DNA of 64,000 nt, from positions 1 to 64,000 of the forward strand of contig JAILMJ010000044.1 in the NCBI GenBank assembly GCA_024692685.1, written 5' to 3'. The position numbers and the translations under genes are program-made. The notes beneath the pieces were generated by a model. The model did no database searches and had not been told where the DNA came from. It saw nothing but the letters and a program-made list of their open reading frames with translations. The DNA is from Clostridia bacterium. Its GTDB lineage: Bacteria; Bacillota; Clostridia; Oscillospirales; Acutalibacteraceae. Positions 1 through 64,000 of this stretch are shown here, in pieces; positions within the stretch are counted from its first letter, which is position 1; the number at the start of each line of letters is the position of its first letter.

Positions 1-554
1 TCGCACATTTTGTAATATTTCACAAGACTGAAATCATGACCCTGACCGAAATCCGGATATTGTACGCAATACATAAATTCTCTTGACTGAGTTGATTTAT
101 AGAAATAATTGTTGTCGGGATCTTTCATGTTCAGATAGCAGAGAACTGTTCTGAATTCCTGTCTTATCGACCATTTGCCGGGTTCATATTCATCAAGAAG
201 TTTATTGACGGTATCCATAAACGATTCAATCTTATTCTGTCTTTTTGAAAGATCGCCGCCGTCATCGTCAAACAACTCAATGAATGCGTTTCTTATAGTT
301 TCGACCAGTTCAGGTCTTTGAGCAAGAGCAACGATTCCGCTTGTAGGATGCATAGTGCTGCCGTCAATCAGAGTGCTTGATTCTTTTATTGCGTCTTTGA
401 ACATTTGAACAAAGTCGGCAGCATCGGGGTTCCAGTTCTTTTGAAAACACTGAACAGCCTGTAGCTTAAAATATTCGTCTCTGCCGCCGTTGTTTATATA
501 TTCGTAGTTTTCATAGTAGTTATCGAGTAATTGATTCAAATTAACAGTATTCAT
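1..554 (-). CDS. uncharacterised protein, N-terminal part (cut by window edge)
   Basis: An open frame runs on the minus strand from an ATG at 554 to the window edge without a stop, giving about 184 residues starting MNTVNLNQLLDNYYENY. A good AAGGAG site lies 7 bases before the start. The translation is acidic and aromatic-rich, with a TSGIVALAQRPE stretch near residue 71 and a WSIRQEFRTVLCYLN block near residue 125. From memory this resembles the N-terminal domain found ahead of the McrB-like AAA/GTPase module in clostridial restriction proteins, but the diagnostic Walker motifs would lie outside the window. It begins 15 bases after the ATPase gene stop, so both probably share a transcript with the WYL regulator. 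I am confident it is coding and unsure of the family. Confidence 0.6.
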   Translation of the reverse strand, partial: MNTVNLNQLLDNYYENYEYINNGGRDEYFKLQAVQCFQKNWNPDAADFVQMFKDAIKESSTLIDGSTMHPTSGIVALAQRPELVETIRNAFIELFDDDGGDLSKRQNKIESFMDTVNKLLDEYEPGKWSIRQEFRTVLCYLNMKDPDNNYFYKSTQSREFMYCVQYPDFGQGHDFSLVKYYKMC

Positions 555-569
555 TATAAAACTCCTTAT

Positions 570-1721
570 TTAAAATTCATTTTCATGTTCTTTGAAAAAA
601 TCCGCGTAAACTCTTACATTTTCAAGTTCCGTCCATTTACAGACCGAGGCGTCTTCATCATCGAGATTGTATATTTTCGCTCCCTTCATCGCAAGCAGGA
701 GCGGTGAATGGGTCGCTATTATGAACTGACAGCCGAAAAATCGCGCCGATTCTTCTATAAACTGTTTAAGTTCAAGCTGCAATTTCGGAGCCAGACTGTT
801 TTCCGGCTCATCCAGTAAATACAGTGCGTTTTTGTCTATCTCCTCGGTGAGATATTTCATTGCCGTCTCGCCGTTTGAGCCGGCGGCAATATTCTTTTCA
901 ACACGCTTTGTTATGTATTCCGAGGTCGCCTGTGTTGCGGCGTCAAAATACTCGCTCCAGTTATCATAAAATTCCATACCCTTAAATCTGAGATTTTCGG
1001 GGTCTTCCGTGATTTCTCTTTGTAAATCACGGCGTTTATCTCTTACCGATGTGCGGTGAGCGTTTATGCCGAGATTTGCGCTTCTTACCGCGTTCATCTT
1101 TTTGAAAATATCATCGCTTGTTATAATCTTGCTTTCACCCGGAATCTCTCTGATTTCCATTTCGCAAAGATTGCAGTAATCATTAAAGAAATCGGTTTTG
1201 TTATACGGAGCGTTTCTGGTAAGTTCAAACTTCTCTGCTATAACATTTAACAAGGTAGATTTACCGCTGCCGTTGCTGCCGTAAAAAACAGTTATCGGCT
1301 CAAACTCAAAGACCGGACATTCGTAAAAACGAGTAAAGAAACTGAAGGGATAGTGCGAAGAATAGACCTTTGTTTGGCTTGCTTTTCTTTCGGGGTCACC
1401 GTCTTCGGCATAAAGCCAAAAACGCTCTTCTGCTTGACTCGGTATTTTCATTGAGTAAAGATAACTCCTCAAATTCCCGTCTCCTTTCCGTTTCTTTATT
1501 TTGTTCCCGGATTCTTCTTTTTCCAAATACCTGTTGTAATATGGAATAATAAATTCATATACCGTCTGTTTGTCTCTTATATCATTTTTCTCTATGAATC
1601 CGGCGATATATTTAACTGACTCGGTTTTTTCGGCAACGGCTGTCACAGACAATACAAACCGTTCATCTCTTTCGATTGCGGCAAGCAGTTCTATCAGATG
1701 CCTCAAATCTTTATCAACCAT
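570..1721 (-). CDS. AAA family ATPase, SMC/OLD-like (AAA_21/AAA_15 type)
   Basis: 383 residues. A Walker A loop GSNGSGKST is at residues 148-156, a Walker B LLDEPEN at about 302-308, and an H-loop ATHSP with His338, the order seen in ABC-type ATPases of the OLD/RloC/retron-ATPase grade that often serve in phage-defence modules. No TOPRIM or HNH effector follows the ATPase, so any effector would be a partner such as the gene beginning at 554. Roughly the first 85 residues precede the usual ATPase start and look like a separate small helical region with a basic KIKKRKGDG linker. The ATG at 1719-1721 overlaps the TAA of the upstream regulator by one base (TAATG) with GGAG just upstream, which implies translational coupling. 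Target and role are not visible from the sequence. Confidence 0.8.
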   Translation of the reverse strand: MVDKDLRHLIELLAAIERDERFVLSVTAVAEKTESVKYIAGFIEKNDIRDKQTVYEFIIPYYNRYLEKEESGNKIKKRKGDGNLRSYLYSMKIPSQAEERFWLYAEDGDPERKASQTKVYSSHYPFSFFTRFYECPVFEFEPITVFYGSNGSGKSTLLNVIAEKFELTRNAPYNKTDFFNDYCNLCEMEIREIPGESKIITSDDIFKKMNAVRSANLGINAHRTSVRDKRRDLQREITEDPENLRFKGMEFYDNWSEYFDAATQATSEYITKRVEKNIAAGSNGETAMKYLTEEIDKNALYLLDEPENSLAPKLQLELKQFIEESARFFGCQFIIATHSPLLLAMKGAKIYNLDDEDASVCKWTELENVRVYADFFKEHENEF

Positions 1722-2410
1722 TAAAAGACTCCGTACTTTTCATTCAAAAGTTTAATATGTTCAACAACATCATTTCTGACGCTTTCGGGTTCGAGCACCT
1801 CGACAACACCGCAATGCTGCACAAACCAGGAAGTAATACCCCAGCCGTCATTGACCGTTACACCGGCTGTTACTTTACCGTTTTCAACTTTTTCAATATG
1901 AAACGCTGTTCCGAAAGTGTCCACAAGTAAATCAATTCTGTCTTCATCGCAGGTAAGGCAGATAAATGTTGTTTCACCGCTGAAGTTATAGATATTCCTT
2001 TCAACAAAATCTGCGATTCGTGTTTTCGCACCGTTTCCGAGCAGTTTTTCCGGAGGGATGGCTTTTTCTTCAAGTATTTCGGGCTCGCTGATTCTTTCAA
2101 GGCGAAAATACGAAAGAGTATCGTATTTATCATAGTTGCCGATAAGATAATACCTGTCTTGCCTTCGGACAATAGTGTATGGGCTTACCGAATATTCCAT
2201 GCCGTCATATCTCAGATGCTTTTTTAAATCTGTGCCGGTATATGTGTATTTGAATTCGATTTTGGATTGTTTCGATATTGCTTTCAAAATTATATCAATA
2301 TTGTTTTTTGTGACCGGGTCACCCGTATGCCCGGAAGATAGCAATGGAGTAACTGATTTCAGAACCTTTTGAGAATCAATACTCGCCAGAGCGCTGATTT
2401 TATTAATCAT
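1721..2410 (-). CDS. WYL-domain regulator, C-terminal part (split gene)
   Basis: 229 residues covering the WYL ligand-sensing domain (RYDGMEYSVSPYTIV followed by YYLIGNYD, about residues 68-95) and the C-terminal WCX extension ending at NEKYGVF. It lacks the N-terminal winged helix of the family, which is present immediately upstream in the same frame at 2426-2713. The two are separated only by TAA plus five sense codons (AAG AAC AGA AAA GAA) before this ATG, so a single stop codon breaks what should be a roughly 330-residue DeoR/WYL regulator. No strong ribosome site precedes the ATG at 2410, so separate translation would rely on reinitiation. Full-length relatives sense nucleic-acid or nucleotide ligands and repress defence operons. 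Confidence 0.75.
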   Translation of the reverse strand: MINKISALASIDSQKVLKSVTPLLSSGHTGDPVTKNNIDIILKAISKQSKIEFKYTYTGTDLKKHLRYDGMEYSVSPYTIVRRQDRYYLIGNYDKYDTLSYFRLERISEPEILEEKAIPPEKLLGNGAKTRIADFVERNIYNFSGETTFICLTCDEDRIDLLVDTFGTAFHIEKVENGKVTAGVTVNDGWGITSWFVQHCGVVEVLEPESVRNDVVEHIKLLNEKYGVF

Positions 2411-2425
2411 TTCTTTTCTGTTCTT

Positions 2426-2713
2426 TTACGTTAAGAATTCCGAACTGGCAACTGCATCCATAAGAACCTTTAATTCCCAGTCTTCAAATTCACGGCTTGC
2501 CATAAAAAAACCGCGTTTGTTATCGCTGTGAAGCATAATATCATTGCCGCAGTCACGCAGGGCATATAGATCTCGCAGAACGGATTTTCTTTCAGTTTCA
2601 ATGCCATACAGTTTCAGCTTTTTGATTATCTGATTAACGGGTACAGGGTGGTCCTCGTCGGTTTGTTTCATTATTTCCAGAACCCTGAGCAGTTTAATTT
2701 TTGATATTTCCAT
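2426..2713 (-). CDS. WYL-type regulator, N-terminal winged-helix part (split gene)
   Basis: 95 residues with an HTH_11-like winged helix (KIKLLRVLEIM, then ERKSVLRDLYALRDCG) and the start of the linker ending in ASSEFLT before TAA at 2426-2428. In intact relatives the linker continues from this point into the WYL domain, and here the reading frame stays open beyond the stop into the 1721-2410 coding region. A GGGAG site 9 bases before the ATG and a good promoter at 2754-2782 show that expression is still possible. Either the gene is a recent nonsense pseudogene, the stop is a sequencing or assembly error, or the two pieces act separately. A DNA-binding fragment without its sensor would lose ligand control. 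Confidence 0.7.
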   Translation of the reverse strand: MEISKIKLLRVLEIMKQTDEDHPVPVNQIIKKLKLYGIETERKSVLRDLYALRDCGNDIMLHSDNKRGFFMASREFEDWELKVLMDAVASSEFLT

Positions 2714-2753
2714 TAAGTATCTCCCGCCTTTGCAAGTTTATTCTAACACACAT

Positions 2754-2782
2754 ACTATACCATATTCGGGACAGGTGAGCAA
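2754..2782 (-). promoter_or_regulatory. promoter for the WYL/ATPase operon
   Basis: On the minus strand TTGCTC (2782-2777) and TATAGT (2759-2754) are spaced by 17 bases, about 40 bases before the regulator start codon. It lies just beyond an intrinsic terminator, so it would drive 2713 down through the gene at the window edge. Confidence 0.6.
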
Positions 2783-2794
2783 GCGTTTTCAAAA

Positions 2795-2824
2795 AATAAG
2801 ACGACAGTTCAAAAACTGCCGTCC
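2795..2824 (-). terminator. intrinsic terminator, minus strand, no assigned gene
   Basis: Read on the minus strand this is GACGGCAGTT, loop TTTG, AACTGTCGTC (10 pairs with one G-U) followed by TTATTTTTT. The tRNA-fMet unit upstream already has its own terminator at 3151-3188, so this one either backs it up or ends an unrecognised minus-strand transcript from about 3140-2830. Confidence 0.6.
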
Positions 2825-2855
2825 GAATGTCAACAAGTACCCTCACCCTCCGGGT

Positions 2856-2933
2856 ATTCCCCCTTCGGGCTCATAACCTGAGCCATAAAGTTAAATTTCG
2901 GCTCACAGTAAAAGGAACAGGCACCGCAAATGC
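2856..2933. repeat. imperfect direct repeat, copy 1
   Basis: Positions 2861-2886 and 2901-2933 are identical to 3101-3126 and 3141-3173, exactly 240 bases away; the 14 bases between these blocks have drifted. The last 23 bases equal the distal arm and most of the loop of the tRNA-fMet terminator, but here the second arm is missing, so this copy is a half-terminator. Confidence 0.8.
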
Positions 2934-3095
2934 GTGATAGGTTTTCCTGTTGCTTTTTGAAATACAGTTTGCGTGGCCCCTCAGAAACATGGTCGTCTCA
3001 CTCGCTGTTTCGCTTCGTGATACTCCCTGTTTCTTCACCTCAGCGTAACGCCTTCATCTGCCACAGGCAGCGGCGTCACGCTTCGCCCCCGTGTT

Positions 3096-3173
3096 ATTCG
3101 CCCTTCGGGCTCATAACCTGAGCCATTAATTTAATTCCCGGCTCACAGTAAAAGGAACAGGCACCGCAAATGC
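3096..3173. repeat. imperfect direct repeat, copy 2 (includes half of the tRNA terminator)
   Basis: Second copy of the 78-base unit. Homology stops at 3173, inside the loop of the tRNA-fMet terminator hairpin. Both copies also carry cgggctcataacc, matching the anticodon arm of the nearby initiator tRNA but on the opposite strand. The roughly 160 bases between the copies hold only a spurious reading frame (2930-3121 plus). Confidence 0.8.
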
Positions 3174-3187
3174 AGTGCCTGTTCCTT

Positions 3188-3188
<1 letters not shown>
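3145..3188 (-). terminator. terminator of tRNA-fMet
   Basis: A perfect 14-pair hairpin (3151-3164 with 3175-3188, loop 3165-3174). Read on the minus strand it ends in CCTTTTACTG, an intrinsic terminator abutting the tRNA 3' CCA. Confidence 0.85.
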
Positions 3189-3263
<75 letters not shown>

Positions 3264-3281
3264 ATATTCGTTGTGCCTTAT

Positions 3282-3309
3282 ATTATACACAAATAAAGCG
3301 GAATGTCAA
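3282..3309 (-). promoter_or_regulatory. tRNA-fMet promoter
   Basis: TTGACA (3309-3304) and TATAAT (3287-3282) on the minus strand with a 16-base spacer; the -10 lies 18 bases from the mature tRNA 5' end. Confidence 0.85.
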
Positions 3310-3674
3310 GAGCTTTTTTACCTGTTCCTCTTTTGCGCATAAATCAAATCAAACAAAAAATATGCGGTTTCCGGTTTCCGCAAAAACTGTAATGCTTTCA
3401 TAACTGTCGGAGCTTGTCCGGATGACACGGTTTTAATACGGTTATGCCGCAAATACTTTGTTGACAGCTTGCAGGCTTTCTTATACGAGCAGAAACGAAC
3501 AAATTATTTCGTTGCCGAATTACATAGTGCTCATCCCGGACCGGCAAGAGCAACGGCAGCACAGAAAATACAGCTGTAAAAAGCATTACGGCTTAAATCT
3601 ATGCGTTTTTTAACGCTTTTTCGGGAGTTAAATACTGCCTTAAAAAGCGAATTAAAATAAATTTTAAAAAATTC
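3310..3674. other. gene-free stretch between tRNA-fMet and rpsT
   Basis: About 365 AT-rich bases. The short frames on either strand here (for example 3398-3586 minus) lack ribosome sites and recognisable content. No RNA family or clear terminator could be assigned. Confidence 0.5.
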
Positions 3675-3703
3675 TTGCAATCGGCTTGAAATTGTGTTAA
3701 TAT
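3675..3703 (+). promoter_or_regulatory. rpsT promoter
   Basis: CTTGCA-A with -35 TTGCAA (3675-3680), 17-base spacer, -10 TAATAT (3698-3703) in the context TGTTAATATA. The rpmB promoter at 31859-31887 has the same two elements and spacing. Confidence 0.7.
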
Positions 3704-3732
3704 ACTGCGGTAAGCAAGAAGGAGGTGTAGAT

Positions 3733-3984
3733 ATGCCCAATATTAAATCAGCAAAGAAGAGAGTCAAAGTTAACAAAACAAGAGCAGCACGCAACAAATC
3801 CCGCAACACCGCTCTTAAGACTGCCATCAAAAAGGCAAACCTCGCAGTAGAGGCAGGCTCTCCCGATGCACAGGCTCTCATCACAGAGGCCGTCAAGAAA
3901 GTAGATCAGGCTGCTGCGAAAGGCCTTATACATAAGAATAATGCCGCTCACAAGAAAGCAGCTCTCGCTAAACTGGCAAAATAA
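3733..3984 (+). CDS. rpsT: 30S ribosomal protein S20
   Basis: 83 residues starting MPNIKSAKKR, highly basic, with the alternating Lys/Ala helices of S20, a protein that binds 16S rRNA early in small-subunit assembly. The frame extends upstream to 3694, but the ATG at 3733 is chosen because GGAGG (3721-3725) sits 7 bases before it and the family begins with this sequence. The C-terminal AAHKKAALAKLAK tail matches the usual end. It is a monocistronic unit with its own promoter; a weak hairpin follows at 4003-4035. Confidence 0.97.
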   Translation: MPNIKSAKKRVKVNKTRAARNKSRNTALKTAIKKANLAVEAGSPDAQALITEAVKKVDQAAAKGLIHKNNAAHKKAALAKLAK

Positions 3985-4002
3985 TTAAATTTAAAATTTA
4001 AC

Positions 4003-4035
4003 GGCTGCGGTTGTAAACTTTTTATGACCGCAGTC
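4003..4035 (+). terminator. hairpin after rpsT
   Basis: GGCTGCGGT (4003-4011) pairs with ACCGCAGTC (4027-4035), with a 15-base loop. The following GTATTGTTATT is a poor T-run, so termination may be leaky. Confidence 0.45.
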
Positions 4036-4044
4036 GTATTGTTA

Positions 4045-4073
4045 TTGACATTCTCATACGCGTTTGATATAAT
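4045..4073 (+). promoter_or_regulatory. consensus promoter for the 4118 gene and acpP
   Basis: TTGACA (4045-4050), exactly 17 bases, TATAAT (4068-4073): a perfect sigma-A consensus, the strongest-looking plus-strand promoter in the window. Confidence 0.85.
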
Positions 4074-4117
4074 TTTTATGTACAGTTAACTGTAACATTT
4101 TTACGGAGGATATTTCA

Positions 4118-4291
4118 ATGGAAGCTTTCAAAAAGATTTGCAAAATCGTTGCCATAGCAGCGGCAATAGCGGCTTTTGTTGCCGGTATCGTCATTTGTGT
4201 TAAAAAACTTAAAGAGAAAAAAGCAGCTCAGGGCGAGAGCGAAGAAAACTATGTTTCCTGCTCATGCTGTGAAGTTCCCGAAAATAACTAA
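4118..4291 (+). CDS. small Cys-rich single-TM protein
   Basis: 57 residues. GGAGGA at 4105-4110 precedes the ATG by 7 bases. A short basic N-terminus (MEAFKKICKI) leads into one hydrophobic helix of about residues 11-28, then a charged KKLKEKK-AAQGESEE tail ending in CSCC near residues 48-51. Cysteines are at 8, 27, 48, 50 and 51. It is too short for most gene callers but has a perfect promoter, a good ribosome site and sits 55 bases before acpP, so the two probably share a transcript. The C-terminal Cys cluster could bind metal or be lipid- or thiol-modified; this is inference. I recognise no family. Confidence 0.65.
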   Translation: MEAFKKICKIVAIAAAIAAFVAGIVICVKKLKEKKAAQGESEENYVSCSCCEVPENN

Positions 4292-4346
4292 CTTTTCCGA
4301 TTTGAGGGTTTGAATTTTCGGGCCTTCAAAATAACAGGAGGATAAA

Positions 4347-4577
4347 ATGGTACTTGAAAAAATAATCGACATCATCAGTGAGCAACTCGAAATTGAGAAA
4401 TCAGTTATCAAGGAAAATTCAGACCTCGTAGAAGATCTCGGAGCAGGCAGCCTCGACCTTATCGACCTCGCTATGTCCATCGAAGATGAATTCAGCATTG
4501 AGCTTCCCGATACCGACCTTGACAAAATCAGAACAGTCGGCCAGCTTGCGGCTTATGTTGAAAAAAACAAGAAATAA
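4347..4577 (+). CDS. acpP: acyl carrier protein
   Basis: 76 residues, acidic, the length and four-helix layout of type II fatty-acid ACP: helix 1 LEKIIDIISEQLEI, then SDLVEDLGAGSLDLIDLAMSIEDEF. Ser35 is the expected 4'-phosphopantetheine site. The canonical Asp-Ser-Leu is Gly-Ser-Leu here, so the Asp contacting the phosphopantetheinyl transferase is absent. AGGAGG lies 8 bases before the start. It stands alone from other fatty-acid genes, between a micro-membrane protein and nagA, and ends at a strong terminator. It may be a housekeeping ACP or a specialised second ACP; a full fab cluster elsewhere in the genome would favour the latter. Confidence 0.9.
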   Translation: MVLEKIIDIISEQLEIEKSVIKENSDLVEDLGAGSLDLIDLAMSIEDEFSIELPDTDLDKIRTVGQLAAYVEKNKK

Positions 4578-4590
4578 TTGAATTTGTTAC

Positions 4591-4618
4591 TCCGCAGCAT
4601 TAACGCTGCGGATTTTTT
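4591..4618 (+). terminator. terminator after acpP
   Basis: TCCGCAGC, loop ATTAAC, GCTGCGGA, then TTTTTT: an ideal intrinsic terminator 13 bases after the acpP stop. Confidence 0.92.
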
Positions 4619-4655
4619 AATAACCCGACAAAACGGATAATTCACAGGTGAAACT

Positions 4656-5777
4656 ATGTCAGACAGAAAAGTATTCAAAAATGCCCGCGTTTGTAATTCC
4701 TCATTTGAATTCATCAATACAGATATTACGACAGAAGACGGCAAAATCGTTTCGCTGAACAGTAATAATGAAAGCGGAACCGACTGCACCGGGTTAACGA
4801 TAATTCCGGGCTTTATCGATATTCATACGCACGGCTGCAAAGATGCGGATGTTACCGACGGAAATCCGGAAAGCGCAGCGGAAATGAGCAGATATCTCGC
4901 AGCAAGGGGAATAACCTCATTCTGCCCCACGTCAATGACATTGCCCGCAGAAAAACTTGAAAGGAGCTTCGGGTTTGTAGCAGAAACAATGGGCAACGAA
5001 CCGGGTGCGTATATCCACGGAATAAATATGGAGGGCCCGTTTATTTCGCACGAGAAGAAGGGCGCGCAGGAAGAGAAATACATCATTCCGCCGGATACAG
5101 AATTATTCAAAAAGCTCAATGCAATCTGCCCTGTCAGACTTGTTGACATCGCTCCGGAAATGCCCGGAGCGAATGAGTTCATAAAGGAAATATCAAAAAT
5201 CTGCACAGTATCCGTCGCCCATTCCGCGGCAACATACGAAATCGCAAAAAACGCTTTTGACAAGGGCATAACACACGCTACCCATCTATTCAACGCTATG
5301 ACCGGCCTTGAATCCAGAAAACCGGGTATCGTGGGTGCTGTATTTGACAGCGGGAATGTCACGGCAGAGTTGATATGCGACGGAATACACATTTCGCCCG
5401 CGGTTCTGAGAACGGCATTCAAGGTGCTGGGATATGACAGAACCGTTGTAATAAGCGACAGCGTAATGGGCGCGGGTCTTGCCGAAGGAGAAACCGTTCC
5501 CGGAGGAGAACTTGTAATAAAAGAAGGAGCCGCAAGACTGCCCGACGGTACGCTTGCCGGCAGTATAACAAATTTATATGAAGAATACAAAAATCTCATA
5601 ACGTTCGGAATCCCGGAAGAACAGGTATTACGGTCTCTGACAATAAACCCGGCAAGAGTGATAGGAGCGGATAAAACCACCGGAAGCATCAAAGAAGGAA
5701 AGAATGCCGATTTTATCATTCTGGACAAAAATCGCAACATAAAGAATGTGATTATCAAGGGAAAAATTGCGGTCTGA
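4656..5777 (+). CDS. nagA: N-acetylglucosamine-6-phosphate deacetylase
   Basis: 373 residues of the amidohydrolase TIM barrel that converts GlcNAc-6-P to GlcN-6-P and acetate, feeding amino-sugar catabolism and cell-wall recycling. Visible motifs are HTHG (His57, His59) after the PGFID strand, MEGPF with Glu126, His189 in VAHS, THLFNAM with His210, CDGIH with His245, and catalytic Asp268 in ISDSVMG. Length is standard for the family. AGGTGA precedes the ATG. No nagB or transporter adjoins it, unlike many nag operons; it lies between two terminators as a single-gene unit. Confidence 0.95.
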   Translation: MSDRKVFKNARVCNSSFEFINTDITTEDGKIVSLNSNNESGTDCTGLTIIPGFIDIHTHGCKDADVTDGNPESAAEMSRYLAARGITSFCPTSMTLPAEKLERSFGFVAETMGNEPGAYIHGINMEGPFISHEKKGAQEEKYIIPPDTELFKKLNAICPVRLVDIAPEMPGANEFIKEISKICTVSVAHSAATYEIAKNAFDKGITHATHLFNAMTGLESRKPGIVGAVFDSGNVTAELICDGIHISPAVLRTAFKVLGYDRTVVISDSVMGAGLAEGETVPGGELVIKEGAARLPDGTLAGSITNLYEEYKNLITFGIPEEQVLRSLTINPARVIGADKTTGSIKEGKNADFIILDKNRNIKNVIIKGKIAV

Positions 5778-5838
5778 CGGCAAACTTGCATATACCTCAA
5801 AAACAAAGATCCGCAGAAAACAGAATATGCATTATTTC

Positions 5839-5873
5839 CGCCTGTAAAGCTTGATGCCTTTACAGGCGTTTAT
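5839..5873 (+). terminator. terminator after nagA
   Basis: CGCCTGTAAAG (5839-5849) pairs perfectly with CTTTACAGGCG (5858-5868), loop of 8, followed by TTTATTG. Confidence 0.85.
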
Positions 5874-5978
5874 TGTAAAGACGATTAACTTGCGATGTGA
5901 ATAACTTCGTGAAAAAAGTGAAAAAGTCATCTTTTATTTTTCTTATTTGGAATATAAATCGTAAAGTAGTTCACTTTA

Positions 5979-6149
5979 CTAACTCGTTTTTTCACATTTG
6001 GATAATTTTTTATGCCTTTTTGAAGCAAAATATTCATGAATAATTTTTGCAAGAACGACGGTTTTTCTGTCATTAACCCGATAAAAGACGGCAAATAAAA
6101 CCCTGTCTGTTCCGTCATTTTTACCACAATACCTGTGTTTCATTATCAT
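5979..6149 (-). CDS. small ORF, possible RelE/HigB-like toxin remnant
   Basis: 56 residues if begun at the ATG at 6149, which has AGAGGGG just upstream; the frame reaches 6197 without another ribosome site. The middle reads TDRVLFAVFYRVNDRKTVVLAKIIHEYF with a basic ASKRHKK tail, loosely like the C-terminal strands and helix of Gp49/HigB toxins, but the N-terminal half of that fold is missing and no antitoxin is adjacent. The gap 5874-6248 otherwise shows nothing. This is probably a decayed fragment, and it could be chance. Confidence 0.25.
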   Translation of the reverse strand: MIMKHRYCGKNDGTDRVLFAVFYRVNDRKTVVLAKIIHEYFASKRHKKLSKCEKTS

Positions 6150-6248
6150 TTTTTCCCCTCTGACAGTTATGAAACAGCCGAAAATCCGCGTTTGCATACA
6201 GAAAAAACAGTCGGTAATCTTTACGGCTTTTAATCCTGCGCAGTTATA

Positions 6249-6277
6249 TTTACATTGGCAGCGAATTATGATAATAT
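6249..6277 (+). promoter_or_regulatory. promoter of the ASKHA/ferredoxin gene
   Basis: TTTACA (6249-6254), 17 bases, TAATAT (6272-6277), 29 bases ahead of the start codon. Confidence 0.55.
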
Positions 6278-6305
6278 TAGGTAAAATATAACCGGGAATG
6301 ATAAT

Positions 6306-7703
6306 ATGATTAATGTCAGAATAATCTGCGGTGACCGCGAATTAAATACAACCGTAATGCCGGGAACACGTCTCTCCGACCTTCCGGTATTCCGCTCACT
6401 GCCGGTGGATTTCTCCTGCGGCGGTTTGGGAAAGTGCGGCAAATGTACTGCATTAATCAACGGCAAAAGTCAGCGTATTTGTCAATACATTATTAACAGC
6501 GATACTTCCGTTGAACTGCCTGACGGAGGAATTATTTCGTTAACAAGCAAATCCGGAGATAACACAGAGGGCGGTGAATATGCACTCGCCCTCGATATCG
6601 GTACCACCACATTGGTTCTGGCCTTATTTTCAAAAAACAACAAAAGAATAATTGAGCAGATTATTGAAGAAAACCCGCAAAGAGTTTACGGTGCAGATGT
6701 TCTTTCCCGTATATCATACTGCACTGAAAACGGCACCGGGGAATTAAACAGAATACTGATTGAAAAAATAAACAGTATGATTAAAAGAATTCTTTCGGAT
6801 AACAGCATTAAGCGCGTCAAAGAAACCTTCATTGCGGGCAACACTACCATGCTTCACATCCTGCGCAGTCTTGATTGCTCATCCCTGGGTGTTTATCCGT
6901 TTAAACCGAAGTCGCTTGACGGCTTGGACACAGACGCATGTAATACAGGAATAGACGGAACTGACAGAACAATTATTCTTCCCTGTATATCCGCTTTTGC
7001 AGGCGCAGACCTCGTTGCGGATATATGCGCAACCGGTCTTCCTGACGGTGATGATTATTATTTGATTGCAGACCTCGGCACAAATGCCGAAACAGCGCTT
7101 TGCTCCCGCAGCAGAATACTGTGCACTTCCGCTGCCGCAGGTCCCTGCTTTGAAGGCGCTCACATCCTTTGCGGAATGGGCGCCAGAAACGGGGCAATCT
7201 GCTCATATTACCACGACGGAAGTTTTGATGTAATCGGGAAAACCCCGCCTGCGGGTATCTGCGGAACAGGTCTTATTGATATAATATGCGTCCTTCTGAA
7301 AAAAGGAATAATTGACAGAACGGGAGTTCTGAAAAACGGAGAATTCAGGATAACCGAAAACATAAAGCTTGTTCAGGAGGACGTGAGACAGTATCAACTT
7401 GCAAAAGCCGCCGTACGCTCGGCAATAGAGAGCCTTGTTTCCGTTGCGGGAATTGATTATTCACGAATAAAAAAGTTTTATGTTTCGGGGGGATTTGCCG
7501 GAAAGATAAATATTAATTCCTGCGCTGCGACAGGACTCATCCCGCGTGAACTTGTGAATGCATTTACTCCGCTCGGAGAAGGATGTATCACCGGGCTTAT
7601 GAATTCCGTAAAAGCCGGATTCTATGCAGAAAAATCCAAGTATATTGAACTGTCAACAAGAAATGATTTTTGCGATTCATTCACGAAAAACATAAATTTT
7701 TAA
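6306..7703 (+). CDS. RACo-like 2Fe-2S ferredoxin/ASKHA activator protein
   Basis: 465 residues. The N-terminus is a 2Fe-2S ferredoxin-like domain with ligands Cys38, Cys44, Cys47 and Cys59 (CGGLGKCGKC). From about residue 93 an ASKHA nucleotide-binding fold begins, with ALDIGTTTLVLAL as the phosphate-1 loop, AGNTTMLH, GADLVADI, and a C-terminal SGGFAGKI block. This matches the DUF4445 family of ATP-dependent reductive activators of corrinoid proteins (RACo, RamA-like), which transfer an electron to inactive Co(II). It is shorter than RACo (over 600 residues) because the linker region between the two domains is nearly absent. No corrinoid protein or methyltransferase is nearby, so the partner is unknown. 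Only a weak GGGA precedes the ATG. Confidence 0.85.
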   Translation: MINVRIICGDRELNTTVMPGTRLSDLPVFRSLPVDFSCGGLGKCGKCTALINGKSQRICQYIINSDTSVELPDGGIISLTSKSGDNTEGGEYALALDIGTTTLVLALFSKNNKRIIEQIIEENPQRVYGADVLSRISYCTENGTGELNRILIEKINSMIKRILSDNSIKRVKETFIAGNTTMLHILRSLDCSSLGVYPFKPKSLDGLDTDACNTGIDGTDRTIILPCISAFAGADLVADICATGLPDGDDYYLIADLGTNAETALCSRSRILCTSAAAGPCFEGAHILCGMGARNGAICSYYHDGSFDVIGKTPPAGICGTGLIDIICVLLKKGIIDRTGVLKNGEFRITENIKLVQEDVRQYQLAKAAVRSAIESLVSVAGIDYSRIKKFYVSGGFAGKININSCAATGLIPRELVNAFTPLGEGCITGLMNSVKAGFYAEKSKYIELSTRNDFCDSFTKNINF

Positions 7704-7764
7704 TAAAAACCCCTGAACCGGGTTAACAAGTCAGGTTACGTAAACACACCGGAGTATGCGTGAC

Positions 7765-7793
7765 TTGACTTTATTATTATTTTAATATATAAT
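7765..7793 (+). promoter_or_regulatory. greA promoter
   Basis: TTGACT (7765-7770), 17 bases of AT-rich spacer, TATAAT (7788-7793), 36 bases before the greA ATG. Confidence 0.8.
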
Positions 7794-7829
7794 GTCCTAA
7801 ACATTATCACTCTGAGAGGAGATACTCAA

Positions 7830-8300
7830 ATGGCAAGACAGATTACCAGGAAGGAATATGACAAACTTCAAAAAGAACTTGCGTATCTGAAAAAAGAAGG
7901 CAGAGATGAGATAAAAGAAAGGCTTCAGGAAGCCCGCGCTCACGGCGACCTTTCCGAAAATGCCGAGTATGATGAAGCAAGAAACGACCAGGCTAAGCTC
8001 GAGGAGAACATCGCGCAGCTCGAAAAAGAACTCGATTCCGTTGAAGTTATCAGTGATGAAGATTTCAAAAAGGGTGTTGTTCACATTGGCTCCCAGGTTG
8101 AGATAGATGACAATGGTTCAATCATAAAATGCCTTATCGGCAGTTCATCCGAGGATCCGGAATTGATTTCGGTCTCCGACGATTCACCTGTCGGCAAAGC
8201 CATTATGGGCAAAAAAGCCGGCCAGAAATTTGAGGTTGAGCTTCCCTCGGGTGAAAAGGTTACAATGAAAGTTCTTTCAACTAAATACAGTCATAACTGA
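7830..8300 (+). CDS. greA: transcription elongation factor GreA
   Basis: 156 residues. The N-terminal coiled coil (residues 10-75) carries the acidic tip DLSENAEYDEAR that reaches through the RNA polymerase secondary channel and stimulates transcript cleavage of backtracked complexes; the C-terminal FKBP-like domain ends VTMKVLSTKY. AGAGGAG lies 10 bases before the ATG. lysS follows after 70 bases; a long-loop inverted repeat AGAGCGGA/TCCGCTCT (8308-8315 with 8351-8358) sits between them and might attenuate readthrough, though it has no T-run. Confidence 0.96.
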   Translation: MARQITRKEYDKLQKELAYLKKEGRDEIKERLQEARAHGDLSENAEYDEARNDQAKLEENIAQLEKELDSVEVISDEDFKKGVVHIGSQVEIDDNGSIIKCLIGSSSEDPELISVSDDSPVGKAIMGKKAGQKFEVELPSGEKVTMKVLSTKYSHN

Positions 8301-8370
8301 GAAAGGAAGAGCGGATTTCGGAAGGATTATTGGATTTTTGCCGATTATATTCCGCTCTGTTTGAATTATT

Positions 8371-9876
8371 ATGTCAGAAGAAAACAAGAATGTTCCCAAT
8401 AACGCCGTAGAGGCGCAGGATGTCAACTCCCTGCGACAGGTAAGGGTGGATAAACTCACCGCTCTTCAGCAGGCAGGCAACGACCCGTTTAAAATCACGC
8501 TTGCCGATCAAAGCATCCACACAGATGAAATCAAAGAAAGATTTGACGAGCTTGAAAACAGCGATGTCAGCGTCTGCGGCAGAATGATGAGCCGCAGAAT
8601 CATGGGCAAGGCAAGCTTTATGAACCTGAGCGACAGAAACGGGCTCATCCAGGGCTATGTCAGCCGTGACGACCTCGGTGACGATAACTACGCCGCTTTC
8701 AAGAAAATGGATATCGGCGACATTATCGAAATGAAGGGCTTCGTCTTTAAAACAAGAACGGGAGAAATCAGCATTCACGCAAAATCCATAAGGCTGCTCT
8801 CAAAGTCCCTTCTTCCCCTGCCGGAAAAATTCCACGGACTCACCGATACCGACACAAGATACAGAAAGAGATATCTCGACCTCATAGTAAACCCCGAAGT
8901 TAAAGATACGTTCTACAAGCGCTCAAAGATAATCAAGGAAATCAGGAATTATCTTGACGGGCAGGGATTCATCGAGGTTGAAACTCCTATGCTTGTCCCA
9001 AATGCCGGCGGCGCTGCCGCGCGTCCGTTCGAAACCCATTTCAATGCGCTGAATGAAGATGTCAAACTCCGCATTTCCCTTGAGCTCTATCTTAAACGCC
9101 TTATTGTCGGCGGTATGGAGAGGGTTTATGAAATAGGCAGGGTTTTCAGAAACGAAGGCGTTGATACAAGGCACAACCCCGAGTTCACCCTTATGGAGCT
9201 TTATCAGGCCTATACCGATTATCACGGTATGATGGACCTTACGGAAAACCTTTACAGACACCTTGCCAAAACGGTATTAGGCACCTTAAAAATCACCTAT
9301 AACGGTATTGAGATGGACCTTGAAAAGCCGTTTGAACGCCTGACAATGGTAGAAGCTGTTAAAAAATACTCCGGCGTTGACTGGAATGAAATAAAGGACC
9401 TCGACGCAGCCCGCAAGGCTGCCGATGAACACCATATCGAATATGAACAGCGCCACGGCAAGGGCGATATTCTCAATCTTTTCTTTGAGGAATTTGTTGA
9501 GGAGCATCTTATTCAGCCCGTGTTCATCATGGACCACCCCATTGAAATCTCCCCCCTCACAAAGAAAAAGCCGGACAATCCGGAATATGTTGAGAGATTT
9601 GAGTTCTTCATGAACGGCTGGGAGATGGCAAACGCCTACTCCGAACTCAATGATCCGATAGATCAGAGAGAACGTTTCAAAGCACAGGAGCTCCTGCTTT
9701 CGCAGGGAGACGAGGAAGCGAACACCACTGATGAGGACTTCCTTACTGCGCTTGAATACGGTATGCCTCCTACAGGCGGCATAGGTTTCGGAATTGACAG
9801 AATGTGTATGCTTCTGACTGATTCCCAGGCCATCAGAGACGTGCTTCTCTTCCCGACGATGAAGAGCCTCGAATGA
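8371..9876 (+). CDS. lysS: lysyl-tRNA synthetase, class II
   Basis: 501 residues. An OB-fold anticodon-binding domain (residues 65-160) precedes the class II core: motif 1 around IEVETPML, motif 2 RVFRNEGVDTRHNPEFT near residue 257, and motif 3 GGIGFGIDRM near residue 469. It charges tRNA-Lys. No convincing ribosome site precedes the ATG, so translation may be weak or depend on greA transcription. The first GT gene of the surface-polymer island begins two bases after this stop, so the island is apparently fused to a housekeeping transcript. Confidence 0.97.
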   Translation: MSEENKNVPNNAVEAQDVNSLRQVRVDKLTALQQAGNDPFKITLADQSIHTDEIKERFDELENSDVSVCGRMMSRRIMGKASFMNLSDRNGLIQGYVSRDDLGDDNYAAFKKMDIGDIIEMKGFVFKTRTGEISIHAKSIRLLSKSLLPLPEKFHGLTDTDTRYRKRYLDLIVNPEVKDTFYKRSKIIKEIRNYLDGQGFIEVETPMLVPNAGGAAARPFETHFNALNEDVKLRISLELYLKRLIVGGMERVYEIGRVFRNEGVDTRHNPEFTLMELYQAYTDYHGMMDLTENLYRHLAKTVLGTLKITYNGIEMDLEKPFERLTMVEAVKKYSGVDWNEIKDLDAARKAADEHHIEYEQRHGKGDILNLFFEEFVEEHLIQPVFIMDHPIEISPLTKKKPDNPEYVERFEFFMNGWEMANAYSELNDPIDQRERFKAQELLLSQGDEEANTTDEDFLTALEYGMPPTGGIGFGIDRMCMLLTDSQAIRDVLLFPTMKSLE

Positions 9877-9877
9877 T

Positions 9878-10582
9878 ATGAAAGTATCGGTAGCTCTGGC
9901 TGCATATAACGGTGAAAAATACATAGGAGAACAACTCAGCTCCATTCTTTCTCAAATCGGGCAAAACGATGAAATAATAGTATCCGACGACAATCCGTCG
10001 GGCAATACGAAGGCCGCGATTGATTCCCTGGGCGACGGAAGAATCAAGTATTTTGAGGGACCCGCCCGCGGGGTTTGCGCAAACTTTGAATTTGCCCTGA
10101 GCAAATGCGGCGGAGATATCATCTTCCTGTGCGATCAGGACGATGTGTGGCTGCCGGACAAGGTCAAGGATGTTAAGGAAAAAATTAGCCTGGGCTATGA
10201 CCTCGTTTTGCACGATGCAAGCATTACGGATGAAAAGCTGAACATTGAAGCCCCTTCGTTTTTTGCCTTGCATAAATCAAACGCTTCACTTATCGGAAAC
10301 ATTATCAGGAATTCCTTTGTCGGCTGCTGTATGGCATTCACAAAGCAGGTTGCGCAAAGCGTTACTCCATTCCCCGGAGATTTGCCTATGCACGACTGGT
10401 GGATAGCTCTTGCGGCGATGAAAAAAGGCTTCCGGATTGCTCTGATAAACAAACCGCTGATTCTGTGGAGGCGTCATAGTGAAACCTTTACGGGCGGTAA
10501 AACCACACTTAAGCAGAAAATAACCTGGCGAATAAAAATAATCGGCTATCTTATTCCTTTGTGCCATGGAAAGGATCAGTGA
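9878..10582 (+). CDS. glycosyltransferase family 2, first gene of surface-polymer island
   Basis: 234 residues of GT-A fold: VSVALAAYNGEKYI nucleotide-binding strand, a DD pair in SDDNPSGN, and the metal-binding CDQDDVW near residue 90. The C-terminus holds MHDWW and LILWRRH motifs typical of rhamnosyltransferase-like GT2 enzymes that build surface polysaccharide. In relatives the first acidic motif is usually DDGS or DDCS, so DDNPS is unusual. It starts ATG one base after the lysS stop. Acceptor and donor cannot be read from sequence. Confidence 0.85.
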   Translation: MKVSVALAAYNGEKYIGEQLSSILSQIGQNDEIIVSDDNPSGNTKAAIDSLGDGRIKYFEGPARGVCANFEFALSKCGGDIIFLCDQDDVWLPDKVKDVKEKISLGYDLVLHDASITDEKLNIEAPSFFALHKSNASLIGNIIRNSFVGCCMAFTKQVAQSVTPFPGDLPMHDWWIALAAMKKGFRIALINKPLILWRRHSETFTGGKTTLKQKITWRIKIIGYLIPLCHGKDQ

Positions 10583-10585
10583 CAG

Positions 10586-11350
10586 ATGAATAAATCGGTA
10601 TCCGGTTGTATTGTCACATACAACAACATAAGGACCATCGGAAATGCCATAGGTACCCTTCTTGACAATACACCCAGCGACTTCCGACTCTTTGCGGTTG
10701 ACAACGGTTCAACAGACGGAACGGTGGAGTTTATCAGAGAACACTTCCCGGGTGTTACCCTGATTGAATCGAAAAAAAACATCGGCTTCGGCGCCGGACA
10801 TAACAGCATTATAGATAAACTTGATTCAGATTACCATGCTATTATTAATCCGGATATAATTCTGCGCGACGATGTTATCTCAAAAATGGTTGACTATATG
10901 GAGAAAAACAGAGACATAGGCATGCTCTCACCTGAGATCAGATTTCCCGACGGCAGGCCTCAGATTCTCGGAAAAAAGTTTCCCCTTCCCCAATATCTCA
11001 TCGCAAGCAGACTCAGAGGCAAAAAACCAGGCAGACTGCTCAGCGAATACGCTATGCTTGACTGCGACCTGACCGAACCGATGCCCATTCAGAATGCAAC
11101 GGGTTGCTTTATGTTTATACGTACTGAACTGTTCAGGCAGATCGGCGGATTTGACGAGAGATACTTTATGTATTTTGAGGACGTTGACCTCACAAAAAAG
11201 GTTAACCGGGTCAGCAAAGTCATCTATTATCCCGGGGCAACCGTTTATCACGAATGGGGCAGAGAATCCAAGAAAAATATGAAGCTTAAACTCGTTCAAT
11301 TGCAATCGATGATTAAATTTTATTCCAAATGGGGCATCAAAGACAAATGA
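10586..11350 (+). CDS. glycosyltransferase family 2 (WbbL/rhamnosyltransferase-like)
   Basis: 254 residues. IVTYNN strand, VDNGSTDGT, NIGFGAGHN, the NPDI metal motif near residue 89, and FDERYFMYFEDVDL near residue 191, the set seen in WbbL-type transferases that often add L-rhamnose to a lipid-linked acceptor. It follows the previous GT by three bases. Its place ahead of an ABC-2 exporter suggests it makes the linkage unit or early repeat of the exported polymer. Confidence 0.85.
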   Translation: MNKSVSGCIVTYNNIRTIGNAIGTLLDNTPSDFRLFAVDNGSTDGTVEFIREHFPGVTLIESKKNIGFGAGHNSIIDKLDSDYHAIINPDIILRDDVISKMVDYMEKNRDIGMLSPEIRFPDGRPQILGKKFPLPQYLIASRLRGKKPGRLLSEYAMLDCDLTEPMPIQNATGCFMFIRTELFRQIGGFDERYFMYFEDVDLTKKVNRVSKVIYYPGATVYHEWGRESKKNMKLKLVQLQSMIKFYSKWGIKDK

Positions 11351-11368
11351 TGCCGTTAGGACGGATTT

Positions 11369-12181
11369 ATGATTAAGTACATCAGAAACTTTCATAAGTA
11401 CCGCAATCTTCTGTATGAAATAGTGAGGAAAAACATTAAGCTTCAATACAGGGATTCGGTTCTGGGTATTTTCTGGACTTTTTTGCAGCCGTTGATGACC
11501 ACCATTGTTCTTGTCTTCATCTTCGGCAATGTTTTCGGAAAATCAAACACAGGAGTTGTCAATTACCCGATTTACCTGCTCTGCGGCAGACTGCTCTATG
11601 AATTTTACTCACAGTCCACCAAAAGGGCGATGCGTTCCATCAGAAACAGCGCTTCAGTCATAAAGAAAGTTTATGTTCCGAAGTATGTATACCCCCTTGC
11701 GAACACCATATCAAACTTCGTGACATTTCTGATTTCCCTGACTGTACTGGTCTGTTTCATAATCTTTTTCTTTGTTACGGGCAAAAACCCGCCACACATA
11801 ACCGGTTATATTTTCCTCGCTCCCATTCCGGTGTTTATACTGTTCCTGCTGAGCATAGGAATCGGCTTAATCCTATGCACCCTTGACGTATTTTTTAAAG
11901 ATGTTGACTACCTGTACGAAGTCTTTTGCCTGCTCCTGTTTTATATGACTCCGATAGTATACAGAATGGATTCCCTTCACATTACAAACAAGGTGTTTTT
12001 CCTGATACTGAAGGCAAATCCGCTTTATTCAATTACCGAAATGTTCCGCTGCTGCGTGCTTTACGGGAGAATGATAGACATAAACCATCTTCTGTATTCC
12101 CTCGGTTTCTCTCTTCTGACAATTATCATAGGGCTTGCGGTATTTTACAGAAAACAGGATAAGTTTATTCTTCACATCTGA
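11369..12181 (+). CDS. tagG: ABC-2 polysaccharide/teichoic acid exporter permease
   Basis: 270 residues with six predicted membrane helices and the signature amphipathic start LQYRDSVLGIFWTFLQP seen in Wzm/TagG/RfbA permeases. It forms the channel for lipid-linked polymer export across the cytoplasmic membrane with the ATPase encoded next. The neighbouring CDP-ribitol genes favour a TagG/TarG-like role over an O-antigen-like one; the symbol is assigned on that context. Confidence 0.85.
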   Translation: MIKYIRNFHKYRNLLYEIVRKNIKLQYRDSVLGIFWTFLQPLMTTIVLVFIFGNVFGKSNTGVVNYPIYLLCGRLLYEFYSQSTKRAMRSIRNSASVIKKVYVPKYVYPLANTISNFVTFLISLTVLVCFIIFFFVTGKNPPHITGYIFLAPIPVFILFLLSIGIGLILCTLDVFFKDVDYLYEVFCLLLFYMTPIVYRMDSLHITNKVFFLILKANPLYSITEMFRCCVLYGRMIDINHLLYSLGFSLLTIIIGLAVFYRKQDKFILHI

Positions 12182-12212
12182 TTGATACCGCCTAAAGGAA
12201 GGATATATCTTT

Positions 12213-12956
12213 ATGGGTAAACCTGCCATTGTTGTCGAAAACATGAGCATGATGTTCAACCTGAACAAGGAAAAAGTAGACAACCTTAAAGAATATTTCA
12301 TAAAATTTGTCACCAACAAACTCCATTTCACGGAGTTCTGGGCTTTGCAGGATATCAACCTGACCGTTGAAAAGGGTGACAGAGTAGGTATTCTCGGGCT
12401 TAACGGTGCGGGAAAATCAACCCTGCTCAAAGTTATTGCCGGAGTTCTTAAACCGACAAAGGGCACGGTAAAAGTCACCGGTGTAATCGCCCCGATGATT
12501 GAACTCGGTGCAGGCTTTGACCTGAACTACTCCGGAAAAGAGAATATCTATCTCTACGGTGCAACAATGGGATATTCGAGAAAATTCATAGATAAAAAAT
12601 TTGATGAAATCGTTGAGTTTTCAGAACTTAAAGAATTTATAAATGTTCCCGTCAAGAATTATTCATCCGGTATGCGCGCCAGGCTCGGCTTCGCAATTGC
12701 AAGTGCGGTTGAGCCTGAAATACTCATTCTCGATGAAGTTCTTTCGGTCGGTGACGCCAAATTCCGTAAAAAGAGCGAAAACAAAATAATGTCTATGTTT
12801 GACAAGGGCGTAACCGTTCTTTTTGTATCGCATTCCGTTGAACAGGTTCTGAGTATATGCAACAAAGCCATCATTCTCGACCACGGCAAAATCATTGCCC
12901 AAGGCGATGCAGAGACAATATGCGAACAATATAACGAAATGGTAAAGGGGAAATAA
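12213..12956 (+). CDS. tagH: ABC exporter ATPase (TagH/Wzt-like)
   Basis: 247 residues: Walker A GLNGAGKST, signature YSSGMRARLGFA, Walker B ILILDEV, H-loop SHS. The N-terminal MMFNLNKEKVDNLKEYF extension ahead of the core is typical of teichoic acid and O-antigen exporters. It stops after the nucleotide-binding domain and lacks the C-terminal carbohydrate-binding domain of long Wzt or the SH3 part of B. subtilis TagH. AAAGGAAGGA lies upstream; the next gene starts four bases after its stop. Confidence 0.88.
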   Translation: MGKPAIVVENMSMMFNLNKEKVDNLKEYFIKFVTNKLHFTEFWALQDINLTVEKGDRVGILGLNGAGKSTLLKVIAGVLKPTKGTVKVTGVIAPMIELGAGFDLNYSGKENIYLYGATMGYSRKFIDKKFDEIVEFSELKEFINVPVKNYSSGMRARLGFAIASAVEPEILILDEVLSVGDAKFRKKSENKIMSMFDKGVTVLFVSHSVEQVLSICNKAIILDHGKIIAQGDAETICEQYNEMVKGK

Positions 12957-12959
12957 TAT

Positions 12960-13676
12960 ATGGTATTTGCTGCTGTTCTTGCCGGCGGTAAAGGAGTCCG
13001 TATGGGCAACACCGACACACCGAAACAGTATTTTGAGCTCGGCGGAAAACCGGTTATAATTCATACAGTTGAAAAGTTTTTTCTGAATGACAGAATAGAT
13101 GAGATAATTGTGCTTTGCCCGAAGCAGTGGGTTGCTCACACAAAGGATCTCATTGACAAATACATTCCCGACGGGAAAAAAGTTTCAGTAATTGAAGGAG
13201 GCGTTTCAAGAAACGGCACTCTTGAAAACGCCATCGAATTCATAGAGAACAACTTTGAAACAGACGAAGATACGGTAATTGTTACTCACGATGCAGTACG
13301 CCCCTTCCTGACTCACAGGATAATAGTCGAAAATGTGGATGCCGCTCTCAAATACGGAGCAGCCGATACCGTCATTCCCGCTACCGACACTATCGTTGAA
13401 AGCGCGGACGGCAGTATTATCTCTTCGATTCCCGAAAGAAAACTTATGTATCAGGGTCAGACTCCGCAGTCTTTCCGCCTGAAAGAACTTGAAAAAACTC
13501 TTGCCTCTCTCACAGAAGAAGAAAAGGGAGTTCTCACCGATGCATGCAAAATTTTCACCATTAAAAATAAGCCGGTCTATATGGTTGACGGCGAAGTCTT
13601 TAATATCAAAATAACTTATCCGTACGATCTCAAGGTCGCAGAGACTCTTCTGAAAGGTAAAGATACAGATGCTTAA
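12960..13676 (+). CDS. tarI: ribitol-5-phosphate cytidylyltransferase (TarI/IspD family)
   Basis: 238 residues with the CTP-binding loop AVLAGGKGVRMG, PKQYFELGGKPV, the THDAVRPF motif near residue 110, and the C-terminal DLKVAE block. The fold is shared with IspD of isoprenoid synthesis. The eight-base overlap with a TarJ homologue argues strongly for the ribitol activity: CTP plus D-ribitol-5-P to CDP-ribitol. IspD remains the alternative; a separate ispD linked to ispF elsewhere would settle it. Confidence 0.85.
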   Translation: MVFAAVLAGGKGVRMGNTDTPKQYFELGGKPVIIHTVEKFFLNDRIDEIIVLCPKQWVAHTKDLIDKYIPDGKKVSVIEGGVSRNGTLENAIEFIENNFETDEDTVIVTHDAVRPFLTHRIIVENVDAALKYGAADTVIPATDTIVESADGSIISSIPERKLMYQGQTPQSFRLKELEKTLASLTEEEKGVLTDACKIFTIKNKPVYMVDGEVFNIKITYPYDLKVAETLLKGKDTDA

Positions 13677-14691
13677 TCAGGTTTACAGACTGGTCAAACC
13701 GGGTATTATCGATGTAGCCTGTACAGTGCCGGACATAAAAAGAAGCACCATCCTCAGGCCTCTGTATATGTCAATCTGCAAGGCGGATCAGAGATATTAC
13801 CTTGGCAACAGAAGCAAAGAGGCGCTTGAAGCAAAACTGCCTATGGCACTCATCCACGAGTGCGTTGCAAAAGTTATATTTGACCCCACCGGCAAATTCG
13901 ACAAAGGCGAAATAGTTGTACCCGTGCCCAACACACCGACTCAGGATGACGATGTCATAGCTGAGAATTACAGGCGTACAAGTCATTTCTGCTCCAGCGG
14001 ATATGACGGCTTTTTAAGAGACTATATTGATATTGACAGCGGCAGGCTTGTTCGTGTGCCTCAGTCGCTCAATCTGAAAATCGCTTCATTTACAGAACTG
14101 ATCAGCGTTGCCGTTCATGCAATAACAAGATTTGCCAGGTTTTCACATGCAAGAAAAGATGCTGTCGGTATCTGGGGAGACGGAAACGTTGGCTTCATAA
14201 CGGCGCTGATGTTCAAAGCCATGTACCCGGACACTAAGCTCTATATATTCGGCACAGTTTATGAAAAGCTCGGTTATTTCACATTTGCAGACGGGACTTT
14301 CCATGTCGACAGGATTCCCGCGGATCTCTGCATTGACCACGCTTTTGAATGCGTAGGCGGAGAGGCGTCAAGATTTGCTATTGCGCAAATAATAGACCAT
14401 ATAAACCCCGAGGGTTGCATAGGTCTTATGGGCGTCAGCGAGAATTTCATAGGTATCAACACCAGAATGGTACTCGAAAAAGGGCTTTGTGTTTTCGGCT
14501 CAAGCCGAAGCGGAGTTGCCGATTTCGAGAAAACCCTGAAAATTCTCGGCACCAATCCGAAAATACCCGCTTACCTTGAAAACCTGGTGGGCGAGGTTAT
14601 TGACATTCGAACCATCGAAGACATACACAGGGCATTTTCTTCCGACATAAGCCGTAACTTCGGAAAAACAGTATTGAAGTGGGAGAAATAA
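13669..14691 (+). CDS. tarJ: ribulose-5-phosphate reductase (TarJ)
   Basis: 340 residues of the zinc-type alcohol dehydrogenase superfamily. It begins with VYRLVKPGIIDV, has the N-terminal catalytic region with IHECVAKV, and a Rossmann GDGNVGF near residue 168, the TarJ arrangement. It reduces D-ribulose-5-P to D-ribitol-5-P for the cytidylyltransferase encoded by the overlapping upstream gene. Length is as expected. The pair commits pentose phosphate to a poly(ribitol phosphate) or ribitol-P-decorated surface polymer. Confidence 0.88.
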   Translation: MLNQVYRLVKPGIIDVACTVPDIKRSTILRPLYMSICKADQRYYLGNRSKEALEAKLPMALIHECVAKVIFDPTGKFDKGEIVVPVPNTPTQDDDVIAENYRRTSHFCSSGYDGFLRDYIDIDSGRLVRVPQSLNLKIASFTELISVAVHAITRFARFSHARKDAVGIWGDGNVGFITALMFKAMYPDTKLYIFGTVYEKLGYFTFADGTFHVDRIPADLCIDHAFECVGGEASRFAIAQIIDHINPEGCIGLMGVSENFIGINTRMVLEKGLCVFGSSRSGVADFEKTLKILGTNPKIPAYLENLVGEVIDIRTIEDIHRAFSSDISRNFGKTVLKWEK

Positions 14692-14695
14692 TCAG

Positions 14696-15982
14696 ATGGA
14701 ATGCAAGTTTTCCGTTATTGTTCCCGCATATAACAGTGAAACCACTTTAAAAGAAACTCTGGATTGTCTGATAAACCAGACCATCGGTGATGAAATCGAG
14801 ATTGTCGTTGTCAATGACGGCTCAACTGACGCAACGGAGAGAATCATAAACGAATATGCGGGCAGATACCCCGCAATAGTACCTATAAGCCGGGAAAACC
14901 GGGGCGTATCTTCAGCGAGAAATACCGGGCTTGAAATTGCAAAGGGAAAATATTGCATCTTTCTTGACTCAGATGACCTTATAAGTGAAAATGCCTGTGA
15001 AGCACTGTTTTCCGCAATGGAAGAAAGAAAAGCGGATCTTGCAGTTCTCAGACTTGCGCAATTCGGCTTTACGGGCAAAAGTTACAATCCGGTTGCGGAT
15101 GAACTTGCAGCGGAAAAAAATATTGACTGTTTTGACAAACGTCTGTTGTGGAGTTTTCTCCTGTGCAACAAATGCTTCAGAACCTCTTTGCTGAGGGAAA
15201 ACAATATGCGGTTTATGCCCGCCTCTTACGGTGAGGATGCCGCTTTCATAATGTCTTTCATAATGAAGGCAAAGCCTGTAATCACAGGAGTCAGCGAAGC
15301 AAGCGCTTTCTACCGCCGAACCGATCCCTCAGTTTTCCGCTCGGCGACCTTCAACATAAAGCCTGAGAAAATCCGTGATTATTTTGATTCTATGGATACT
15401 GTCTTATCCTGCGTCACTGAAGGATTGAATGACAGCAGTTCTGCGGATAAGGAAAAAGACGGATATCTTGCGGAGCTTTATTACAGAAACACACAGACAA
15501 TTCTGAATGAATTCTACCGTCAGCTATGGCGGCTCGACGATTTCTCCCTGAGTATGCTTGAGAAGAAATACCGGGAGTATAAAGGCCATATACCGCAGGA
15601 CTATAAAGGTTATGTTTCATCCCTTAACGCCGATATCGGAGAACCTGTTTTTTCGCGCCGATACGTAGCCGAACGCCCGTTCATCAGCATTAAAATAAAA
15701 GATAACGCCGATATTCTTTTCCGCTCCCTTTATTGTCAGACTATGCCGAGATTTGAGATATTATGCAAAAATCCCGGCTTCGGGGAAAGCTATGAAAATA
15801 TAAATACCGGTAAAGCAAAATCCGGTTTCAGAGTTTCTTTCAGAAAAAACAAGGCTGTTGATCCGAGACTGCTGAGAATAATGATTCTGCTGAAAAATTC
15901 ACGAAAAACGGCGTTTCTTCCTCCCGTGGTTATAAAGCACTGCGCCTATGCAGTTTTAAAATTAAAGGAATTAAAACAGTGA
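14696..15982 (+). CDS. glycosyltransferase family 2 with C-terminal extension
   Basis: 428 residues. The first 230 are a GT-A domain: VIVPAYNSETTL, VVNDGSTDAT, ENRGVSSARNTGL and FLDSDD near residue 93, the EpsJ/CpsI subtype. The remaining 200 residues have no recognisable domain and end in a basic, hydrophobic helix that may sit on the membrane. It starts four bases after tarJ, and its TGA overlaps the ATG of the next gene (TGATG), so the phosphotransferase is translationally coupled to it. Confidence 0.82.
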   Translation: MECKFSVIVPAYNSETTLKETLDCLINQTIGDEIEIVVVNDGSTDATERIINEYAGRYPAIVPISRENRGVSSARNTGLEIAKGKYCIFLDSDDLISENACEALFSAMEERKADLAVLRLAQFGFTGKSYNPVADELAAEKNIDCFDKRLLWSFLLCNKCFRTSLLRENNMRFMPASYGEDAAFIMSFIMKAKPVITGVSEASAFYRRTDPSVFRSATFNIKPEKIRDYFDSMDTVLSCVTEGLNDSSSADKEKDGYLAELYYRNTQTILNEFYRQLWRLDDFSLSMLEKKYREYKGHIPQDYKGYVSSLNADIGEPVFSRRYVAERPFISIKIKDNADILFRSLYCQTMPRFEILCKNPGFGESYENINTGKAKSGFRVSFRKNKAVDPRLLRIMILLKNSRKTAFLPPVVIKHCAYAVLKLKELKQ

Positions 15983-17106
15983 TGAAAAAGCTCTTTTATT
16001 CTTTATTCGGATTCTTTTTCCGAATCTGCCGCAGTTTTCCTGTCAGAAGAAACAGAGTTTCCCTGGTTTCCCCTCACAAGGGCGGGAATCATGACTCTCT
16101 GATGGAGATATGCGATTATCTGAATAGCAAAGGCGGATTTGAGATAATTTTTATTTCCTCATCTCAGCTTGACTTTGACAGCAGGCATATCTTAGCAAGC
16201 ATCGGGCAGATTTTTAATTTTTTCATAATGAAGGCTATGATGCTTGCGACTTCGGAATATGTCTTCCTTAACGACAATTTTATGCCTATGGCAAACCTCA
16301 GATTCTCTGAGCAAACGGTTGTTACCCAGCTCTGGCACGCCGAAGGAGCGTTTAAGAAGTTCGGACTTATGACCGATTTGCCGGAAGATATACGCACACG
16401 CCAGCAGCAATGCAGTGACCGCCTCACCTATGTTATTTGCTCATCAAAAAATGTTGTGCCGGTTTATTCAAAAGCCTTCGGTGTGCTTGAAAAGCAAGTG
16501 CTTCCGCTTGGCTCTGCGAGAGTTGATTATCTCCTCAGGGAGCATAACACTGACGCTCTGCGTCATGAGCTCGAATTCAGGCACCCCGGATGCGTAGGCA
16601 AGAAGCTCATTCTTTACGCTCCGACTTTCAGGGATGATCCCTATGATGACAGGGAAATACTTTCCCATATATCCCCCGGCCTGTTCAGCAAGGAACTCGG
16701 CAATGAATATGCCCTTCTTGTAAAACTTCATCCCCAGGTCCATAACGGCGGCACACCCGAAAGCGCAATAGATGTTACGAACTATGATATAGCTGATTTA
16801 ACGCTTCTCTGCGACCTTCTGATAACTGACTACTCATCAGTATGTATGAACTTTGCCCTACTCAACAAGCCCTGCATTTTTTTTGCATTTGACCTTGACA
16901 AATATGAGCGTGAGCGTTCATTCTGCTTCGGGTATGAGGACTACGTTCCCGGCCCGATAGTCAAAAACTTTGACGAACTGATTGAGGCAATAAAAAATCC
17001 CCAAACCGCAGACAATATGCAACGGTTCAGGGAATTTAACTTTGATTATTTTGACTGTGACAATACAAAGAGAATAGTTGAACGTATCATTTCAGCCAAT
17101 CCATAA
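15982..17106 (+). CDS. CDP-glycerol/CDP-ribitol polyol phosphotransferase (TagF/TarL family)
   Basis: 374 residues of the Glyphos_transf family. Visible motifs are LWHAEGAFKKFGL (His of the N-terminal site), YAPTFRDD, KLHPQVHN (second His) and LLITDYSSV, followed by the KYERERSFCFGYEDY loop. These enzymes add glycerol-P or ribitol-P from the CDP donor to a polyprenyl-linked acceptor at the membrane. With TarIJ beside it, CDP-ribitol is the likely donor. An upstream GTG at 15979 is in frame, but the ATG in the TGATG overlap is preferred. The 3' end overlaps the convergent gene below by 20 bases. Confidence 0.88.
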   Translation: MKKLFYSLFGFFFRICRSFPVRRNRVSLVSPHKGGNHDSLMEICDYLNSKGGFEIIFISSSQLDFDSRHILASIGQIFNFFIMKAMMLATSEYVFLNDNFMPMANLRFSEQTVVTQLWHAEGAFKKFGLMTDLPEDIRTRQQQCSDRLTYVICSSKNVVPVYSKAFGVLEKQVLPLGSARVDYLLREHNTDALRHELEFRHPGCVGKKLILYAPTFRDDPYDDREILSHISPGLFSKELGNEYALLVKLHPQVHNGGTPESAIDVTNYDIADLTLLCDLLITDYSSVCMNFALLNKPCIFFAFDLDKYERERSFCFGYEDYVPGPIVKNFDELIEAIKNPQTADNMQRFREFNFDYFDCDNTKRIVERIISANP

Positions 17107-18205
17107 TGACAGCTTTTATCTTTTCGGTTGAATGACCGTCACATGCGCTTAACTGCTCATTGCGGAATCTTTCGATTCTGTCAACGGGCGGTTCTTTTTC
17201 TGCCCTGCGCATCGCATCGGGAAGCATACAGGCATTGTCAATCATCTCACCGGGAAGGTCATCCGGAAAGTTAAGATAAAAACTGCGCTCATACACTTTA
17301 TAATCCGGGCAATAGAATACTACGGGAACTCCCATGAGAACCGCATCGTGAACGGTTGAAGAATAATCAGTTATGAGCACCGACGCGCCCGCAACAAGCG
17401 AAACGGTTGATTCTTCCGTCATATCGGTTATGTTCTCGTATTCACCCTTTACTAACTCATAATTGATAATCGGATGACGGCTGACAATAAACACTTCGTC
17501 TTCCTCCAGAGAGTCGCTGAGCGCCTGCCAGTCGATACCCGGGTCAAACTCAATTACAGTTCCGTCTTTTTCACGGAAAGTAGGGCAATACAGATAGATC
17601 CTTTTTCCTTCCAGCTCCGGATGACGGGAAAAGAACTCTTTTTTTATTGTTTCACTTTGATTTACTTCTTTATCGGTCTTTGGCAGACCGACCGGGAGAC
17701 AAATCTCTTCACTGACTCCGAAGGCGCCGGCAAAATACCTGCGGCACATCTCTGAAGTAACTGCAACGGCAGAGTAAGCGGAATGGGTCCTGATTTCCTG
17801 CTCACGTGTCAATTTTGAAGGAGCGTCAAGCCCGAAGCGTTTAAAAGCGCCGCATCCATGCCATATCTGGAACATTCTCTGCTTTTTTCTCAGCCGCATA
17901 ATGCGCATATACCTGCAATAATCGTCGGTTACAATAACTCTGCTTGTGCTGAGCATAAAGCAAGCTTTTAATTGAGTCATCAGCGGGTGAGGCAGTTTTT
18001 TCGTGAAAAATATTTTGTCACAGTCCAAAGCATCATAGAGGGTTTTACTGTTATCCAGCAATTTGTCGTCGCTGCGGATTGAGTAAAACAGAACCCTGTT
18101 TTTTAAAGGGAAAAGCGAGAAAAAGAAGATGCATATCTTAAAAAAACAGTTTATCAATGCAAGCCTGAATTTTAAAGGCAGCATCTTCTTAAGCAGTTTT
18201 TTCAT
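17087..18205 (-). CDS. second CDP-polyol phosphotransferase (TagB/TagF family)
   Basis: 372 residues, the same family as its convergent neighbour but clearly diverged: IWHGCGAFKRFGL, YCPTFREKDG, SRHPI, LITDYSSTVHDA, and a YKVYERSFYLNF loop. The N-terminus has a basic segment then a hydrophobic stretch (FFKICIFFFSLFPL, residues 21-35) that could anchor it. It starts nine bases after the stop of the parvulin-type foldase gene on the same strand, so it is probably expressed with that gene rather than with the polymer island. The two enzymes could act as primase and polymerase. Confidence 0.87.
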   Translation of the reverse strand: MKKLLKKMLPLKFRLALINCFFKICIFFFSLFPLKNRVLFYSIRSDDKLLDNSKTLYDALDCDKIFFTKKLPHPLMTQLKACFMLSTSRVIVTDDYCRYMRIMRLRKKQRMFQIWHGCGAFKRFGLDAPSKLTREQEIRTHSAYSAVAVTSEMCRRYFAGAFGVSEEICLPVGLPKTDKEVNQSETIKKEFFSRHPELEGKRIYLYCPTFREKDGTVIEFDPGIDWQALSDSLEEDEVFIVSRHPIINYELVKGEYENITDMTEESTVSLVAGASVLITDYSSTVHDAVLMGVPVVFYCPDYKVYERSFYLNFPDDLPGEMIDNACMLPDAMRRAEKEPPVDRIERFRNEQLSACDGHSTEKIKAVIMDWLK

Positions 18206-18214
18206 AAACCCGTT

Positions 18215-19879
18215 TTATCTGCTGGAAGCGGAATTTGCAATGTTTCTTCTTATTTTCTTGCAGAATTTCTTGCTGGCTCTGTCAACCCAGAATTCATTGA
18301 CAGTTACTGCGTAATCACCGTCATCGGCAAGAAGCTCGGTTTCAAAGTCGCTGTATGCTTCATTGCCCTTGTTGCCGCGGATAGTATCTTTCCAGTCAAG
18401 GTCATCGGTATTGTTCTTTGAGAAATACATAATATGATAGCCGTATTCGGTTTCAATTATGTCGACATCTCCGGCTTTCCTGGAGGAGTCAAAACTCCAG
18501 TTGATAAACTCGGGAACATAACTGTCGGTAATTCTGATCTTTTCATAAAGACCGCCGTTTTCAACGGAACCGGTATCGTCGGAATTCTCTGTTGCAAGTT
18601 TTGCAAATGAATCCTCGGTTTTGTCGCCCTTCTTCCATTCGGCGAGAAGTTCATCCGCCTTCTTCTTTGCGGCTTCCTTCTCCTTATCGGTCGGCTTTCC
18701 TTCTTCTGCTGCATTGAACTGAACAAGGCAGTGACGTACATCAACGCTGTTACCGGAATATGCGGGAGCAATTACAAGGACAACATAGGCGTTTGCTTCA
18801 TTTTCAAATACTTTCTTGTCCCCTGCTTTACGGGCGGAATCGTAAACCCACTTCGCAACATCTTCGGAGAGTGATGATGTAATACTTGAGTAGGAAGTGT
18901 GATCAAGCTCTTTGGTAAGATCGTCAGCATCCTTCTCTGCCTTCTTATATTCGCGGACTGCCTTTTCAAAAGAATCACCGTCGGTAATCTTACCGAGGAT
19001 ATCTTTTGCGTCCTTGAAAGTTTCTTTGTTTGACTCAGCCTGCCTCTTGGCAAGATCCTTATCGGATTCTCCTTCTTTTGCGGTGAGAGTTGTACCCGCA
19101 ACAGTATAGTAGCGGATATCAACATAGTCATAATCCTTGCTGTTAGCTTTATACTCGGCTTCAATATCCTTTTCGCTGACTTTGTCTACATAGTCCTGCT
19201 TGAGTTTTTCCTGGTAGGATGAAGCTATCGCTGACTTTGTAAGAAGGTTTTTGAATGACTTCTGATTAAAGCCGGGGCCTACGGTTGCTTTCAGAAAACT
19301 GTTGAGTGAAAAACCGTTTTCTTCGGCGCTGGAAATGTATTCTTTCATCTGATCTTCAACCTGAGTCTTTTCTTCTTCGCTGAGTTCAAAGCCGGCTTTT
19401 TCGGCCAAATCACAGAAAGCAATAATCTGTTTTGCGGTCCTGTTTGCATTATCTTTAAAAGACTCGGCATAAGTGATAGTCTTGCCGTTTTCATCAACAG
19501 TGGTATTTGCAGGGTCATCGGGAGCAAGATCCGTATTAAAGCCCGAAGAGGTGCCGTACTGCTGCATCATCTGAGCATATTGAACCGCCTGCTGATAAGC
19601 GTTTGAATAGTAAAAACCATACTCGGCTGACGAAACTTTTTTATCACCGACCTTGATAGCGGTTGACGCTTTATCTACGATACCGGTGGTCTGAACACCC
19701 CAATAACCTATACCTACAATAATTGCGCAAATAAGCACTACGGCAATAATCTTGCCGCCCAAACCGGCAGCCTTTTTGGTCTTTGCTATGCTCTTTGCGT
19801 TTTTCTTGTTGGCTTTTGCTATTCTTGCCTTACGCTCCTCGCGATAAAGCTCGGCCTTGTTTTTTTCTTCTTTAGCCAT
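18215..19879 (-). CDS. membrane-anchored PpiC/SurA-type foldase (PrsA-like)
   Basis: 554 residues. A very basic cytoplasmic N-terminus (about 43 residues) precedes one membrane helix (IIAVVLICAIIVGIGYWG) and a large acidic, Lys/Asp-rich extracellular part. This holds a SurA-N-like helical region and a parvulin domain with VRHCLVQF, FAKLATENSDD, NGGLYEKI and YGYHIM. It would isomerise prolines and fold exported proteins. There is no lipobox, unlike classical PrsA. The ATG at 19879 is preferred over the one at 19888, since AAAGGA ends 8 bases before the former and abuts the latter. Confidence 0.85.
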   Translation of the reverse strand: MAKEEKNKAELYREERKARIAKANKKNAKSIAKTKKAAGLGGKIIAVVLICAIIVGIGYWGVQTTGIVDKASTAIKVGDKKVSSAEYGFYYSNAYQQAVQYAQMMQQYGTSSGFNTDLAPDDPANTTVDENGKTITYAESFKDNANRTAKQIIAFCDLAEKAGFELSEEEKTQVEDQMKEYISSAEENGFSLNSFLKATVGPGFNQKSFKNLLTKSAIASSYQEKLKQDYVDKVSEKDIEAEYKANSKDYDYVDIRYYTVAGTTLTAKEGESDKDLAKRQAESNKETFKDAKDILGKITDGDSFEKAVREYKKAEKDADDLTKELDHTSYSSITSSLSEDVAKWVYDSARKAGDKKVFENEANAYVVLVIAPAYSGNSVDVRHCLVQFNAAEEGKPTDKEKEAAKKKADELLAEWKKGDKTEDSFAKLATENSDDTGSVENGGLYEKIRITDSYVPEFINWSFDSSRKAGDVDIIETEYGYHIMYFSKNNTDDLDWKDTIRGNKGNEAYSDFETELLADDGDYAVTVNEFWVDRASKKFCKKIRRNIANSASSR

Positions 19880-19936
19880 TATATTCATCCTTTACTCAAG
19901 TAATGATGTCGCCCGTAAGCACGACATAATGTATAT

Positions 19937-19964
19937 ATTATATCAATTTAAAAAATATTTACAA
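19937..19964 (-). promoter_or_regulatory. promoter of foldase/phosphotransferase operon
   Basis: TTGTAA (19964-19959) and TATAAT (19942-19937) on the minus strand, 16-base spacer, about 55 bases before the start codon. Confidence 0.6.
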
Positions 19965-19999
19965 GTCTTTTGCGGAAATTTTAGGAAATTCGGAAATAA

Positions 20000-21124
20000 T
20001 TACTCTCCCGTCTGAGTCTTGAAGCGCATCGCACATTCCTTCGCTGCGCGGTACAGGTCTTCACGGCATGTTCTGACTATTTTTTCAAAAGATTCAGGAG
20101 CAGGGCAGGAAAAATACATTTCCGAAACTCCGCATTCCTTTATGTTTTCTGCGCCGTCACCCTTACTGCCGCAAATCGCTATGACCTTTTTTCCAAGGGC
20201 GTAAGCTCTCTTCGCAACGCCTGAAATCACTTTTCCGTTTACGGATTGGCCGTCAAGCCGTCCTTCGCCGGTGATAACCAAATCAGCCTGAGCGGCTTTT
20301 TCGTCAAATCCCGCAGCGTCAAGAATAATGTCTATCCCCGGTTTAAGCTCGGCGCCGAAAAACGCGGCGCATCCGGCCCCCATTCCGCCGGCGGCTCCGC
20401 TTCCCTGAATCGAGGAAACATGAACACCGAGGTCTTTTTCAATAACTCGGGCAATGTTTTTCAGACCGTCATCCAGTCTCCTGACCATATCCCCGTCCGC
20501 TCCCTTTTGCGGGGCAAAAACATACGCGGCTCCCGTTTCGCCGTAAAGCGGATTCTTTACATCGCAGGCCGCCGTCAGTGAAAAATCCGGGATGTTTTCA
20601 GGCGGAATGATAAATGCGATTTTGCCGAGGTTTTTTCCGATGGGATCAAGAGTGTTCCCGTCGCTGTCCGTAAACCGGTAACCGAATGCCGACGCCAAAC
20701 CTGTTCCGCAGTCGTTGGTAGCACTGCCTCCGAGTCCGAGAAGTATTTTCTTCGCTCCGCCTGAAACAGCGTCAAGCATAAGTTCTCCCACACCTCTTGT
20801 TGTGGCAAGTTCGGGATTCTTGTTTTCTCCGGCAAGGGGCAGCCCCGCACAGGAAGCTGTTTCAATAACCGCCGTATCTCCTGCCACAAGGTATTCCGCT
20901 GTCATAGGTTCGCCGAACACTCCGGACACAGTCCTGCGCCTGAAACAGCCGGGCAAAAAATTATGAATACAGGCACAAAGCCCCTCGCCGCCGTCGGCAA
21001 CGGGGAGCTTTATAATATCAACGCTGTCAAGGACATCTGAAAAAGCTGAACCTATTATGTCGCAAACCTCTCCGGCAGACAATGTTCCCTTGAATGAATC
21101 GGGAGCAATAAGTATTTTACCCAT
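20000..21124 (-). CDS. glxK: glycerate kinase (GK-II / GlxK family)
   Basis: 374 residues beginning ILIAPDSFKGTLSA, with the family blocks PVADGGEG, GGSATNDCG, GSGAAGGMG and ITGEGRLDGQS. It phosphorylates D-glycerate, most members yielding 2-phosphoglycerate, and feeds glycolysis. It starts six bases after the M20 peptidase stop and so lies second in a two-gene operon driven from 22648-22676. No glyoxylate or tartronate genes are near. Confidence 0.93.
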   Translation of the reverse strand: MGKILIAPDSFKGTLSAGEVCDIIGSAFSDVLDSVDIIKLPVADGGEGLCACIHNFLPGCFRRRTVSGVFGEPMTAEYLVAGDTAVIETASCAGLPLAGENKNPELATTRGVGELMLDAVSGGAKKILLGLGGSATNDCGTGLASAFGYRFTDSDGNTLDPIGKNLGKIAFIIPPENIPDFSLTAACDVKNPLYGETGAAYVFAPQKGADGDMVRRLDDGLKNIARVIEKDLGVHVSSIQGSGAAGGMGAGCAAFFGAELKPGIDIILDAAGFDEKAAQADLVITGEGRLDGQSVNGKVISGVAKRAYALGKKVIAICGSKGDGAENIKECGVSEMYFSCPAPESFEKIVRTCREDLYRAAKECAMRFKTQTGE

Positions 21125-21130
21125 ACCGTC

Positions 21131-22612
21131 TTATTCGGCGGAAGCTGCTCTGATATATCTCTTGAAGAAGGCAACGCCCGGACCTATCGCTGAAACGGGG
21201 ATTCTTTCATTAGTCCCGTGGGTTGTGAGAAGCAGCTCAACCGATACTTTGTAAGGAGCGTAACGGTAAATATTCTCACAGATGGGCTCATAGTTGCACG
21301 CGTCGGTTCCGCCCATTACGAGATAAGGAGCAACAATGTTGTTGTTATCCTCACGCATAATTATGTCTCTCATAATATTGAAGGCTCTGGAATCCGTCGG
21401 AGAGAACTTCGAGGCTTCCTTTGCTTTGAGCACTTTAATCTCAATATCCTTGTTTCTGACCACCTTGCGGATATGATCCTCAACATCTTTTACCGAAACG
21501 CCGGGCATAGGTCTGAAGTTAACGGTGATGCTCGCCTTTTGGGGAAGCACATTTGCCGCGGGGCTGCCCTGAGCCATTGTGACACCGGTAGTTGTCCTGA
21601 TAAGGGAGGCGGCAGGAGGAATCTGTTTCATTATTTCTTTGATTAGGGGCTTGAGATAATTGAGGTTACAGGCAACAAGCCTTGCGGGGTATTCACAGCT
21701 TCTGCCGACATTCGTGAACATCTCAATTATGAAAGGCATAAGCTCGGCTTTGAACTGATGAGCTTCCAGGTCCTTGATTACATCGGCAAGAGCTCCGAGA
21801 GCGTTGTGCTTGGGCGCCTGAGACGAATGACCGCCCTTGTCGAAAACACTGATTTCATAATCGCAGTAGCCTTTTTCCGCAATGCCTATACCGACGAGGT
21901 TTTTATCCTTTATGAGGCCGGGAACATTTATCGGAAGAATGGCTCCGCCCTCATCAACTATACAGTCAAGGTGTATCCCTCTCTCCTTGAGCAGGAGCAT
22001 CATTGACTTGGCGCCGCCGCATTCGTTGGCAACAACCTCTTCATCCTGGCCGAACAGCAGATATACATCTCTCTCAGGCTGGAAGCCTTCTTCAAGAAGA
22101 GTTTCGACAGCTTCCATAACTCCCATGAGGTGATTTTTCATATCGAGGGCTCCTCTGCCCCAGATAAACTCGCCGTCATTGAATCCGCTGAAAGCAGGAT
22201 GAGTCCAGTCGTCCTCCGTTCCTTTTGAAACGGGAACTACATCCTGGTGAGCAAGCATGGCGATGGGGTCAAGATCGCTGCGCTTTCCTTTCCAGAGATA
22301 CATAAGGCTCGCTTCCTGAACAATTTCCTTATGAAGAGTCTTGTGAATAAGAGGAAATGCCTCATCAAGAAAATCGTGAAATTTTTCAAACTGAGAAAAG
22401 TCCACCTTCTCCTTCTCAGGATAGCTGATGGTGGGAATGGAAATTGCCTTTGAAAGATTATTCATAGCCCTTTCGAGATTGACGTTTTCCTCGGCTATGG
22501 GTTCATACTCCTTTTTCTCGGGAACAAAACGCGCGGCTTTGATTGCGTTGGCAACCGCAAGAGACCCGACCGCGGCAAGGGGAACTATTTTTTTCAGTTT
22601 CTTTTTATCCAT
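21131..22612 (-). CDS. M20 family metallopeptidase (carboxypeptidase S-like)
   Basis: 493 residues. The N-terminus (KKLKKIVPLAAVGSLAVANAIKAA) looks like a short membrane anchor. The zinc site follows the M20 pattern: AHQDVVP, GRGALDMK, GQDEEV with the general-base Glu pair, DEGGA, and a terminal THGTNERI. An inserted lid domain starts near KGGHSSQAP. Relatives are CPS1/PM20D1-type enzymes cleaving peptides or N-acyl amino acids. The ATG at 22612 is chosen over the TTG at 22648, since GGAGGAG is 8 bases upstream. Confidence 0.9.
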   Translation of the reverse strand: MDKKKLKKIVPLAAVGSLAVANAIKAARFVPEKKEYEPIAEENVNLERAMNNLSKAISIPTISYPEKEKVDFSQFEKFHDFLDEAFPLIHKTLHKEIVQEASLMYLWKGKRSDLDPIAMLAHQDVVPVSKGTEDDWTHPAFSGFNDGEFIWGRGALDMKNHLMGVMEAVETLLEEGFQPERDVYLLFGQDEEVVANECGGAKSMMLLLKERGIHLDCIVDEGGAILPINVPGLIKDKNLVGIGIAEKGYCDYEISVFDKGGHSSQAPKHNALGALADVIKDLEAHQFKAELMPFIIEMFTNVGRSCEYPARLVACNLNYLKPLIKEIMKQIPPAASLIRTTTGVTMAQGSPAANVLPQKASITVNFRPMPGVSVKDVEDHIRKVVRNKDIEIKVLKAKEASKFSPTDSRAFNIMRDIIMREDNNNIVAPYLVMGGTDACNYEPICENIYRYAPYKVSVELLLTTHGTNERIPVSAIGPGVAFFKRYIRAASAE

Positions 22613-22647
22613 TTTCACATCTCCTCCAACGGAAAATTTCAAATGCA

Positions 22648-22676
22648 ATTATACATTATACAATAAAAAAATTCAA
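22648..22676 (-). promoter_or_regulatory. promoter of M20 peptidase/glycerate kinase operon
   Basis: TTGAAT (22676-22671) and TATAAT (22653-22648), 17-base spacer, minus strand; nearly back to back with the truB promoter. Confidence 0.72.
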
Positions 22677-22684
22677 CTGTTTTA

Positions 22685-22713
22685 TTGAAGGCGCTGCCGC
22701 CTTGTGTTATAAT
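22685..22713 (+). promoter_or_regulatory. truB promoter
   Basis: TTGAAG (22685-22690), 17 bases, TATAAT (22708-22713), 30 bases before the truB ATG. Confidence 0.75.
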
Positions 22714-22743
22714 AGCGCCATAAATAACCCGGAGGAAAACGTT

Positions 22744-23637
22744 ATGACGGGAATACTGGTGCTCAACAAACCGAAGGGATTCACTTCGTTTGACGCGGTT
22801 GCAGCAGTCAGAAAAATCTGCAGCGAAAAAAAATGCGGGCACACCGGAACACTCGATCCCATGGCAACGGGAGTTTTGCCCCTGCTGCTGGGTGGCGCAA
22901 CCAGATTCGGTGAAATCCTGCCGGACCACGACAAGACATATATTGCAAAGCTGAAACTCGGAATAAGAACAGACACCCTTGACATCACCGGCAAAGTGCT
23001 TTCAAAGGAAAATGTGAAGACCGGTCTTTCCGCTTTTCTCGAAACAGCAGAGCAATTCAAGGGAAAAACAGAGCAGATGCCGCCTATGTATTCTGCGGTA
23101 TCGGTAAACGGGCAACGCCTCTATAAACTTGCCAGGCAGGGAATAGAAGTCGAGAGACCGACAAGAGAAGTTACCGTCTACTCCCTGGATGTAATATCTT
23201 CGGATGAAAACAGCGGAGAATATGAAATTCGCGTCAGCTGCTCCTCAGGCACATATATACGTTCATTGATTTCCGATATAGGAGATAAACTCGGTTGCGG
23301 CGCGGTAATGACCGAATTGAATCGTGTAAAGGCAAATAGCTTTACAATTGAAGAATCGGTGACGATCGAAGATCTGAAAGCCGCCAAAGAGCTTAATGAG
23401 ATAAAAAGATTCCTTATACCCGTCGATTCGGCATTAAAAGCCTACAAATCGGTTACGGTTACTCAGGCCCAGGCAACAAGATTTTTAAACGGAGGAGCTC
23501 TTGATACTGCCAGATTGACAGATTGTAAAGATAAATGCCTTTACAGAGTCTATTCTCCTGACGGACATTTTCTCGGTGTCGGCTCCAATACAGACGGCCT
23601 TTCTCTGAATATTAAAAAGATACTTACGGAACGGTGA
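22744..23637 (+). CDS. truB: tRNA pseudouridine(55) synthase TruB
   Basis: 297 residues. It makes pseudouridine 55 in the tRNA T loop. Motif KPKGFTSFD, catalytic GHTGTLDPMATG with Asp38, YKLARQG, and CSSGTYIRSLISDIG are all present, with a C-terminal PUA-like part. The open frame extends to 22543, but the ATG at 22744 has GGAGG 8 bases upstream and sits after a clear promoter, and the extra upstream residues match nothing in the family. Confidence 0.96.
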   Translation: MTGILVLNKPKGFTSFDAVAAVRKICSEKKCGHTGTLDPMATGVLPLLLGGATRFGEILPDHDKTYIAKLKLGIRTDTLDITGKVLSKENVKTGLSAFLETAEQFKGKTEQMPPMYSAVSVNGQRLYKLARQGIEVERPTREVTVYSLDVISSDENSGEYEIRVSCSSGTYIRSLISDIGDKLGCGAVMTELNRVKANSFTIEESVTIEDLKAAKELNEIKRFLIPVDSALKAYKSVTVTQAQATRFLNGGALDTARLTDCKDKCLYRVYSPDGHFLGVGSNTDGLSLNIKKILTER

Positions 23638-23641
23638 GCAC

Positions 23642-23670
23642 TTGAAATATCGCAATATTTATGATAGTAT
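23642..23670 (+). promoter_or_regulatory. promoter of the HEYGH protein gene
   Basis: TTGAAA (23642-23647), 17 bases, TAGTAT (23665-23670), just after the truB stop. Confidence 0.5.
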
Positions 23671-23690
23671 AGCGGAAAGGTGATGTTATT

Positions 23691-24221
23691 ATGAAATTAA
23701 TAAGAAGCATTTTATTTTATTTCTGGCAGTTTACTTACGCAATCGCTCAGAATATCATAGGTCTCGGCATGTTGCTTGTTTATAAGATTAAGGGCAGTGA
23801 GAGTGAATTCTTTCATAACGCTCTCGTCACCTACATTGACAGGAAGAATTTCGGCGGTGTCTCTCTCGGTATGTTTATCTTCATCAACAAAGACATAACC
23901 GGAGACAAACGTCATGATATTAAAATTCACGAATACGGTCACACCGTTCAGTCACTCATTCTCGGCCCGGTATGGCTCGTGGTTATTGCACTTCCCTCTG
24001 TCATTTGGTGCGGTCTTCCCGCTCTTATAAAATGGAGGAAAAAGAAGAACGTATCATATTATTGGCTTTACTGCGAAGGCTGGTCAAACCTTTGCGGTCT
24101 GTTTGCAACCAAAGACAAATTTCTCACCGAAGATTGCCTGAAAAGAGGCCGTTACGGAAAGCCCATCAACCCCAATTACAACGAGAGAAAGAACATCAAG
24201 GGCAGAAAAAGAAACAAATAA
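23691..24221 (+). CDS. membrane protein with HEYGH zinc-protease-like motif
   Basis: 176 residues. A membrane helix covers about residues 7-30; a soluble segment leads to HDIKIHEYGHTVQ with His80-Glu81-x-x-His84, followed directly by a second helix (LGPVWLVVIALPSVIWCGL) and a KWRKKKN stop-transfer. YCEGWSN follows, with Glu129 as a candidate third ligand. The layout resembles small uncharacterised Firmicutes/Bacteroidetes proteins carrying HEYGH next to a membrane helix. It may be a membrane-surface metallopeptidase, but no substrate is evident. AAAGGTGA precedes the ATG. Downstream genes (DUF4364, araD) follow on the same strand with short gaps. Confidence 0.7.
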   Translation: MKLIRSILFYFWQFTYAIAQNIIGLGMLLVYKIKGSESEFFHNALVTYIDRKNFGGVSLGMFIFINKDITGDKRHDIKIHEYGHTVQSLILGPVWLVVIALPSVIWCGLPALIKWRKKKNVSYYWLYCEGWSNLCGLFATKDKFLTEDCLKRGRYGKPINPNYNERKNIKGRKRNK

Positions 24222-24248
24222 ATTCGGGAATAAACCGGAGAAATAAGA

Positions 24249-24797
24249 ATGAATAATGAGATAAATGCCTTTGACAAGGGCGTTGCAATAGGCGGACTGC
24301 GGAACACAACCCAGATTAAACTGCTCATAGAGTATCTGGTTGAAAACGCGAAAGAACCGCTGACACGGGATGTCGCCGTGGAAGCCCTTGTTACACACGA
24401 ACTTGCCAACTACTTTGAAGCCTCCCAGGCGGTTGACGATCTGATTGCAAATCAGAGCATAGTCAAAGACAGAGACGGCCTGCTTTGCATCACACATAAG
24501 GGCAGCGAGGCGCTTAGAGAACTTATAAAAGATTTGCCCGCTTCTGTACGCGAAACAGCAATGGCAGACGCAACGGCAGTTCAGACAAGGCGCAGAAACG
24601 AAAAAGAAAATACAGCCACGATAGTTACCGTTGACAGCGGATACAACGTGGTCTGCAATATTATGCACAAAGATGAAATCCTTATGTCGGTAACCTTGTA
24701 TGCTGCCGATTTTGAGCAGGCCGAAAGCATCAAAAACCGTTTCATCGACGATCCGTCAGCGCTTTACAGCACTGTTCTTTCAATACTCTGCAAATGA
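24249..24797 (+). CDS. DUF4364 family winged-helix protein
   Basis: 182 residues. The N-terminal third is a winged-helix-like fold (QIKLLIEYLVENAKEPLTRDVAVEAL, then DLIANQSIVKDRDGLLCITHKG), followed by an RRRNEKEN linker and a small beta-rich domain (IVTVDSGYNVVCNIM). This matches the clostridial DUF4364 family of putative transcription regulators; no target is known to me. GGAGAAATAAGA precedes the ATG. It lies between the HEYGH gene and araD in an apparent operon. Confidence 0.8.
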   Translation: MNNEINAFDKGVAIGGLRNTTQIKLLIEYLVENAKEPLTRDVAVEALVTHELANYFEASQAVDDLIANQSIVKDRDGLLCITHKGSEALRELIKDLPASVRETAMADATAVQTRRRNEKENTATIVTVDSGYNVVCNIMHKDEILMSVTLYAADFEQAESIKNRFIDDPSALYSTVLSILCK

Positions 24798-24806
24798 GGT
24801 ATGATT

Positions 24807-25508
24807 ATGCTTGAAGAACTGAAAAAGAAGGTCTGCGAAGCCAACCTGAAACTGGTTGAATATAAGCTGGTGCTTTTCACCTGGGGCAACGTCTCGGCAA
24901 TCGACAGGGAAAGCGGAATGGTGGTCATAAAGCCGTCGGGCGTTGACTATTCCTCAATGACGCCGGATGATATGGTGGTTATGAGCCTCAACGGAGAAAA
25001 AATCGAGGGCAGGCTCAATCCCTCATCGGATACGCCTACCCATCTTGAACTATATCGCTCTTTCCCGAACATAGGCGGCATAGCGCACACACACTCTACG
25101 TTTGCGGTAGCCTTTGCGCAGGCGGCAGAAGACATATTACCTTACGGCACAACCCATGCAGATTTTGCCTACGGCTCTATCCCCTGCACAAGAGATTTGA
25201 CCAAGGCGGAAATTGACAGCGATTATGAGCTGAATACCGGTAAAGTTATAGCAGAGTGCTTCAGAAACCGTGATATAGACTGTGATGCCGTTCCGGCGGT
25301 GCTGGTTCATTCACACGGTCCTTTCACCTGGGGAAAGGACGCAGACGCAGCGGCAAAGAATTCCGCTGTGCTTGAAGAGGTGGCAAAAATGGCTTACCTG
25401 AGCAAAGTCCTCGGGGCAAAGCCTGCAAATAAAAATATTCAAAAAAAGCATTACTTCAGGAAACACGGAGCGAATGCTTATTACGGACAGACAAACGTCA
25501 AAGACTGA
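24807..25508 (+). CDS. araD: L-ribulose-5-phosphate 4-epimerase (AraD-like class II aldolase)
   Basis: 233 residues. Class II aldolase/epimerase fold with TWGNVSA, KPSGVDY, zinc ligands HTHS (His94, His96) and HSHGPFTWG, and the epimerase-type [16 protein letters not shown] block. It interconverts L-ribulose-5-P and D-xylulose-5-P. Two in-frame ATGs are close together; GAGG is 7 bases before the one at 24807 and too near the one at 24801. No araA or araB adjoins it, so the pentose pathway is split or the substrate differs. Confidence 0.9.
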
Positions 25509-25519
25509 AGGAGAATCCA

Positions 25520-26128
25520 ATGAATAAAAAAACTCTTATCCTTACCGAACTGAGCGTTCTCACAGCTCTTATACTTCTTATGGCATTCACACCGCTCGGA
25601 TATATAAAAACAGCCGGGCTTGAAATAACCCTGATAACCGTTCCCGTCATCATCGGAGCGGTAATACTCGGCGAAAAAGCAGGCGCCTTTCTCGGGCTGG
25701 TCTTCGGTATAACAAGCTTTTTGCAGGCTGTTATGGGCACAAGCCCTTTCGGAGTGGCGATGCTCACCATAAACCCGGTGTACTGCTTCATAGTGGCTGT
25801 ACCTACCAGAGTATTGATGGGCTACCTGACGGGGCTCATTTATAAACCGATGAAGAAAAAAATCCGTATCCCGGGCAACTATATAGCGGGCCTGTTCGGA
25901 GCGCTTTGCAACACCGTTTTGTTTATGACGGCTCTCATGATATGCTTCCGCAATGCCGATTTAATCAGGAATCTTGAAACCCAGCTCGGCACCTCCAATG
26001 TATTCACCTTTGTTATTGCTTTTGTCGGGTTCAACGGTCTTGTTGAAGCAATCGGCAGCACAATTCTTTCCGGAACCGTCTGCACTGCGCTTCAGTCCGC
26101 ACATAAAAACATAAAAACCTCCGAGTAA
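25520..26128 (+). CDS. ECF transporter S component
   Basis: 202 residues, six hydrophobic helices, with PVIIGAVILGEKAGAFLGLVFG and an N-terminal TELSVLTALILLMAF, the pattern of the PF12822-type substrate-binding S subunits that bind a vitamin and dock onto the shared EcfAA'T module. Such a module is encoded at 48-50.5 kb. The vitamin cannot be assigned from sequence; no riboswitch precedes it, and it starts 11 bases after araD with GAAGGAGAAT upstream. Confidence 0.85.
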   Translation: MNKKTLILTELSVLTALILLMAFTPLGYIKTAGLEITLITVPVIIGAVILGEKAGAFLGLVFGITSFLQAVMGTSPFGVAMLTINPVYCFIVAVPTRVLMGYLTGLIYKPMKKKIRIPGNYIAGLFGALCNTVLFMTALMICFRNADLIRNLETQLGTSNVFTFVIAFVGFNGLVEAIGSTILSGTVCTALQSAHKNIKTSE

Positions 26129-26150
26129 GAATCTTTAAACTTTTATTGAT

Positions 26151-26190
26151 TCCCTTTTGACGGATTATTTCGCCAAAAGGGATTTTTATT
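26151..26190 (+). terminator. terminator after the ECF S-component gene
   Basis: TCCCTTTTG (26151-26159) pairs with CAAAAGGGA (26174-26182), then TTTTTATTATTG. Confidence 0.88.
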
Positions 26191-26224
26191 ATTGCTTTAA
26201 CGAAACAGCAGTCATACCGGACAG

Positions 26225-26257
26225 AGAAAACCCGGAGCGGCAGATTTCCGCTCCGGG
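26225..26257 (-). terminator. terminator of cysE-cysS
   Basis: CCCGGAGCGG (26231-26240) pairs perfectly with CCGCTCCGGG (26248-26257); on the minus strand it is followed by TTTTCTCTG. It lies 115 bases past the cysS stop and converges with the plus-strand terminator. Confidence 0.8.
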
Positions 26258-26371
26258 CATTTGCGCAATTGCTGTATGAAATACGTAAGGTTAATTGTTT
26301 CTTCCCGAAATTCTCACCTGTAACCTGCCGGGATTATACTTATCCGGCTATGAGCTTTTCTTCAAAAATGA

Positions 26372-27763
26372 TTACTCCCTGTGCCATTTTACTCCCTGAG
26401 GAGTATCCTCAAGAACTATGCCCATTGCTTTGAGTTCGTCCCTGATTCTGTCTGCTTCGGCCCAGTTTTTATCTCTGCGCGCCTGAGACCTCGCCTCTAT
26501 CATAGCGTCTATCTCTTCATCTGCCGTTTCTTCACTGCGATTGTAAACAAGACCGAGGACACCGGTGAGGGTGTCAAATATCTTTGCCGCATACTCTATT
26601 GTCTGACGGCTTGAATTGTTCCCGAGAACCTTCGAATTGATATCCCTGACCAGATCGAAAACGGCAGCGAGGCCGTCGGCGGTGTTAAGATCATCATCCA
26701 TGGCAGTATTGAACTGCTCAACACGTTCATCGAGAACGGCTTTGATTTCTTCGTTTACTTCGCCCTCTGCGGCATTTTTGAGCTCAAAATCTATATTATC
26801 ACGGCAGTTATAAAGCCTCGTGAGTGAAGCCTTGCACTGCTCAATAATCTCAACGCTGTAATTTATCGGGCTTCTGTATGAAGACGAAATCATAAGATAG
26901 CGTATAGGCTCATAGCCGAACTGCTCCGCCACATCCCTGACGGTAAAGAAATTACCGAGCGACTTTGACATCTTTACATTGTCAACATTTATGTAGCCGT
27001 TATGCATCCAGTAATTTGCGAACGGTTTGCCGGTAAAGCACTCACTCTGGGCAATTTCATTCTCGTGATGCGGGAAGATGAGGTCAAGCCCTCCGCAGTG
27101 GATATCAATGCTCTCGCCGAGATATCTGATATTCATCGCCGAACACTCGATATGCCATCCGGGTCTGCCTTTGCCCCACGGAGAATCCCATGACGGCTCA
27201 CCCGGTTTTGCCTTTTTCCAGAGCGCAAAGTCAACGGGATCTTTTTTGACGTCGCCGACCATAATTCTTGCGCCTGCCTCAAGGTCCTCAAGCGGCTGAT
27301 GGGAGAGTTTGCCGTACCCGGGAAAAGTTGAGGCGCTGAAATAAACATCTCCGTCAACTTCATAGGCGTGGCCTTTTTCGATAAGACCGCTGATAATCTC
27401 GATTATTTTATCGATATTTTCGGTAGCTTTGGGGTGAATATCCGCGGGACGGAAATTAAGTCCCTCGGCGTCTTTCCAAAACTCTTTGATATACTTTTCG
27501 GACACGGTCTTATAGTCCGTCTCCTCTTCATTCGCCTTTTTTATTATTTTATCATCAATATCAGTGAAATTCTGGACAAAAGTGACATCATACCCGCGGT
27601 ATTCCAGATACCGTCTCAGGACATCGAATACGCAAAGCGGCCTGGCATTCCCGATATGAATATAATTATAGACAGTGGGACCACAGGCATATATCTTGAC
27701 CTTGCCCTCTTCTATGGGCACAAACTCCTGCTTTTCCCTGGTAAGTGTGTTGAATATTTTCAT
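26372..27763 (-). CDS. cysS: cysteinyl-tRNA synthetase
   Basis: 463 residues, class I synthetase. Zinc-site Cys of [14 protein letters not shown] variant [27 protein letters not shown] zinc histidines and KMSKS in [10 protein letters not shown] are present. The C-terminal helical domain ends with the CysRS-type [16 protein letters not shown] block. Its ATG overlaps the cysE stop by four bases (ATGA), so it is translationally coupled and controlled by the T-box at 28411-28650. Coupling cysteine synthesis to tRNA-Cys charging is a classic Firmicutes arrangement. Confidence 0.97.
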
Positions 27764-28395
27764 TTTTCTTCTCCCTTTGCTATCAGTTTTTTAAGGTCTT
27801 CAATCTCGCTTTCAAGTCTGCTGATTTCCTGGGCAACGGGGTCCGGTATATCTATCTGATCAAGGTCATCAACTCTGACACCCTCTACCTTGACAACTCT
27901 CGCCGGAACACCGACAGCAGTGCAGTTTGCGGGGATGTCGTGAAGCACAACCGCGCCGGCAGCTATCTTACTGTTATCTCCTACGACAACCGGGCCCAAT
28001 ACTTTTGAACCTGAGCCTATCATAACGTTATTTCCGATTGTGGGATGCCTTTTGCCCGTTTCCTTGCCGGTACCGCCGAGCGTTGCCCCCTGGTAAATTG
28101 TAACGTTATCGCCGATAATCGTAGTTTCGCCCACAACAACACCGGTGCCGTGGTCAATAAACAGTTTTTTGCCTATCTGCGCCGCCGGATGAATCTCAAT
28201 TCCGGTCTTTTTTGAGCAATACTGTGAAATCCATCGGGCAATAAAATACATTTTATGGCGATAGAAAAAATTCGCTTTTCTGTGAAGGCGCACTGCCTTG
28301 AGACCGGGATATAGAAACAGTATTTCCAAAAAGCTTCTGGCAGCAGGGTCTCTCTCCTTGACGCATTCTATGTCTTCTCTGAGTCGGTTGAACAT
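27760..28395 (-). CDS. cysE: serine O-acetyltransferase
   Basis: 211 residues. Helical N-terminus, then the left-handed parallel beta helix of hexapeptide repeats with [27 protein letters not shown] and a final IDIPDP segment. It makes O-acetylserine from serine and acetyl-CoA, the first step of cysteine synthesis. The ATG is 7 bases after AAGGAGC, right behind the T-box terminator. No cysK is adjacent. Confidence 0.95.
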
Positions 28396-28410
28396 TTAAT
28401 CTGCTCCTTA

Positions 28411-28650
28411 AAATCAAAAATCCTCCGCAGTCATTCTGACTACGGAGGCGTCTGTACGCGGTTCCACTCCTGTTTGTAACTCTGACGACTTTAACGCAGT
28501 CATACGCACGGGAATACTTCAATTTCATCCCGCAGGCCGCCGGGCGCACTTCTTGACCGCTTTTATAAGGGAACTTTCAGCATCTGCTCCCCTCTCTGAT
28601 ATAAACTGCGGAAAATACTCTACCCGACCGTTGCTTTGAATTTATCCTTT
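28411..28650 (-). promoter_or_regulatory. T-box leader, specifier UGC (Cys)
   Basis: On the minus strand the leader shows AGAGAG (28598-28593) of stem I, a candidate specifier TGC (28548-28546) within GAAGTGCGCC, the conserved T-box GTGGAACCGCG (28467-28457), and a terminator stem CCTCCGTAGTCA/TGACTGCGGAGG followed by ATTTTTG (28448-28413). Uncharged tRNA-Cys would pair with UGC and through its NCCA end with the T-box, favouring antitermination of cysE-cysS. Confidence 0.9.
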
Positions 28651-28652
28651 AT

Positions 28653-28681
28653 ATTATATGCTGAACCGGCAATAATGTCAA
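28653..28681 (-). promoter_or_regulatory. promoter of the T-box/cysES operon
   Basis: TTGACA (28681-28676), 17 bases, TATAAT (28658-28653), minus strand. The -35 abuts the rimO stop codon, so the operon is independent of rimO. Confidence 0.88.
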
Positions 28682-28683
28682 CA

Positions 28684-30021
28684 TTATAATTCTGCGCTGT
28701 TAACATCCCTGCCTATCAGATCATATTCATTGACACCTATAACCCTGACATCGGCAAAGTCACCGGGCTCATACGAATCTGTTGTGGTAAAACGTATCAC
28801 CCCGTCTATTTCGGGAGCGTCCATATAAGTTCTTCCGGAGTAACTGTCGCTGTAGCCGTCATAATCCTCAACAAGGACACGGTAAGTCTTTCCGACTTTC
28901 TCCTCGTTCTTTAATGTCACTATCTCAAGCTGATCCTGCATTATTATCTCGCCCCTGCGGGTTTTGACGCTTTCTTCAACCTGATCGGGCATCGAAAAGG
29001 CAGGAGTACCCTCCTGAGGCGAAAAGCTGAAACATCCGAGGCGGTCAAATTCACATTCATTTACAAACTCAGCAAGGTGTTCGAAGGCTTCTTCATCCTC
29101 GCCCGGAAATCCGACCATCATTGTAGTTCTGATAACAGCATCGGGCAGGGCGGAACGTATTCTGCCGATAACGCCGCGCAGATACTGATTGTCACCCTTT
29201 CTGTTCATCCGTTTAAGTATCCTGTCATCGGCGTGCTGAAGCGGAAGATCGATATAGTGAAGCACCTTAGGCTGATTCTTCATAACTTCAAGCAACTCAT
29301 CCGTGATTTTATCGGGATAACAGTAAAGCATTCTTATCCACTCAATTCCCTCAATCTCACACAGAGCATTAAGGAGAGCCGGCAAACGCAGTTCGCCGTA
29401 AAGATCAAGACCGTAAGCGGTGGTATCCTGGGCTATGAGTATCAGTTCCTTTGTCCCTGCCAGGGCAAGCTGCCTTGCTTCTTCGATAAGGACATCCATA
29501 TCCACACTTCTGTATTTGCCCCTGATATCGGGTATGGCGCAGAAGGTGCACCTGTTTGAACATCCGTCTGCGATTTTGAGATATGACCAGTATTCCGGAG
29601 TGGTGAGCAGCCTTTCACCTACGAGAGGCAGTTCCTCTTTCGGCGGCATTTCGGTAACATTTTCACCGCTGAGAACTCTGCGGATAACGGAGCAGATATC
29701 TCCCTGCGCTCCTATACCGACCACGGCGTCAACCTCGGGAATTTCAGCGCGTATATCATCAGAGTACCTTTCACAAAGGCAACCTGTGACAATTATTTTT
29801 TTGATTGTACCTTCTTTTTTAAGCTCCGCCATTTCGAGAATATTCTCAATGGCTTCCTCTTTAGCAGCATCAATAAAACCGCAGGTGTTGATTATTACGG
29901 CGTCAACTCCGTCATAACAATCTGCAATTTCAAAAGATTCTTTATCAAGCAACGCGAGCATTCTTTCGGTGTCCACCTGATTTTTCGGGCAGCCGAGAGA
30001 GATTATGCCTACTCTATTCAA
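28684..30021 (-). CDS. rimO: ribosomal protein S12 methylthiotransferase RimO
   Basis: 445 residues, methylthiotransferase family. N-terminal cluster cysteines 11, 47 and 81 (SLGCPKNQVD, NTCGFI, TGCLCERY), radical SAM Cys154-x3-Cys158-x2-Cys161 (GCSNRCTFC), and a C-terminal TRAM domain. SLGCPKNQVD distinguishes RimO from MiaB. It methylthiolates Asp88 of S12. The start is a TTG overlapping the end of recX by eight bases, with AAGGAAGGA upstream. Confidence 0.95.
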   Translation of the reverse strand: MNRVGIISLGCPKNQVDTERMLALLDKESFEIADCYDGVDAVIINTCGFIDAAKEEAIENILEMAELKKEGTIKKIIVTGCLCERYSDDIRAEIPEVDAVVGIGAQGDICSVIRRVLSGENVTEMPPKEELPLVGERLLTTPEYWSYLKIADGCSNRCTFCAIPDIRGKYRSVDMDVLIEEARQLALAGTKELILIAQDTTAYGLDLYGELRLPALLNALCEIEGIEWIRMLYCYPDKITDELLEVMKNQPKVLHYIDLPLQHADDRILKRMNRKGDNQYLRGVIGRIRSALPDAVIRTTMMVGFPGEDEEAFEHLAEFVNECEFDRLGCFSFSPQEGTPAFSMPDQVEESVKTRRGEIIMQDQLEIVTLKNEEKVGKTYRVLVEDYDGYSDSYSGRTYMDAPEIDGVIRFTTTDSYEPGDFADVRVIGVNEYDLIGRDVNSAEL

Positions 30022-30631
30022 AGTCTGTTTCCTTCCTTTCGTTCAAGGCGGTTTTAATATCCGACCAACCGTAACCGAGCCTCATCAGAGCATTGACTGT
30101 TCTTCTGAGTCCCTTTTCATCGGAAAACTTTCCGCTGAATTTGGTATCCAGCAATTCCCCGATAGATGAAACAGGATCAAAATCGATCTCTTCAAGCAGA
30201 GCATCGGTCAACTCCCTGTCAATACCCTTACGGATTAGTTCGTTTTTTATGCCGCCCCTGCTCATATGCTTTGCCGTAATAAGACGGTCAATAAGGTTCC
30301 CGGCATAACGTTTGTCGTCAAGGTAGCCGTATTCCTCAAGTTTGTCAAGAGCGGGCTCAACATACTCCGCCTTATGGCCTTTTGAGCGGAGTTTGATCTT
30401 CAGGTCCTTGCGGCTGTTGTCGCCGTAAGACAAAATTCTCAGGCCCGAGATAAATGCACATCTCGAGCCCACATCAAGAAGAAATTTTTCCTGTTCGGAC
30501 GAATCCTCAATATCAGTCACTCTGCAATAAGGGCATGAGTACCAGTATTCCGCATCAACAGTAAAGGTATATTCTCCATCGATGATAACATGTATTTTAT
30601 TTTGCTTTCCCTGTGACGCGGCGATTTTCAT
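30014..30631 (-). CDS. recX: RecA regulator RecX
   Basis: 205 residues, longer than E. coli RecX because of a beta-rich N-terminal segment (MKIAASQGKQNKIHVIIDG) as in Firmicutes. Three-helix repeats follow: RKDLKIKLRSKGH, ALDKLEEYGYLDDKRYAGNLI and RGGIKNELIRKGI. It modulates RecA filaments. It begins five bases after recA and overlaps rimO, forming recA-recX-rimO. Confidence 0.92.
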   Translation of the reverse strand: MKIAASQGKQNKIHVIIDGEYTFTVDAEYWYSCPYCRVTDIEDSSEQEKFLLDVGSRCAFISGLRILSYGDNSRKDLKIKLRSKGHKAEYVEPALDKLEEYGYLDDKRYAGNLIDRLITAKHMSRGGIKNELIRKGIDRELTDALLEEIDFDPVSSIGELLDTKFSGKFSDEKGLRRTVNALMRLGYGWSDIKTALNERKETDFE

Positions 30632-30636
30632 TCAAA

Positions 30637-31737
30637 TCACTCATCCTCATCAACAACAATGTCGAGCTTCACTCTGGATTTGCCTTTTACCTCGGCAGCC
30701 TTTTTATCATCTGCGCCCGCTTTCTTGGCGGCTGTTTTTCCGCCGGCGTCATTTCTGAGGGCATCGCGAATTTTTGCCTCTATTTCATCGGCAAGGGCTT
30801 TATCTGATGAAAACAGTTCCTTGACCGTATCGCGTCCCTGACCTATCTTATTGTCATTGTATGAAAACCAGGAGCCGCTCTTTTGAATAATATCGTATTT
30901 CACGCCCAAATCAACAAGTTCACCCTCCTTGGAAATTCCTTTTCCGTAAAGGATATCGAACTCAGCATCTCTGAACGGAGGAGCAACCTTATTTTTAACA
31001 ACCTTACATTTTGTTTTGTTTCCTATTATTTCTCCGCCTGAAACCTTCAGGGCCTCGCCGCGGCGTACATCTATACGGATACTGGCGTAGAACTTGAGCG
31101 CTCTGCCTCCGGTTGTGACTTCGGGATTGCCGTAAACCACGCCGACCTTTTCACGAAGCTGATTTATGAAAATGATGATAGTATTTGACTTCGAAACAGC
31201 GCCTGCTATTTTTCTCATTGCCTGAGACATAAGTCTTGCGTGTGCACCGACGTGACTGTCGCCCATCTCACCCTCTATTTCGGAACGGGGAACAAGGGCA
31301 GCAACCGAGTCAACAACTATAACGTCAATCGCGCTTGAACGGACAAGCGCCTCGGCAATTTCGAGAGCCTGCTCACCGTCATCCGGCTGAGAGACAAGAA
31401 GGGAATCAACATCAACACCGATTTTGCTTGCGTAAACAGGATCAAGCGCGTGCTCAGCATCAATAAAAGCAGCTTCTCCGCCCGCCTTCTGAGCCTGGGC
31501 AACAACAGTCAGCGCAAGGGTGGTTTTACCGGACGACTCCGGACCGTAGATTTCAACTATTCTTCCTTTGGGAAGGCCGCCGATGCCTGTTGCGGCATCA
31601 AGACCTATTGAACCGGTGGAAATCGAGGCAACGTTAAGCAAACCCGTATTCTGACCCAAACGCATTATTGAGCCCTTACCATAGGCTTTTTCTATCTTTT
31701 CAAGAGCGGTTTCAAGGGCTTTTTCTTTGTCTGACAT
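30637..31737 (-). CDS. recA: recombinase RecA
   Basis: 366 residues. Walker [10 protein letters not shown] at 65-73, the [17 protein letters not shown] block, [10 protein letters not shown] Walker [11 protein letters not shown] loop, and [12 protein letters not shown]. It carries out homologous recombination and SOS induction. The C-terminal tail is unusually Lys/Ala-rich before ending VDEDE. RBS CGGAGGATG precedes the ATG. I see no clostridial LexA box (GAAC-N4-GTTC or close) within 180 bases upstream. Confidence 0.98.
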
Positions 31738-31771
31738 ATTTTCATCCTCCGAATATTATTTTGACTATTAA

Positions 31772-31800
31772 ACTTTACTACACACTCGCAAAAAAATCAA
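31772..31800 (-). promoter_or_regulatory. recA promoter
   Basis: TTGATT (31800-31795), 17 bases, TAAAGT (31777-31772), minus strand, 35 bases before the start. Neither hexamer is perfect. Confidence 0.5.
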
Positions 31801-31858
31801 TACTTTTTTCAAAAAAACAGCAGATTCTAAAAAATTTTGTTCCGGACAAAAATAATGC

Positions 31859-31887
31859 TTGCATTTTCAATAAAAATCTGTTAATAT
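31859..31887 (+). promoter_or_regulatory. rpmB promoter
   Basis: TTGCAT (31859-31864), 17 bases, TAATAT (31882-31887) in TGTTAATATA; same elements as the rpsT promoter at 3675-3703. Confidence 0.7.
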
Positions 31888-31920
31888 ATTCCACGCTAAT
31901 GACTAAAGGAGGTGTGACGT

Positions 31921-32109
31921 ATGGCTAAATGTGAATTCTGCGGCAAGGATGTTTCCTTCGGAATCAAAGTTTCACACTCACACAGAAGATCTAATCGCAC
32001 ATGGAAACCCAACGTTAAAAGAGTCAAGGCCGTTGTAAACGGAACTCCCAAAAGAGTTTATGCCTGCACTCGCTGCCTTCGCTCGGGCAAAGTAACCAGA
32101 GCTGTTTGA
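31921..32109 (+). CDS. rpmB: 50S ribosomal protein L28 (zinc type)
   Basis: 62 residues. The C+ form with four zinc cysteines (CEFCGKD near the start and CTRCLRSGK near the end), the SHSHRRSNRTWKPN RNA-binding stretch and VKAVVNG. AAAGGAGGTG is the ribosome site. It is divergent from recA and closed by a terminator at 32128-32157. Confidence 0.97.
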   Translation: MAKCEFCGKDVSFGIKVSHSHRRSNRTWKPNVKRVKAVVNGTPKRVYACTRCLRSGKVTRAV

Positions 32110-32127
32110 TTTAAATCAAAATGAATG

Positions 32128-32157
32128 AGAGATTGCTTCGGCAGTCTCTTTTTCTTT
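32128..32157 (+). terminator. terminator after rpmB
   Basis: AGAGATTGC, tetraloop TTCG, GCAGTCTCT (one G-U pair) then TTTTCTTT. Confidence 0.88.
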
Positions 32158-32159
32158 CA

Positions 32160-32504
32160 GCCGCGGACGGGACTGTTTTTGCTGCCGCGTTAACGGAGCA
32201 TACTTGCACTGCAACAAGAACAGATATCCGTATTCGAATCCGGTTAAGGCCTTTGAAAACAGCCCGGTAAATCAGACCGGATAACCGTTAAGTCAAATAA
32301 TCATCCGACAGAGTGCAGAAAAGTCGGCATATCTTTAAACGTGTTGTTTTCACATTGAAATCATCCGATCCCGATACTCATAAAAACGCTGAACCGACAG
32401 CGGGCGCTTTATCATTTTTCACAAACAGATTGTGGTAGGTACACAGGGCAAAGCACAACAAGTTGTGCTTTTTTATTTTCTGTGTAAAACCTTGGCGAAA
32501 CGGT
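32160..32504. other. gene-free stretch with two hairpins, possible small RNA
   Basis: No convincing reading frame: the 97-codon minus frame at 32378-32671 lacks a ribosome site and recognisable content. A palindrome AAAGCACAAC-AA-GTTGTGCTTT with TTTTATTTTC follows at 32450-32477 on the plus strand. On the minus strand CGCTG-TCGGTT-CAGCG-TTTTT lies near 32403-32383. Both look like terminators without an assigned gene, so a small RNA on either strand is possible. No family recognised. Confidence 0.35.
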
Positions 32505-32532
32505 TTGAATTTTTCATTTGATGTAATATAAT
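32505..32532 (+). promoter_or_regulatory. promoter of the helicase-loader operon
   Basis: TTGAAT (32505-32510), 16 bases, TATAAT (32527-32532), 114 bases before the DnaD-domain gene. Confidence 0.65.
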
Positions 32533-32646
32533 TATGAAGCCGGATTACATTATATAAGTAATAATCAGCCGTGAAATCCCAATCCGGAATGGCATAACCG
32601 GCGCGAAATAACAATTCATTATTACCTGAGAAGGCAGAGAATATAA

Positions 32647-33669
32647 ATGACATACTCGTTGAATCCCTCATTCCCGGAAAGGGGCTTTTTTGTTCCCTCG
32701 GATATCGTTGACAAGCATATAAGGCTTGCCTCGGGCGAACAGATAAAGGTCCTTCTTCTTATACTGGGAAAAGCACCTAAAAAGCTTGATGAAAACGAAA
32801 TAGCAAAAAAGCTCAAATACAGCGTGGCAGATGTTGAGGATTATCTTCAGTACTGGGTCCTGACAGGCGTTCTGATTGAGAATGAAAGTACGCAAAAACC
32901 GGCCGCAGAAAAGGCTGATGAGCCAAGAAAGTATGTGCCCAAATCTGAAAGAAAAGGCCAGGCACCTAAGGAAGAAACCGATGAAATTGAATATTCCAGG
33001 CCCAGCAGCGCCGAAATCGCCGTAAGAATGAGCGAGTCGAAAGAAATAGCAAATCTATTTAAAGAGCTTCAGGCAAAACTCGGCAAAACAATCGGCTATG
33101 ACGGGCAGTGCACTTTTCTTTTGCTGTATGACAGGTTCGGACTGCCGGCAGACGTCATTTTTATGCTTGTGGATTACTGCATTAAGCTTAACAAAACAGG
33201 ATACAGCTACATCGAAACGGTCGGCAAAACCTGGGCAAACCAGGAAATTGACACTATTGAGAAGGCCGCGGAAAAGATTGCCTCGATTGACACGATAAAC
33301 CTGCTCTGGAACAGATTCAAGGCATACAGCGGAATAAGCAGTCCCCGCCCCACCGCAAAACAGGCTGACTACTTTGAGGACTGGGCGATAAAGAAGGAAT
33401 TGTCTCTTGATCTTATATGCATCGCTTATGATCAGATGGCCGAAAACACCGGAAAGGTAAGCTTTTCCTATATGAACAAGGTGCTGGAAAACTGGTGTAA
33501 TTCCGGCATAAAGACTCCGGAAGATCTTAAAAAGCAGAAAGCGTCTTCTTCCGCCAAGACAAGGACTGCAGCCACCGCCCCATCAGACAGCGAAGCGAGC
33601 TACAACCTTGAGGATTATGTTAATAACACCATAAAGAGAAAGCGTAAATACATCAGAAAGAACACCTGA
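32647..33669 (+). CDS. DnaD-domain replication protein (DnaB/DnaD-like)
   Basis: 340 residues. Residues 1-80 are a winged-helix-like region (GEQIKVLLLILG, ENEIAKKLKYSVADVEDYLQYWVLTG). A charged linker leads to two DnaD/DnaB_2 modules at about 140-195 and 205-290, the second with YFEDWAIKKELSLDLI and SFSYMNKVLENW. Such proteins load the replicative helicase with the DnaI-type loader encoded next. The basic KRKRKYIRKNT tail suits DNA binding. Confidence 0.88.
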   Translation: MTYSLNPSFPERGFFVPSDIVDKHIRLASGEQIKVLLLILGKAPKKLDENEIAKKLKYSVADVEDYLQYWVLTGVLIENESTQKPAAEKADEPRKYVPKSERKGQAPKEETDEIEYSRPSSAEIAVRMSESKEIANLFKELQAKLGKTIGYDGQCTFLLLYDRFGLPADVIFMLVDYCIKLNKTGYSYIETVGKTWANQEIDTIEKAAEKIASIDTINLLWNRFKAYSGISSPRPTAKQADYFEDWAIKKELSLDLICIAYDQMAENTGKVSFSYMNKVLENWCNSGIKTPEDLKKQKASSSAKTRTAATAPSDSEASYNLEDYVNNTIKRKRKYIRKNT

Positions 33670-33687
33670 AACTGAGAGGATATACAG

Positions 33688-34677
33688 ATGAGTTACACAC
33701 CGGAAATACTGCGCGAGGCAAATCAGATTATTTCCCGGAGAAGAAGCGAGGCGCAGAGCACTTATGATGCGCGTCACCTTGAAATCCTCAGAGAAATCCC
33801 GGAAGTTAAACAATATGAAAATCACATGGCCGAAACAGGGCTTGCCGTCATAAAAGCCCTCGGCATGGGCAGCGATTCCGAAAGATATCTGAATGAGCTT
33901 TCCCGCACGAATCTTCATGTTCAGAGTTGCATCAGAGCCGAGCTGAAAAAGCACGGATACCCCGAAAATTATCTGGAAGTACCCTACACGTGCAAGAAGT
34001 GTGAGGATACCGGATTTGTAGGCGGCTTTGCCTGCTCCTGCAGAAAAGAATTGCTCAGAAAACTGAACATAGATGCGTTGTGCAAAACCTCGCCGGCGGC
34101 ATCGTGCCGGTTTGATAATTTCAATCTTGACTATTACTCCGACAAGATTGATGAAAGATACGGTTTTTCGCCGCGTGAAAAAGCGGAAGAGATATTTGAA
34201 TACTGTAAAGCATACGCCGAAGACTTCGGGAAAAAATCCGGTTCTCTTTATATGTGCGGCGCAACAGGTCTCGGCAAAACCCATCTCTCGCTCGCCATAG
34301 CGAATGTTGTGGCCGAAAACGGGTTTGACGTGCTTTACGGCTCTGCCCAGAACATTTTGTCAAAACTCGAAAGAGAAAAATTTGACCGCGGCAACAGGAA
34401 CGATGAAGAAAAGAGAGTGCTGAGTTGCGAGCTTCTCATCATTGATGATCTCGGCTCCGAATTCTCAACCCAGTTCACTGTATCTGCTTTGTATAATATA
34501 ATAAATACAAGAATCAATCTCTCCCTGCCTGTTATAATAAGCACCAACCTTTCGCCTGCCGAAATGGAAGCCAGATATTCGCAGAGGATAATGTCAAGAA
34601 TCATCGGCAACTATGAATCAATGATGTTCATTGGCAGGGATATACGTCAAATAAAATATTATGAAGATAAGGAATAG
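33688..34677 (+). CDS. dnaI: helicase loader ATPase (DnaI/DnaC-like)
   Basis: 329 residues. The helical N-terminus ends in a zinc knuckle with Cys101-x2-Cys104 and Cys115-x-Cys117. The AAA+ domain follows with Walker A GATGLGKTH at 191-199, Walker B LLIIDDLG, and an arginine finger region ARYSQRIMSRIIG. It loads the replicative DNA helicase at origins and restart forks. It sits 18 bases behind the DnaD-domain partner gene and six bases before tex. Confidence 0.93.
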   Translation: MSYTPEILREANQIISRRRSEAQSTYDARHLEILREIPEVKQYENHMAETGLAVIKALGMGSDSERYLNELSRTNLHVQSCIRAELKKHGYPENYLEVPYTCKKCEDTGFVGGFACSCRKELLRKLNIDALCKTSPAASCRFDNFNLDYYSDKIDERYGFSPREKAEEIFEYCKAYAEDFGKKSGSLYMCGATGLGKTHLSLAIANVVAENGFDVLYGSAQNILSKLEREKFDRGNRNDEEKRVLSCELLIIDDLGSEFSTQFTVSALYNIINTRINLSLPVIISTNLSPAEMEARYSQRIMSRIIGNYESMMFIGRDIRQIKYYEDKE

Positions 34678-34683
34678 ATTTCT

Positions 34684-36852
34684 ATGGATATAATTTCAGC
34701 TCTCGCCGGGGAATTCAAATTAAAACAGTGGCAGGTTGAAAATACGGTCAAACTGCTTGACGAGGGCAACACAGTCCCGTTTATTGCAAGATACAGAAAA
34801 GAAGCCCACGGCACACTTGACGACCAGATAATACGCGAACTTGCGGAAAGACTCGAGTACCTGCGCAATCTTGACAAGAGGCGCGAAGAAGTAAGGGCTC
34901 TCATCGACGGGCAGGAAAAACTTACCGACGAAATATCACAGGCGCTTGACAAAGCCGTAACGGTAACCGAAATTGACGATATTTACCGTCCGTTCAGGCC
35001 CAAGAGAAAAACGAGGGCATCGGTAGCCAAAGAAAAGGGACTTGAGCCGCTTGCCGATGAGATTTATGCGCAAAAAGAGGATTCACCCGCACCGATTGAG
35101 CTTGCCGAAGCATATATCAATCCGGAAAAGGGCGTTGACGACGCGCAGGCCGCTCTTCAGGGCGCTCTTGACATAATTGCCGAAAACATTTCTGACAATG
35201 CGGAAATCAGAAAAAGACTGCGTGATCTTTTCACCATCTTCGGCGTTGTCAACTCGGTTGCCGCGGATGAAAAGGCGGAAAGTGTTTATACAAATTACTA
35301 CGATTATTCCGAGGCTGTCAAAACCATTGCCGGCCACAGAGTTCTTGCAATTGACAGAGGAGAAAAAGAAAAATTTCTCAAGGTCAGCGTGACTCTTGAC
35401 AGAGCAAAAGCGTCTTTTGTAATTACAGGCACAACATTGAATCCCAAAGGTTCCCCCACCACCGAAGCTGTCAGGGCCGCGGGGGAAGACGCCTATGACA
35501 GGCTTATTTATCCTTCAATTGAACGTGAAATTCGCAATATGCTCACTGAGAAGGCGGCAACGGGCGCAATAAAAGTGTTTGCGCTTAACACGAAAGAACT
35601 GCTGCTTCAGCCCCCGGTAAAGGGAAAAACCGTTATGGGTCTTGACCCGGGATACAGAACGGGCTGCAAGGTTGCCGTTGTTGACAAAACCGGAAAAGTT
35701 CTTGACACGGGAGTGATATATGTCACACATTCGGCCGCACAGAGAGATCAGGCCAAAGAACTTGTCAAAAAACTCATCTCGAAGCACGGCGTCAACTGCA
35801 TTTCAATAGGCAACGGTACTGCGTCAAAGGAAACTGAGATTTTTGCCGCGGAGGTTCTGCATGAAATAAAGGCAGAAGTAAGTTATATGGTTGTCAGTGA
35901 GGCAGGCGCTTCAGTCTACTCAGCATCTAAGCTTGCCGCAAAAGAATTCCCCGATTATGACGTTTCTCTCAGAAGCGCCGTTTCAATCGCAAGAAGGCTT
36001 CAGGATCCGCTCGCCGAGCTTGTAAAAATCGACCCCAAGGCCATAGGCGTGGGACAGTATCAGCATGATATGCCTCCCAAGGAACTTGACAACGCCCTGA
36101 ACGCTGTTATAGAAGATGCTGTTAACTCTGTCGGCGTTGATCTCAATACCGCTTCCGCTCCCTTGCTTTCAAGAGTTGCCGGTATAAATTCGGCAATCGC
36201 CGGTAATATAGTTGTTTACCGTGACGATAACGGAGAATTCACAGGCAGAAACCAGCTTCTCAAAGTACCCAAACTCGGCGCAAAGGCCTTTGAGCAGTGC
36301 GCAGGCTTCCTGAGAATAGCCGAAAGCAAAAATATACTTGATAACACGGGCGTTCACCCCGAAAGCTATGAAGCTGCAAAAAAACTTCTCAAACGATTCT
36401 CATTTACTTCCGCCGATATCGGTACGCCGGAAATTGCGAATCTGGCCGAACTTGTGGCTGCCGAAGGTGAGGAAGAGATTGCAAATCAGCTGGGAATCGG
36501 TATTCCCACTCTCAAGGATATCGTCAAGGAATTGATTGCACCGGGCCGCGACCCGAGAGATGAACTTCCGCCTCCCATGCTGAGAACCGATGTTATGGAT
36601 ATAAAAGACCTTAAACCCGGCATGGAAATGAAGGGTACGGTAAGAAACGTCACAGACTTCGGAGCGTTTGTGGATATAGGAGTTCACGAAGACGGACTCG
36701 TTCACATTTCACAAATTACCGACAGATACATAAAGCACCCATCAGAGGTTCTTAAAGTCGGTAATGTCATAACTGTATGGGTTTTGAATGTAGACGTTGC
36801 CAAAGGAAGAATTTCTCTGACAATGCGCGAAAAGAACATCCCGAAAAACTGA
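34684..36852 (+). CDS. tex: Tex family RNA-binding protein
   Basis: 722 residues, standard length. N-terminal HTH-like region with NTVPFIARYRKE, a YqgF-like RNase fold (VMGLDPGYRTG near residue 320), helix-hairpin-helix segments (VGQYQHDM, VNTAS-like VDLNTASAPLLSRVAGI), and a C-terminal S1 domain (GMEMKGTVRNVTDFGAFVDI) at about 645-715. Tex binds RNA and affects transcription; it is nearly universal in bacteria. Ends in a good terminator. Confidence 0.96.
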   Translation: MDIISALAGEFKLKQWQVENTVKLLDEGNTVPFIARYRKEAHGTLDDQIIRELAERLEYLRNLDKRREEVRALIDGQEKLTDEISQALDKAVTVTEIDDIYRPFRPKRKTRASVAKEKGLEPLADEIYAQKEDSPAPIELAEAYINPEKGVDDAQAALQGALDIIAENISDNAEIRKRLRDLFTIFGVVNSVAADEKAESVYTNYYDYSEAVKTIAGHRVLAIDRGEKEKFLKVSVTLDRAKASFVITGTTLNPKGSPTTEAVRAAGEDAYDRLIYPSIEREIRNMLTEKAATGAIKVFALNTKELLLQPPVKGKTVMGLDPGYRTGCKVAVVDKTGKVLDTGVIYVTHSAAQRDQAKELVKKLISKHGVNCISIGNGTASKETEIFAAEVLHEIKAEVSYMVVSEAGASVYSASKLAAKEFPDYDVSLRSAVSIARRLQDPLAELVKIDPKAIGVGQYQHDMPPKELDNALNAVIEDAVNSVGVDLNTASAPLLSRVAGINSAIAGNIVVYRDDNGEFTGRNQLLKVPKLGAKAFEQCAGFLRIAESKNILDNTGVHPESYEAAKKLLKRFSFTSADIGTPEIANLAELVAAEGEEEIANQLGIGIPTLKDIVKELIAPGRDPRDELPPPMLRTDVMDIKDLKPGMEMKGTVRNVTDFGAFVDIGVHEDGLVHISQITDRYIKHPSEVLKVGNVITVWVLNVDVAKGRISLTMREKNIPKN

Positions 36853-36863
36853 ACACAGTAAGA

Positions 36864-36901
36864 CCCGCCTCAGATGCAAATCCGGGGCGGGCAGTTTTTT
36901 A
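36864..36901 (+). terminator. terminator after tex
   Basis: CCCGCCT (36864-36870) pairs with GGGCGGG (36885-36891, one wobble), then CAGTTTTTTATA. It lies between convergent genes. Confidence 0.85.
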
Positions 36902-36915
36902 TATTTGTACTTTTT

Positions 36916-37800
36916 TTACATTCCCACGTAATACTCTGCGAGATACTCCACCAATGCTTTATAAACTCCCGAGCTCATATATTTCACATAGTCATCCTTG
37001 CCGGAAACACTTACGGCAACGCCGTTTGAATTCTTGATAGACGGGAAGTTCTTCTGACCCTCTCCGCTCAGTCTGACTATATCCATATCGGAGTAACCGC
37101 TTTGCGTAACCATATTCATTGCCTTTTGCAAATCGCTCAGTTCGCCCCTGGTTTCCCTTATCAGGTAACCGAGCAGATAAACTTTTTCGCCTCCGGGCAG
37201 ACGTGAAGAAAAGTCGGTGAGCCGGCCGCAAAGCATTTCCCAGTTCTGTATTTTCCGCTTTTCCTCGGAAACGGTAAATGAAGTGTTATGGCCTTCTGAA
37301 TCCTTGGTGTAAAGACGGTTGATCTCATTGAAAATATCCATCATCTCAAGGATATCTGCCTGCATACCGTTATACTCATCGTTAAGGCTGCAGATTGTAT
37401 TAAGCTTATTGCTGAGGTTCCTGACTTCCTCCGCGGTCTTTTCTGAAAAATAATCCGTCTCCTGAGTGAGAGAATCGACTTTTTCCTTCCATGAAAAAAT
37501 CTTCTCATTATCATATTCCGCAAGCAATGCGGGATATTCCCTGTCTATTTCAAGCCTTAACTCCACATAGGCTCTGAGAGCCGTTGCCTTGTCGCCCGAA
37601 ACACTTTCAAGTTCCGAATAAGCAGCGCTGAACTCGCTGTTATCCACCTTGGCCTGCGCGGAATTGAACAGAATACTGTCCTTTACGGAAAGCACAACCG
37701 TCAGCAAGGCGACAATAAACACAATAACGACCGCGGCAATTATCAGATATTTGCTGCGAATCCTTGACAATATATTCTGTTTTCCGGTGGTTTTTTTCAT
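36916..37800 (-). CDS. uncharacterised single-TM protein
   Basis: 294 residues. A basic N-terminus precedes one membrane helix at about residues 19-38; the remainder is helical, rich in Glu/Leu with coiled-coil character (AEEVRNLSNKLNTICSLNDEY, ILEMMDIFNEINRLY), and ends in YLAEYYVGM. No lipobox or known domain. The outside part could be a scaffold or sensor. The ribosome site before the ATG at 37800 is poor. It has its own promoter just past the mfd stop. Function unknown. Confidence 0.7.
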   Translation of the reverse strand: MKKTTGKQNILSRIRSKYLIIAAVVIVFIVALLTVVLSVKDSILFNSAQAKVDNSEFSAAYSELESVSGDKATALRAYVELRLEIDREYPALLAEYDNEKIFSWKEKVDSLTQETDYFSEKTAEEVRNLSNKLNTICSLNDEYNGMQADILEMMDIFNEINRLYTKDSEGHNTSFTVSEEKRKIQNWEMLCGRLTDFSSRLPGGEKVYLLGYLIRETRGELSDLQKAMNMVTQSGYSDMDIVRLSGEGQKNFPSIKNSNGVAVSVSGKDDYVKYMSSGVYKALVEYLAEYYVGM

Positions 37801-37926
37801 ATCCGACCGACCGTGATACAGAACCGAGGCCGTTCCTTCCTTTCATATTCTCCGGCTTTTTTAACAGCTGAACTTGAATAACATTTTTGCCGGGCAACAC
37901 TCTCGCATTTTAGAGTATACATATTT

Positions 37927-37955
37927 ATAATAACATAAGATTAAGCAGATTGCAA
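37927..37955 (-). promoter_or_regulatory. promoter of the 36916-37800 gene
   Basis: TTGCAA (37955-37950), 17 bases, TATTAT (37932-37927), minus strand, overlapping the end of mfd and leaving a 126-base leader. Confidence 0.55.
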
Positions 37956-37956
37956 A

Positions 37957-40900
37957 TTATTTGTCACCCATATAGTCAAGAACACGTTCAATCAGCGCAA
38001 GCTTGTTTTCATCTTTAAGCGCTCTGAGAACAAGATAAGGCTTTCCGCCGCCTGCATTGACGGTAAATCTGCCGCTGTAATGAGGCGCGACACGGTAAAC
38101 GGCTTCCATATCCATATCCTCTGTTTTGAAAATAATCCTGTCCCCTTCAAGTGTAATCTCATAAATATTCTGAGCCGCAGCCTTGCTCCTGACGGTGGAT
38201 ATTTTTATCAGGCCTATAACCGACTCCGGCGGCTCACCGAATCTGTCGGCAAGCTCGTCCATAACGTCGTCTGCATCTTCACCTGTTCTTATATCCGCTA
38301 TCCTGCGATAAATCTGCAGGCGCTGGGGTATGGAGGATATGTAATCTTCCGGAATATGCGCATCGATCGGCAAATCAACCAGGCAATCCCTCTCGGGCTC
38401 TTTTGCCTTTTCTCCCTTTTCTTCGCTTATCGCCTGCTCGAGAAGTTTGATATACATATCGTAGCCGACTGATTCCATCTGACCGTGCTGATTTGCTCCG
38501 AGAACGTTACCCGCTCCCCGAAGCTCCAGGTCTCTCATGGCTATGTGGAAACCCGACCCGAATTCCGTGAATTCCCTTATGGCGTCAAGTCTGCGTTCCG
38601 CTATTTCACTGAGCTGTCTGCCTTTGACAAAAGTAAAATAAGCACTCGCCCTTCTTGCCGAACGGCCTACACGTCCTCTTATCTGATGAAGCTGTGCAAG
38701 GCCCATACGCTCCGCGTTTTCGATAATGAGCGTGTTGACATTCGGAACATCCACACCGGTTTCGATTATGGTAGTACAAACGAGGATATCAATCTCATCG
38801 TCAATCAGTTTGCGCCAGACCTCACTCAGTTCGTCTTCTGTCATTTTGCCGTGGGCAACGGCGACTCTCGCGTCCGGAATGGAGTTCATTATTTCTGAGG
38901 CTTTACGGGCAATATTTTCAATGTTGTTGTAAAGATAGTAAACCTGACCTCCCCGCCTGAGTTCCTGCTCCATTGCTTCAACAAGCAGACCGAAGTCATA
39001 CTCCATAACGTAGGTCTGAACAGGCTGTCTGTCAAGAGGCGCCTCCTCAATAACGGACATATCCCTTATGCCTGACATAGCCATATTCAGCGTTCTGGGA
39101 ATAGGCGTGGCACTGAGTGTAAGAACATCGACAGACGGAAAACTTGTTTTCAGTTTTTCCTTCTGGGCTACACCGAAGCGCTGCTCTTCATCAACTATTA
39201 TGAGACCGAGATCCCTGAACTGCACATCCTTTGAGATAAGCCTGTGAGTGCCGACAACAACATCCACCGACCCTCTTTTGAGACCGAGAAGGGTTTTGTC
39301 TGTTTCCGCCTTGGTGCAAAAGCGAGAAAGCATACCCACCTCAATCGGGAAGCCCTCGAAACGTTTGAGAATGGTCTGATAATGCTGAAGAGCAAGTATG
39401 GTTGTGGGCACTAAAATCGCGGCCTGTTTGCCGTCGGCAACGCACTTGAATACCGCCCTGAGAGCCACCTCTGTTTTGCCGAAGCCCACATCGCCGCAAA
39501 GCAAGCGGTCCATCGGATACGGCTTCTCCATATCTTTCTTTATTTCATCTGTACAGCGGAGCTGATCCTCGGTTTCCTCATATTCAAATCTCCGCTCAAA
39601 ATCGCTCTGCATATCGATATCGGGAGAGAATGCGTGACCCTCAATCTTCATACGCTTTGAGTAAAGCTCTATCAGATCCTTCGCCATATCCTTGACTGAC
39701 TTGCGCACCTTGTTGCGCGCCTTCTGCCAATCGGCTCCGCCGAGTTTGTTCAGCTTAATCTTATTTTCATCACTCGCCGCCCCGATATATCTGGACACCT
39801 GGTCAAGCTGGGTAACGGGAACATAGAGAATATCTCCTCTGTCATAGCGGATTTTGATGTAATCCTTTGTGGTTCCGGAAGCTTCAATGGTATTGATTCC
39901 CTCAAAAATACCGATTCCGTGTACCGAGTGGACAACGTATTCTCCCCTGTGCAGTTCGCTCAGGCTGTTGAAGGCGTTTTTGCTTGTTCTTCTTGCCGGA
40001 GAACTTCTCACCGCGGTCTGCGCTCTGTATGTAAAGACCGCGAGTGAACCGCCGGGATATTCCATGCCGTAACTGATACCGCCGGGTATTACACTGACTG
40101 TTCCGGCAGGAAACTTTTCAGGAAGTTTCGGGAAGAAGGTACAGGCAATTCCCTCGTCTTCGAGGTCATGTGAAAGAGTCCGTGCAGACTTCTCGGTGCC
40201 GGCAAAAACGACGCAGGTACAGTCTCTCCGGGATTTTCTGTTTGATATGTCCTCCGTTATTGCTTCCAGGGAACCGTTCCAGGGAACAAGCTGTCTTGCG
40301 GTGAAATTGACCAGATCCTTGACGGGAGTATCAAAGCTTCCCCTCGGAAGGTTGTCTAGATATATGACACCCATATCCGTATACTGCTTATAAAGCTCAT
40401 ACGGCTCAAGATTGAATTTATCAAGGCCTCTGCACAGAACCTTATCCTCAAACAGACTTTTTACGGTTTCCTGTTGGAGTTTTACCGCCGAATTGAACTG
40501 ATCTCTGAATGAAAAGCTCTCACATACAAACAGGAAGCAATCTTTCGCATACGCAAAAATACCCTTGTTATCAGGGTAAACCAGCGGTATGAACTTATCT
40601 GCGCAGGCAACCTTGACACCGTCGTTAATCATCTGAATCTGGGCGGCAAGCATTTTATATCCGTCGCCTCTGATTCTTTTCTCTTTTATATGCTTCTCAA
40701 TAACGGCAACAAGAGCCTCGTCCGAAATCACGACCTCTTTTGCGGGAGTTACTCTGACGGAGTCGAGCGCTTCGCGGCGCCTTTGCGTATCGGGATCAAA
40801 GGAGACTATGCTTTCAACGCTGTCTCCCCAGAATTCTATCCTGCACGGAAGTTTTGCATCCGGCGGAAAGAAGTCGAGTATTCCTCCGCGAACGGAAAAC

Positions 40901-41412
40901 TGACCCGGGCCGTCCGCCTGGTCGCAGCGTGTATAACCTCCCGAAACGAGTATGCGGGTAAGCTCTCCGATATCATAATCCTCACCTGCAGCGATACTCA
41001 ACGAGTTGTTCATAAGCACCTGCGGAGGTATCGCCGGCTGCATTGCCGCCTCGGCGGAAAGGACAACCGTATCGTAATCACCCGAAAACATCTTGTCGAG
41101 CACTTTAAGGCGGATATGCTCATAGTCCCTTGATACGGTTTCGTCCGTCCTGTAAGAAAAATCTCTTGCGGGATAAAGCAGCGCATTCATACCGAATGAG
41201 GTAAGATCCTCGCACATTTTGACCGCCTGCGCCTCATTGGGAACAAGCACAAGGCCCTTCTTGCCCAAGCCGGTACAAAGAGCCGTGATAACGTGTGCCT
41301 TGTGAACATATGACAGACCCGTTGCTCCCACGGGAAGGCGCCCCTTATGTATGGTGGTGGCGAGAGTCCTGAACTCAGGTATTGACTTTGCAAGATCGGT
41401 AAAGCAGTTCAT
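37957..41412 (-). CDS. mfd: transcription-repair coupling factor Mfd
   Basis: 1151 residues. A UvrB-like N-terminal module (GATGLSYVHKAHV), the RNA polymerase-interaction domain (GEYVVHSVHGIGIFEG near 505), the RecG-like translocase with Walker A GDVGFGKTEVA, DEEQRFG and SATPIPRTLN, and the C-terminal TRCF domain. It removes stalled RNA polymerase at lesions and recruits UvrA. It overlaps the upstream HAD gene by four bases. Confidence 0.97.
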   Translation of the reverse strand: MNCFTDLAKSIPEFRTLATTIHKGRLPVGATGLSYVHKAHVITALCTGLGKKGLVLVPNEAQAVKMCEDLTSFGMNALLYPARDFSYRTDETVSRDYEHIRLKVLDKMFSGDYDTVVLSAEAAMQPAIPPQVLMNNSLSIAAGEDYDIGELTRILVSGGYTRCDQADGPGQFSVRGGILDFFPPDAKLPCRIEFWGDSVESIVSFDPDTQRRREALDSVRVTPAKEVVISDEALVAVIEKHIKEKRIRGDGYKMLAAQIQMINDGVKVACADKFIPLVYPDNKGIFAYAKDCFLFVCESFSFRDQFNSAVKLQQETVKSLFEDKVLCRGLDKFNLEPYELYKQYTDMGVIYLDNLPRGSFDTPVKDLVNFTARQLVPWNGSLEAITEDISNRKSRRDCTCVVFAGTEKSARTLSHDLEDEGIACTFFPKLPEKFPAGTVSVIPGGISYGMEYPGGSLAVFTYRAQTAVRSSPARRTSKNAFNSLSELHRGEYVVHSVHGIGIFEGINTIEASGTTKDYIKIRYDRGDILYVPVTQLDQVSRYIGAASDENKIKLNKLGGADWQKARNKVRKSVKDMAKDLIELYSKRMKIEGHAFSPDIDMQSDFERRFEYEETEDQLRCTDEIKKDMEKPYPMDRLLCGDVGFGKTEVALRAVFKCVADGKQAAILVPTTILALQHYQTILKRFEGFPIEVGMLSRFCTKAETDKTLLGLKRGSVDVVVGTHRLISKDVQFRDLGLIIVDEEQRFGVAQKEKLKTSFPSVDVLTLSATPIPRTLNMAMSGIRDMSVIEEAPLDRQPVQTYVMEYDFGLLVEAMEQELRRGGQVYYLYNNIENIARKASEIMNSIPDARVAVAHGKMTEDELSEVWRKLIDDEIDILVCTTIIETGVDVPNVNTLIIENAERMGLAQLHQIRGRVGRSARRASAYFTFVKGRQLSEIAERRLDAIREFTEFGSGFHIAMRDLELRGAGNVLGANQHGQMESVGYDMYIKLLEQAISEEKGEKAKEPERDCLVDLPIDAHIPEDYISSIPQRLQIYRRIADIRTGEDADDVMDELADRFGEPPESVIGLIKISTVRSKAAAQNIYEITLEGDRIIFKTEDMDMEAVYRVAPHYSGRFTVNAGGGKPYLVLRALKDENKLALIERVLDYMGDK

Positions 41413-42017
41413 ATGTTTATTCCGTTCTCCCTCAATGCGTTTCTCAGAAGCGCAAAATCCTTATGGTTAAAGCAATACGCTTTCATACCGGCTTTCTCCG
41501 AGCCCTCAACATTTGCCGGCATATCGTCAATAAAAAAACATTCGGACGGATTCAGGTTGAATTTTTCAAAAAACACCGAATATATTTCCGGCTCCGGTTT
41601 AAGAAGCTTATAATCCGCGGAAATAAGATAACCGTCAAAGTATTCCAGAGCGGGTATTCTCCACTTGTTCTCAAAGAAATCATCCGAAGCGTTTGAAAGA
41701 AGAAATATCCCGTATCCGTTACGTTTCAATTCTCTGACAAGCCGGCAAGTCTCCTCAAAAGGTTTCATATACGGATAAAGGTTGTGGGTAATCTCGCTGA
41801 CTTTGTCATAAGCGCGCGGAGGTATTTTATCCCTGACCCTCTCCATAATCTCATCGGGAGTCACGGTACCCCTGTCCTTTTCGTTCCACAACCGATTCCT
41901 GAATATTTCCTTTAAGGCTATGTCTGCAACTTCCTTGTCAAAAATTCCGTATATGGTACCTTCCGGGTCGTAGTTGATCAGCACGCCGCCCATATCAAAA
42001 ACAATATTTTCAATCAC
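41409..42017 (-). CDS. HAD superfamily hydrolase (HAD-IA)
   Basis: 202 residues. Nucleophile motif VFDMGGVLINYD (Asp8), motif II LLSNASDDF, motif III Lys in LLKPEPEIY, motif IV FFIDDMPANV. The subfamily includes alpha-D-glucose-1-phosphatase-like (YihX) enzymes; substrate uncertain. The start is GTG with GGAGG 9 bases upstream. The leader 42018-42085 can form a GCCCTC/GAGGGC hairpin. Cotranscribed with mfd. Confidence 0.87.
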   Translation of the reverse strand: MIENIVFDMGGVLINYDPEGTIYGIFDKEVADIALKEIFRNRLWNEKDRGTVTPDEIMERVRDKIPPRAYDKVSEITHNLYPYMKPFEETCRLVRELKRNGYGIFLLSNASDDFFENKWRIPALEYFDGYLISADYKLLKPEPEIYSVFFEKFNLNPSECFFIDDMPANVEGSEKAGMKAYCFNHKDFALLRNALRENGINI

Positions 42018-42089
42018 CTGAAAACCTCCGAAAAAGCCCTATGCCCTCTCCATAAAATGGGAGGGCTTTCGGCCTTAATAAACACAGAG

Positions 42090-42118
42090 ATATTACCACA
42101 CTTTCCGGTTTAAGTCAA
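42090..42118 (-). promoter_or_regulatory. promoter of HAD-mfd operon
   Basis: TTGACT (42118-42113), 17 bases, TAATAT (42095-42090), minus strand. Confidence 0.72.
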
Positions 42119-42203
42119 TAAAACATCACGGAAAAAGCCGTCGGTTAACCCGTTTCCGCTTTAATATATAAAATTAATAAATTTTTAATTTTTTTAATTA
42201 ATG

Positions 42204-42232
42204 TTGTTTTATCAGGGCCGATATGATATACT
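42204..42232 (+). promoter_or_regulatory. promoter of the DUF512-der-ruv run
   Basis: TTGTTT (42204-42209), 17 bases, TATACT (42227-42232). It overlaps an upstream extension of the first frame, which supports the later start at 42303. Confidence 0.6.
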
Positions 42233-42302
42233 TTATCGAAAATGGGCGGAGTGCGGCGCCGGAAACCCGGATACCGTTTCCGAAGCATCGGCAGGTGAAA
42301 AC

Positions 42303-43622
42303 ATGTCAGTAACAATATCCGGAGTTGAGAAACACAGTCCGGCAGATAAAAAAGGAATAAAAGCCGGCGACAGTCTGATCAGCATAAACGGAAACGAGAT
42401 TAATGACGTGTTGGATTACCGCTTCTGGCTTAACGATACAAAGCTTGTGCTGTCTGTCAGGACAGCCGCAGGTAAAATCACCTCGCATACAATCAAAAAA
42501 GATGAATTCGACGATATCGGTCTCGAATTTGACACCTACCTGATGGACAAACAGCACTCCTGCAAAAACAAATGCATTTTCTGTTTCATAGATCAGCTTC
42601 CGAAAGGGCTCAGAGACAGCCTGTATTTCAAGGATGACGATTCGAGACTTTCATTTCTTTTCGGAAATTATGTTACGCTCACAAACCTCGACGATAAGGA
42701 AACCGACAGAATAATCAATATGCATATAAGCCCCGTTAATATATCGGTTCATACGATGAACCCGGAGCTTAGAGTCCGGATGATGGCAAACCCGCGCGCA
42801 GGCGAGTGCCTCAAATACATTAAAAAATTTGCCGATGCGGGGATAGCAATAAACTCACAGCTTGTGTTATGCCCGGGAATAAACGACGGCGAAGAACTCA
42901 GATTTTCCCTGAGCGAGCTTTTCAGATATTATCCCGCAATGCAGAGCATAGCCTGCGTACCTGTGGGTCTTACAAAATACAGAGAAGGGCTCTGCCCTCT
43001 CAATACTTACACAAAGGAAACCGCGGCGCAAACCATTGACATAATTGACGGGATGAACAGAGAATTTGAAAGGGAGCACGGCGTCAAAATCGCCTACGCC
43101 TCCGATGAGTTTTATCTTCTTGCGGAAAGAGATATGCCGTCCTACGATTACTATGACGACTTCCCGCAACTTGAAAACGGCGTGGGAATGTGGACTCTTT
43201 TGAAAGATGAATTCAAAGAGGCACTCGGCAAATGCGATGTCAAAGAAAAAAACAGGCACGTCACGGTAGTTACAGGGAGCGCGGCAACTCCGCTCATCCA
43301 AGAGCTTGCGCACACCGCAATGGAAAGAATCAAAGGCCTTGACGTGAGAACGGTCGAAGTAAAAAACAGGTTCTTCGGCGAATCCATAACTGTTTCCGGT
43401 CTCATAACCGGAGGCGATATATTATCAACACTTGAAGGCACCGACTGCGGCGAAGAAATAATAATCCCACCGAATTGTTTGAGAAGTGAGGGAGATATGT
43501 TTCTTGACAATATGACGGTTGACGAGCTGAGCAGTGCCCTGAAAGTAAATGTCAGAAGAAACGGCAACAGCGGCGCAGAGCTGCTTGCGGCAATGATTGG
43601 GGAGGATAGCTATGGCAGGTAA
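42303..43622 (+). CDS. DUF512 family radical SAM protein with PDZ domain
   Basis: 439 residues. An N-terminal PDZ-like domain (HSPADKKGIKAGDSLISING, residues 11-30) precedes a radical SAM-type Cys87-x3-Cys91-x2-Cys94 cluster (SCKNKCIFC), VNISVHTMNP, and a C-terminal DUF512 domain (VTGSAATPLI, VKNRFFGESITVSGLITG). The family is conserved beside der in Firmicutes; no established function is known to me. The ATG at 42303 is preferred over 42201, since AGGTGA is 7 bases upstream and a promoter lies inside the longer version. Its end overlaps der by 11 bases. Confidence 0.9.
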   Translation: MSVTISGVEKHSPADKKGIKAGDSLISINGNEINDVLDYRFWLNDTKLVLSVRTAAGKITSHTIKKDEFDDIGLEFDTYLMDKQHSCKNKCIFCFIDQLPKGLRDSLYFKDDDSRLSFLFGNYVTLTNLDDKETDRIINMHISPVNISVHTMNPELRVRMMANPRAGECLKYIKKFADAGIAINSQLVLCPGINDGEELRFSLSELFRYYPAMQSIACVPVGLTKYREGLCPLNTYTKETAAQTIDIIDGMNREFEREHGVKIAYASDEFYLLAERDMPSYDYYDDFPQLENGVGMWTLLKDEFKEALGKCDVKEKNRHVTVVTGSAATPLIQELAHTAMERIKGLDVRTVEVKNRFFGESITVSGLITGGDILSTLEGTDCGEEIIIPPNCLRSEGDMFLDNMTVDELSSALKVNVRRNGNSGAELLAAMIGEDSYGR

Positions 43623-44943
43623 TGTTGTTGCAATAGTGGGCAGACCGAATGTCGGTAAATCCACCCTTTTTAACAAACTCACCGGCACCCGTATGGCAAT
43701 TGTTGACGACACGCCGGGAGTTACAAGAGACAGAATATACGGAGACTGCGAATGGCTCGGCAGGCACTTCCTTCTCATCGACACCGGCGGTATAGAGCCG
43801 AAAAGCGATGATATTATTCTCAAACAGATGCAGCGCCAGGCTCAGCTTGCCATAGACAGCGCCGATGTTATTATTTTCGTCACCGACATCCGTACGGGCG
43901 TGGTTGCAACAGATACGGAAGTTGCCGCCCTTTTACGCAAAAGCGGCAAACCGGTGATTCTGTGCGTGAATAAGTGCGACAGTATCGGTGAGCTTCCCCC
44001 CGATTTTTACGAGTTTTACAATCTCGGGCTCGGAGATCCGGTGGCGGTCTCCTCGGTTCACGGCCACGGTACGGGAGATATGCTCGACGAGGTGCTTAAA
44101 TACCTGCCGGAGGAAAGCGCTGAAAACAGCGACTACGAAGACGCCATAAAGGTTGCCGTCATAGGCAAGCCGAATGTCGGAAAATCCTCGCTTGTGAATG
44201 CCGTTCTCGGCGAAAACAGAATGATAGTTTCCGATATTGCCGGCACAACAAGAGACGCAACGGACTCTCTGGTTGAAAACAGCCACGGAAAGTTCGTTTT
44301 CATAGACACCGCCGGACTCAGAAGGAAAAGCAAGGTCTATGACCAGATAGAGAAATACTCCGTTATCAGAGCAAGAATGGCAGTTGAGCGTTCACAGGTC
44401 TGCGTGATAATGATTGACGCCACCGAAGGCTTCACCGAGCAGGACTCCAAGGTTGCCGGTATTGCCCACGAAATGGGCAGGGGCTGTATAATCGCGGTCA
44501 ACAAATGGGATGCAGTCGAAAAAGACGGCAAGACGATGGATACAATGAGAAAAGAACTGATGAACGATTTCTCATTTATGTCCTACGCTCCAATCATTTT
44601 CATATCCGCCAAAGAAGGACTCAGACTTGACCGCCTTTTCGAACTTATAAAATTTGTTGACACCCAAAATGCGATGAGAATATCCACAGGCAAGCTCAAC
44701 GAAGTGCTTGCTGAGGCAACTGCCAGAGTTCAGCCGCCCACCGACAAGGGCAGAAGGCTTAAAATATATTATATGACCCAGGCCTCCACCCGTCCGCCGA
44801 CTTTTGTCTGCTTTGTCAACAGAGCCGACCTGTTTCATTACAGTTATCAGCGTTATATCGACAATCAGATAAGAGAAGTATTCGGCCTTGAGGGTACACC
44901 GACAAGAATGGTTATAAGGGAAAGAGAGTCTGACAGAAAATGA
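43612..44943 (+). CDS. der: ribosome biogenesis GTPase Der (EngA)
   Basis: 443 residues with two tandem GTPase domains: GRPNVGKS (10-17) with DTPG and NKCD, then GKPNVGKS (about 185-192) with DTAG and NKWD. A C-terminal KH-like domain covers about residues 355-440. It acts in 50S assembly. The ATG at 43612 follows GGGGAGG by 5 bases and matches the family start; an in-frame ATG at 43597 has no ribosome site. Confidence 0.97.
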   Translation: MAGNVVAIVGRPNVGKSTLFNKLTGTRMAIVDDTPGVTRDRIYGDCEWLGRHFLLIDTGGIEPKSDDIILKQMQRQAQLAIDSADVIIFVTDIRTGVVATDTEVAALLRKSGKPVILCVNKCDSIGELPPDFYEFYNLGLGDPVAVSSVHGHGTGDMLDEVLKYLPEESAENSDYEDAIKVAVIGKPNVGKSSLVNAVLGENRMIVSDIAGTTRDATDSLVENSHGKFVFIDTAGLRRKSKVYDQIEKYSVIRARMAVERSQVCVIMIDATEGFTEQDSKVAGIAHEMGRGCIIAVNKWDAVEKDGKTMDTMRKELMNDFSFMSYAPIIFISAKEGLRLDRLFELIKFVDTQNAMRISTGKLNEVLAEATARVQPPTDKGRRLKIYYMTQASTRPPTFVCFVNRADLFHYSYQRYIDNQIREVFGLEGTPTRMVIRERESDRK

Positions 44944-45440
44944 TTGTTTTGGGAATTGACCCCGGATACGCAATAGTGGGCTGCGGAGTCGTTGAATACA
45001 AGGACAACAAATTCAGGATGCTTGAATACGGAGCGATTCTTACAAAGGCGCACGAGCCATTCAACGAAAGACTTGAAAAAATCTACGACGAGGCGGACAC
45101 CCTTATAAAAAAATACCGCCCCGATGCAGTTTCAATGGAAAAACTCTTTTTCAATACCAACCAGAAAACCGCCATTGATGTTGCCCAGGCAAGAGGCGTT
45201 CTTATTCTCGCGGCTCAGAAAAACGGAATACCCATTTCCGAATACACTCCGCTCCAGGTTAAGCAGAGTGTGGTGGGCTACGGCAGGGCAGAAAAAAAAC
45301 AGGTTCAGGAAATGACAAGGATAATGCTCAACCTTGAAAAAATCCCCAAGCCCGATGACGCGGCGGACGCTCTTGCTTTGGCTATCTGCCACTGTCACAG
45401 CGAAGGATCGCTGCTCGGCGCTTTGAAAATGAAAGGATAG
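44940..45440 (+). CDS. ruvC: Holliday junction endonuclease RuvC
   Basis: 166 residues. The RNase H-fold catalytic acids are visible: Asp7 in GIDPGYA, Glu67 in SMEKLFF, and the paired Asp in KPDDAADALA. It resolves Holliday junctions with RuvAB encoded next. It overlaps der by four bases (ATGA). Confidence 0.97.
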   Translation: MIVLGIDPGYAIVGCGVVEYKDNKFRMLEYGAILTKAHEPFNERLEKIYDEADTLIKKYRPDAVSMEKLFFNTNQKTAIDVAQARGVLILAAQKNGIPISEYTPLQVKQSVVGYGRAEKKQVQEMTRIMLNLEKIPKPDDAADALALAICHCHSEGSLLGALKMKG

Positions 45441-45444
45441 ATTT

Positions 45445-46053
45445 ATGTTTTACAGTCTCACCGGCGAAATAGTCTGTATGGAAGAGAATGCCGTTGCGCT
45501 TGACTGCGGCGGTGTTGCCTTCTATCTCACAACCACCTCAAATACCTTGAGAAACTGCGGAAAAACCGGCGACAGAGTGACTCTTTTCACTTATCTCAGT
45601 GTGCGTGAGGATGCTCTCGACCTTTTCGGCTTTGCGGACAAAAGCGAGCTTGACTGTTTTAAACTGCTCATAGGAATAACAGGTGTCGGCCCTAAGGCAG
45701 CCATAGCAATCCTCTCTGTTCTCACTCCGGATATGCTCGCTGTTGCAGTTGCCGGGGATGACACCAAAGCCATAACCGCAGCTCAGGGAGTCGGCGGAAA
45801 AATCGCAAGCCGCATAGTCCTCGAACTTAAAGGTAAGCTTGATATGTTTGCGGCTTCATCCGGTGCTGCAGACAGTATTTCCGCAATCAAAAAAGCAGGC
45901 TTGAGTTACGCCGGAGAAGACGCGGTTAACGCTCTTGTAATGCTTGGATACAGCCGCAGTGAAGCTGGAATAGCCGTGGGCAGACTTGACGGAAACCTGT
46001 CAACCCAGGAAATGATAAAGAAGGCTCTCGCCTCTCTTTCAAAAAATCTTTAA
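45445..46053 (+). CDS. ruvA: Holliday junction helicase subunit RuvA
   Basis: 202 residues. OB-fold domain I (MFYSLTGEIVCMEENAV), two HhH motifs (GITGVGPKAAIAIL and AQGVGGKIASRIVLELKGKL), and a C-terminal UBA-like domain III (EDAVNALVMLGYSRSEA) that contacts RuvB. It binds the four-way junction. Confidence 0.96.
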   Translation: MFYSLTGEIVCMEENAVALDCGGVAFYLTTTSNTLRNCGKTGDRVTLFTYLSVREDALDLFGFADKSELDCFKLLIGITGVGPKAAIAILSVLTPDMLAVAVAGDDTKAITAAQGVGGKIASRIVLELKGKLDMFAASSGAADSISAIKKAGLSYAGEDAVNALVMLGYSRSEAGIAVGRLDGNLSTQEMIKKALASLSKNL

Positions 46054-46065
46054 GGAGGATAACGC

Positions 46066-47097
46066 ATGGAAACCGATTATGAAAGTCGCTTTGTAAATGC
46101 GGAATATTCCGCCTCCGAGGATAATGAAATAGAATTATCTCTGCGCCCGAAAACACTCGGTGACTATATCGGACAAGATAAAGTCAAAGATAACCTTTCG
46201 GTGTATATAGACGCCGCAAGGCAGAGAAACGAGCCCCTTGATCACGTTTTGCTTTACGGGCCTCCGGGTTTGGGAAAAACAACACTTGCCGGTATAATTG
46301 CGAACGAAATGGGAGTTAACTTCCGCGTGACCAGCGGACCGGCAATAGAAAAGCCCGGCGACCTTGCCGCTCTGTTAACCAACCTGAGCGAAGGCGATGT
46401 GCTGTTCATAGATGAAATTCACAGGCTCTCAAGAGCGGTGGAAGAAGTTCTCTATCCCGCAATGGAGGATAACGAGCTTGATATCATCATTGGCAAAGGG
46501 CCTTCGGCAAGATCCATAAGGCTTGACCTCAACCGCTTCACCCTTGTCGGCGCGACAACGAGGGCGGGTCAGCTCTCCGCGCCTCTGAGAGACAGATTCG
46601 GCGTAATTTTCCGCCTGGAACTATACACGCCGGAGCAATTATCCGAAATAGTAAATCGTTCAGCGGGGATACTCAATATAGATATTGACCCCAAAGGCGC
46701 ACTCGAAATTGCCTCAAGATCCAGAGGAACACCGAGAATAGCAAACAGATTTCTCAAGCGTGCCAGGGACTTTGCCCAGATTATGGGCAACGGCTCAATA
46801 ACCGAAGAAATCGCCAATGTTGCCCTGGCAAAAATGGAGGTTGACAACCTCGGCCTTGACAATATTGACAGACTGATTCTCACCACAATGATTAAGAATT
46901 ACAACGGCGGACCTGTCGGCCTTGATACCATAGCGGCAGCCATAGGTGAAGAGGCCGTTACTATAGAGGATGTTTATGAGCCGTTTCTTATTCAGACCGG
47001 CTTTCTTAGCAGAACTCAAAGGGGCAGATGTGTAACTCCCGCGGGCTATGCCCATCTCGGAATACCTATGCCCGGCCAACAGAAATTTGAAGTTTGA
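46066..47097 (+). CDS. ruvB: Holliday junction helicase ATPase RuvB
   Basis: 343 residues. AAA+ Walker [10 protein letters not shown] near 65-73, Walker [12 protein letters not shown], sensor GATTRAG, arginine finger region LRDRFG, and a C-terminal winged helix ending near TPAGYAHLG. It drives branch migration. AAGGAGG precedes the ATG. Confidence 0.97.
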
Positions 47098-47109
47098 GAA
47101 GGAACTGAA

Positions 47110-47976
47110 ATGAGGACAGCGGAAAATTGGAAAAGTTATGAGCTGATCGACTGTTCAGACGGAAACCGCCTCGAAAAATGGGGCGATATTGTCCTTGTCA
47201 GACCCGATCCTCAAGTCATATGGAAAACGTCTGAGACCGACCCTCTCTGGCGCTCCCCTCACGCTGTCTATAACCGCTCCTCATCTGGCGGAGGCAGTTG
47301 GGATATCCGCAAAAAAATGCCGGATGTCTGGCAGATAAATTACGGACATCTTAAATTCAACATCAAGACAATGGGATTTAAACACACCGGCCTTTTTCCC
47401 GAGCAGGCAGTCAACTGGCAGTTGCTCGACAAAACAATAAGGCAGGCCGAAAGAGAGGTCAAAGTTCTGAACCTCTTTGCCTACACCGGCGGAGCAACGG
47501 TAGCGGCGCTCAATGCCGGAGCAAGCGTTACCCATGTTGACGCCTCAAAAGGTATGGTCGCCTGGGCAAAGGAAAATGCCGCTTCGAGCGGTCTTTCGGA
47601 AAGGCCCGTACGCTGGCTGGTTGATGACTGTATGAAATTTGTTCAGAGAGAAATACGCAGAGGCAATACATATGACATCATCATTATGGATCCTCCGTCA
47701 TACGGCAGAGGGCCGGGAGGCGAGGTGTGGAAACTCGAAAACGAGATTTACACATTCATAAACGAATGCTCGCGGCTTCTGAGCGCCGATGCTCTGATGA
47801 TGCTTGTCAATTCATATACCACAGGCCTTTCACCGAGCGTTATGGAATATATTCTGGCTGAAACAGTCGGAAAGAAAGCAGGCGGCACAACATCGAGCGA
47901 TGAAATCGGTTTGCCCGTTTCATCAAAGCCCGGCAGAGTTCTCCCCTGCGGAGCAACCGCCATCTGGAAAAGATAG
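47110..47976 (+). CDS. class I SAM-dependent methyltransferase (RlmI/RlmK-like)
   Basis: 288 residues. SAM motif I LFAYTGGATVAAL followed by the acidic VDASKGM, and the catalytic-type DPPSYGRGPGG near residue 197, as in the PF10672/Rlm rRNA cytosine methyltransferases. It lacks the N-terminal PUA domain of RlmI. Substrate is probably rRNA but is not proven by the sequence. Cotranscribed between ruvB and the ECF genes. Confidence 0.85.
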   Translation: MRTAENWKSYELIDCSDGNRLEKWGDIVLVRPDPQVIWKTSETDPLWRSPHAVYNRSSSGGGSWDIRKKMPDVWQINYGHLKFNIKTMGFKHTGLFPEQAVNWQLLDKTIRQAEREVKVLNLFAYTGGATVAALNAGASVTHVDASKGMVAWAKENAASSGLSERPVRWLVDDCMKFVQREIRRGNTYDIIIMDPPSYGRGPGGEVWKLENEIYTFINECSRLLSADALMMLVNSYTTGLSPSVMEYILAETVGKKAGGTTSSDEIGLPVSSKPGRVLPCGATAIWKR

Positions 47977-47996
47977 AAAAAGGATTTCATTCTTTT

Positions 47997-48848
47997 ATGA
48001 GAGAAAAACTGATTGAAATAAAAAATGTTTCATACTCATACTACACCGACGGGGAAGAGGAAGCGACTGCCTCTCCCGCCCTCAGTGATATCAATCTGGA
48101 TATATTCAAAGGCGAATTTGTCGCGGTTCTCGGCCATAACGGCTCAGGAAAAAGCACACTTGCGAAACTGTGCAACGCCATTTTTGAGCCTTCAACGGGC
48201 ACCGTAACGGTTGACGGAATAACCTCCGACTCTGAAGAAAACGGTGATGCCATAAGACGCAAGGTCGGAATGGTTTTTCAGAATCCCGATAACCAGATTG
48301 TTGCAACCATTGTTGAGGATGATGTGGCCTTCGGTCCGGAAAATTTAGGTGTGGACCCTGCCGAAATACGCAGGAGAGTTGACAGCGCACTGAAAGACGT
48401 TAATATGTATGATATGCGCGACAGAGAGCCTCACAATCTGTCCGGCGGGCAAAAACAAAGAGTCGCCATTGCCGGCGTAATAGCAATGCAGACCGAATGT
48501 ATCGTTCTTGATGAGCCAACGGCAATGCTCGACCCTATGGGCAGGGCGGAGGTTATGAACACAATCAAACGGATGAATAAAGAAATGGGTATCACGGTAA
48601 TCCTTGTTACCCACTTTATGGAAGAGGCGGTTCAGGCTGACCGTGTTATAGTTATGGACAGCGGCAGAATAATTGCCGATGATACCCCGTCGAACATCTT
48701 TTCGGATATTGAAATGCTTAAAGCGCACAGCCTGAGCGTGCCCGAGCCTACCGAGTTATGCTTACGCCTCGGAATAAAAGAAACCGTTCTTGACACCGAC
48801 AGCTGTGTCAGAGCCATATCATCTTATCTCGGAGGTGATATGACGTGA
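47997..48848 (+). CDS. ecfA1: ECF transporter ATPase A1
   Basis: 283 residues. Walker A GHNGSGKST, Q-loop VFQNPDNQ, signature LSGGQKQRV, Walker B CIVLDEPTAMLD, and H-loop VTHF. The NPDNQ Q-loop motif typifies EcfA1. With EcfA2 and EcfT it energises vitamin uptake for interchangeable S components such as the one at 25.5 kb. Confidence 0.94.
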   Translation: MREKLIEIKNVSYSYYTDGEEEATASPALSDINLDIFKGEFVAVLGHNGSGKSTLAKLCNAIFEPSTGTVTVDGITSDSEENGDAIRRKVGMVFQNPDNQIVATIVEDDVAFGPENLGVDPAEIRRRVDSALKDVNMYDMRDREPHNLSGGQKQRVAIAGVIAMQTECIVLDEPTAMLDPMGRAEVMNTIKRMNKEMGITVILVTHFMEEAVQADRVIVMDSGRIIADDTPSNIFSDIEMLKAHSLSVPEPTELCLRLGIKETVLDTDSCVRAISSYLGGDMT

Positions 48849-49717
48849 ACCCGTTCCTTGAAATAAAGAACGTTTCTTACAGCTATATGAAAAATACCGC
48901 CCAACAGGTCAATGCGGTCAACAACGTCAGTCTCGGAATTGACAGGGGCGAAATGGTCGGAATAATCGGTCATACCGGCTCGGGAAAGAGCACGCTTGTT
49001 TCTCTGTTCAACGGTCTGCTCAAACCCTCTCTGGGTACAGTATATGTTGACGGCAAAGATATCTGGGAAAACAAAGAAACCCTCAGGGAATCAAGATTCA
49101 ATGTCGGACTTTGTTTTCAGTATCCGGAATATCAGCTTTTTGAAGAAACAGTACGTAAAGATATCGCCTTCGGGCCGAAAAACATGAAACTCGACGACGC
49201 AGAAATAGAAAGGCGGGTCCTGAGAGCCGCTGAACTTGCCGGAGTTAAACCCAAGCATCTTGATGTTTCACCGTTTGACATTTCAGGCGGAGAGAAACGC
49301 CGCGCCGCCATTGCCGGAGTAATGGCGATGGAACCCGATATGCTTGTGCTTGACGAACCGGCTGCCGGCCTTGATCCTCGCGGACGCTCCGATCTGATAG
49401 AAATGATAAAACAGTACCGCGAACGCACCGGTTCCGCGGTTGTCCTCGTTTCTCACAGCATGGAAGATATAGCGCGGGCAACGGAAAGAGTAATTGTTAT
49501 AAACAACGGAGAAATTGCTCTCGACGGTTCGGTGGACTATGTGTTCGCTCATGAAGAAGAACTGAAATCAATGGGCCTTAATATACCTGAAGTCACGAAG
49601 GTTTTTCACCGTCTGAAAGAACTCGGCTTTGATGTTCCTCCCGATGTTTACTCCGTTGACAGGGCGGTTGACATTCTTACCTCCCTTGCCGAAAGGAGGA
49701 AATCCGATGGTAAGTGA
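48845..49717 (+). CDS. ecfA2: ECF transporter ATPase A2
   Basis: 290 residues. Walker A GHTGSGKST, Q-loop CFQYPEYQLFEETV (the YPEYQLF form typical of EcfA2), signature ISGGEKRRA, Walker B LVLDEPAAGLD and H-loop VSHS. It overlaps ecfA1 by four bases and ecfT by eleven. Confidence 0.94.
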   Translation: MNPFLEIKNVSYSYMKNTAQQVNAVNNVSLGIDRGEMVGIIGHTGSGKSTLVSLFNGLLKPSLGTVYVDGKDIWENKETLRESRFNVGLCFQYPEYQLFEETVRKDIAFGPKNMKLDDAEIERRVLRAAELAGVKPKHLDVSPFDISGGEKRRAAIAGVMAMEPDMLVLDEPAAGLDPRGRSDLIEMIKQYRERTGSAVVLVSHSMEDIARATERVIVINNGEIALDGSVDYVFAHEEELKSMGLNIPEVTKVFHRLKELGFDVPPDVYSVDRAVDILTSLAERRKSDGK

Positions 49718-50522
49718 TATCACATTCGGCCAATACTATCACGGGAACTCCGTTTTGCACCGGGCCGACCCGAGAATAAAACTTATTCTGACCTTTGCAA
49801 TGATAATTGTTATCTTTTTGTGTAAGAATTTCTTTTCTCTCGGTCTGCTGGCGGCGTTCATAATTCTTGTTACCCTTTTGTCAAAAGTCCCCGTAAGGAT
49901 GATTCTCAAAAGCATAAAGCCGGTTCTGATTATCCTGGCTTTTACCGCAATACTCAACATCTTTTACACGCACGGAGGCAGGACATACTTCGAATGGTGG
50001 AAAATCGCCGTAACCGAAAAGGGAGTCAACACAGCAGTTTTCACCATAATCAGAATAATAATTCTTGTGGTTATGAGTTCCCTTCTCACCTACACCACAA
50101 CCCCGACGATGCTTACCGACGGGCTTGAAAGAATACTGTCCCCTCTCAAAATTTTTCACATAAAAGTTTCATCTCTTGCCATGATGATGACGCTTGCTTT
50201 AAGATTTATTCCGACCCTTATTGAGGAAATAGAAAGAATAATGAACGCCCAAAAGGCAAGAGGTGCCGACCTTGAGAGCGGAGGCCTCATAACGAGAGCA
50301 AAGGCTCTTGTTCCGATATTTATCCCGCTGATGGTTTCCGCATTCAGAAGGGCATACGAGCTCGCCCTTGCGATGACCTGCCGCTGCTACACAGACGGCA
50401 ACGGCCGCACAAGAATGAAGCAGATGAAGCTGAAAATCACGGACTATGTTATGCTCATCCTCTGTATTGCTATCACGGCCGGCGTTATAGTTCTGAATAT
50501 TTTCTTTGAAAAGGTCATCTGA
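49707..50522 (+). CDS. ecfT: ECF transporter transmembrane protein EcfT
   Basis: 271 residues, multi-spanning, with FGQYYHGNSVLHRADPR at the start and the coupling-helix motif AQKARGAD (Ala-Arg-Gly) that engages the ATPases. The ATG at 49707 is used since AAAGGAGG is upstream; the frame opens earlier at 49629 inside ecfA2. It completes the shared ECF module and has no S component adjacent. Confidence 0.93.
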   Translation: MVSDITFGQYYHGNSVLHRADPRIKLILTFAMIIVIFLCKNFFSLGLLAAFIILVTLLSKVPVRMILKSIKPVLIILAFTAILNIFYTHGGRTYFEWWKIAVTEKGVNTAVFTIIRIIILVVMSSLLTYTTTPTMLTDGLERILSPLKIFHIKVSSLAMMMTLALRFIPTLIEEIERIMNAQKARGADLESGGLITRAKALVPIFIPLMVSAFRRAYELALAMTCRCYTDGNGRTRMKQMKLKITDYVMLILCIAITAGVIVLNIFFEKVI

Positions 50523-50566
50523 CATAATTGCACTGAGTTTTAAACGCTGAAAAGGATTATATACCG

Positions 50567-51301
50567 ATGCGCAATCTTTTATTGACAATCTGCTTTGACG
50601 GAAGCGCCTACCACGGATGGCAGGTGCAGGAAAATGCCGTCACGGTACAGCAGACCTTGCAGGACGCCCTGGAACAAATTATCCATAAAAGAGACAACAT
50701 AACCGGCTGCTCCCGCACGGACTCCGGGGTTCACGCGAATATGTACTGCTGCAATATACGTACACAGAGCGGGATTGAATGTTCAAAACTTGTAAGCGCT
50801 CTGAATGCAGTGCTTCCCGACGATATAGCTGTCAGAAACTGCATTGAAGCAAGCCCGGATTTTCATGCGAGATACAACTGCAAATCCAAAGAATATATAT
50901 ATCGGATCTGGAATTCAAAATGCAGGAATCCTTTTGAATACAAGCACACATTTCAGTATAAATATCCGCTTGATGAAGTCTTCCTTGATTCCCAGGCAAA
51001 AGATTTTACCGGAAAACACGATTTTTCCGCTTTCTGCGCCGCCGGAAGCAGCGTTGAAGACACGGTCAGAACCGTGACCTGCGCTCAGGTAAGCAGAGAC
51101 GGAGACTTAGTTACATTCCGCGTATGTGCGGACGGCTTCCTTTACAATATGGTGCGGATTATGGTTGGCACACTGATTGAAATATCCGAGGGCAAAATAG
51201 CCCCCGGCACAATACCGGAAATAATAAAGAGCGGCGATAGGTCAAACTCCGGATTTACCGCACGCCCCGAAGGCCTGTTTCTTAACAGGGTCGAATACTG
51301 A
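50567..51301 (+). CDS. truA: tRNA pseudouridine(38-40) synthase TruA
   Basis: 244 residues. Catalytic Asp52 in GCSRTDSGVHA, FDGSAYHGWQVQ near the start, and FLYNMVRIMVGTLIE near the C-terminus. It modifies the anticodon arm. ecfAAT-truA is a common Firmicutes gene order. Confidence 0.96.
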   Translation: MRNLLLTICFDGSAYHGWQVQENAVTVQQTLQDALEQIIHKRDNITGCSRTDSGVHANMYCCNIRTQSGIECSKLVSALNAVLPDDIAVRNCIEASPDFHARYNCKSKEYIYRIWNSKCRNPFEYKHTFQYKYPLDEVFLDSQAKDFTGKHDFSAFCAAGSSVEDTVRTVTCAQVSRDGDLVTFRVCADGFLYNMVRIMVGTLIEISEGKIAPGTIPEIIKSGDRSNSGFTARPEGLFLNRVEY

Positions 51302-51310
51302 GGCGGTGAT

Positions 51311-52513
51311 ATGTTGACAGGAAAAAAGAAAGAGAAAAACCAGAGTAAGCAAAACGACAATACGATAAAAATCAATAAGGCAAGAGCAAAGACCGTCAGA
51401 AGAAATATGCTGCGGAAACTGCGCGTGCCGTTTGGAATTGCAATTCTCATAGCTGCAATTATCATTACATTCGCCGCCGCAGGTGAAATAAGGCGGTCAA
51501 ACATAGTTGACAGCTTCAGAGCCGTTCCGTCAACTCTGGGCGAGAGCCCCGGATATCCTTACGACGAGGACGACCTGACATTAAACAAGGTTATGCTTGT
51601 AGGCGAAAAACCGCTACTGCTGAATAATAACGGTGTTGAAGTCCTTTCCCAGAATGCCGATTTGCTGTTTAACCTTCATCTTGACTGGTCAGACGCAAAG
51701 GCTGTCTCGCACAACGGACGTGCCCTTGTATTCAGCAACACCTCCCAGAAGGCCTACCTGATAAGCCGCACAAAACAGCTCGCAGAATACGAGGAGGATG
51801 GAACGGTTGTTACGGGTACTCTTGCCTCAAACGGCTCGGTTGCCCTGTCATACTCCGGCTCATCGGCGCAGAGCGTGGTTAAAGTTTATGACCCGAACAT
51901 GAACACCGAATTCATGTGGAACTGCTCAAAGGAGTATGTTGCTTCTCTTGCGTTATCCGATAACGGCAAAAAGGTTGCCATATCCGCAATAGGCGCTGAT
52001 AACGCCGAACTGTATTCAAGACTGATTCTGTTCAGAACAGGCAAGACCGAACCTGATTTTGACATCAAAATCAGCGGCACCACCGTCATTAAAATGATAT
52101 TCACCTCCGGCGACAGAATCATTGCCGTGGGCAATAACAAAACGCTTGTGTATAACACCCGGGGAAAGCAGCTCTCATCTAAGGAATATTCCGAGGATTC
52201 ACTGTATTCCGTAAACTCCGATGACAGCGGAAACACCCTGCTCTGTTACAAGGAGTTCGGCGGCTCAAAGCTGAAAGCGGTCAGAATACCTGCATCGGGT
52301 AAGCGACTCAAAGAATTTGAACTTGACTATATTCCGTCGGGCGCGGATATACTCGGCAAAAAAATCGTGTTTTCACTCGACAACAAAGTAATCAGATACA
52401 ACACCTCCGGAGAGGAAAAAGAAACCATAGACTGCAAGAGCAATCCAAGCACATGTCTGATCACCGGGACTGCCGTATACACCCTCGAAAACGGAACCAT
52501 ATGCAAATACTGA
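51311..52513 (+). CDS. DUF5711-like membrane-anchored beta-propeller
   Basis: 400 residues. A 40-residue basic cytoplasmic region, one membrane helix (about 41-58), then an extracellular part made of repeating short beta strands (VSHNGRALVFSNTSQKAYL, LALSDNGKKVAISA, and so on), consistent with a WD/PQQ-like propeller. No catalytic motif is apparent. Its place before cvpA and pgsA suggests an envelope role. I assign the DUF5711 family from memory with moderate certainty. Confidence 0.75.
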   Translation: MLTGKKKEKNQSKQNDNTIKINKARAKTVRRNMLRKLRVPFGIAILIAAIIITFAAAGEIRRSNIVDSFRAVPSTLGESPGYPYDEDDLTLNKVMLVGEKPLLLNNNGVEVLSQNADLLFNLHLDWSDAKAVSHNGRALVFSNTSQKAYLISRTKQLAEYEEDGTVVTGTLASNGSVALSYSGSSAQSVVKVYDPNMNTEFMWNCSKEYVASLALSDNGKKVAISAIGADNAELYSRLILFRTGKTEPDFDIKISGTTVIKMIFTSGDRIIAVGNNKTLVYNTRGKQLSSKEYSEDSLYSVNSDDSGNTLLCYKEFGGSKLKAVRIPASGKRLKEFELDYIPSGADILGKKIVFSLDNKVIRYNTSGEEKETIDCKSNPSTCLITGTAVYTLENGTICKY

Positions 52514-52529
52514 GGAGGGACTGACATTT

Positions 52530-53222
52530 ATGAATAATGCGCCTTATATCGTTGATCTTATCCTGATTGGTATAATGGTTTTATCCATTTTTCTCGGTAA
52601 AAGGAGAGGCTTTGCCTCAATAGTTATCTCGGTTGCCATAACATTAGTCTGCATCGTTGCCGCCGGCAAATTTGCACCTGTTATCGCAAAAACCCTGAAC
52701 GATTCAGTCATCCACGGAATGCTTATGAAATCAATAGAAGGAAAAATAAGCACCGCAGTCTCCCGCGGAACGGCGACTCTTTCGGGCGCGCTGCCCGATT
52801 ATGTAATCGGTTTATGCACCCGCAGCGGTATTAATCCCGGAGCGCTTATCTCGGAGGACACGGTTAAAAATATAAGCGAAAGTGTGTCAAAGGCAGTTGA
52901 AAATACCGCAATAATTCCCTCTCTCAACTGCGTTATCTGCATACTTGCCGTTATTGTTTCGAGAGTAGCGTCATCGCTTCTTTCGGGCACGGCGGATGCT
53001 CTTTTGAAGGTTTCGTTTATTCAGAAGGCAAACGGATTTCTCGGAGCCGTATTCGGTGCAATAAGAGGACTGATTATAGTTCTTCTTGCGGTATTGTTCA
53101 CTTCGGTGATTCTTGGCCTGCTGCCCGATTTGAAGTATGCCGGAGCAATTTCCGAATCTTCAGTATACACATTTTTCAACAATTTCATTCAAACCCTTGT
53201 GAACGGAGGAACACCCCAATGA
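52530..53222 (+). CDS. CvpA family membrane protein
   Basis: 230 residues, four hydrophobic helices: VDLILIGIMVLSIFLGKRRGF at the N-terminus, the second at 31-48, a third near 130-150 and the last (GAIRGLIIVLLAVLFTSVIL) near 185-205. The first-helix pattern with GxxRG and the late AIRG motif match the CvpA family. A 70-residue soluble insert separates helices two and three. Overlaps pgsA by four bases. Confidence 0.82.
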   Translation: MNNAPYIVDLILIGIMVLSIFLGKRRGFASIVISVAITLVCIVAAGKFAPVIAKTLNDSVIHGMLMKSIEGKISTAVSRGTATLSGALPDYVIGLCTRSGINPGALISEDTVKNISESVSKAVENTAIIPSLNCVICILAVIVSRVASSLLSGTADALLKVSFIQKANGFLGAVFGAIRGLIIVLLAVLFTSVILGLLPDLKYAGAISESSVYTFFNNFIQTLVNGGTPQ

Positions 53223-53851
53223 AAGAATATCTTAAAGAACTGACAAAAGGCTGCTGGACAGTGCCGAATCTTCTCTCGGTATTAAGAATAATAATGATAC
53301 CGTTTTTTGCCTACTACTTTATGCAGAAAGAGCTTCTCATAGCGGTTATTATTCTTGTCCTTTCCGGCCTTACTGATTTCTTTGACGGAAAAATAGCAAG
53401 AAGATTCAACCAGATAAGCACTTTAGGCAAGATACTTGATCCGCTTGCGGATAAACTTACACAAATTACCATCGCCGTAGTTTTCTTTATCACTTTCTGG
53501 CGTGCGGACGGACTTGTCCACACCTTCAGCGTCATCTTCCTTATTTTCCTTATCAAGGAAGCGGTTATGGTGCTCGGTGCGGTTGCAATGATAATTCTCG
53601 GTCTGAAACCCGGAGCAGCGGAAATGCCCGGTAAGGTCGCAACTTTTGCTTTTTACCTTATAATGATTTCCATTATGTTCTTCGGCCCGGGAATAGGCAT
53701 AACCGGTATCTATTATCCCGATGTTGTGATGATAGTTCTTATCAGCATCAGTGCAATTCTCACTCTGATCGCTTTTTGCAGTTATATCCCCGGCGTCAAA
53801 CAGCAGCTCAGGGAAAAAAAGGAAAAGAAAAGCGCAGAGAATATACAATAA
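53219..53851 (+). CDS. pgsA: CDP-diacylglycerol-glycerol-3-phosphate 3-phosphatidyltransferase
   Basis: 210 residues, six membrane helices, with the CDP-alcohol phosphotransferase signature Asp56-Gly57-x2-Ala60-Arg61-x8-Gly70-x3-Asp74-x3-Asp78 and TVPNLLSVLRIIMIP at the start. It makes phosphatidylglycerol phosphate, the route to PG and cardiolipin. The C-terminal RKKEKKS-type basic tail is cytoplasmic. Confidence 0.93.
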   Translation: MKEYLKELTKGCWTVPNLLSVLRIIMIPFFAYYFMQKELLIAVIILVLSGLTDFFDGKIARRFNQISTLGKILDPLADKLTQITIAVVFFITFWRADGLVHTFSVIFLIFLIKEAVMVLGAVAMIILGLKPGAAEMPGKVATFAFYLIMISIMFFGPGIGITGIYYPDVVMIVLISISAILTLIAFCSYIPGVKQQLREKKEKKSAENIQ

Positions 53852-53875
53852 TTTTCCACATAAGAGGACATCGCT

Positions 53876-56149
53876 ATGAAACAAGTTTTATGCTCCCGTT
53901 GCAAAACCCGGCCTGCCATGTTTTTCATGACAAAGGTTGAGGGTGATAAAACAACACAGGAAGGTCTTTGCCTGAAATGTGCCATGGAGCTCAATATCGG
54001 TCCCATTAAGCAGATTATTGAGTCAATGGGCATCTCGGAGGACGAATTTGACGAAGTCAGCGAACAATTCAGTGAAATGTTCGAAAACGGCAGCTTTGAG
54101 CCCGGCGGCGCAGGAACGATGCCGTTTTTACAGAATTTTGCCAATATGAATTTTAACGCCGATTCCGATTCAAAGACAGATGAAGCAAAAAAGAAAAAAC
54201 AAGCCAAAAAAGAAAAACCTGCCGAAAAACAAAAGAAAAGGAAATATCTCAGCCAGTTCTGTACAGATCTTACCGAAAAGGCAAGGAGCGGCAAAACCGA
54301 CAGGATAATCGGGCGTGAAAACGAAATTTACCGCTCAATCCAGATTCTTTGCAGGCGTACCAAAAACAACCCCTGTCTCATAGGCGAACCGGGCGTCGGT
54401 AAAACGGCGATTGCTGAAGGCCTCGCTATGAAGATAGCCGCGGGCGAAGTGCCCGCTAAGCTCAAAGACAAGGAAATACAGATGCTCGACATCGCAGCCC
54501 TTGTTGCAGGCACGCAGTTCAGAGGTCAGTTTGAAAGCAGAATCAAGGGACTTATTGATGAAGTTAAGGAGGACGGCAACGTCATTCTTTTCATTGACGA
54601 GGTTCATCAGCTTGTCGGCGCAGGAGAATCGGAAGGATCCATGAACGCCGCGAATATCCTGAAGCCGTCGCTTTCAAGGGGAGAAATCCAGATAATAGGC
54701 GCAACAACTTTCACCGAATACCGCAAATACATTGAGAAGGATGCCGCGCTTGAAAGAAGGCTTCAGCCGATCAAGGTTGAAGAGCCGTCTGTCGATCAGA
54801 CGATTGAGATGCTGCTCGGAGTCAAAAAATACTATGAGGACTATCACAAAGTCAGGGTGAATGACAGCCTTGTAAAAAGGACGGTACTCCTCAGTGAAAG
54901 GTATATCAACGACAGGTTTTTACCCGATAAGGCCATAGATTTGCTCGATGAAGCCTGCACCTGTGCGAACCTCAGGAATAAACATATAAGCGAATATGAA
55001 ACAGCACTTGAGGAACTTGACGCACTCGAAAAAGAGGAAACGGAATTATCGGATGAGGGCGGTGAAGCAGATTACGAACTGCTTGCCAAAATAAAATCAG
55101 ACCTGATTCAGAAACGCGAAGAAGTCAAAAAGCTCGAAGAGCTTGCAAGTGACAATCTGGTTACGGAAGACGACCTTGCAAGAGTTATCCAGCTTTGGAC
55201 GGGAATCCCGGCAAGCAAGGTGATAGAAAGCGATCTGCGCCGTCTGCATGACCTTGAAAAAAATCTTAAAGCCCATCTTATAGGGCAGGATGAGGCGGTC
55301 GAGCTCGTCAGCGCCGCTATCCGCAGAGGAAGAATTCAGATAAATCCGAGACGCAGACCCGCATCTTTCATATTTGTCGGACCGACCGGAGTCGGAAAGA
55401 CGGAACTTGTCAAACTTCTCGCAAAAGAATTATTTGAAACACCTGAAACTCTTATCAGGCTTGATATGAGTGAGTTTATGGAAAAGCACTCCGTTTCAAG
55501 GATTATCGGCTCTCCTCCGGGCTATGTCGGCTATGACGAAGCCGGTCAGCTGACCGAGAAGGTGCGCCGTAAGCCATATTCGGTTGTTCTCTTTGATGAA
55601 ATAGAAAAAGCACATCCCGATGTAATGAACATCCTTCTTCAGATTCTTGATGAAGGCAAAATCAACGATGCCCAGGGCAGAACAGTCAGCTTTGAGAACA
55701 CCATAATCATTATGACATCCAACGCCGGCAGTAACAGAAGCGGCGGCGCTCTCGGTTTCGGAAAAACAAAGAACGAGGCGTCAAAGGAAAAAGCGCTCAA
55801 AGCTCTCGGCGAATTCCTCCGCCCCGAATTCATCGGCAGAGTCGATGAGGTTGTGGTATTCAATGACCTTACCGGGGAGGACTACCGCAAGATAGCGGGT
55901 CTGCTGCTTGATGAACTTGTTGAACCTCTTGCAGATAAAGGCATTACATTTAAATGGGATGATGAAGCAACAGCAGCCATAGCCGAACTTTCGGCCGGCG
56001 GAACAAGGGGCGCAAGAGATATCCGCTCCTGCATAAGAAGGAACGTTGAGGATGCCATAACCGAAAAAATGGTCAACAGCATTGACAAACCGATTAAATC
56101 GGTATCCGTCACGGCAAAGGATAACAAAATTATCTGCAATTTCAAATAA
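53876..56149 (+). CDS. clpE: Clp ATPase, ClpE-like (N-terminal zinc finger)
   Basis: 757 residues. A zinc finger with Cys6-x2-Cys9 and Cys32-x2-Cys35, a low-complexity KKKKQAKKEK linker to about 125, then two AAA+ domains: Walker A GEPGVGKT (170-177) and GPTGVGKT near 503-510, with a short middle coiled coil (380-425) and ASKVIESD before domain two. The missing double Clp-N repeat and the N-terminal zinc finger point to ClpE rather than ClpC or ClpB. It unfolds substrates for ClpP under stress. No CtsR, McsA or McsB genes adjoin it, and I see no CtsR operator before it. Confidence 0.88.
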   Translation: MKQVLCSRCKTRPAMFFMTKVEGDKTTQEGLCLKCAMELNIGPIKQIIESMGISEDEFDEVSEQFSEMFENGSFEPGGAGTMPFLQNFANMNFNADSDSKTDEAKKKKQAKKEKPAEKQKKRKYLSQFCTDLTEKARSGKTDRIIGRENEIYRSIQILCRRTKNNPCLIGEPGVGKTAIAEGLAMKIAAGEVPAKLKDKEIQMLDIAALVAGTQFRGQFESRIKGLIDEVKEDGNVILFIDEVHQLVGAGESEGSMNAANILKPSLSRGEIQIIGATTFTEYRKYIEKDAALERRLQPIKVEEPSVDQTIEMLLGVKKYYEDYHKVRVNDSLVKRTVLLSERYINDRFLPDKAIDLLDEACTCANLRNKHISEYETALEELDALEKEETELSDEGGEADYELLAKIKSDLIQKREEVKKLEELASDNLVTEDDLARVIQLWTGIPASKVIESDLRRLHDLEKNLKAHLIGQDEAVELVSAAIRRGRIQINPRRRPASFIFVGPTGVGKTELVKLLAKELFETPETLIRLDMSEFMEKHSVSRIIGSPPGYVGYDEAGQLTEKVRRKPYSVVLFDEIEKAHPDVMNILLQILDEGKINDAQGRTVSFENTIIIMTSNAGSNRSGGALGFGKTKNEASKEKALKALGEFLRPEFIGRVDEVVVFNDLTGEDYRKIAGLLLDELVEPLADKGITFKWDDEATAAIAELSAGGTRGARDIRSCIRRNVEDAITEKMVNSIDKPIKSVSVTAKDNKIICNFK

Positions 56150-56164
56150 CAAGGAGAGGTAAAA

Positions 56165-58186
56165 ATGGCACATTTTATTTTATCAGCATTTGCCGATGAG
56201 GCGTCCTCCGATATTTCCGAGCAGATTGCCGCCTGTAAAAAGAACGGCATTCACTGTATCGAACTTCGCATCTGCGACGGCAAAAACATTTCGGATTTCT
56301 CCGTAGATGAAGCGAAAGAGCTGAAAAAAAGACTTGACGACAACGGTATCAAGGTTTCGTCCCTGGGTTCTCACTACGGAAAGATTGAGATAACCGATGA
56401 CTTTGAGCCGCATTTTGAAGCTTTCAAAAATACGGTTGAGGTTGCAAAAGTCCTTGATTGTAAATACATAAGGATTTTCAGCTTCTATTTCACGAAGGGC
56501 GAAAGCTTTGAGGAATATAAAGACGAAGTTTTCCGCAGAGTCGGAGCAATGGCGGAATACGCCTATGACAGAGGCGTTCTCTGCTGCCATGAAAACGAAA
56601 AAGAGATTTACGGCGACATTCCCGAACGCTGCCTTCTTCTGGCGGAAGCATTCGGCGAGAAACTCGGCTGCATTTTTGATCCGGCAAACTACCTTCAGTG
56701 CTCAGCAGAAACCCTCAGCGGTTTCAAGCTCCTCAAAAAATATGTCACTTATATGCACATAAAAGACGTGCAGAGCGACTCGGGAACTATTGTCCCCGCA
56801 GGCGAAGGTGACGGCCATATTGAAGAAATACTCCGCATACTTGACGGAGACGAGAGACCTTATTATCTGAGCGTTGAACCTCATCTCAGAGTCTTTGACG
56901 GGCTTTCACAGTTAGAGATAAACGATGAAGTAGCAAGCAAAATGAACAGCAAATATGTTTACCCCGATAATTTTGCATCCTTCGATGCCGCCTGCGCAGG
57001 CCTGCGTGCCATTCTTGAGAAGGTCCAGCCCGTACGTCTCGGTATTATCGGCGTAGGTAATATGGGTTCATCGCACGTCAACAACCAGATAAACGGCCTT
57101 CATCACGAGGTAAGAATCACCGCGTGCGCAGACCTTATTCCGGAAAGAAATGAAAAAATCAAGGCTCTCCTGCCGGATATAAAAACCTATGACAGTGCGG
57201 AAGCGCTGATCGACAGCGGCGAGGTCAATGCGGTTATCATCGCCACTCCTCACTATTTCCATCCTCCCATAGCGGAATATGCTTTCTCGAAGGGCATTCA
57301 CGTGCTCACGGAAAAACCTGCAGGTGTTTATACAAAACAGGTCAGGGAGATGAACGAGGCAGCCGCAAAGACAAATCTTGTTTTCGGTATTATGTATAAC
57401 CAGCGCACAAACTGTGTTTACAGAAAGATGCGTGAACTTGTCAGAAGCGGAGAACTCGGTGAAATAAGGAGAGTCAGCTGGATAATCACATCCTGGTACC
57501 GGACTCAGGCTTACTATAATTCCGGCGGATGGCGTGCTACCTGGGGCGGAGAAGGCGGCGGCGTGCTGCTCAATCAGTGCCCGCACAATCTCGATCTCTG
57601 GCAGTGGATCTGCGGCATGCCCTCCAAGGTAAAAGCATTCTGCCACGAAGGCAAATGGCATGATATTGAAGTTGAAGATGACGTCACAATTTATGTTGAA
57701 TACCCCAACGGCGCAACCGGAACATTCATCACCTCAACCGGTGACTGCCCGGGAACCAACAGACTTGAAATCACGCTTGACGGCGGCAAACTCATCTGTG
57801 ATGACGGCGAAACCCTTAAACTTTACAGACTTGACGGACTGACTTCAGAGCATTGCAAAAACGCCAAGACAGGCTTCGACAAGCTCGAAGGCAAGTGGGA
57901 AGATGTTCCCACAGACGGTATGAACAAACAGCACTGCGAAGTTGTCAGCAAATTTGCAGCGGCAATAATCAGAGGCGAACCTCTGACCGCAAATGGTGAG
58001 GAAGGCATAAACGGATTGACAATATCCAATGCCGCCCATCTTTCATCCTGGCTCGGCAGGGAAATAACCCTGCCAATTGACGAAGACCTATTCTATTCCG
58101 AACTTCAGAAGAAAGTTTCGGCCGGAAAAGCCGAAAAAGACAATGTCACAGCAGGTGTACAGGAAGATATGTCCTCAACATTCTGA
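56165..58186 (+). CDS. fused TIM-barrel epimerase / Gfo-Idh-MocA oxidoreductase
   Basis: 673 residues. Residues 1-285 form an xylose-isomerase-like TIM barrel (sugar phosphate isomerase/epimerase, AP_endonuc_2) with candidate metal ligands Glu143 (CHENEKE), Asp172 (FDPANY), His198 (MHIKDV) and Glu238. Residues 289-660 form a Gfo/Idh/MocA NAD(P)-dependent oxidoreductase: LGIIGVGNMG (G296, G298, G301), TEKPAG with Lys384, and His474-x2-Asp477. The two are joined in one frame across KVQPVRLG. The pair would isomerise and oxidise or reduce a sugar, inositol or keto-sugar in sequence. A ribosome site AGGAGAGG is present. The SDR downstream may add a third redox step. Confidence 0.88.
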   Translation: MAHFILSAFADEASSDISEQIAACKKNGIHCIELRICDGKNISDFSVDEAKELKKRLDDNGIKVSSLGSHYGKIEITDDFEPHFEAFKNTVEVAKVLDCKYIRIFSFYFTKGESFEEYKDEVFRRVGAMAEYAYDRGVLCCHENEKEIYGDIPERCLLLAEAFGEKLGCIFDPANYLQCSAETLSGFKLLKKYVTYMHIKDVQSDSGTIVPAGEGDGHIEEILRILDGDERPYYLSVEPHLRVFDGLSQLEINDEVASKMNSKYVYPDNFASFDAACAGLRAILEKVQPVRLGIIGVGNMGSSHVNNQINGLHHEVRITACADLIPERNEKIKALLPDIKTYDSAEALIDSGEVNAVIIATPHYFHPPIAEYAFSKGIHVLTEKPAGVYTKQVREMNEAAAKTNLVFGIMYNQRTNCVYRKMRELVRSGELGEIRRVSWIITSWYRTQAYYNSGGWRATWGGEGGGVLLNQCPHNLDLWQWICGMPSKVKAFCHEGKWHDIEVEDDVTIYVEYPNGATGTFITSTGDCPGTNRLEITLDGGKLICDDGETLKLYRLDGLTSEHCKNAKTGFDKLEGKWEDVPTDGMNKQHCEVVSKFAAAIIRGEPLTANGEEGINGLTISNAAHLSSWLGREITLPIDEDLFYSELQKKVSAGKAEKDNVTAGVQEDMSSTF

Positions 58187-58232
58187 TTGCGGCAACTCAG
58201 ACGGGAACATAAATCTTAGAACGGAGAGATAA

Positions 58233-59084
58233 ATGATGACGCACGAGAATTTAAAAAACAGAACTGCTGTAATAACGGGCGGCGGCGGTGTGCTTTGCAG
58301 CGGCTTTGCTCAAGACCTTGCCCGCCTCGGTGTGAAAGTTGCAGTACTTGACCTCAGGGAAGATGCGGCACAGACCGTAGTTGACAAAATCAATGCCGAA
58401 GGCGGAACCGCCATTGCAATCGGTTGCAATGTCCTTGACAGTCAAAGCCTTGAAGATGCAAGAAAAACAGTCAATAAAAAGCTCGGCAAATGTGACATTC
58501 TCATAAACGGAGCAGGCGGAAACAACCCCAAGGGAACCACGTCAAAGGACATATTTGAAGACGGCGACCTTGATAGCAGCGTTGAAGGCGTCAAAACCTT
58601 CTTTGACCTTGACCCCGAGGGAATTAAATTCGTATTTAATCTCAATATCCTGGGCACACTTCTTACAACCCAGTGTTTTGCCAAAGATATGGTTGGCAGA
58701 GAAAATGTGAGCATACTCAACATTTCATCAATGAATGCCTTCCGCCCGCTGACGAGAATCCCGGCATACTCAGCCGCAAAGGCAGGTGTTTCCAATTTCA
58801 CACAGTGGCTTGCGGTTCATTTTGCCCAGGCGGGCATACGTGTCAACGCCATAGCGCCCGGTTTCTTTGCCACCAATCAGAATCACGCCCTCCTTTTCAA
58901 TGAGGACGGCTCCCTCACTCCCCGTTCAGAGAAAATAATCGGCCACACTCCGATGCGCAGATTCGGCGTGCCCGAAGATCTGAGCGGCGCACTTGCCTTC
59001 TTCTGCGATGAAACATATTCAGGTTTTATCACCGGAGTTGTGCTTCCGATAGACGGAGGCTTCAGCGCATATTCGGGTGTATAA
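58233..59084 (+). CDS. SDR family oxidoreductase
   Basis: 283 residues. Classical SDR: TGGGGVLCSGFAQDL cofactor loop, NGAGGNNP, Ser in LNISSMNAF and catalytic YSAAKAG, with a C-terminal GVVLPIDGGFSAY. The GGGGVLCSG form and the long insert near residue 100 resemble SDRs annotated as D-mannonate oxidoreductase in Firmicutes, which favours sugar-acid metabolism. It follows the TIM/Gfo-Idh fusion by 46 bases and shares its transcript. GGAGAG precedes tandem ATGs; the first is used. Confidence 0.85.
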   Translation: MMTHENLKNRTAVITGGGGVLCSGFAQDLARLGVKVAVLDLREDAAQTVVDKINAEGGTAIAIGCNVLDSQSLEDARKTVNKKLGKCDILINGAGGNNPKGTTSKDIFEDGDLDSSVEGVKTFFDLDPEGIKFVFNLNILGTLLTTQCFAKDMVGRENVSILNISSMNAFRPLTRIPAYSAAKAGVSNFTQWLAVHFAQAGIRVNAIAPGFFATNQNHALLFNEDGSLTPRSEKIIGHTPMRRFGVPEDLSGALAFFCDETYSGFITGVVLPIDGGFSAYSGV

Positions 59085-59095
59085 ACTGAACATTC

Positions 59096-59130
59096 AAAAA
59101 CGGCTGTCCTTGAGACAGCCGTTTTTCTTT
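59096..59130 (+). terminator. bidirectional terminator after the SDR gene
   Basis: AAAAACGGCTGTC (59096-59108), loop CTTGA, GACAGCCGTTTTT (59114-59126). The symmetry gives T-runs on both strands, so it also ends the minus-strand hydrolase gene. Confidence 0.92.
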
Positions 59131-59208
59131 TGGAGAGATAATCCTCTGAAAATATGAATGCGCCGGGCATATGCCCGGCTGTGCTTTCAGTTATTCTGCC
59201 GTAATAAT

Positions 59209-60345
59209 TCAATGTTCCCATTCAACCGGTTCATAAGGTGAATTTTCAACCGATTCTGTTTTCAGAATCTCAAGCGGTTTATCTATGCTGAAAGTGAATA
59301 CTTTTGAGTAATCCATATTTGCCGCTATTTTCATCGTGCCGGCATTCACATTATAAACCGCGCTCCAAAGAGCAATTACCTGCCACGGATACTGATCCGG
59401 TTTGTAATTCAGGCGTACATGGCTGAGCAGGGTCATTGCGTCCATTTCGGAAAGTGTTTCGTTTTTTTCGCGGAGCACGTCCGTAACCGCTCTTATCCTG
59501 TCCTGCCCGTGTTCAACCGCCTTGAATCCGGCTGTATTTGAGGTTATGCAGAAATTCGAAACGTACTGGCTTTTCAGCCCGTCATTTTCGTATACCGACC
59601 CTTCAACCGGGTATTTTTCGCTCCCTTTTTCATAAATATGAATAGCATTATTGATATATTCAACAACAACACTTCTGCCGCTTCTGTCGATTATCTGATA
59701 GTGATAATTTGTAAAAAGCGAGTCGTGCATATTATATTTTTTTATAAACTCAACAGCTTCACCTACATCTTTGCAGGTATCGAGTACGCCTCTTATCATA
59801 GCGGTTGTGGTGATGTCTTTTTTGCTTTTGTCGGTTTGTTTCGTAGCAGCGGCCCTGATCTGAAGAACGGCTATTGAAAGACCCTGATCGTTAATTCCGT
59901 CAACGCAGCAGTACGGAGCAAGCAAAACTCTGTTAACATTACGCTTGCCGACTTTCAGATATCTCTGACCGTAAAGCATAAAGTTGTTATCCACAACGCC
60001 CATTGAAGAATACCCGTTTTTCGGATGAGTCCAAACTACAAAGCAGGACGCATGCCTGAAATCAAAATTTCTGGCAAGAATATGGTCGCCGTTTTCGGTA
60101 TACGATTCAAAAGTGGTGCACCCCGCGCCCTTTTCGTTGCCGAGAGCGAGAGTTTTTTTGCCGAGATTGAATTTTTTAGCCGTGAACGCCACAAGGCCGG
60201 CAATCGACGAAACTCCGGATTCAAGCAGCTCGTCAAGATAATACTCGTTTTGGTAATCAACAAGATACAAATCCCGGGTTATTCTTTTGACGGAATCCTT
60301 GGTCTTTTTTCTCTCTGCCCGTGCGCCGGCTCTGCTGTTAATCAT
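59209..60345 (-). CDS. C45 / linear-amide C-N hydrolase (Ntn fold)
   Basis: 378 residues from the ATG at 60345 (a TTG at 60357 is also in frame). Counted from the TTG, the likely Ntn nucleophile is Cys80 in GAGCTTF, followed by GDHILARNFDF with the conserved Arg and Asp. This pattern fits peptidase C45 / acyl-CoA:6-APA acyltransferase-like and choloylglycine-type hydrolases that autocleave at Gly-Cys. No signal peptide is evident, so it is probably cytosolic. It could hydrolyse N-acyl amides or bile-acid conjugates; sequence alone does not choose. Confidence 0.8.
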   Translation of the reverse strand: MINSRAGARAERKKTKDSVKRITRDLYLVDYQNEYYLDELLESGVSSIAGLVAFTAKKFNLGKKTLALGNEKGAGCTTFESYTENGDHILARNFDFRHASCFVVWTHPKNGYSSMGVVDNNFMLYGQRYLKVGKRNVNRVLLAPYCCVDGINDQGLSIAVLQIRAAATKQTDKSKKDITTTAMIRGVLDTCKDVGEAVEFIKKYNMHDSLFTNYHYQIIDRSGRSVVVEYINNAIHIYEKGSEKYPVEGSVYENDGLKSQYVSNFCITSNTAGFKAVEHGQDRIRAVTDVLREKNETLSEMDAMTLLSHVRLNYKPDQYPWQVIALWSAVYNVNAGTMKIAANMDYSKVFTFSIDKPLEILKTESVENSPYEPVEWEH

Positions 60346-60419
60346 AAACTCACTCAACCTTTCATTCTTTGCAATTCTGACGAAATGATTATTTGGATTT
60401 GGTTCCTCTTATCTAATAC

Positions 60420-60449
60420 ATTATAACACACATTCATAAAAGTATTCAA
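60420..60449 (-). promoter_or_regulatory. promoter of the C45-type hydrolase
   Basis: TTGAAT (60449-60444), 18 bases, TATAAT (60425-60420), minus strand, about 75 bases from the start. Confidence 0.6.
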
Positions 60450-60540
60450 CATTTGAATTATCATCATAATTGTAATCTTTATGCCGATTCACAACACAAA
60501 TAAAAAGTTTTTCAAATACGCATATTCAGGTGAAAAACAC

Positions 60541-60569
60541 TTGAAGTTGATAAAAACTGCTGTTATAAT
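60541..60569 (+). promoter_or_regulatory. promoter of the propeller protein-ileS unit
   Basis: TTGAAG (60541-60546), 17 bases, TATAAT (60564-60569), 29 bases before the ATG. The short leader has no room for a T-box, unusual for a Firmicutes ileS. Confidence 0.75.
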
Positions 60570-60598
60570 GTTTTTATTATATATTAAGGTGGGAGATT

Positions 60599-61471
60599 AT
60601 GAGTTTTCTTGTAAGACTTGCTTCCCTTATTCTGTCCGTCATAGTGATTCCCCTCTCAGGCGTGACCTACTGCCTTGATCTGTTTTCCGCGAATGACAGG
60701 CAGGATACATCACAGGTCAACATTGTCGGCCTCGGTGCGTATTTCCGGTCTCAGGGAATAACCTGTGACGGAGAAAGCCTGTATTTTTCTTCAAAAACCA
60801 CTCTTGTCAAAACCGAGTCTGACGCGAGAACAATTGAGGCGGAGAACTACTCGGCAATTCCGAAAGAACTCGCCGAAAAATACGGAATAAAACATATCGG
60901 CGGCCTGAGTTATTATAACGGCAGGATTTATGCCGGAATGGAAGACAGCAAGGTTTGGAATTACCCGACAGTCGGTGTTTTCGACGCGAACAGTCTGGAA
61001 CTTGCGGAGTACTACATACTTGATATGAAAACAACTGATGAAAACGGTGAAGAACGCCTTGCCGTTTCAAGGGGACTCCCCTGGGTGGCGGTTGACCCGA
61101 CAAGCGGTTTGCTCTACTGCACGGACCACTCCAAGCAGCCCGAAAAACTGCTGGTTTTTGATACTGCGGACTCAATGAAATATGTTAAGGAAATTCCGCT
61201 TGATTTCAGTATCCCGTCGATTCAGGGCGCAGAATTTCTGGGCGGCGTTCTTTATGCCGCGACAAATGACGATACACAGGCAATTTATCGAATTGATGTT
61301 GATACAGGCAAAACCTGTAAGATAATCGACAGAAATCTTACCCGGGGAAGCGAAGGCGAAGGAATGACCTTTGCCGTTAAAAACGGCGAAACAAAGCTCA
61401 TCGCCATTGACCTCGGCCCGATGTTTATAAACGCTATTGTCCGTCAATATGATATGGAGGATATAGGATAA
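60599..61471 (+). CDS. secreted/anchored propeller-like protein
   Basis: 290 residues. An uncleaved signal or membrane anchor (about residues 4-26: LVRLASLILSVIVIPLSGVTY) precedes a beta-rich domain with repeated blade-like segments (GITCDGESLYFSS, GGLSYYNGRIYAGM, LPWVAVDPTSGLLYCTD, GAEFLGGVLYAATND). It resembles uncharacterised Firmicutes proteins with propeller folds; no enzyme motif is seen. Its TAA overlaps the ileS ATG (TAATG), so ileS translation is coupled to it. Confidence 0.72.
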   Translation: MSFLVRLASLILSVIVIPLSGVTYCLDLFSANDRQDTSQVNIVGLGAYFRSQGITCDGESLYFSSKTTLVKTESDARTIEAENYSAIPKELAEKYGIKHIGGLSYYNGRIYAGMEDSKVWNYPTVGVFDANSLELAEYYILDMKTTDENGEERLAVSRGLPWVAVDPTSGLLYCTDHSKQPEKLLVFDTADSMKYVKEIPLDFSIPSIQGAEFLGGVLYAATNDDTQAIYRIDVDTGKTCKIIDRNLTRGSEGEGMTFAVKNGETKLIAIDLGPMFINAIVRQYDMEDIG

Positions 61472-64000
61472 TGTACGAAAAAGTTTCATCAAATCTTGAC
61501 TTTGTTGAGAGAGAAAAATCCGTTCTGAATTTCTGGAATGAAAGGAACATCTTTGAAAAGAGCCTGAAACTCAGAGACGGTTGCCCGACTTACACCTTCT
61601 ATGACGGCCCTCCGACCGCAAACGGCAAGCCGCACATAGGTCACGTTCTGACAAGGGTAATCAAGGATATGATACCCAGATACCGCACAATGAAAGGCTA
61701 TTATGTCCCCCGTAAAGCCGGCTGGGATACTCACGGTCTCCCCGTTGAACTCGAGGTCGAGAAGATTCTCGGCATCAACGGCAAAGAGCAGATTGAGAAA
61801 TACGGTCTTGAGCCGTTTATCAAGCTCTGCAAAGAGAGCGTATGGAAATACAAGGGTATGTGGGAAGACTTTTCCGGCACGGTCGGCTTCTGGGCCGATA
61901 TGGAAAATCCCTATGTCACTTATCACAATGACTATATCGAATCCGAATGGTGGTCCCTCAAAGAGATATGGAAAAAAGGCCTGCTCTATAAGGGATTCAA
62001 AATCGTTCCTTACTGCCCCCGTTGCGGCACACCTCTTTCATCTCACGAAGTTGCCCAGGGTTACAAAACTCTCAAAGAACGTACTGCCGTTGTCAGATTC
62101 AAGGCAAAGGATGAGGATGTTTATTTTCTTGTATGGACCACTACACCCTGGACTCTTGCCTCCAACATTGCTCTTTGCGTAAATCCTGATGAAACCTATG
62201 CCAAAGTCAAAGCGGCAGACGGCTTCACCTACATTCTTGCGGTTGCCCTGCTTGATTCAGTTCTCGGAAATATTGAGAGAGAAGAGGGCAAGCCCGCCTA
62301 CGAAATCATTGAAAAATATACAGGCAAACAACTCGAATACAAAGAGTACGAACCTCTTTATCAGTGCGCAAAGGACTCCGCAGACAAGCAGAATAAAAAA
62401 GCTTTCTTCGTTTATTGTGATGACTATGTAACAATGTCCGACGGTACCGGAATAGTTCATATCGCACCCGCCTTCGGTGAAGACGACGCGAGAGTCGGCA
62501 GAAAATATGACGCCCCGTTTGTTCAGATGGTTGACGAGCACGGTGTTATGAAAGCCGAAACCCCATTTGCGGGTATGAGATGCAAGCCGAAGCCCGAAGA
62601 GGTTGAGGCCGGCGCGGTCAGCTGCGATCCCGAAGTTCTCAAAGAACTTGCAGGCAGAAACCTTCTCTTCTCAACCCCAAAAGTTGAGCATGAATACCCC
62701 CATTGCTGGCGTTGCGACACCCCCCTCATCTATTACGCAAGAGAGTCCTGGTTTATCAAGATGACCGCTGTTCGCGACAATCTTGTTAAAAACAACAACA
62801 CAGTCAACTGGATACCCGAAAGCATAGGCAAGGGCAGATTCGGCGATTGGCTTGAAAATATTCAGGACTGGGGCATCAGCCGCAACCGTTACTGGGGCAC
62901 ACCGCTTAATATCTGGGAATGCGAATGCGGTCACAGACACGCAATCGGCTCCGTTGCCGAGCTTAAGGAATTAAGCGACAACTGTCCGGATGACATCGAA
63001 CTGCACAGACCGTTCATAGACGAAGTAACAATCAGATGCGAAAAGTGCGGCAAACAGATGAAGAGGGTACCCGAGGTTATTGACTGCTGGTACGACTCAG
63101 GCTCAATGCCCTTTGCCCAGCACCACTATCCGTTTGAGAATCAGGATCTTTTCAAGGAGCAGTTCCCCGCCCAGTTCATATCGGAAGCGGTTGACCAAAC
63201 AAGAGGATGGTTCTATTCTCTTATGGCAATTTCCACACTGCTGTTTGATAAATCCCCTTATGAAAACGTTATTGTTCTGGGCCTTGTCCAGGATGAGAAC
63301 GGTCAGAAGATGTCCAAATCAAAGGGCAACGCCGTTGACCCGTTTGACGCGCTTAAGAATCTCGGCGCAGACGCAATACGCTGGTATTTTTACACGAATT
63401 CCGCGCCCTGGCTGCCTAACCGTTTCCACGATAAAGCGGTTGTTGAGGGTCAGCGCAAATTTATGGGCACTCTGTGGAACACCTACGCATTTTACATTAT
63501 GTATGCTGAGATTGATAAATTCGATCCGACAAAGCATACTCTCAATATTTCTCAGCTTACCGTTCTTGACAGATGGCTGCTTTCAAGGCTGAACACCCTT
63601 ATTGATACCGTTGACGGCTATCTTAACAGCTATTCCATACCTGAAGCTGCAAGAGCGTTGCAGACATTTGTCGATGAGCTGAGCAACTGGTATGTCCGCT
63701 GCAACAGAGAAAGATTCTGGAAACAGAACAGTGATGATGACAAGATTAACGCATATATGACCCTCTACACCGCTCTGCTTACAGTCATTAAACTTGCCGC
63801 TCCGATGATACCATTTATGACAGATGACATTTACCGCAATCTTGTCTGCTCAGTTGATAAAGACGCTCCCGAAAGCGTCCATCTCTGCGATTACCCGGTT
63901 GCTGACAAGAGCATTGTTGACAGGGAACTTGAGGCATATATGGACGAGGTGCTGAATGTCGTTACACTCGGAAGAGCCGCGAGAAACAGCGCGAACATAA
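61471..64000 (+). CDS. ileS: isoleucyl-tRNA synthetase, type 2 (IleS2), 3' end beyond window
   Basis: 843 codons are present with no stop; the full protein should be near 1040 residues. HIGH motif PHIGH (54-58), GWDTHGLPVE near 84-93, the CP1 editing domain with TTPWTLASN, WYDSGSMPF, and KMSKS at 613-617. GWDTHGLPVE and the overall length mark the eukaryote-like type 2 enzyme, a class often less sensitive to mupirocin, rather than IleS1 (GWDCHGLPIE). GGAGG lies 11 bases before the ATG. Frame and family are certain; the C-terminal zinc region is unseen. Confidence 0.97.
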   Translation, partial: MYEKVSSNLDFVEREKSVLNFWNERNIFEKSLKLRDGCPTYTFYDGPPTANGKPHIGHVLTRVIKDMIPRYRTMKGYYVPRKAGWDTHGLPVELEVEKILGINGKEQIEKYGLEPFIKLCKESVWKYKGMWEDFSGTVGFWADMENPYVTYHNDYIESEWWSLKEIWKKGLLYKGFKIVPYCPRCGTPLSSHEVAQGYKTLKERTAVVRFKAKDEDVYFLVWTTTPWTLASNIALCVNPDETYAKVKAADGFTYILAVALLDSVLGNIEREEGKPAYEIIEKYTGKQLEYKEYEPLYQCAKDSADKQNKKAFFVYCDDYVTMSDGTGIVHIAPAFGEDDARVGRKYDAPFVQMVDEHGVMKAETPFAGMRCKPKPEEVEAGAVSCDPEVLKELAGRNLLFSTPKVEHEYPHCWRCDTPLIYYARESWFIKMTAVRDNLVKNNNTVNWIPESIGKGRFGDWLENIQDWGISRNRYWGTPLNIWECECGHRHAIGSVAELKELSDNCPDDIELHRPFIDEVTIRCEKCGKQMKRVPEVIDCWYDSGSMPFAQHHYPFENQDLFKEQFPAQFISEAVDQTRGWFYSLMAISTLLFDKSPYENVIVLGLVQDENGQKMSKSKGNAVDPFDALKNLGADAIRWYFYTNSAPWLPNRFHDKAVVEGQRKFMGTLWNTYAFYIMYAEIDKFDPTKHTLNISQLTVLDRWLLSRLNTLIDTVDGYLNSYSIPEAARALQTFVDELSNWYVRCNRERFWKQNSDDDKINAYMTLYTALLTVIKLAAPMIPFMTDDIYRNLVCSVDKDAPESVHLCDYPVADKSIVDRELEAYMDEVLNVVTLGRAARNSANI

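Follow-up and report, generated by a model that had tools for sequence, protein, structure and literature searches.

A natural fusion of a TIM barrel with a putative glucuronide C3-dehydrogenase, associated with hexuronate genes in Clostridia

The window, i.e., the whole stretch of 64,000 nucleotides analysed here, encodes a 673-residue protein (56165–58186; features lie on the forward strand unless stated) in which a xylose-isomerase-like TIM barrel is naturally fused to an oxidoreductase of the Gfo/Idh/MocA family. The fusion, its conservation, the relationship of the Gfo half with a glucuronide-3-dehydrogenase, the identity of the following SDR and the hexuronate neighbours are read directly from the sequence; the substrate, the hydratase role, the order of the steps and any channelling are what we infer. 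We consider the chances about even that the fused protein is a bifunctional C3-dehydrogenase/3-keto-glycal hydratase serving the non-hydrolytic cleavage of glucuronides. A wider reading is offered more tentatively, in which one polypeptide both oxidises the C3 of glucuronides and acts on the resulting 3-keto compound, freeing glucuronic acid without a beta-glucuronidase in many gut and rumen Clostridia, with the TIM half forming a new E-N-E subfamily of 3-keto-uronal hydratase or eliminase/hydratase that was fused at least twice. Drugs, hormones and plant polymers travel through the gut as glucuronides, and when bacteria set glucuronic acid free, beta-glucuronidase is usually held responsible. 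If the proposal is true, a fused dehydrogenase that is common in gut and rumen Clostridia and tied to hexuronate catabolism points to an oxidative route; the fusion tells which two activities go together, and a single gene to express makes the step order and the coupling testable.

The fused gene is a single unbroken reading frame of 673 codons, and a Shine-Dalgarno-like AAGGAGAGG (56151–56159) can be read 5 bases 5' of its ATG. The N-terminal half, TIM1 (aa 1–286; 56165–57022), a predicted 3-keto-glycal hydratase, belongs to the xylose-isomerase-like (AP_endonuc_2) proteins by its Pfam model (PF01261, aa 21–239, E = 2.8e-21, 76.8 bits against a cut-off of 31.1), its (beta/alpha)8 fold and its Glu/Asp/His/Glu metal site, and was characterized further by Foldseek and by comparison with Lgd profiles. 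The C-terminal half (aa 288–673; 57026–58183), a predicted glucuronide C3-dehydrogenase, contains the Rossmann domain, EKP motif and C-terminal alpha/beta domain of Gfo/Idh/MocA enzymes, with PF01408 (aa 291–408, E = 3.2e-19), PF22725 (aa 419–543, E = 5.5e-28) and PF02894 (aa 423–634) all over their Pfam cut-offs. AlphaFold (AF2) models the TIM barrel alone confidently (pLDDT 91.8) and the whole protein as two domains (pLDDT 86.4, pTM 0.85). The linker between them is practically nil in the model: at the junction (56969–57034), the first Rossmann strand (aa 290–295) continues directly from the final TIM helix (aa 269–287), and no internal ATG, GTG or TTG start was read at this point of the window protein.

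The residues expected for catalysis are present in both halves. In TIM1, H142-E143-N144-E145 (56588–56599) supplies the predicted metal ligand E143 and, at +2, the candidate acid/base E145, while D172 (56678–56680), H198 (56756–56758) and E238 (56876–56878) are the remaining predicted ligands; the Gfo half carries E383-K384-P385 (57311–57319) and H474-x2-D477 (57584–57595). The four ligands and the two Gfo motifs had been named in the original prediction, were found exactly as stated there, and are invariant across 27 fused homologues with 55–78% identity to the window protein. Adding 20 stand-alone TIM proteins leaves E143, D172, H198 and E238 invariant, as well as N144, E145, N175, K200, D201, P239 and H240; E145, being invariant, is therefore probably catalytic.

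A frameshift or assembly error, set beforehand as the observation that could overturn a genuine fusion, is excluded because independently assembled genomes encode a protein of the same length without a stop. It is full-length in 32 of the 36 same-genus relatives, with two more copies cut by contig ends, and is absent from G002 and G006, each about 80% complete. Among 250 genomes drawn from the whole family, 19 encode stop-free fused proteins, and these represent 8 genera, a lower bound for the family. The claim that these domains are rarely fused stands outside the family: of 245 genomes drawn from the order, 111 have a homologue, and in 110 of these it is unfused, the window's own genome being the exception. 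Inside the family the claim fails, fusion being the rule in this genus. At the level of the phylum, homologues occur in 22 of 349 genomes, the window's own being the sole fused one. Split orthologues lie side by side in other families, as anticipated; the two genes are separated by 3 to 126 bp, and in G263, G057 and G242 of the order draw they are adjacent with a single stop between them. No published description of the fusion was found in literature searches.

On the sequence evidence, the fusion arose at least twice independently. In a quick TIM tree without bootstraps, 51 fused proteins cluster (98% SH-aLRT), and those of L057, L060 and L062 sit apart with the split gene L069 (99%), so that the starred branches force two changes; the Gfo tree, built in the same quick way, requires two or more, its minimum being three. 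Direct evidence comes from the junctions of the three separate proteins (L057:438-2621, L060:5980-8046, L062:5995-8040), which read GGAGcgtggattaaaATG and similar: their linker is the translated RBS and ATG of the former second gene, now inside the fused frame, which points to a second fusion through loss of a stop codon. These three loci might make both a fused and a free Gfo protein. In the Gfo tree, TIM-less genes (L094 to L107, L120) nest within the fused group, and these either lost the TIM domain or branched off before the fusion. The stand-alone genes of L094 to L107 encode proteins 64–67% identical to the window Gfo half and have neither a TIM partner nor hexuronate genes nearby; some adjoin cell-wall genes (MreB, PBP).

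The Gfo half is probably a uronide C3-dehydrogenase, as judged from its relatives. Its best PDB sequence match is 8tdi (E = 2e-108, 367 bits, the next PDB match reaching 95 bits), the P2B11 glucuronide-3-dehydrogenase, a function taken from the PDB title, and Foldseek also ranks 8tdi first (E 3e-40, about 47–49% identity, TM 0.86 to target). The half groups with the P2B11 type, since sequence and fold are close over the full domain and the active-site blocks EKPAGVY and NQxPHxLDLWQW, the latter at H474-x2-D477, are common to both; in contrast to the fused protein, P2B11 is a 405-residue stand-alone protein without a TIM domain. Second in Foldseek is WlbA with NADH and UDP-GlcNAcA (3q2i, 3q2k; 20–22% identity), which we take to oxidise C3 of a glucuronate-type sugar, but WlbA is biosynthetic, acts on a nucleotide sugar and is not fused.

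The gene neighbourhood points to hexuronates. After a 46-bp gap (58187–58232) follows an SDR-type D-mannonate oxidoreductase in the UxuB role (58233–59084), which scores 435.8 bits against a cut-off of 281 with the curated model PRK08277/NF006132 and presumably catalyzes the fructuronate/mannonate step of hexuronate catabolism; the original prediction had rightly placed this SDR in the same sugar pathway. In most relatives, the place of the gap is occupied by GFO2, a second Gfo gene of about 335 aa, which the window lacks; the rest of the window genome also yielded no true GFO2, its C13 Gfo protein being just 30% identical to GFO2. Of the 41 fused loci, 27 have a hexuronate gene within about 6 kb; the corresponding figures are 5 of 29 for split pairs and 1 of 24 for loci holding only a Gfo gene. 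These counts express an association, as the fused loci are related and one locus may count twice among the split ones. By gene, UxuB is near the fused gene in 25 of the 41 loci, UxuA in 7, KDG kinase in 6 and KDPG aldolase in 4; L052 shows a row of fused gene, GFO2, UxuA, UxuB, a glycosyltransferase-like gene, kinase and aldolase. Other groups likewise have such genes in their split loci (UxuB in L070, UxuA in L086, kinase and aldolase in L087), the glucuronate isomerase UxaC is directly 5' of TIM2-TIM1-GFO1 in L112, and UxuA is beside GFO1 and a 28% TIM1-like gene in L128. The window's own genome, 91% complete, yielded no UxaC, a gene present in most same-genus genomes. The fused gene probably serves the release of glucuronic acid, which the same cluster is equipped to consume.

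Two further genes flank this region of the window. A Clp-type AAA+ ATPase with an N-terminal cysteine-containing segment (53876–56149) is immediately 5' of the fused gene, a placement kept in L028, L029, L031, L032, L036 and L042, and may share its transcript. On the minus strand, a choloylglycine hydrolase/penicillin acylase-like C45 protein (59209–60357; PF02275, 61 bits) stays under the bile-salt-hydrolase cut-off (45 of 350 bits).

For the TIM half, the best Foldseek matches are IolI, AsbF and UlaE; the hydratase AtHYD (8ro4) is within the top 50, and epimerases, IolE and YcjR (6wn6) are among the further matches. By itself, this comparison of the modelled fold says only that the half is sugar-isomerase-like. 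By sequence, TIM1 matches 8ro4 only at E 0.21 and has no match to AtOGE (8bvk) at a threshold as loose as E 10. The levoglucosan pathway of LgdA, LgdB1, LgdB2 and LgdC has been shown to run by oxidation, elimination, hydration and reduction (PMC7676230). In genome G548, levoglucosan dehydrogenase scores 758 bits against a cut-off of 650 and genes of the published sizes adjoin; with the labels LgdB1-like and LgdB2-like given there by operon and size, the hhalign scores of the TIM1 profile are 68 with LgdB2-like, 60 with LgdB1-like and 32 with YcjR, and 83, the best of those tried, with a second hydratase-size protein beside a related dehydrogenase. TIM2, a second TIM barrel often beside TIM1 in split relatives, scores 94 with LgdB1-like and 33 with LgdB2-like. 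Its profile matches 8BVK, i.e., AtOGE (PMC10628242), at E 3e-41, is also related to 8tcs/8tcd/8tct, and shows the AtOGE H-x-H pattern; TIM2 is therefore likely an eliminase. L068 and L071 are arranged as GFO2-TIM2-TIM1-GFO1, the same four components as LgdC/B1/B2/A.

From these profile comparisons, the TIM half may well be a hydratase of the LgdB2 type, a reading to which we give an even chance; since TIM1 also scores 60 with LgdB1-like, its preference for the hydratase is modest. The Lgd pathway and the A. tumefaciens AtOGE/AtHYD/Gfo operon likewise combine a C3 dehydrogenase, two unrelated TIM barrels and a Gfo reductase (PMC7676230, PMC10628242), and split relatives of the fused gene can hold all four kinds in one locus. 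However, those systems act on neutral glucosides through separate proteins, and TIM1 is merely a distant relative of LgdB2/AtHYD with Glu instead of His at +2: the position of E145, two residues past the first ligand, is His in LgdB2-like, AsbF, AtOGE and CGE.

Rather less probable is that the TIM half itself eliminates the aglycone, or both eliminates and hydrates, in which case the fusion would join consecutive steps, C3 oxidation and then elimination. TIM2 is encoded in none of the 41 fused loci and therefore works from elsewhere unless TIM1 also eliminates; a strong TIM2 copy (G000:C79, E 1.6e-94) does occur elsewhere in the window genome, adjoining a GH31 gene. LgdB2 is bifunctional in vitro (PMC7676230), the TIM1 score with LgdB1-like is little under that with LgdB2-like, and the Glu ligand followed at +2 by a possible acid/base resembles the arrangement in CGE/AtOGE, where the +2 residue is His (PMC10628242). 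That same position also speaks against an eliminase of the AtOGE/LgdB1 type, as the catalytic His of AtOGE/CGE corresponds to Glu145 within E143-N-E145, and TIM1 shows no match to 8bvk. Moreover, 11 of 29 split loci hold both TIM1 and TIM2, and there the relative of AtOGE is TIM2, so that the other step falls to TIM1.

The TIM half had originally been called an epimerase, and YcjR is indeed among its fold matches, the metal ligands E, D, H and E are retained, and ycjQ-ycjR-ycjS are adjacent in E. coli, where TIM-barrel and Gfo genes act on 3-keto-glycosides. A YcjR/YcjS-like pair of 3-keto-glycoside epimerase and 3-dehydrogenase would change the configuration of the sugar and leave the bond uncleaved. 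We regard this as improbable, and an epimerase role for the TIM half is unlikely on sequence grounds: the TIM1 profile gives no hmmsearch match to YcjR, a 4-epimerase, and an hhalign score of only 32 against 68–83 for LgdB2-like proteins, the invariant E145 lies opposite Leu in YcjR, YcjS is just 25% identical to the Gfo half, far under 8tdi, and the neighbour genes are catabolic; the E. coli proteins are also separate. The likewise suggested inositol or keto-inositol pathway, with an IolG-like dehydrogenase, an IolE/IolI-like TIM barrel and an SDR, is highly improbable. It draws on IolI and IolE as fold matches and on IolG as the top NCBIfam model for the Gfo half, but no NCBIfam equivalog exceeds its cut-off there, IolG reaching 93 bits of the 355 needed, and the window TIM half has no match to the IolE model. 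The SDR and its neighbours are hexuronate enzymes instead, related clusters containing UxuA, KDG kinase, KDPG aldolase and once UxaC, and the inositol pathway was rejected.

For the favoured dehydrogenase/hydratase, we propose that the Gfo domain with NAD+ would oxidise the C3 hydroxyl of the bound glucuronide, thereby acidifying C2-H. The aglycone would then be eliminated to give a 2-hydroxy-3-keto-glycal, either by an AtOGE/LgdB1-type TIM2 encoded elsewhere or by the fused TIM domain, and the metal-dependent TIM domain would add water to the glycal to form 3-keto-glucuronate. This could be reduced to glucuronate with the NADH just formed, by the Gfo domain or, in most relatives, by the separate GFO2, after which UxaC, the SDR (UxuB), UxuA, KDG kinase (KdgK) and KDPG aldolase (KdgA) would lead to pyruvate and glyceraldehyde phosphate. 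A hydratase role of the TIM half would make the two halves non-consecutive in the forward order unless that half also eliminates or the Gfo half also performs the final reduction; a hydratase would be a sensible partner for the dehydrogenase if the latter also reduces 3-keto-glucuronate, which would regenerate its NAD+. The type of pathway and both domain families are already known; new, as far as searched, are the fusion, its two origins, an E-N-E TIM subfamily to which no solved protein is close, and the tie to hexuronate operons in Clostridia, presumably of the gut.

A correlation suggesting that the fused gene replaces beta-glucuronidase was dropped. Among the first 24 same-genus genomes, a glucuronidase-like GH2 match (E<=1e-60) occurred only in G002 and G006, which lack the fused gene, but further genomes had both together, and the N-x-K motif left the nature of these GH2 proteins unsettled. 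The glucuronidase model, which is strict, reached its cut-off in 0 of 38 and 0 of 28 genomes, and no xylan alpha-glucuronidase of GH67 was found in the 38. A further oxidative cluster, for galactosides or for mixed glycosides, is suggested in G024 by L120:6224-9965 (minus strand), where TIM2 and a second Gfo gene accompany a GH35 beta-galactosidase gene.
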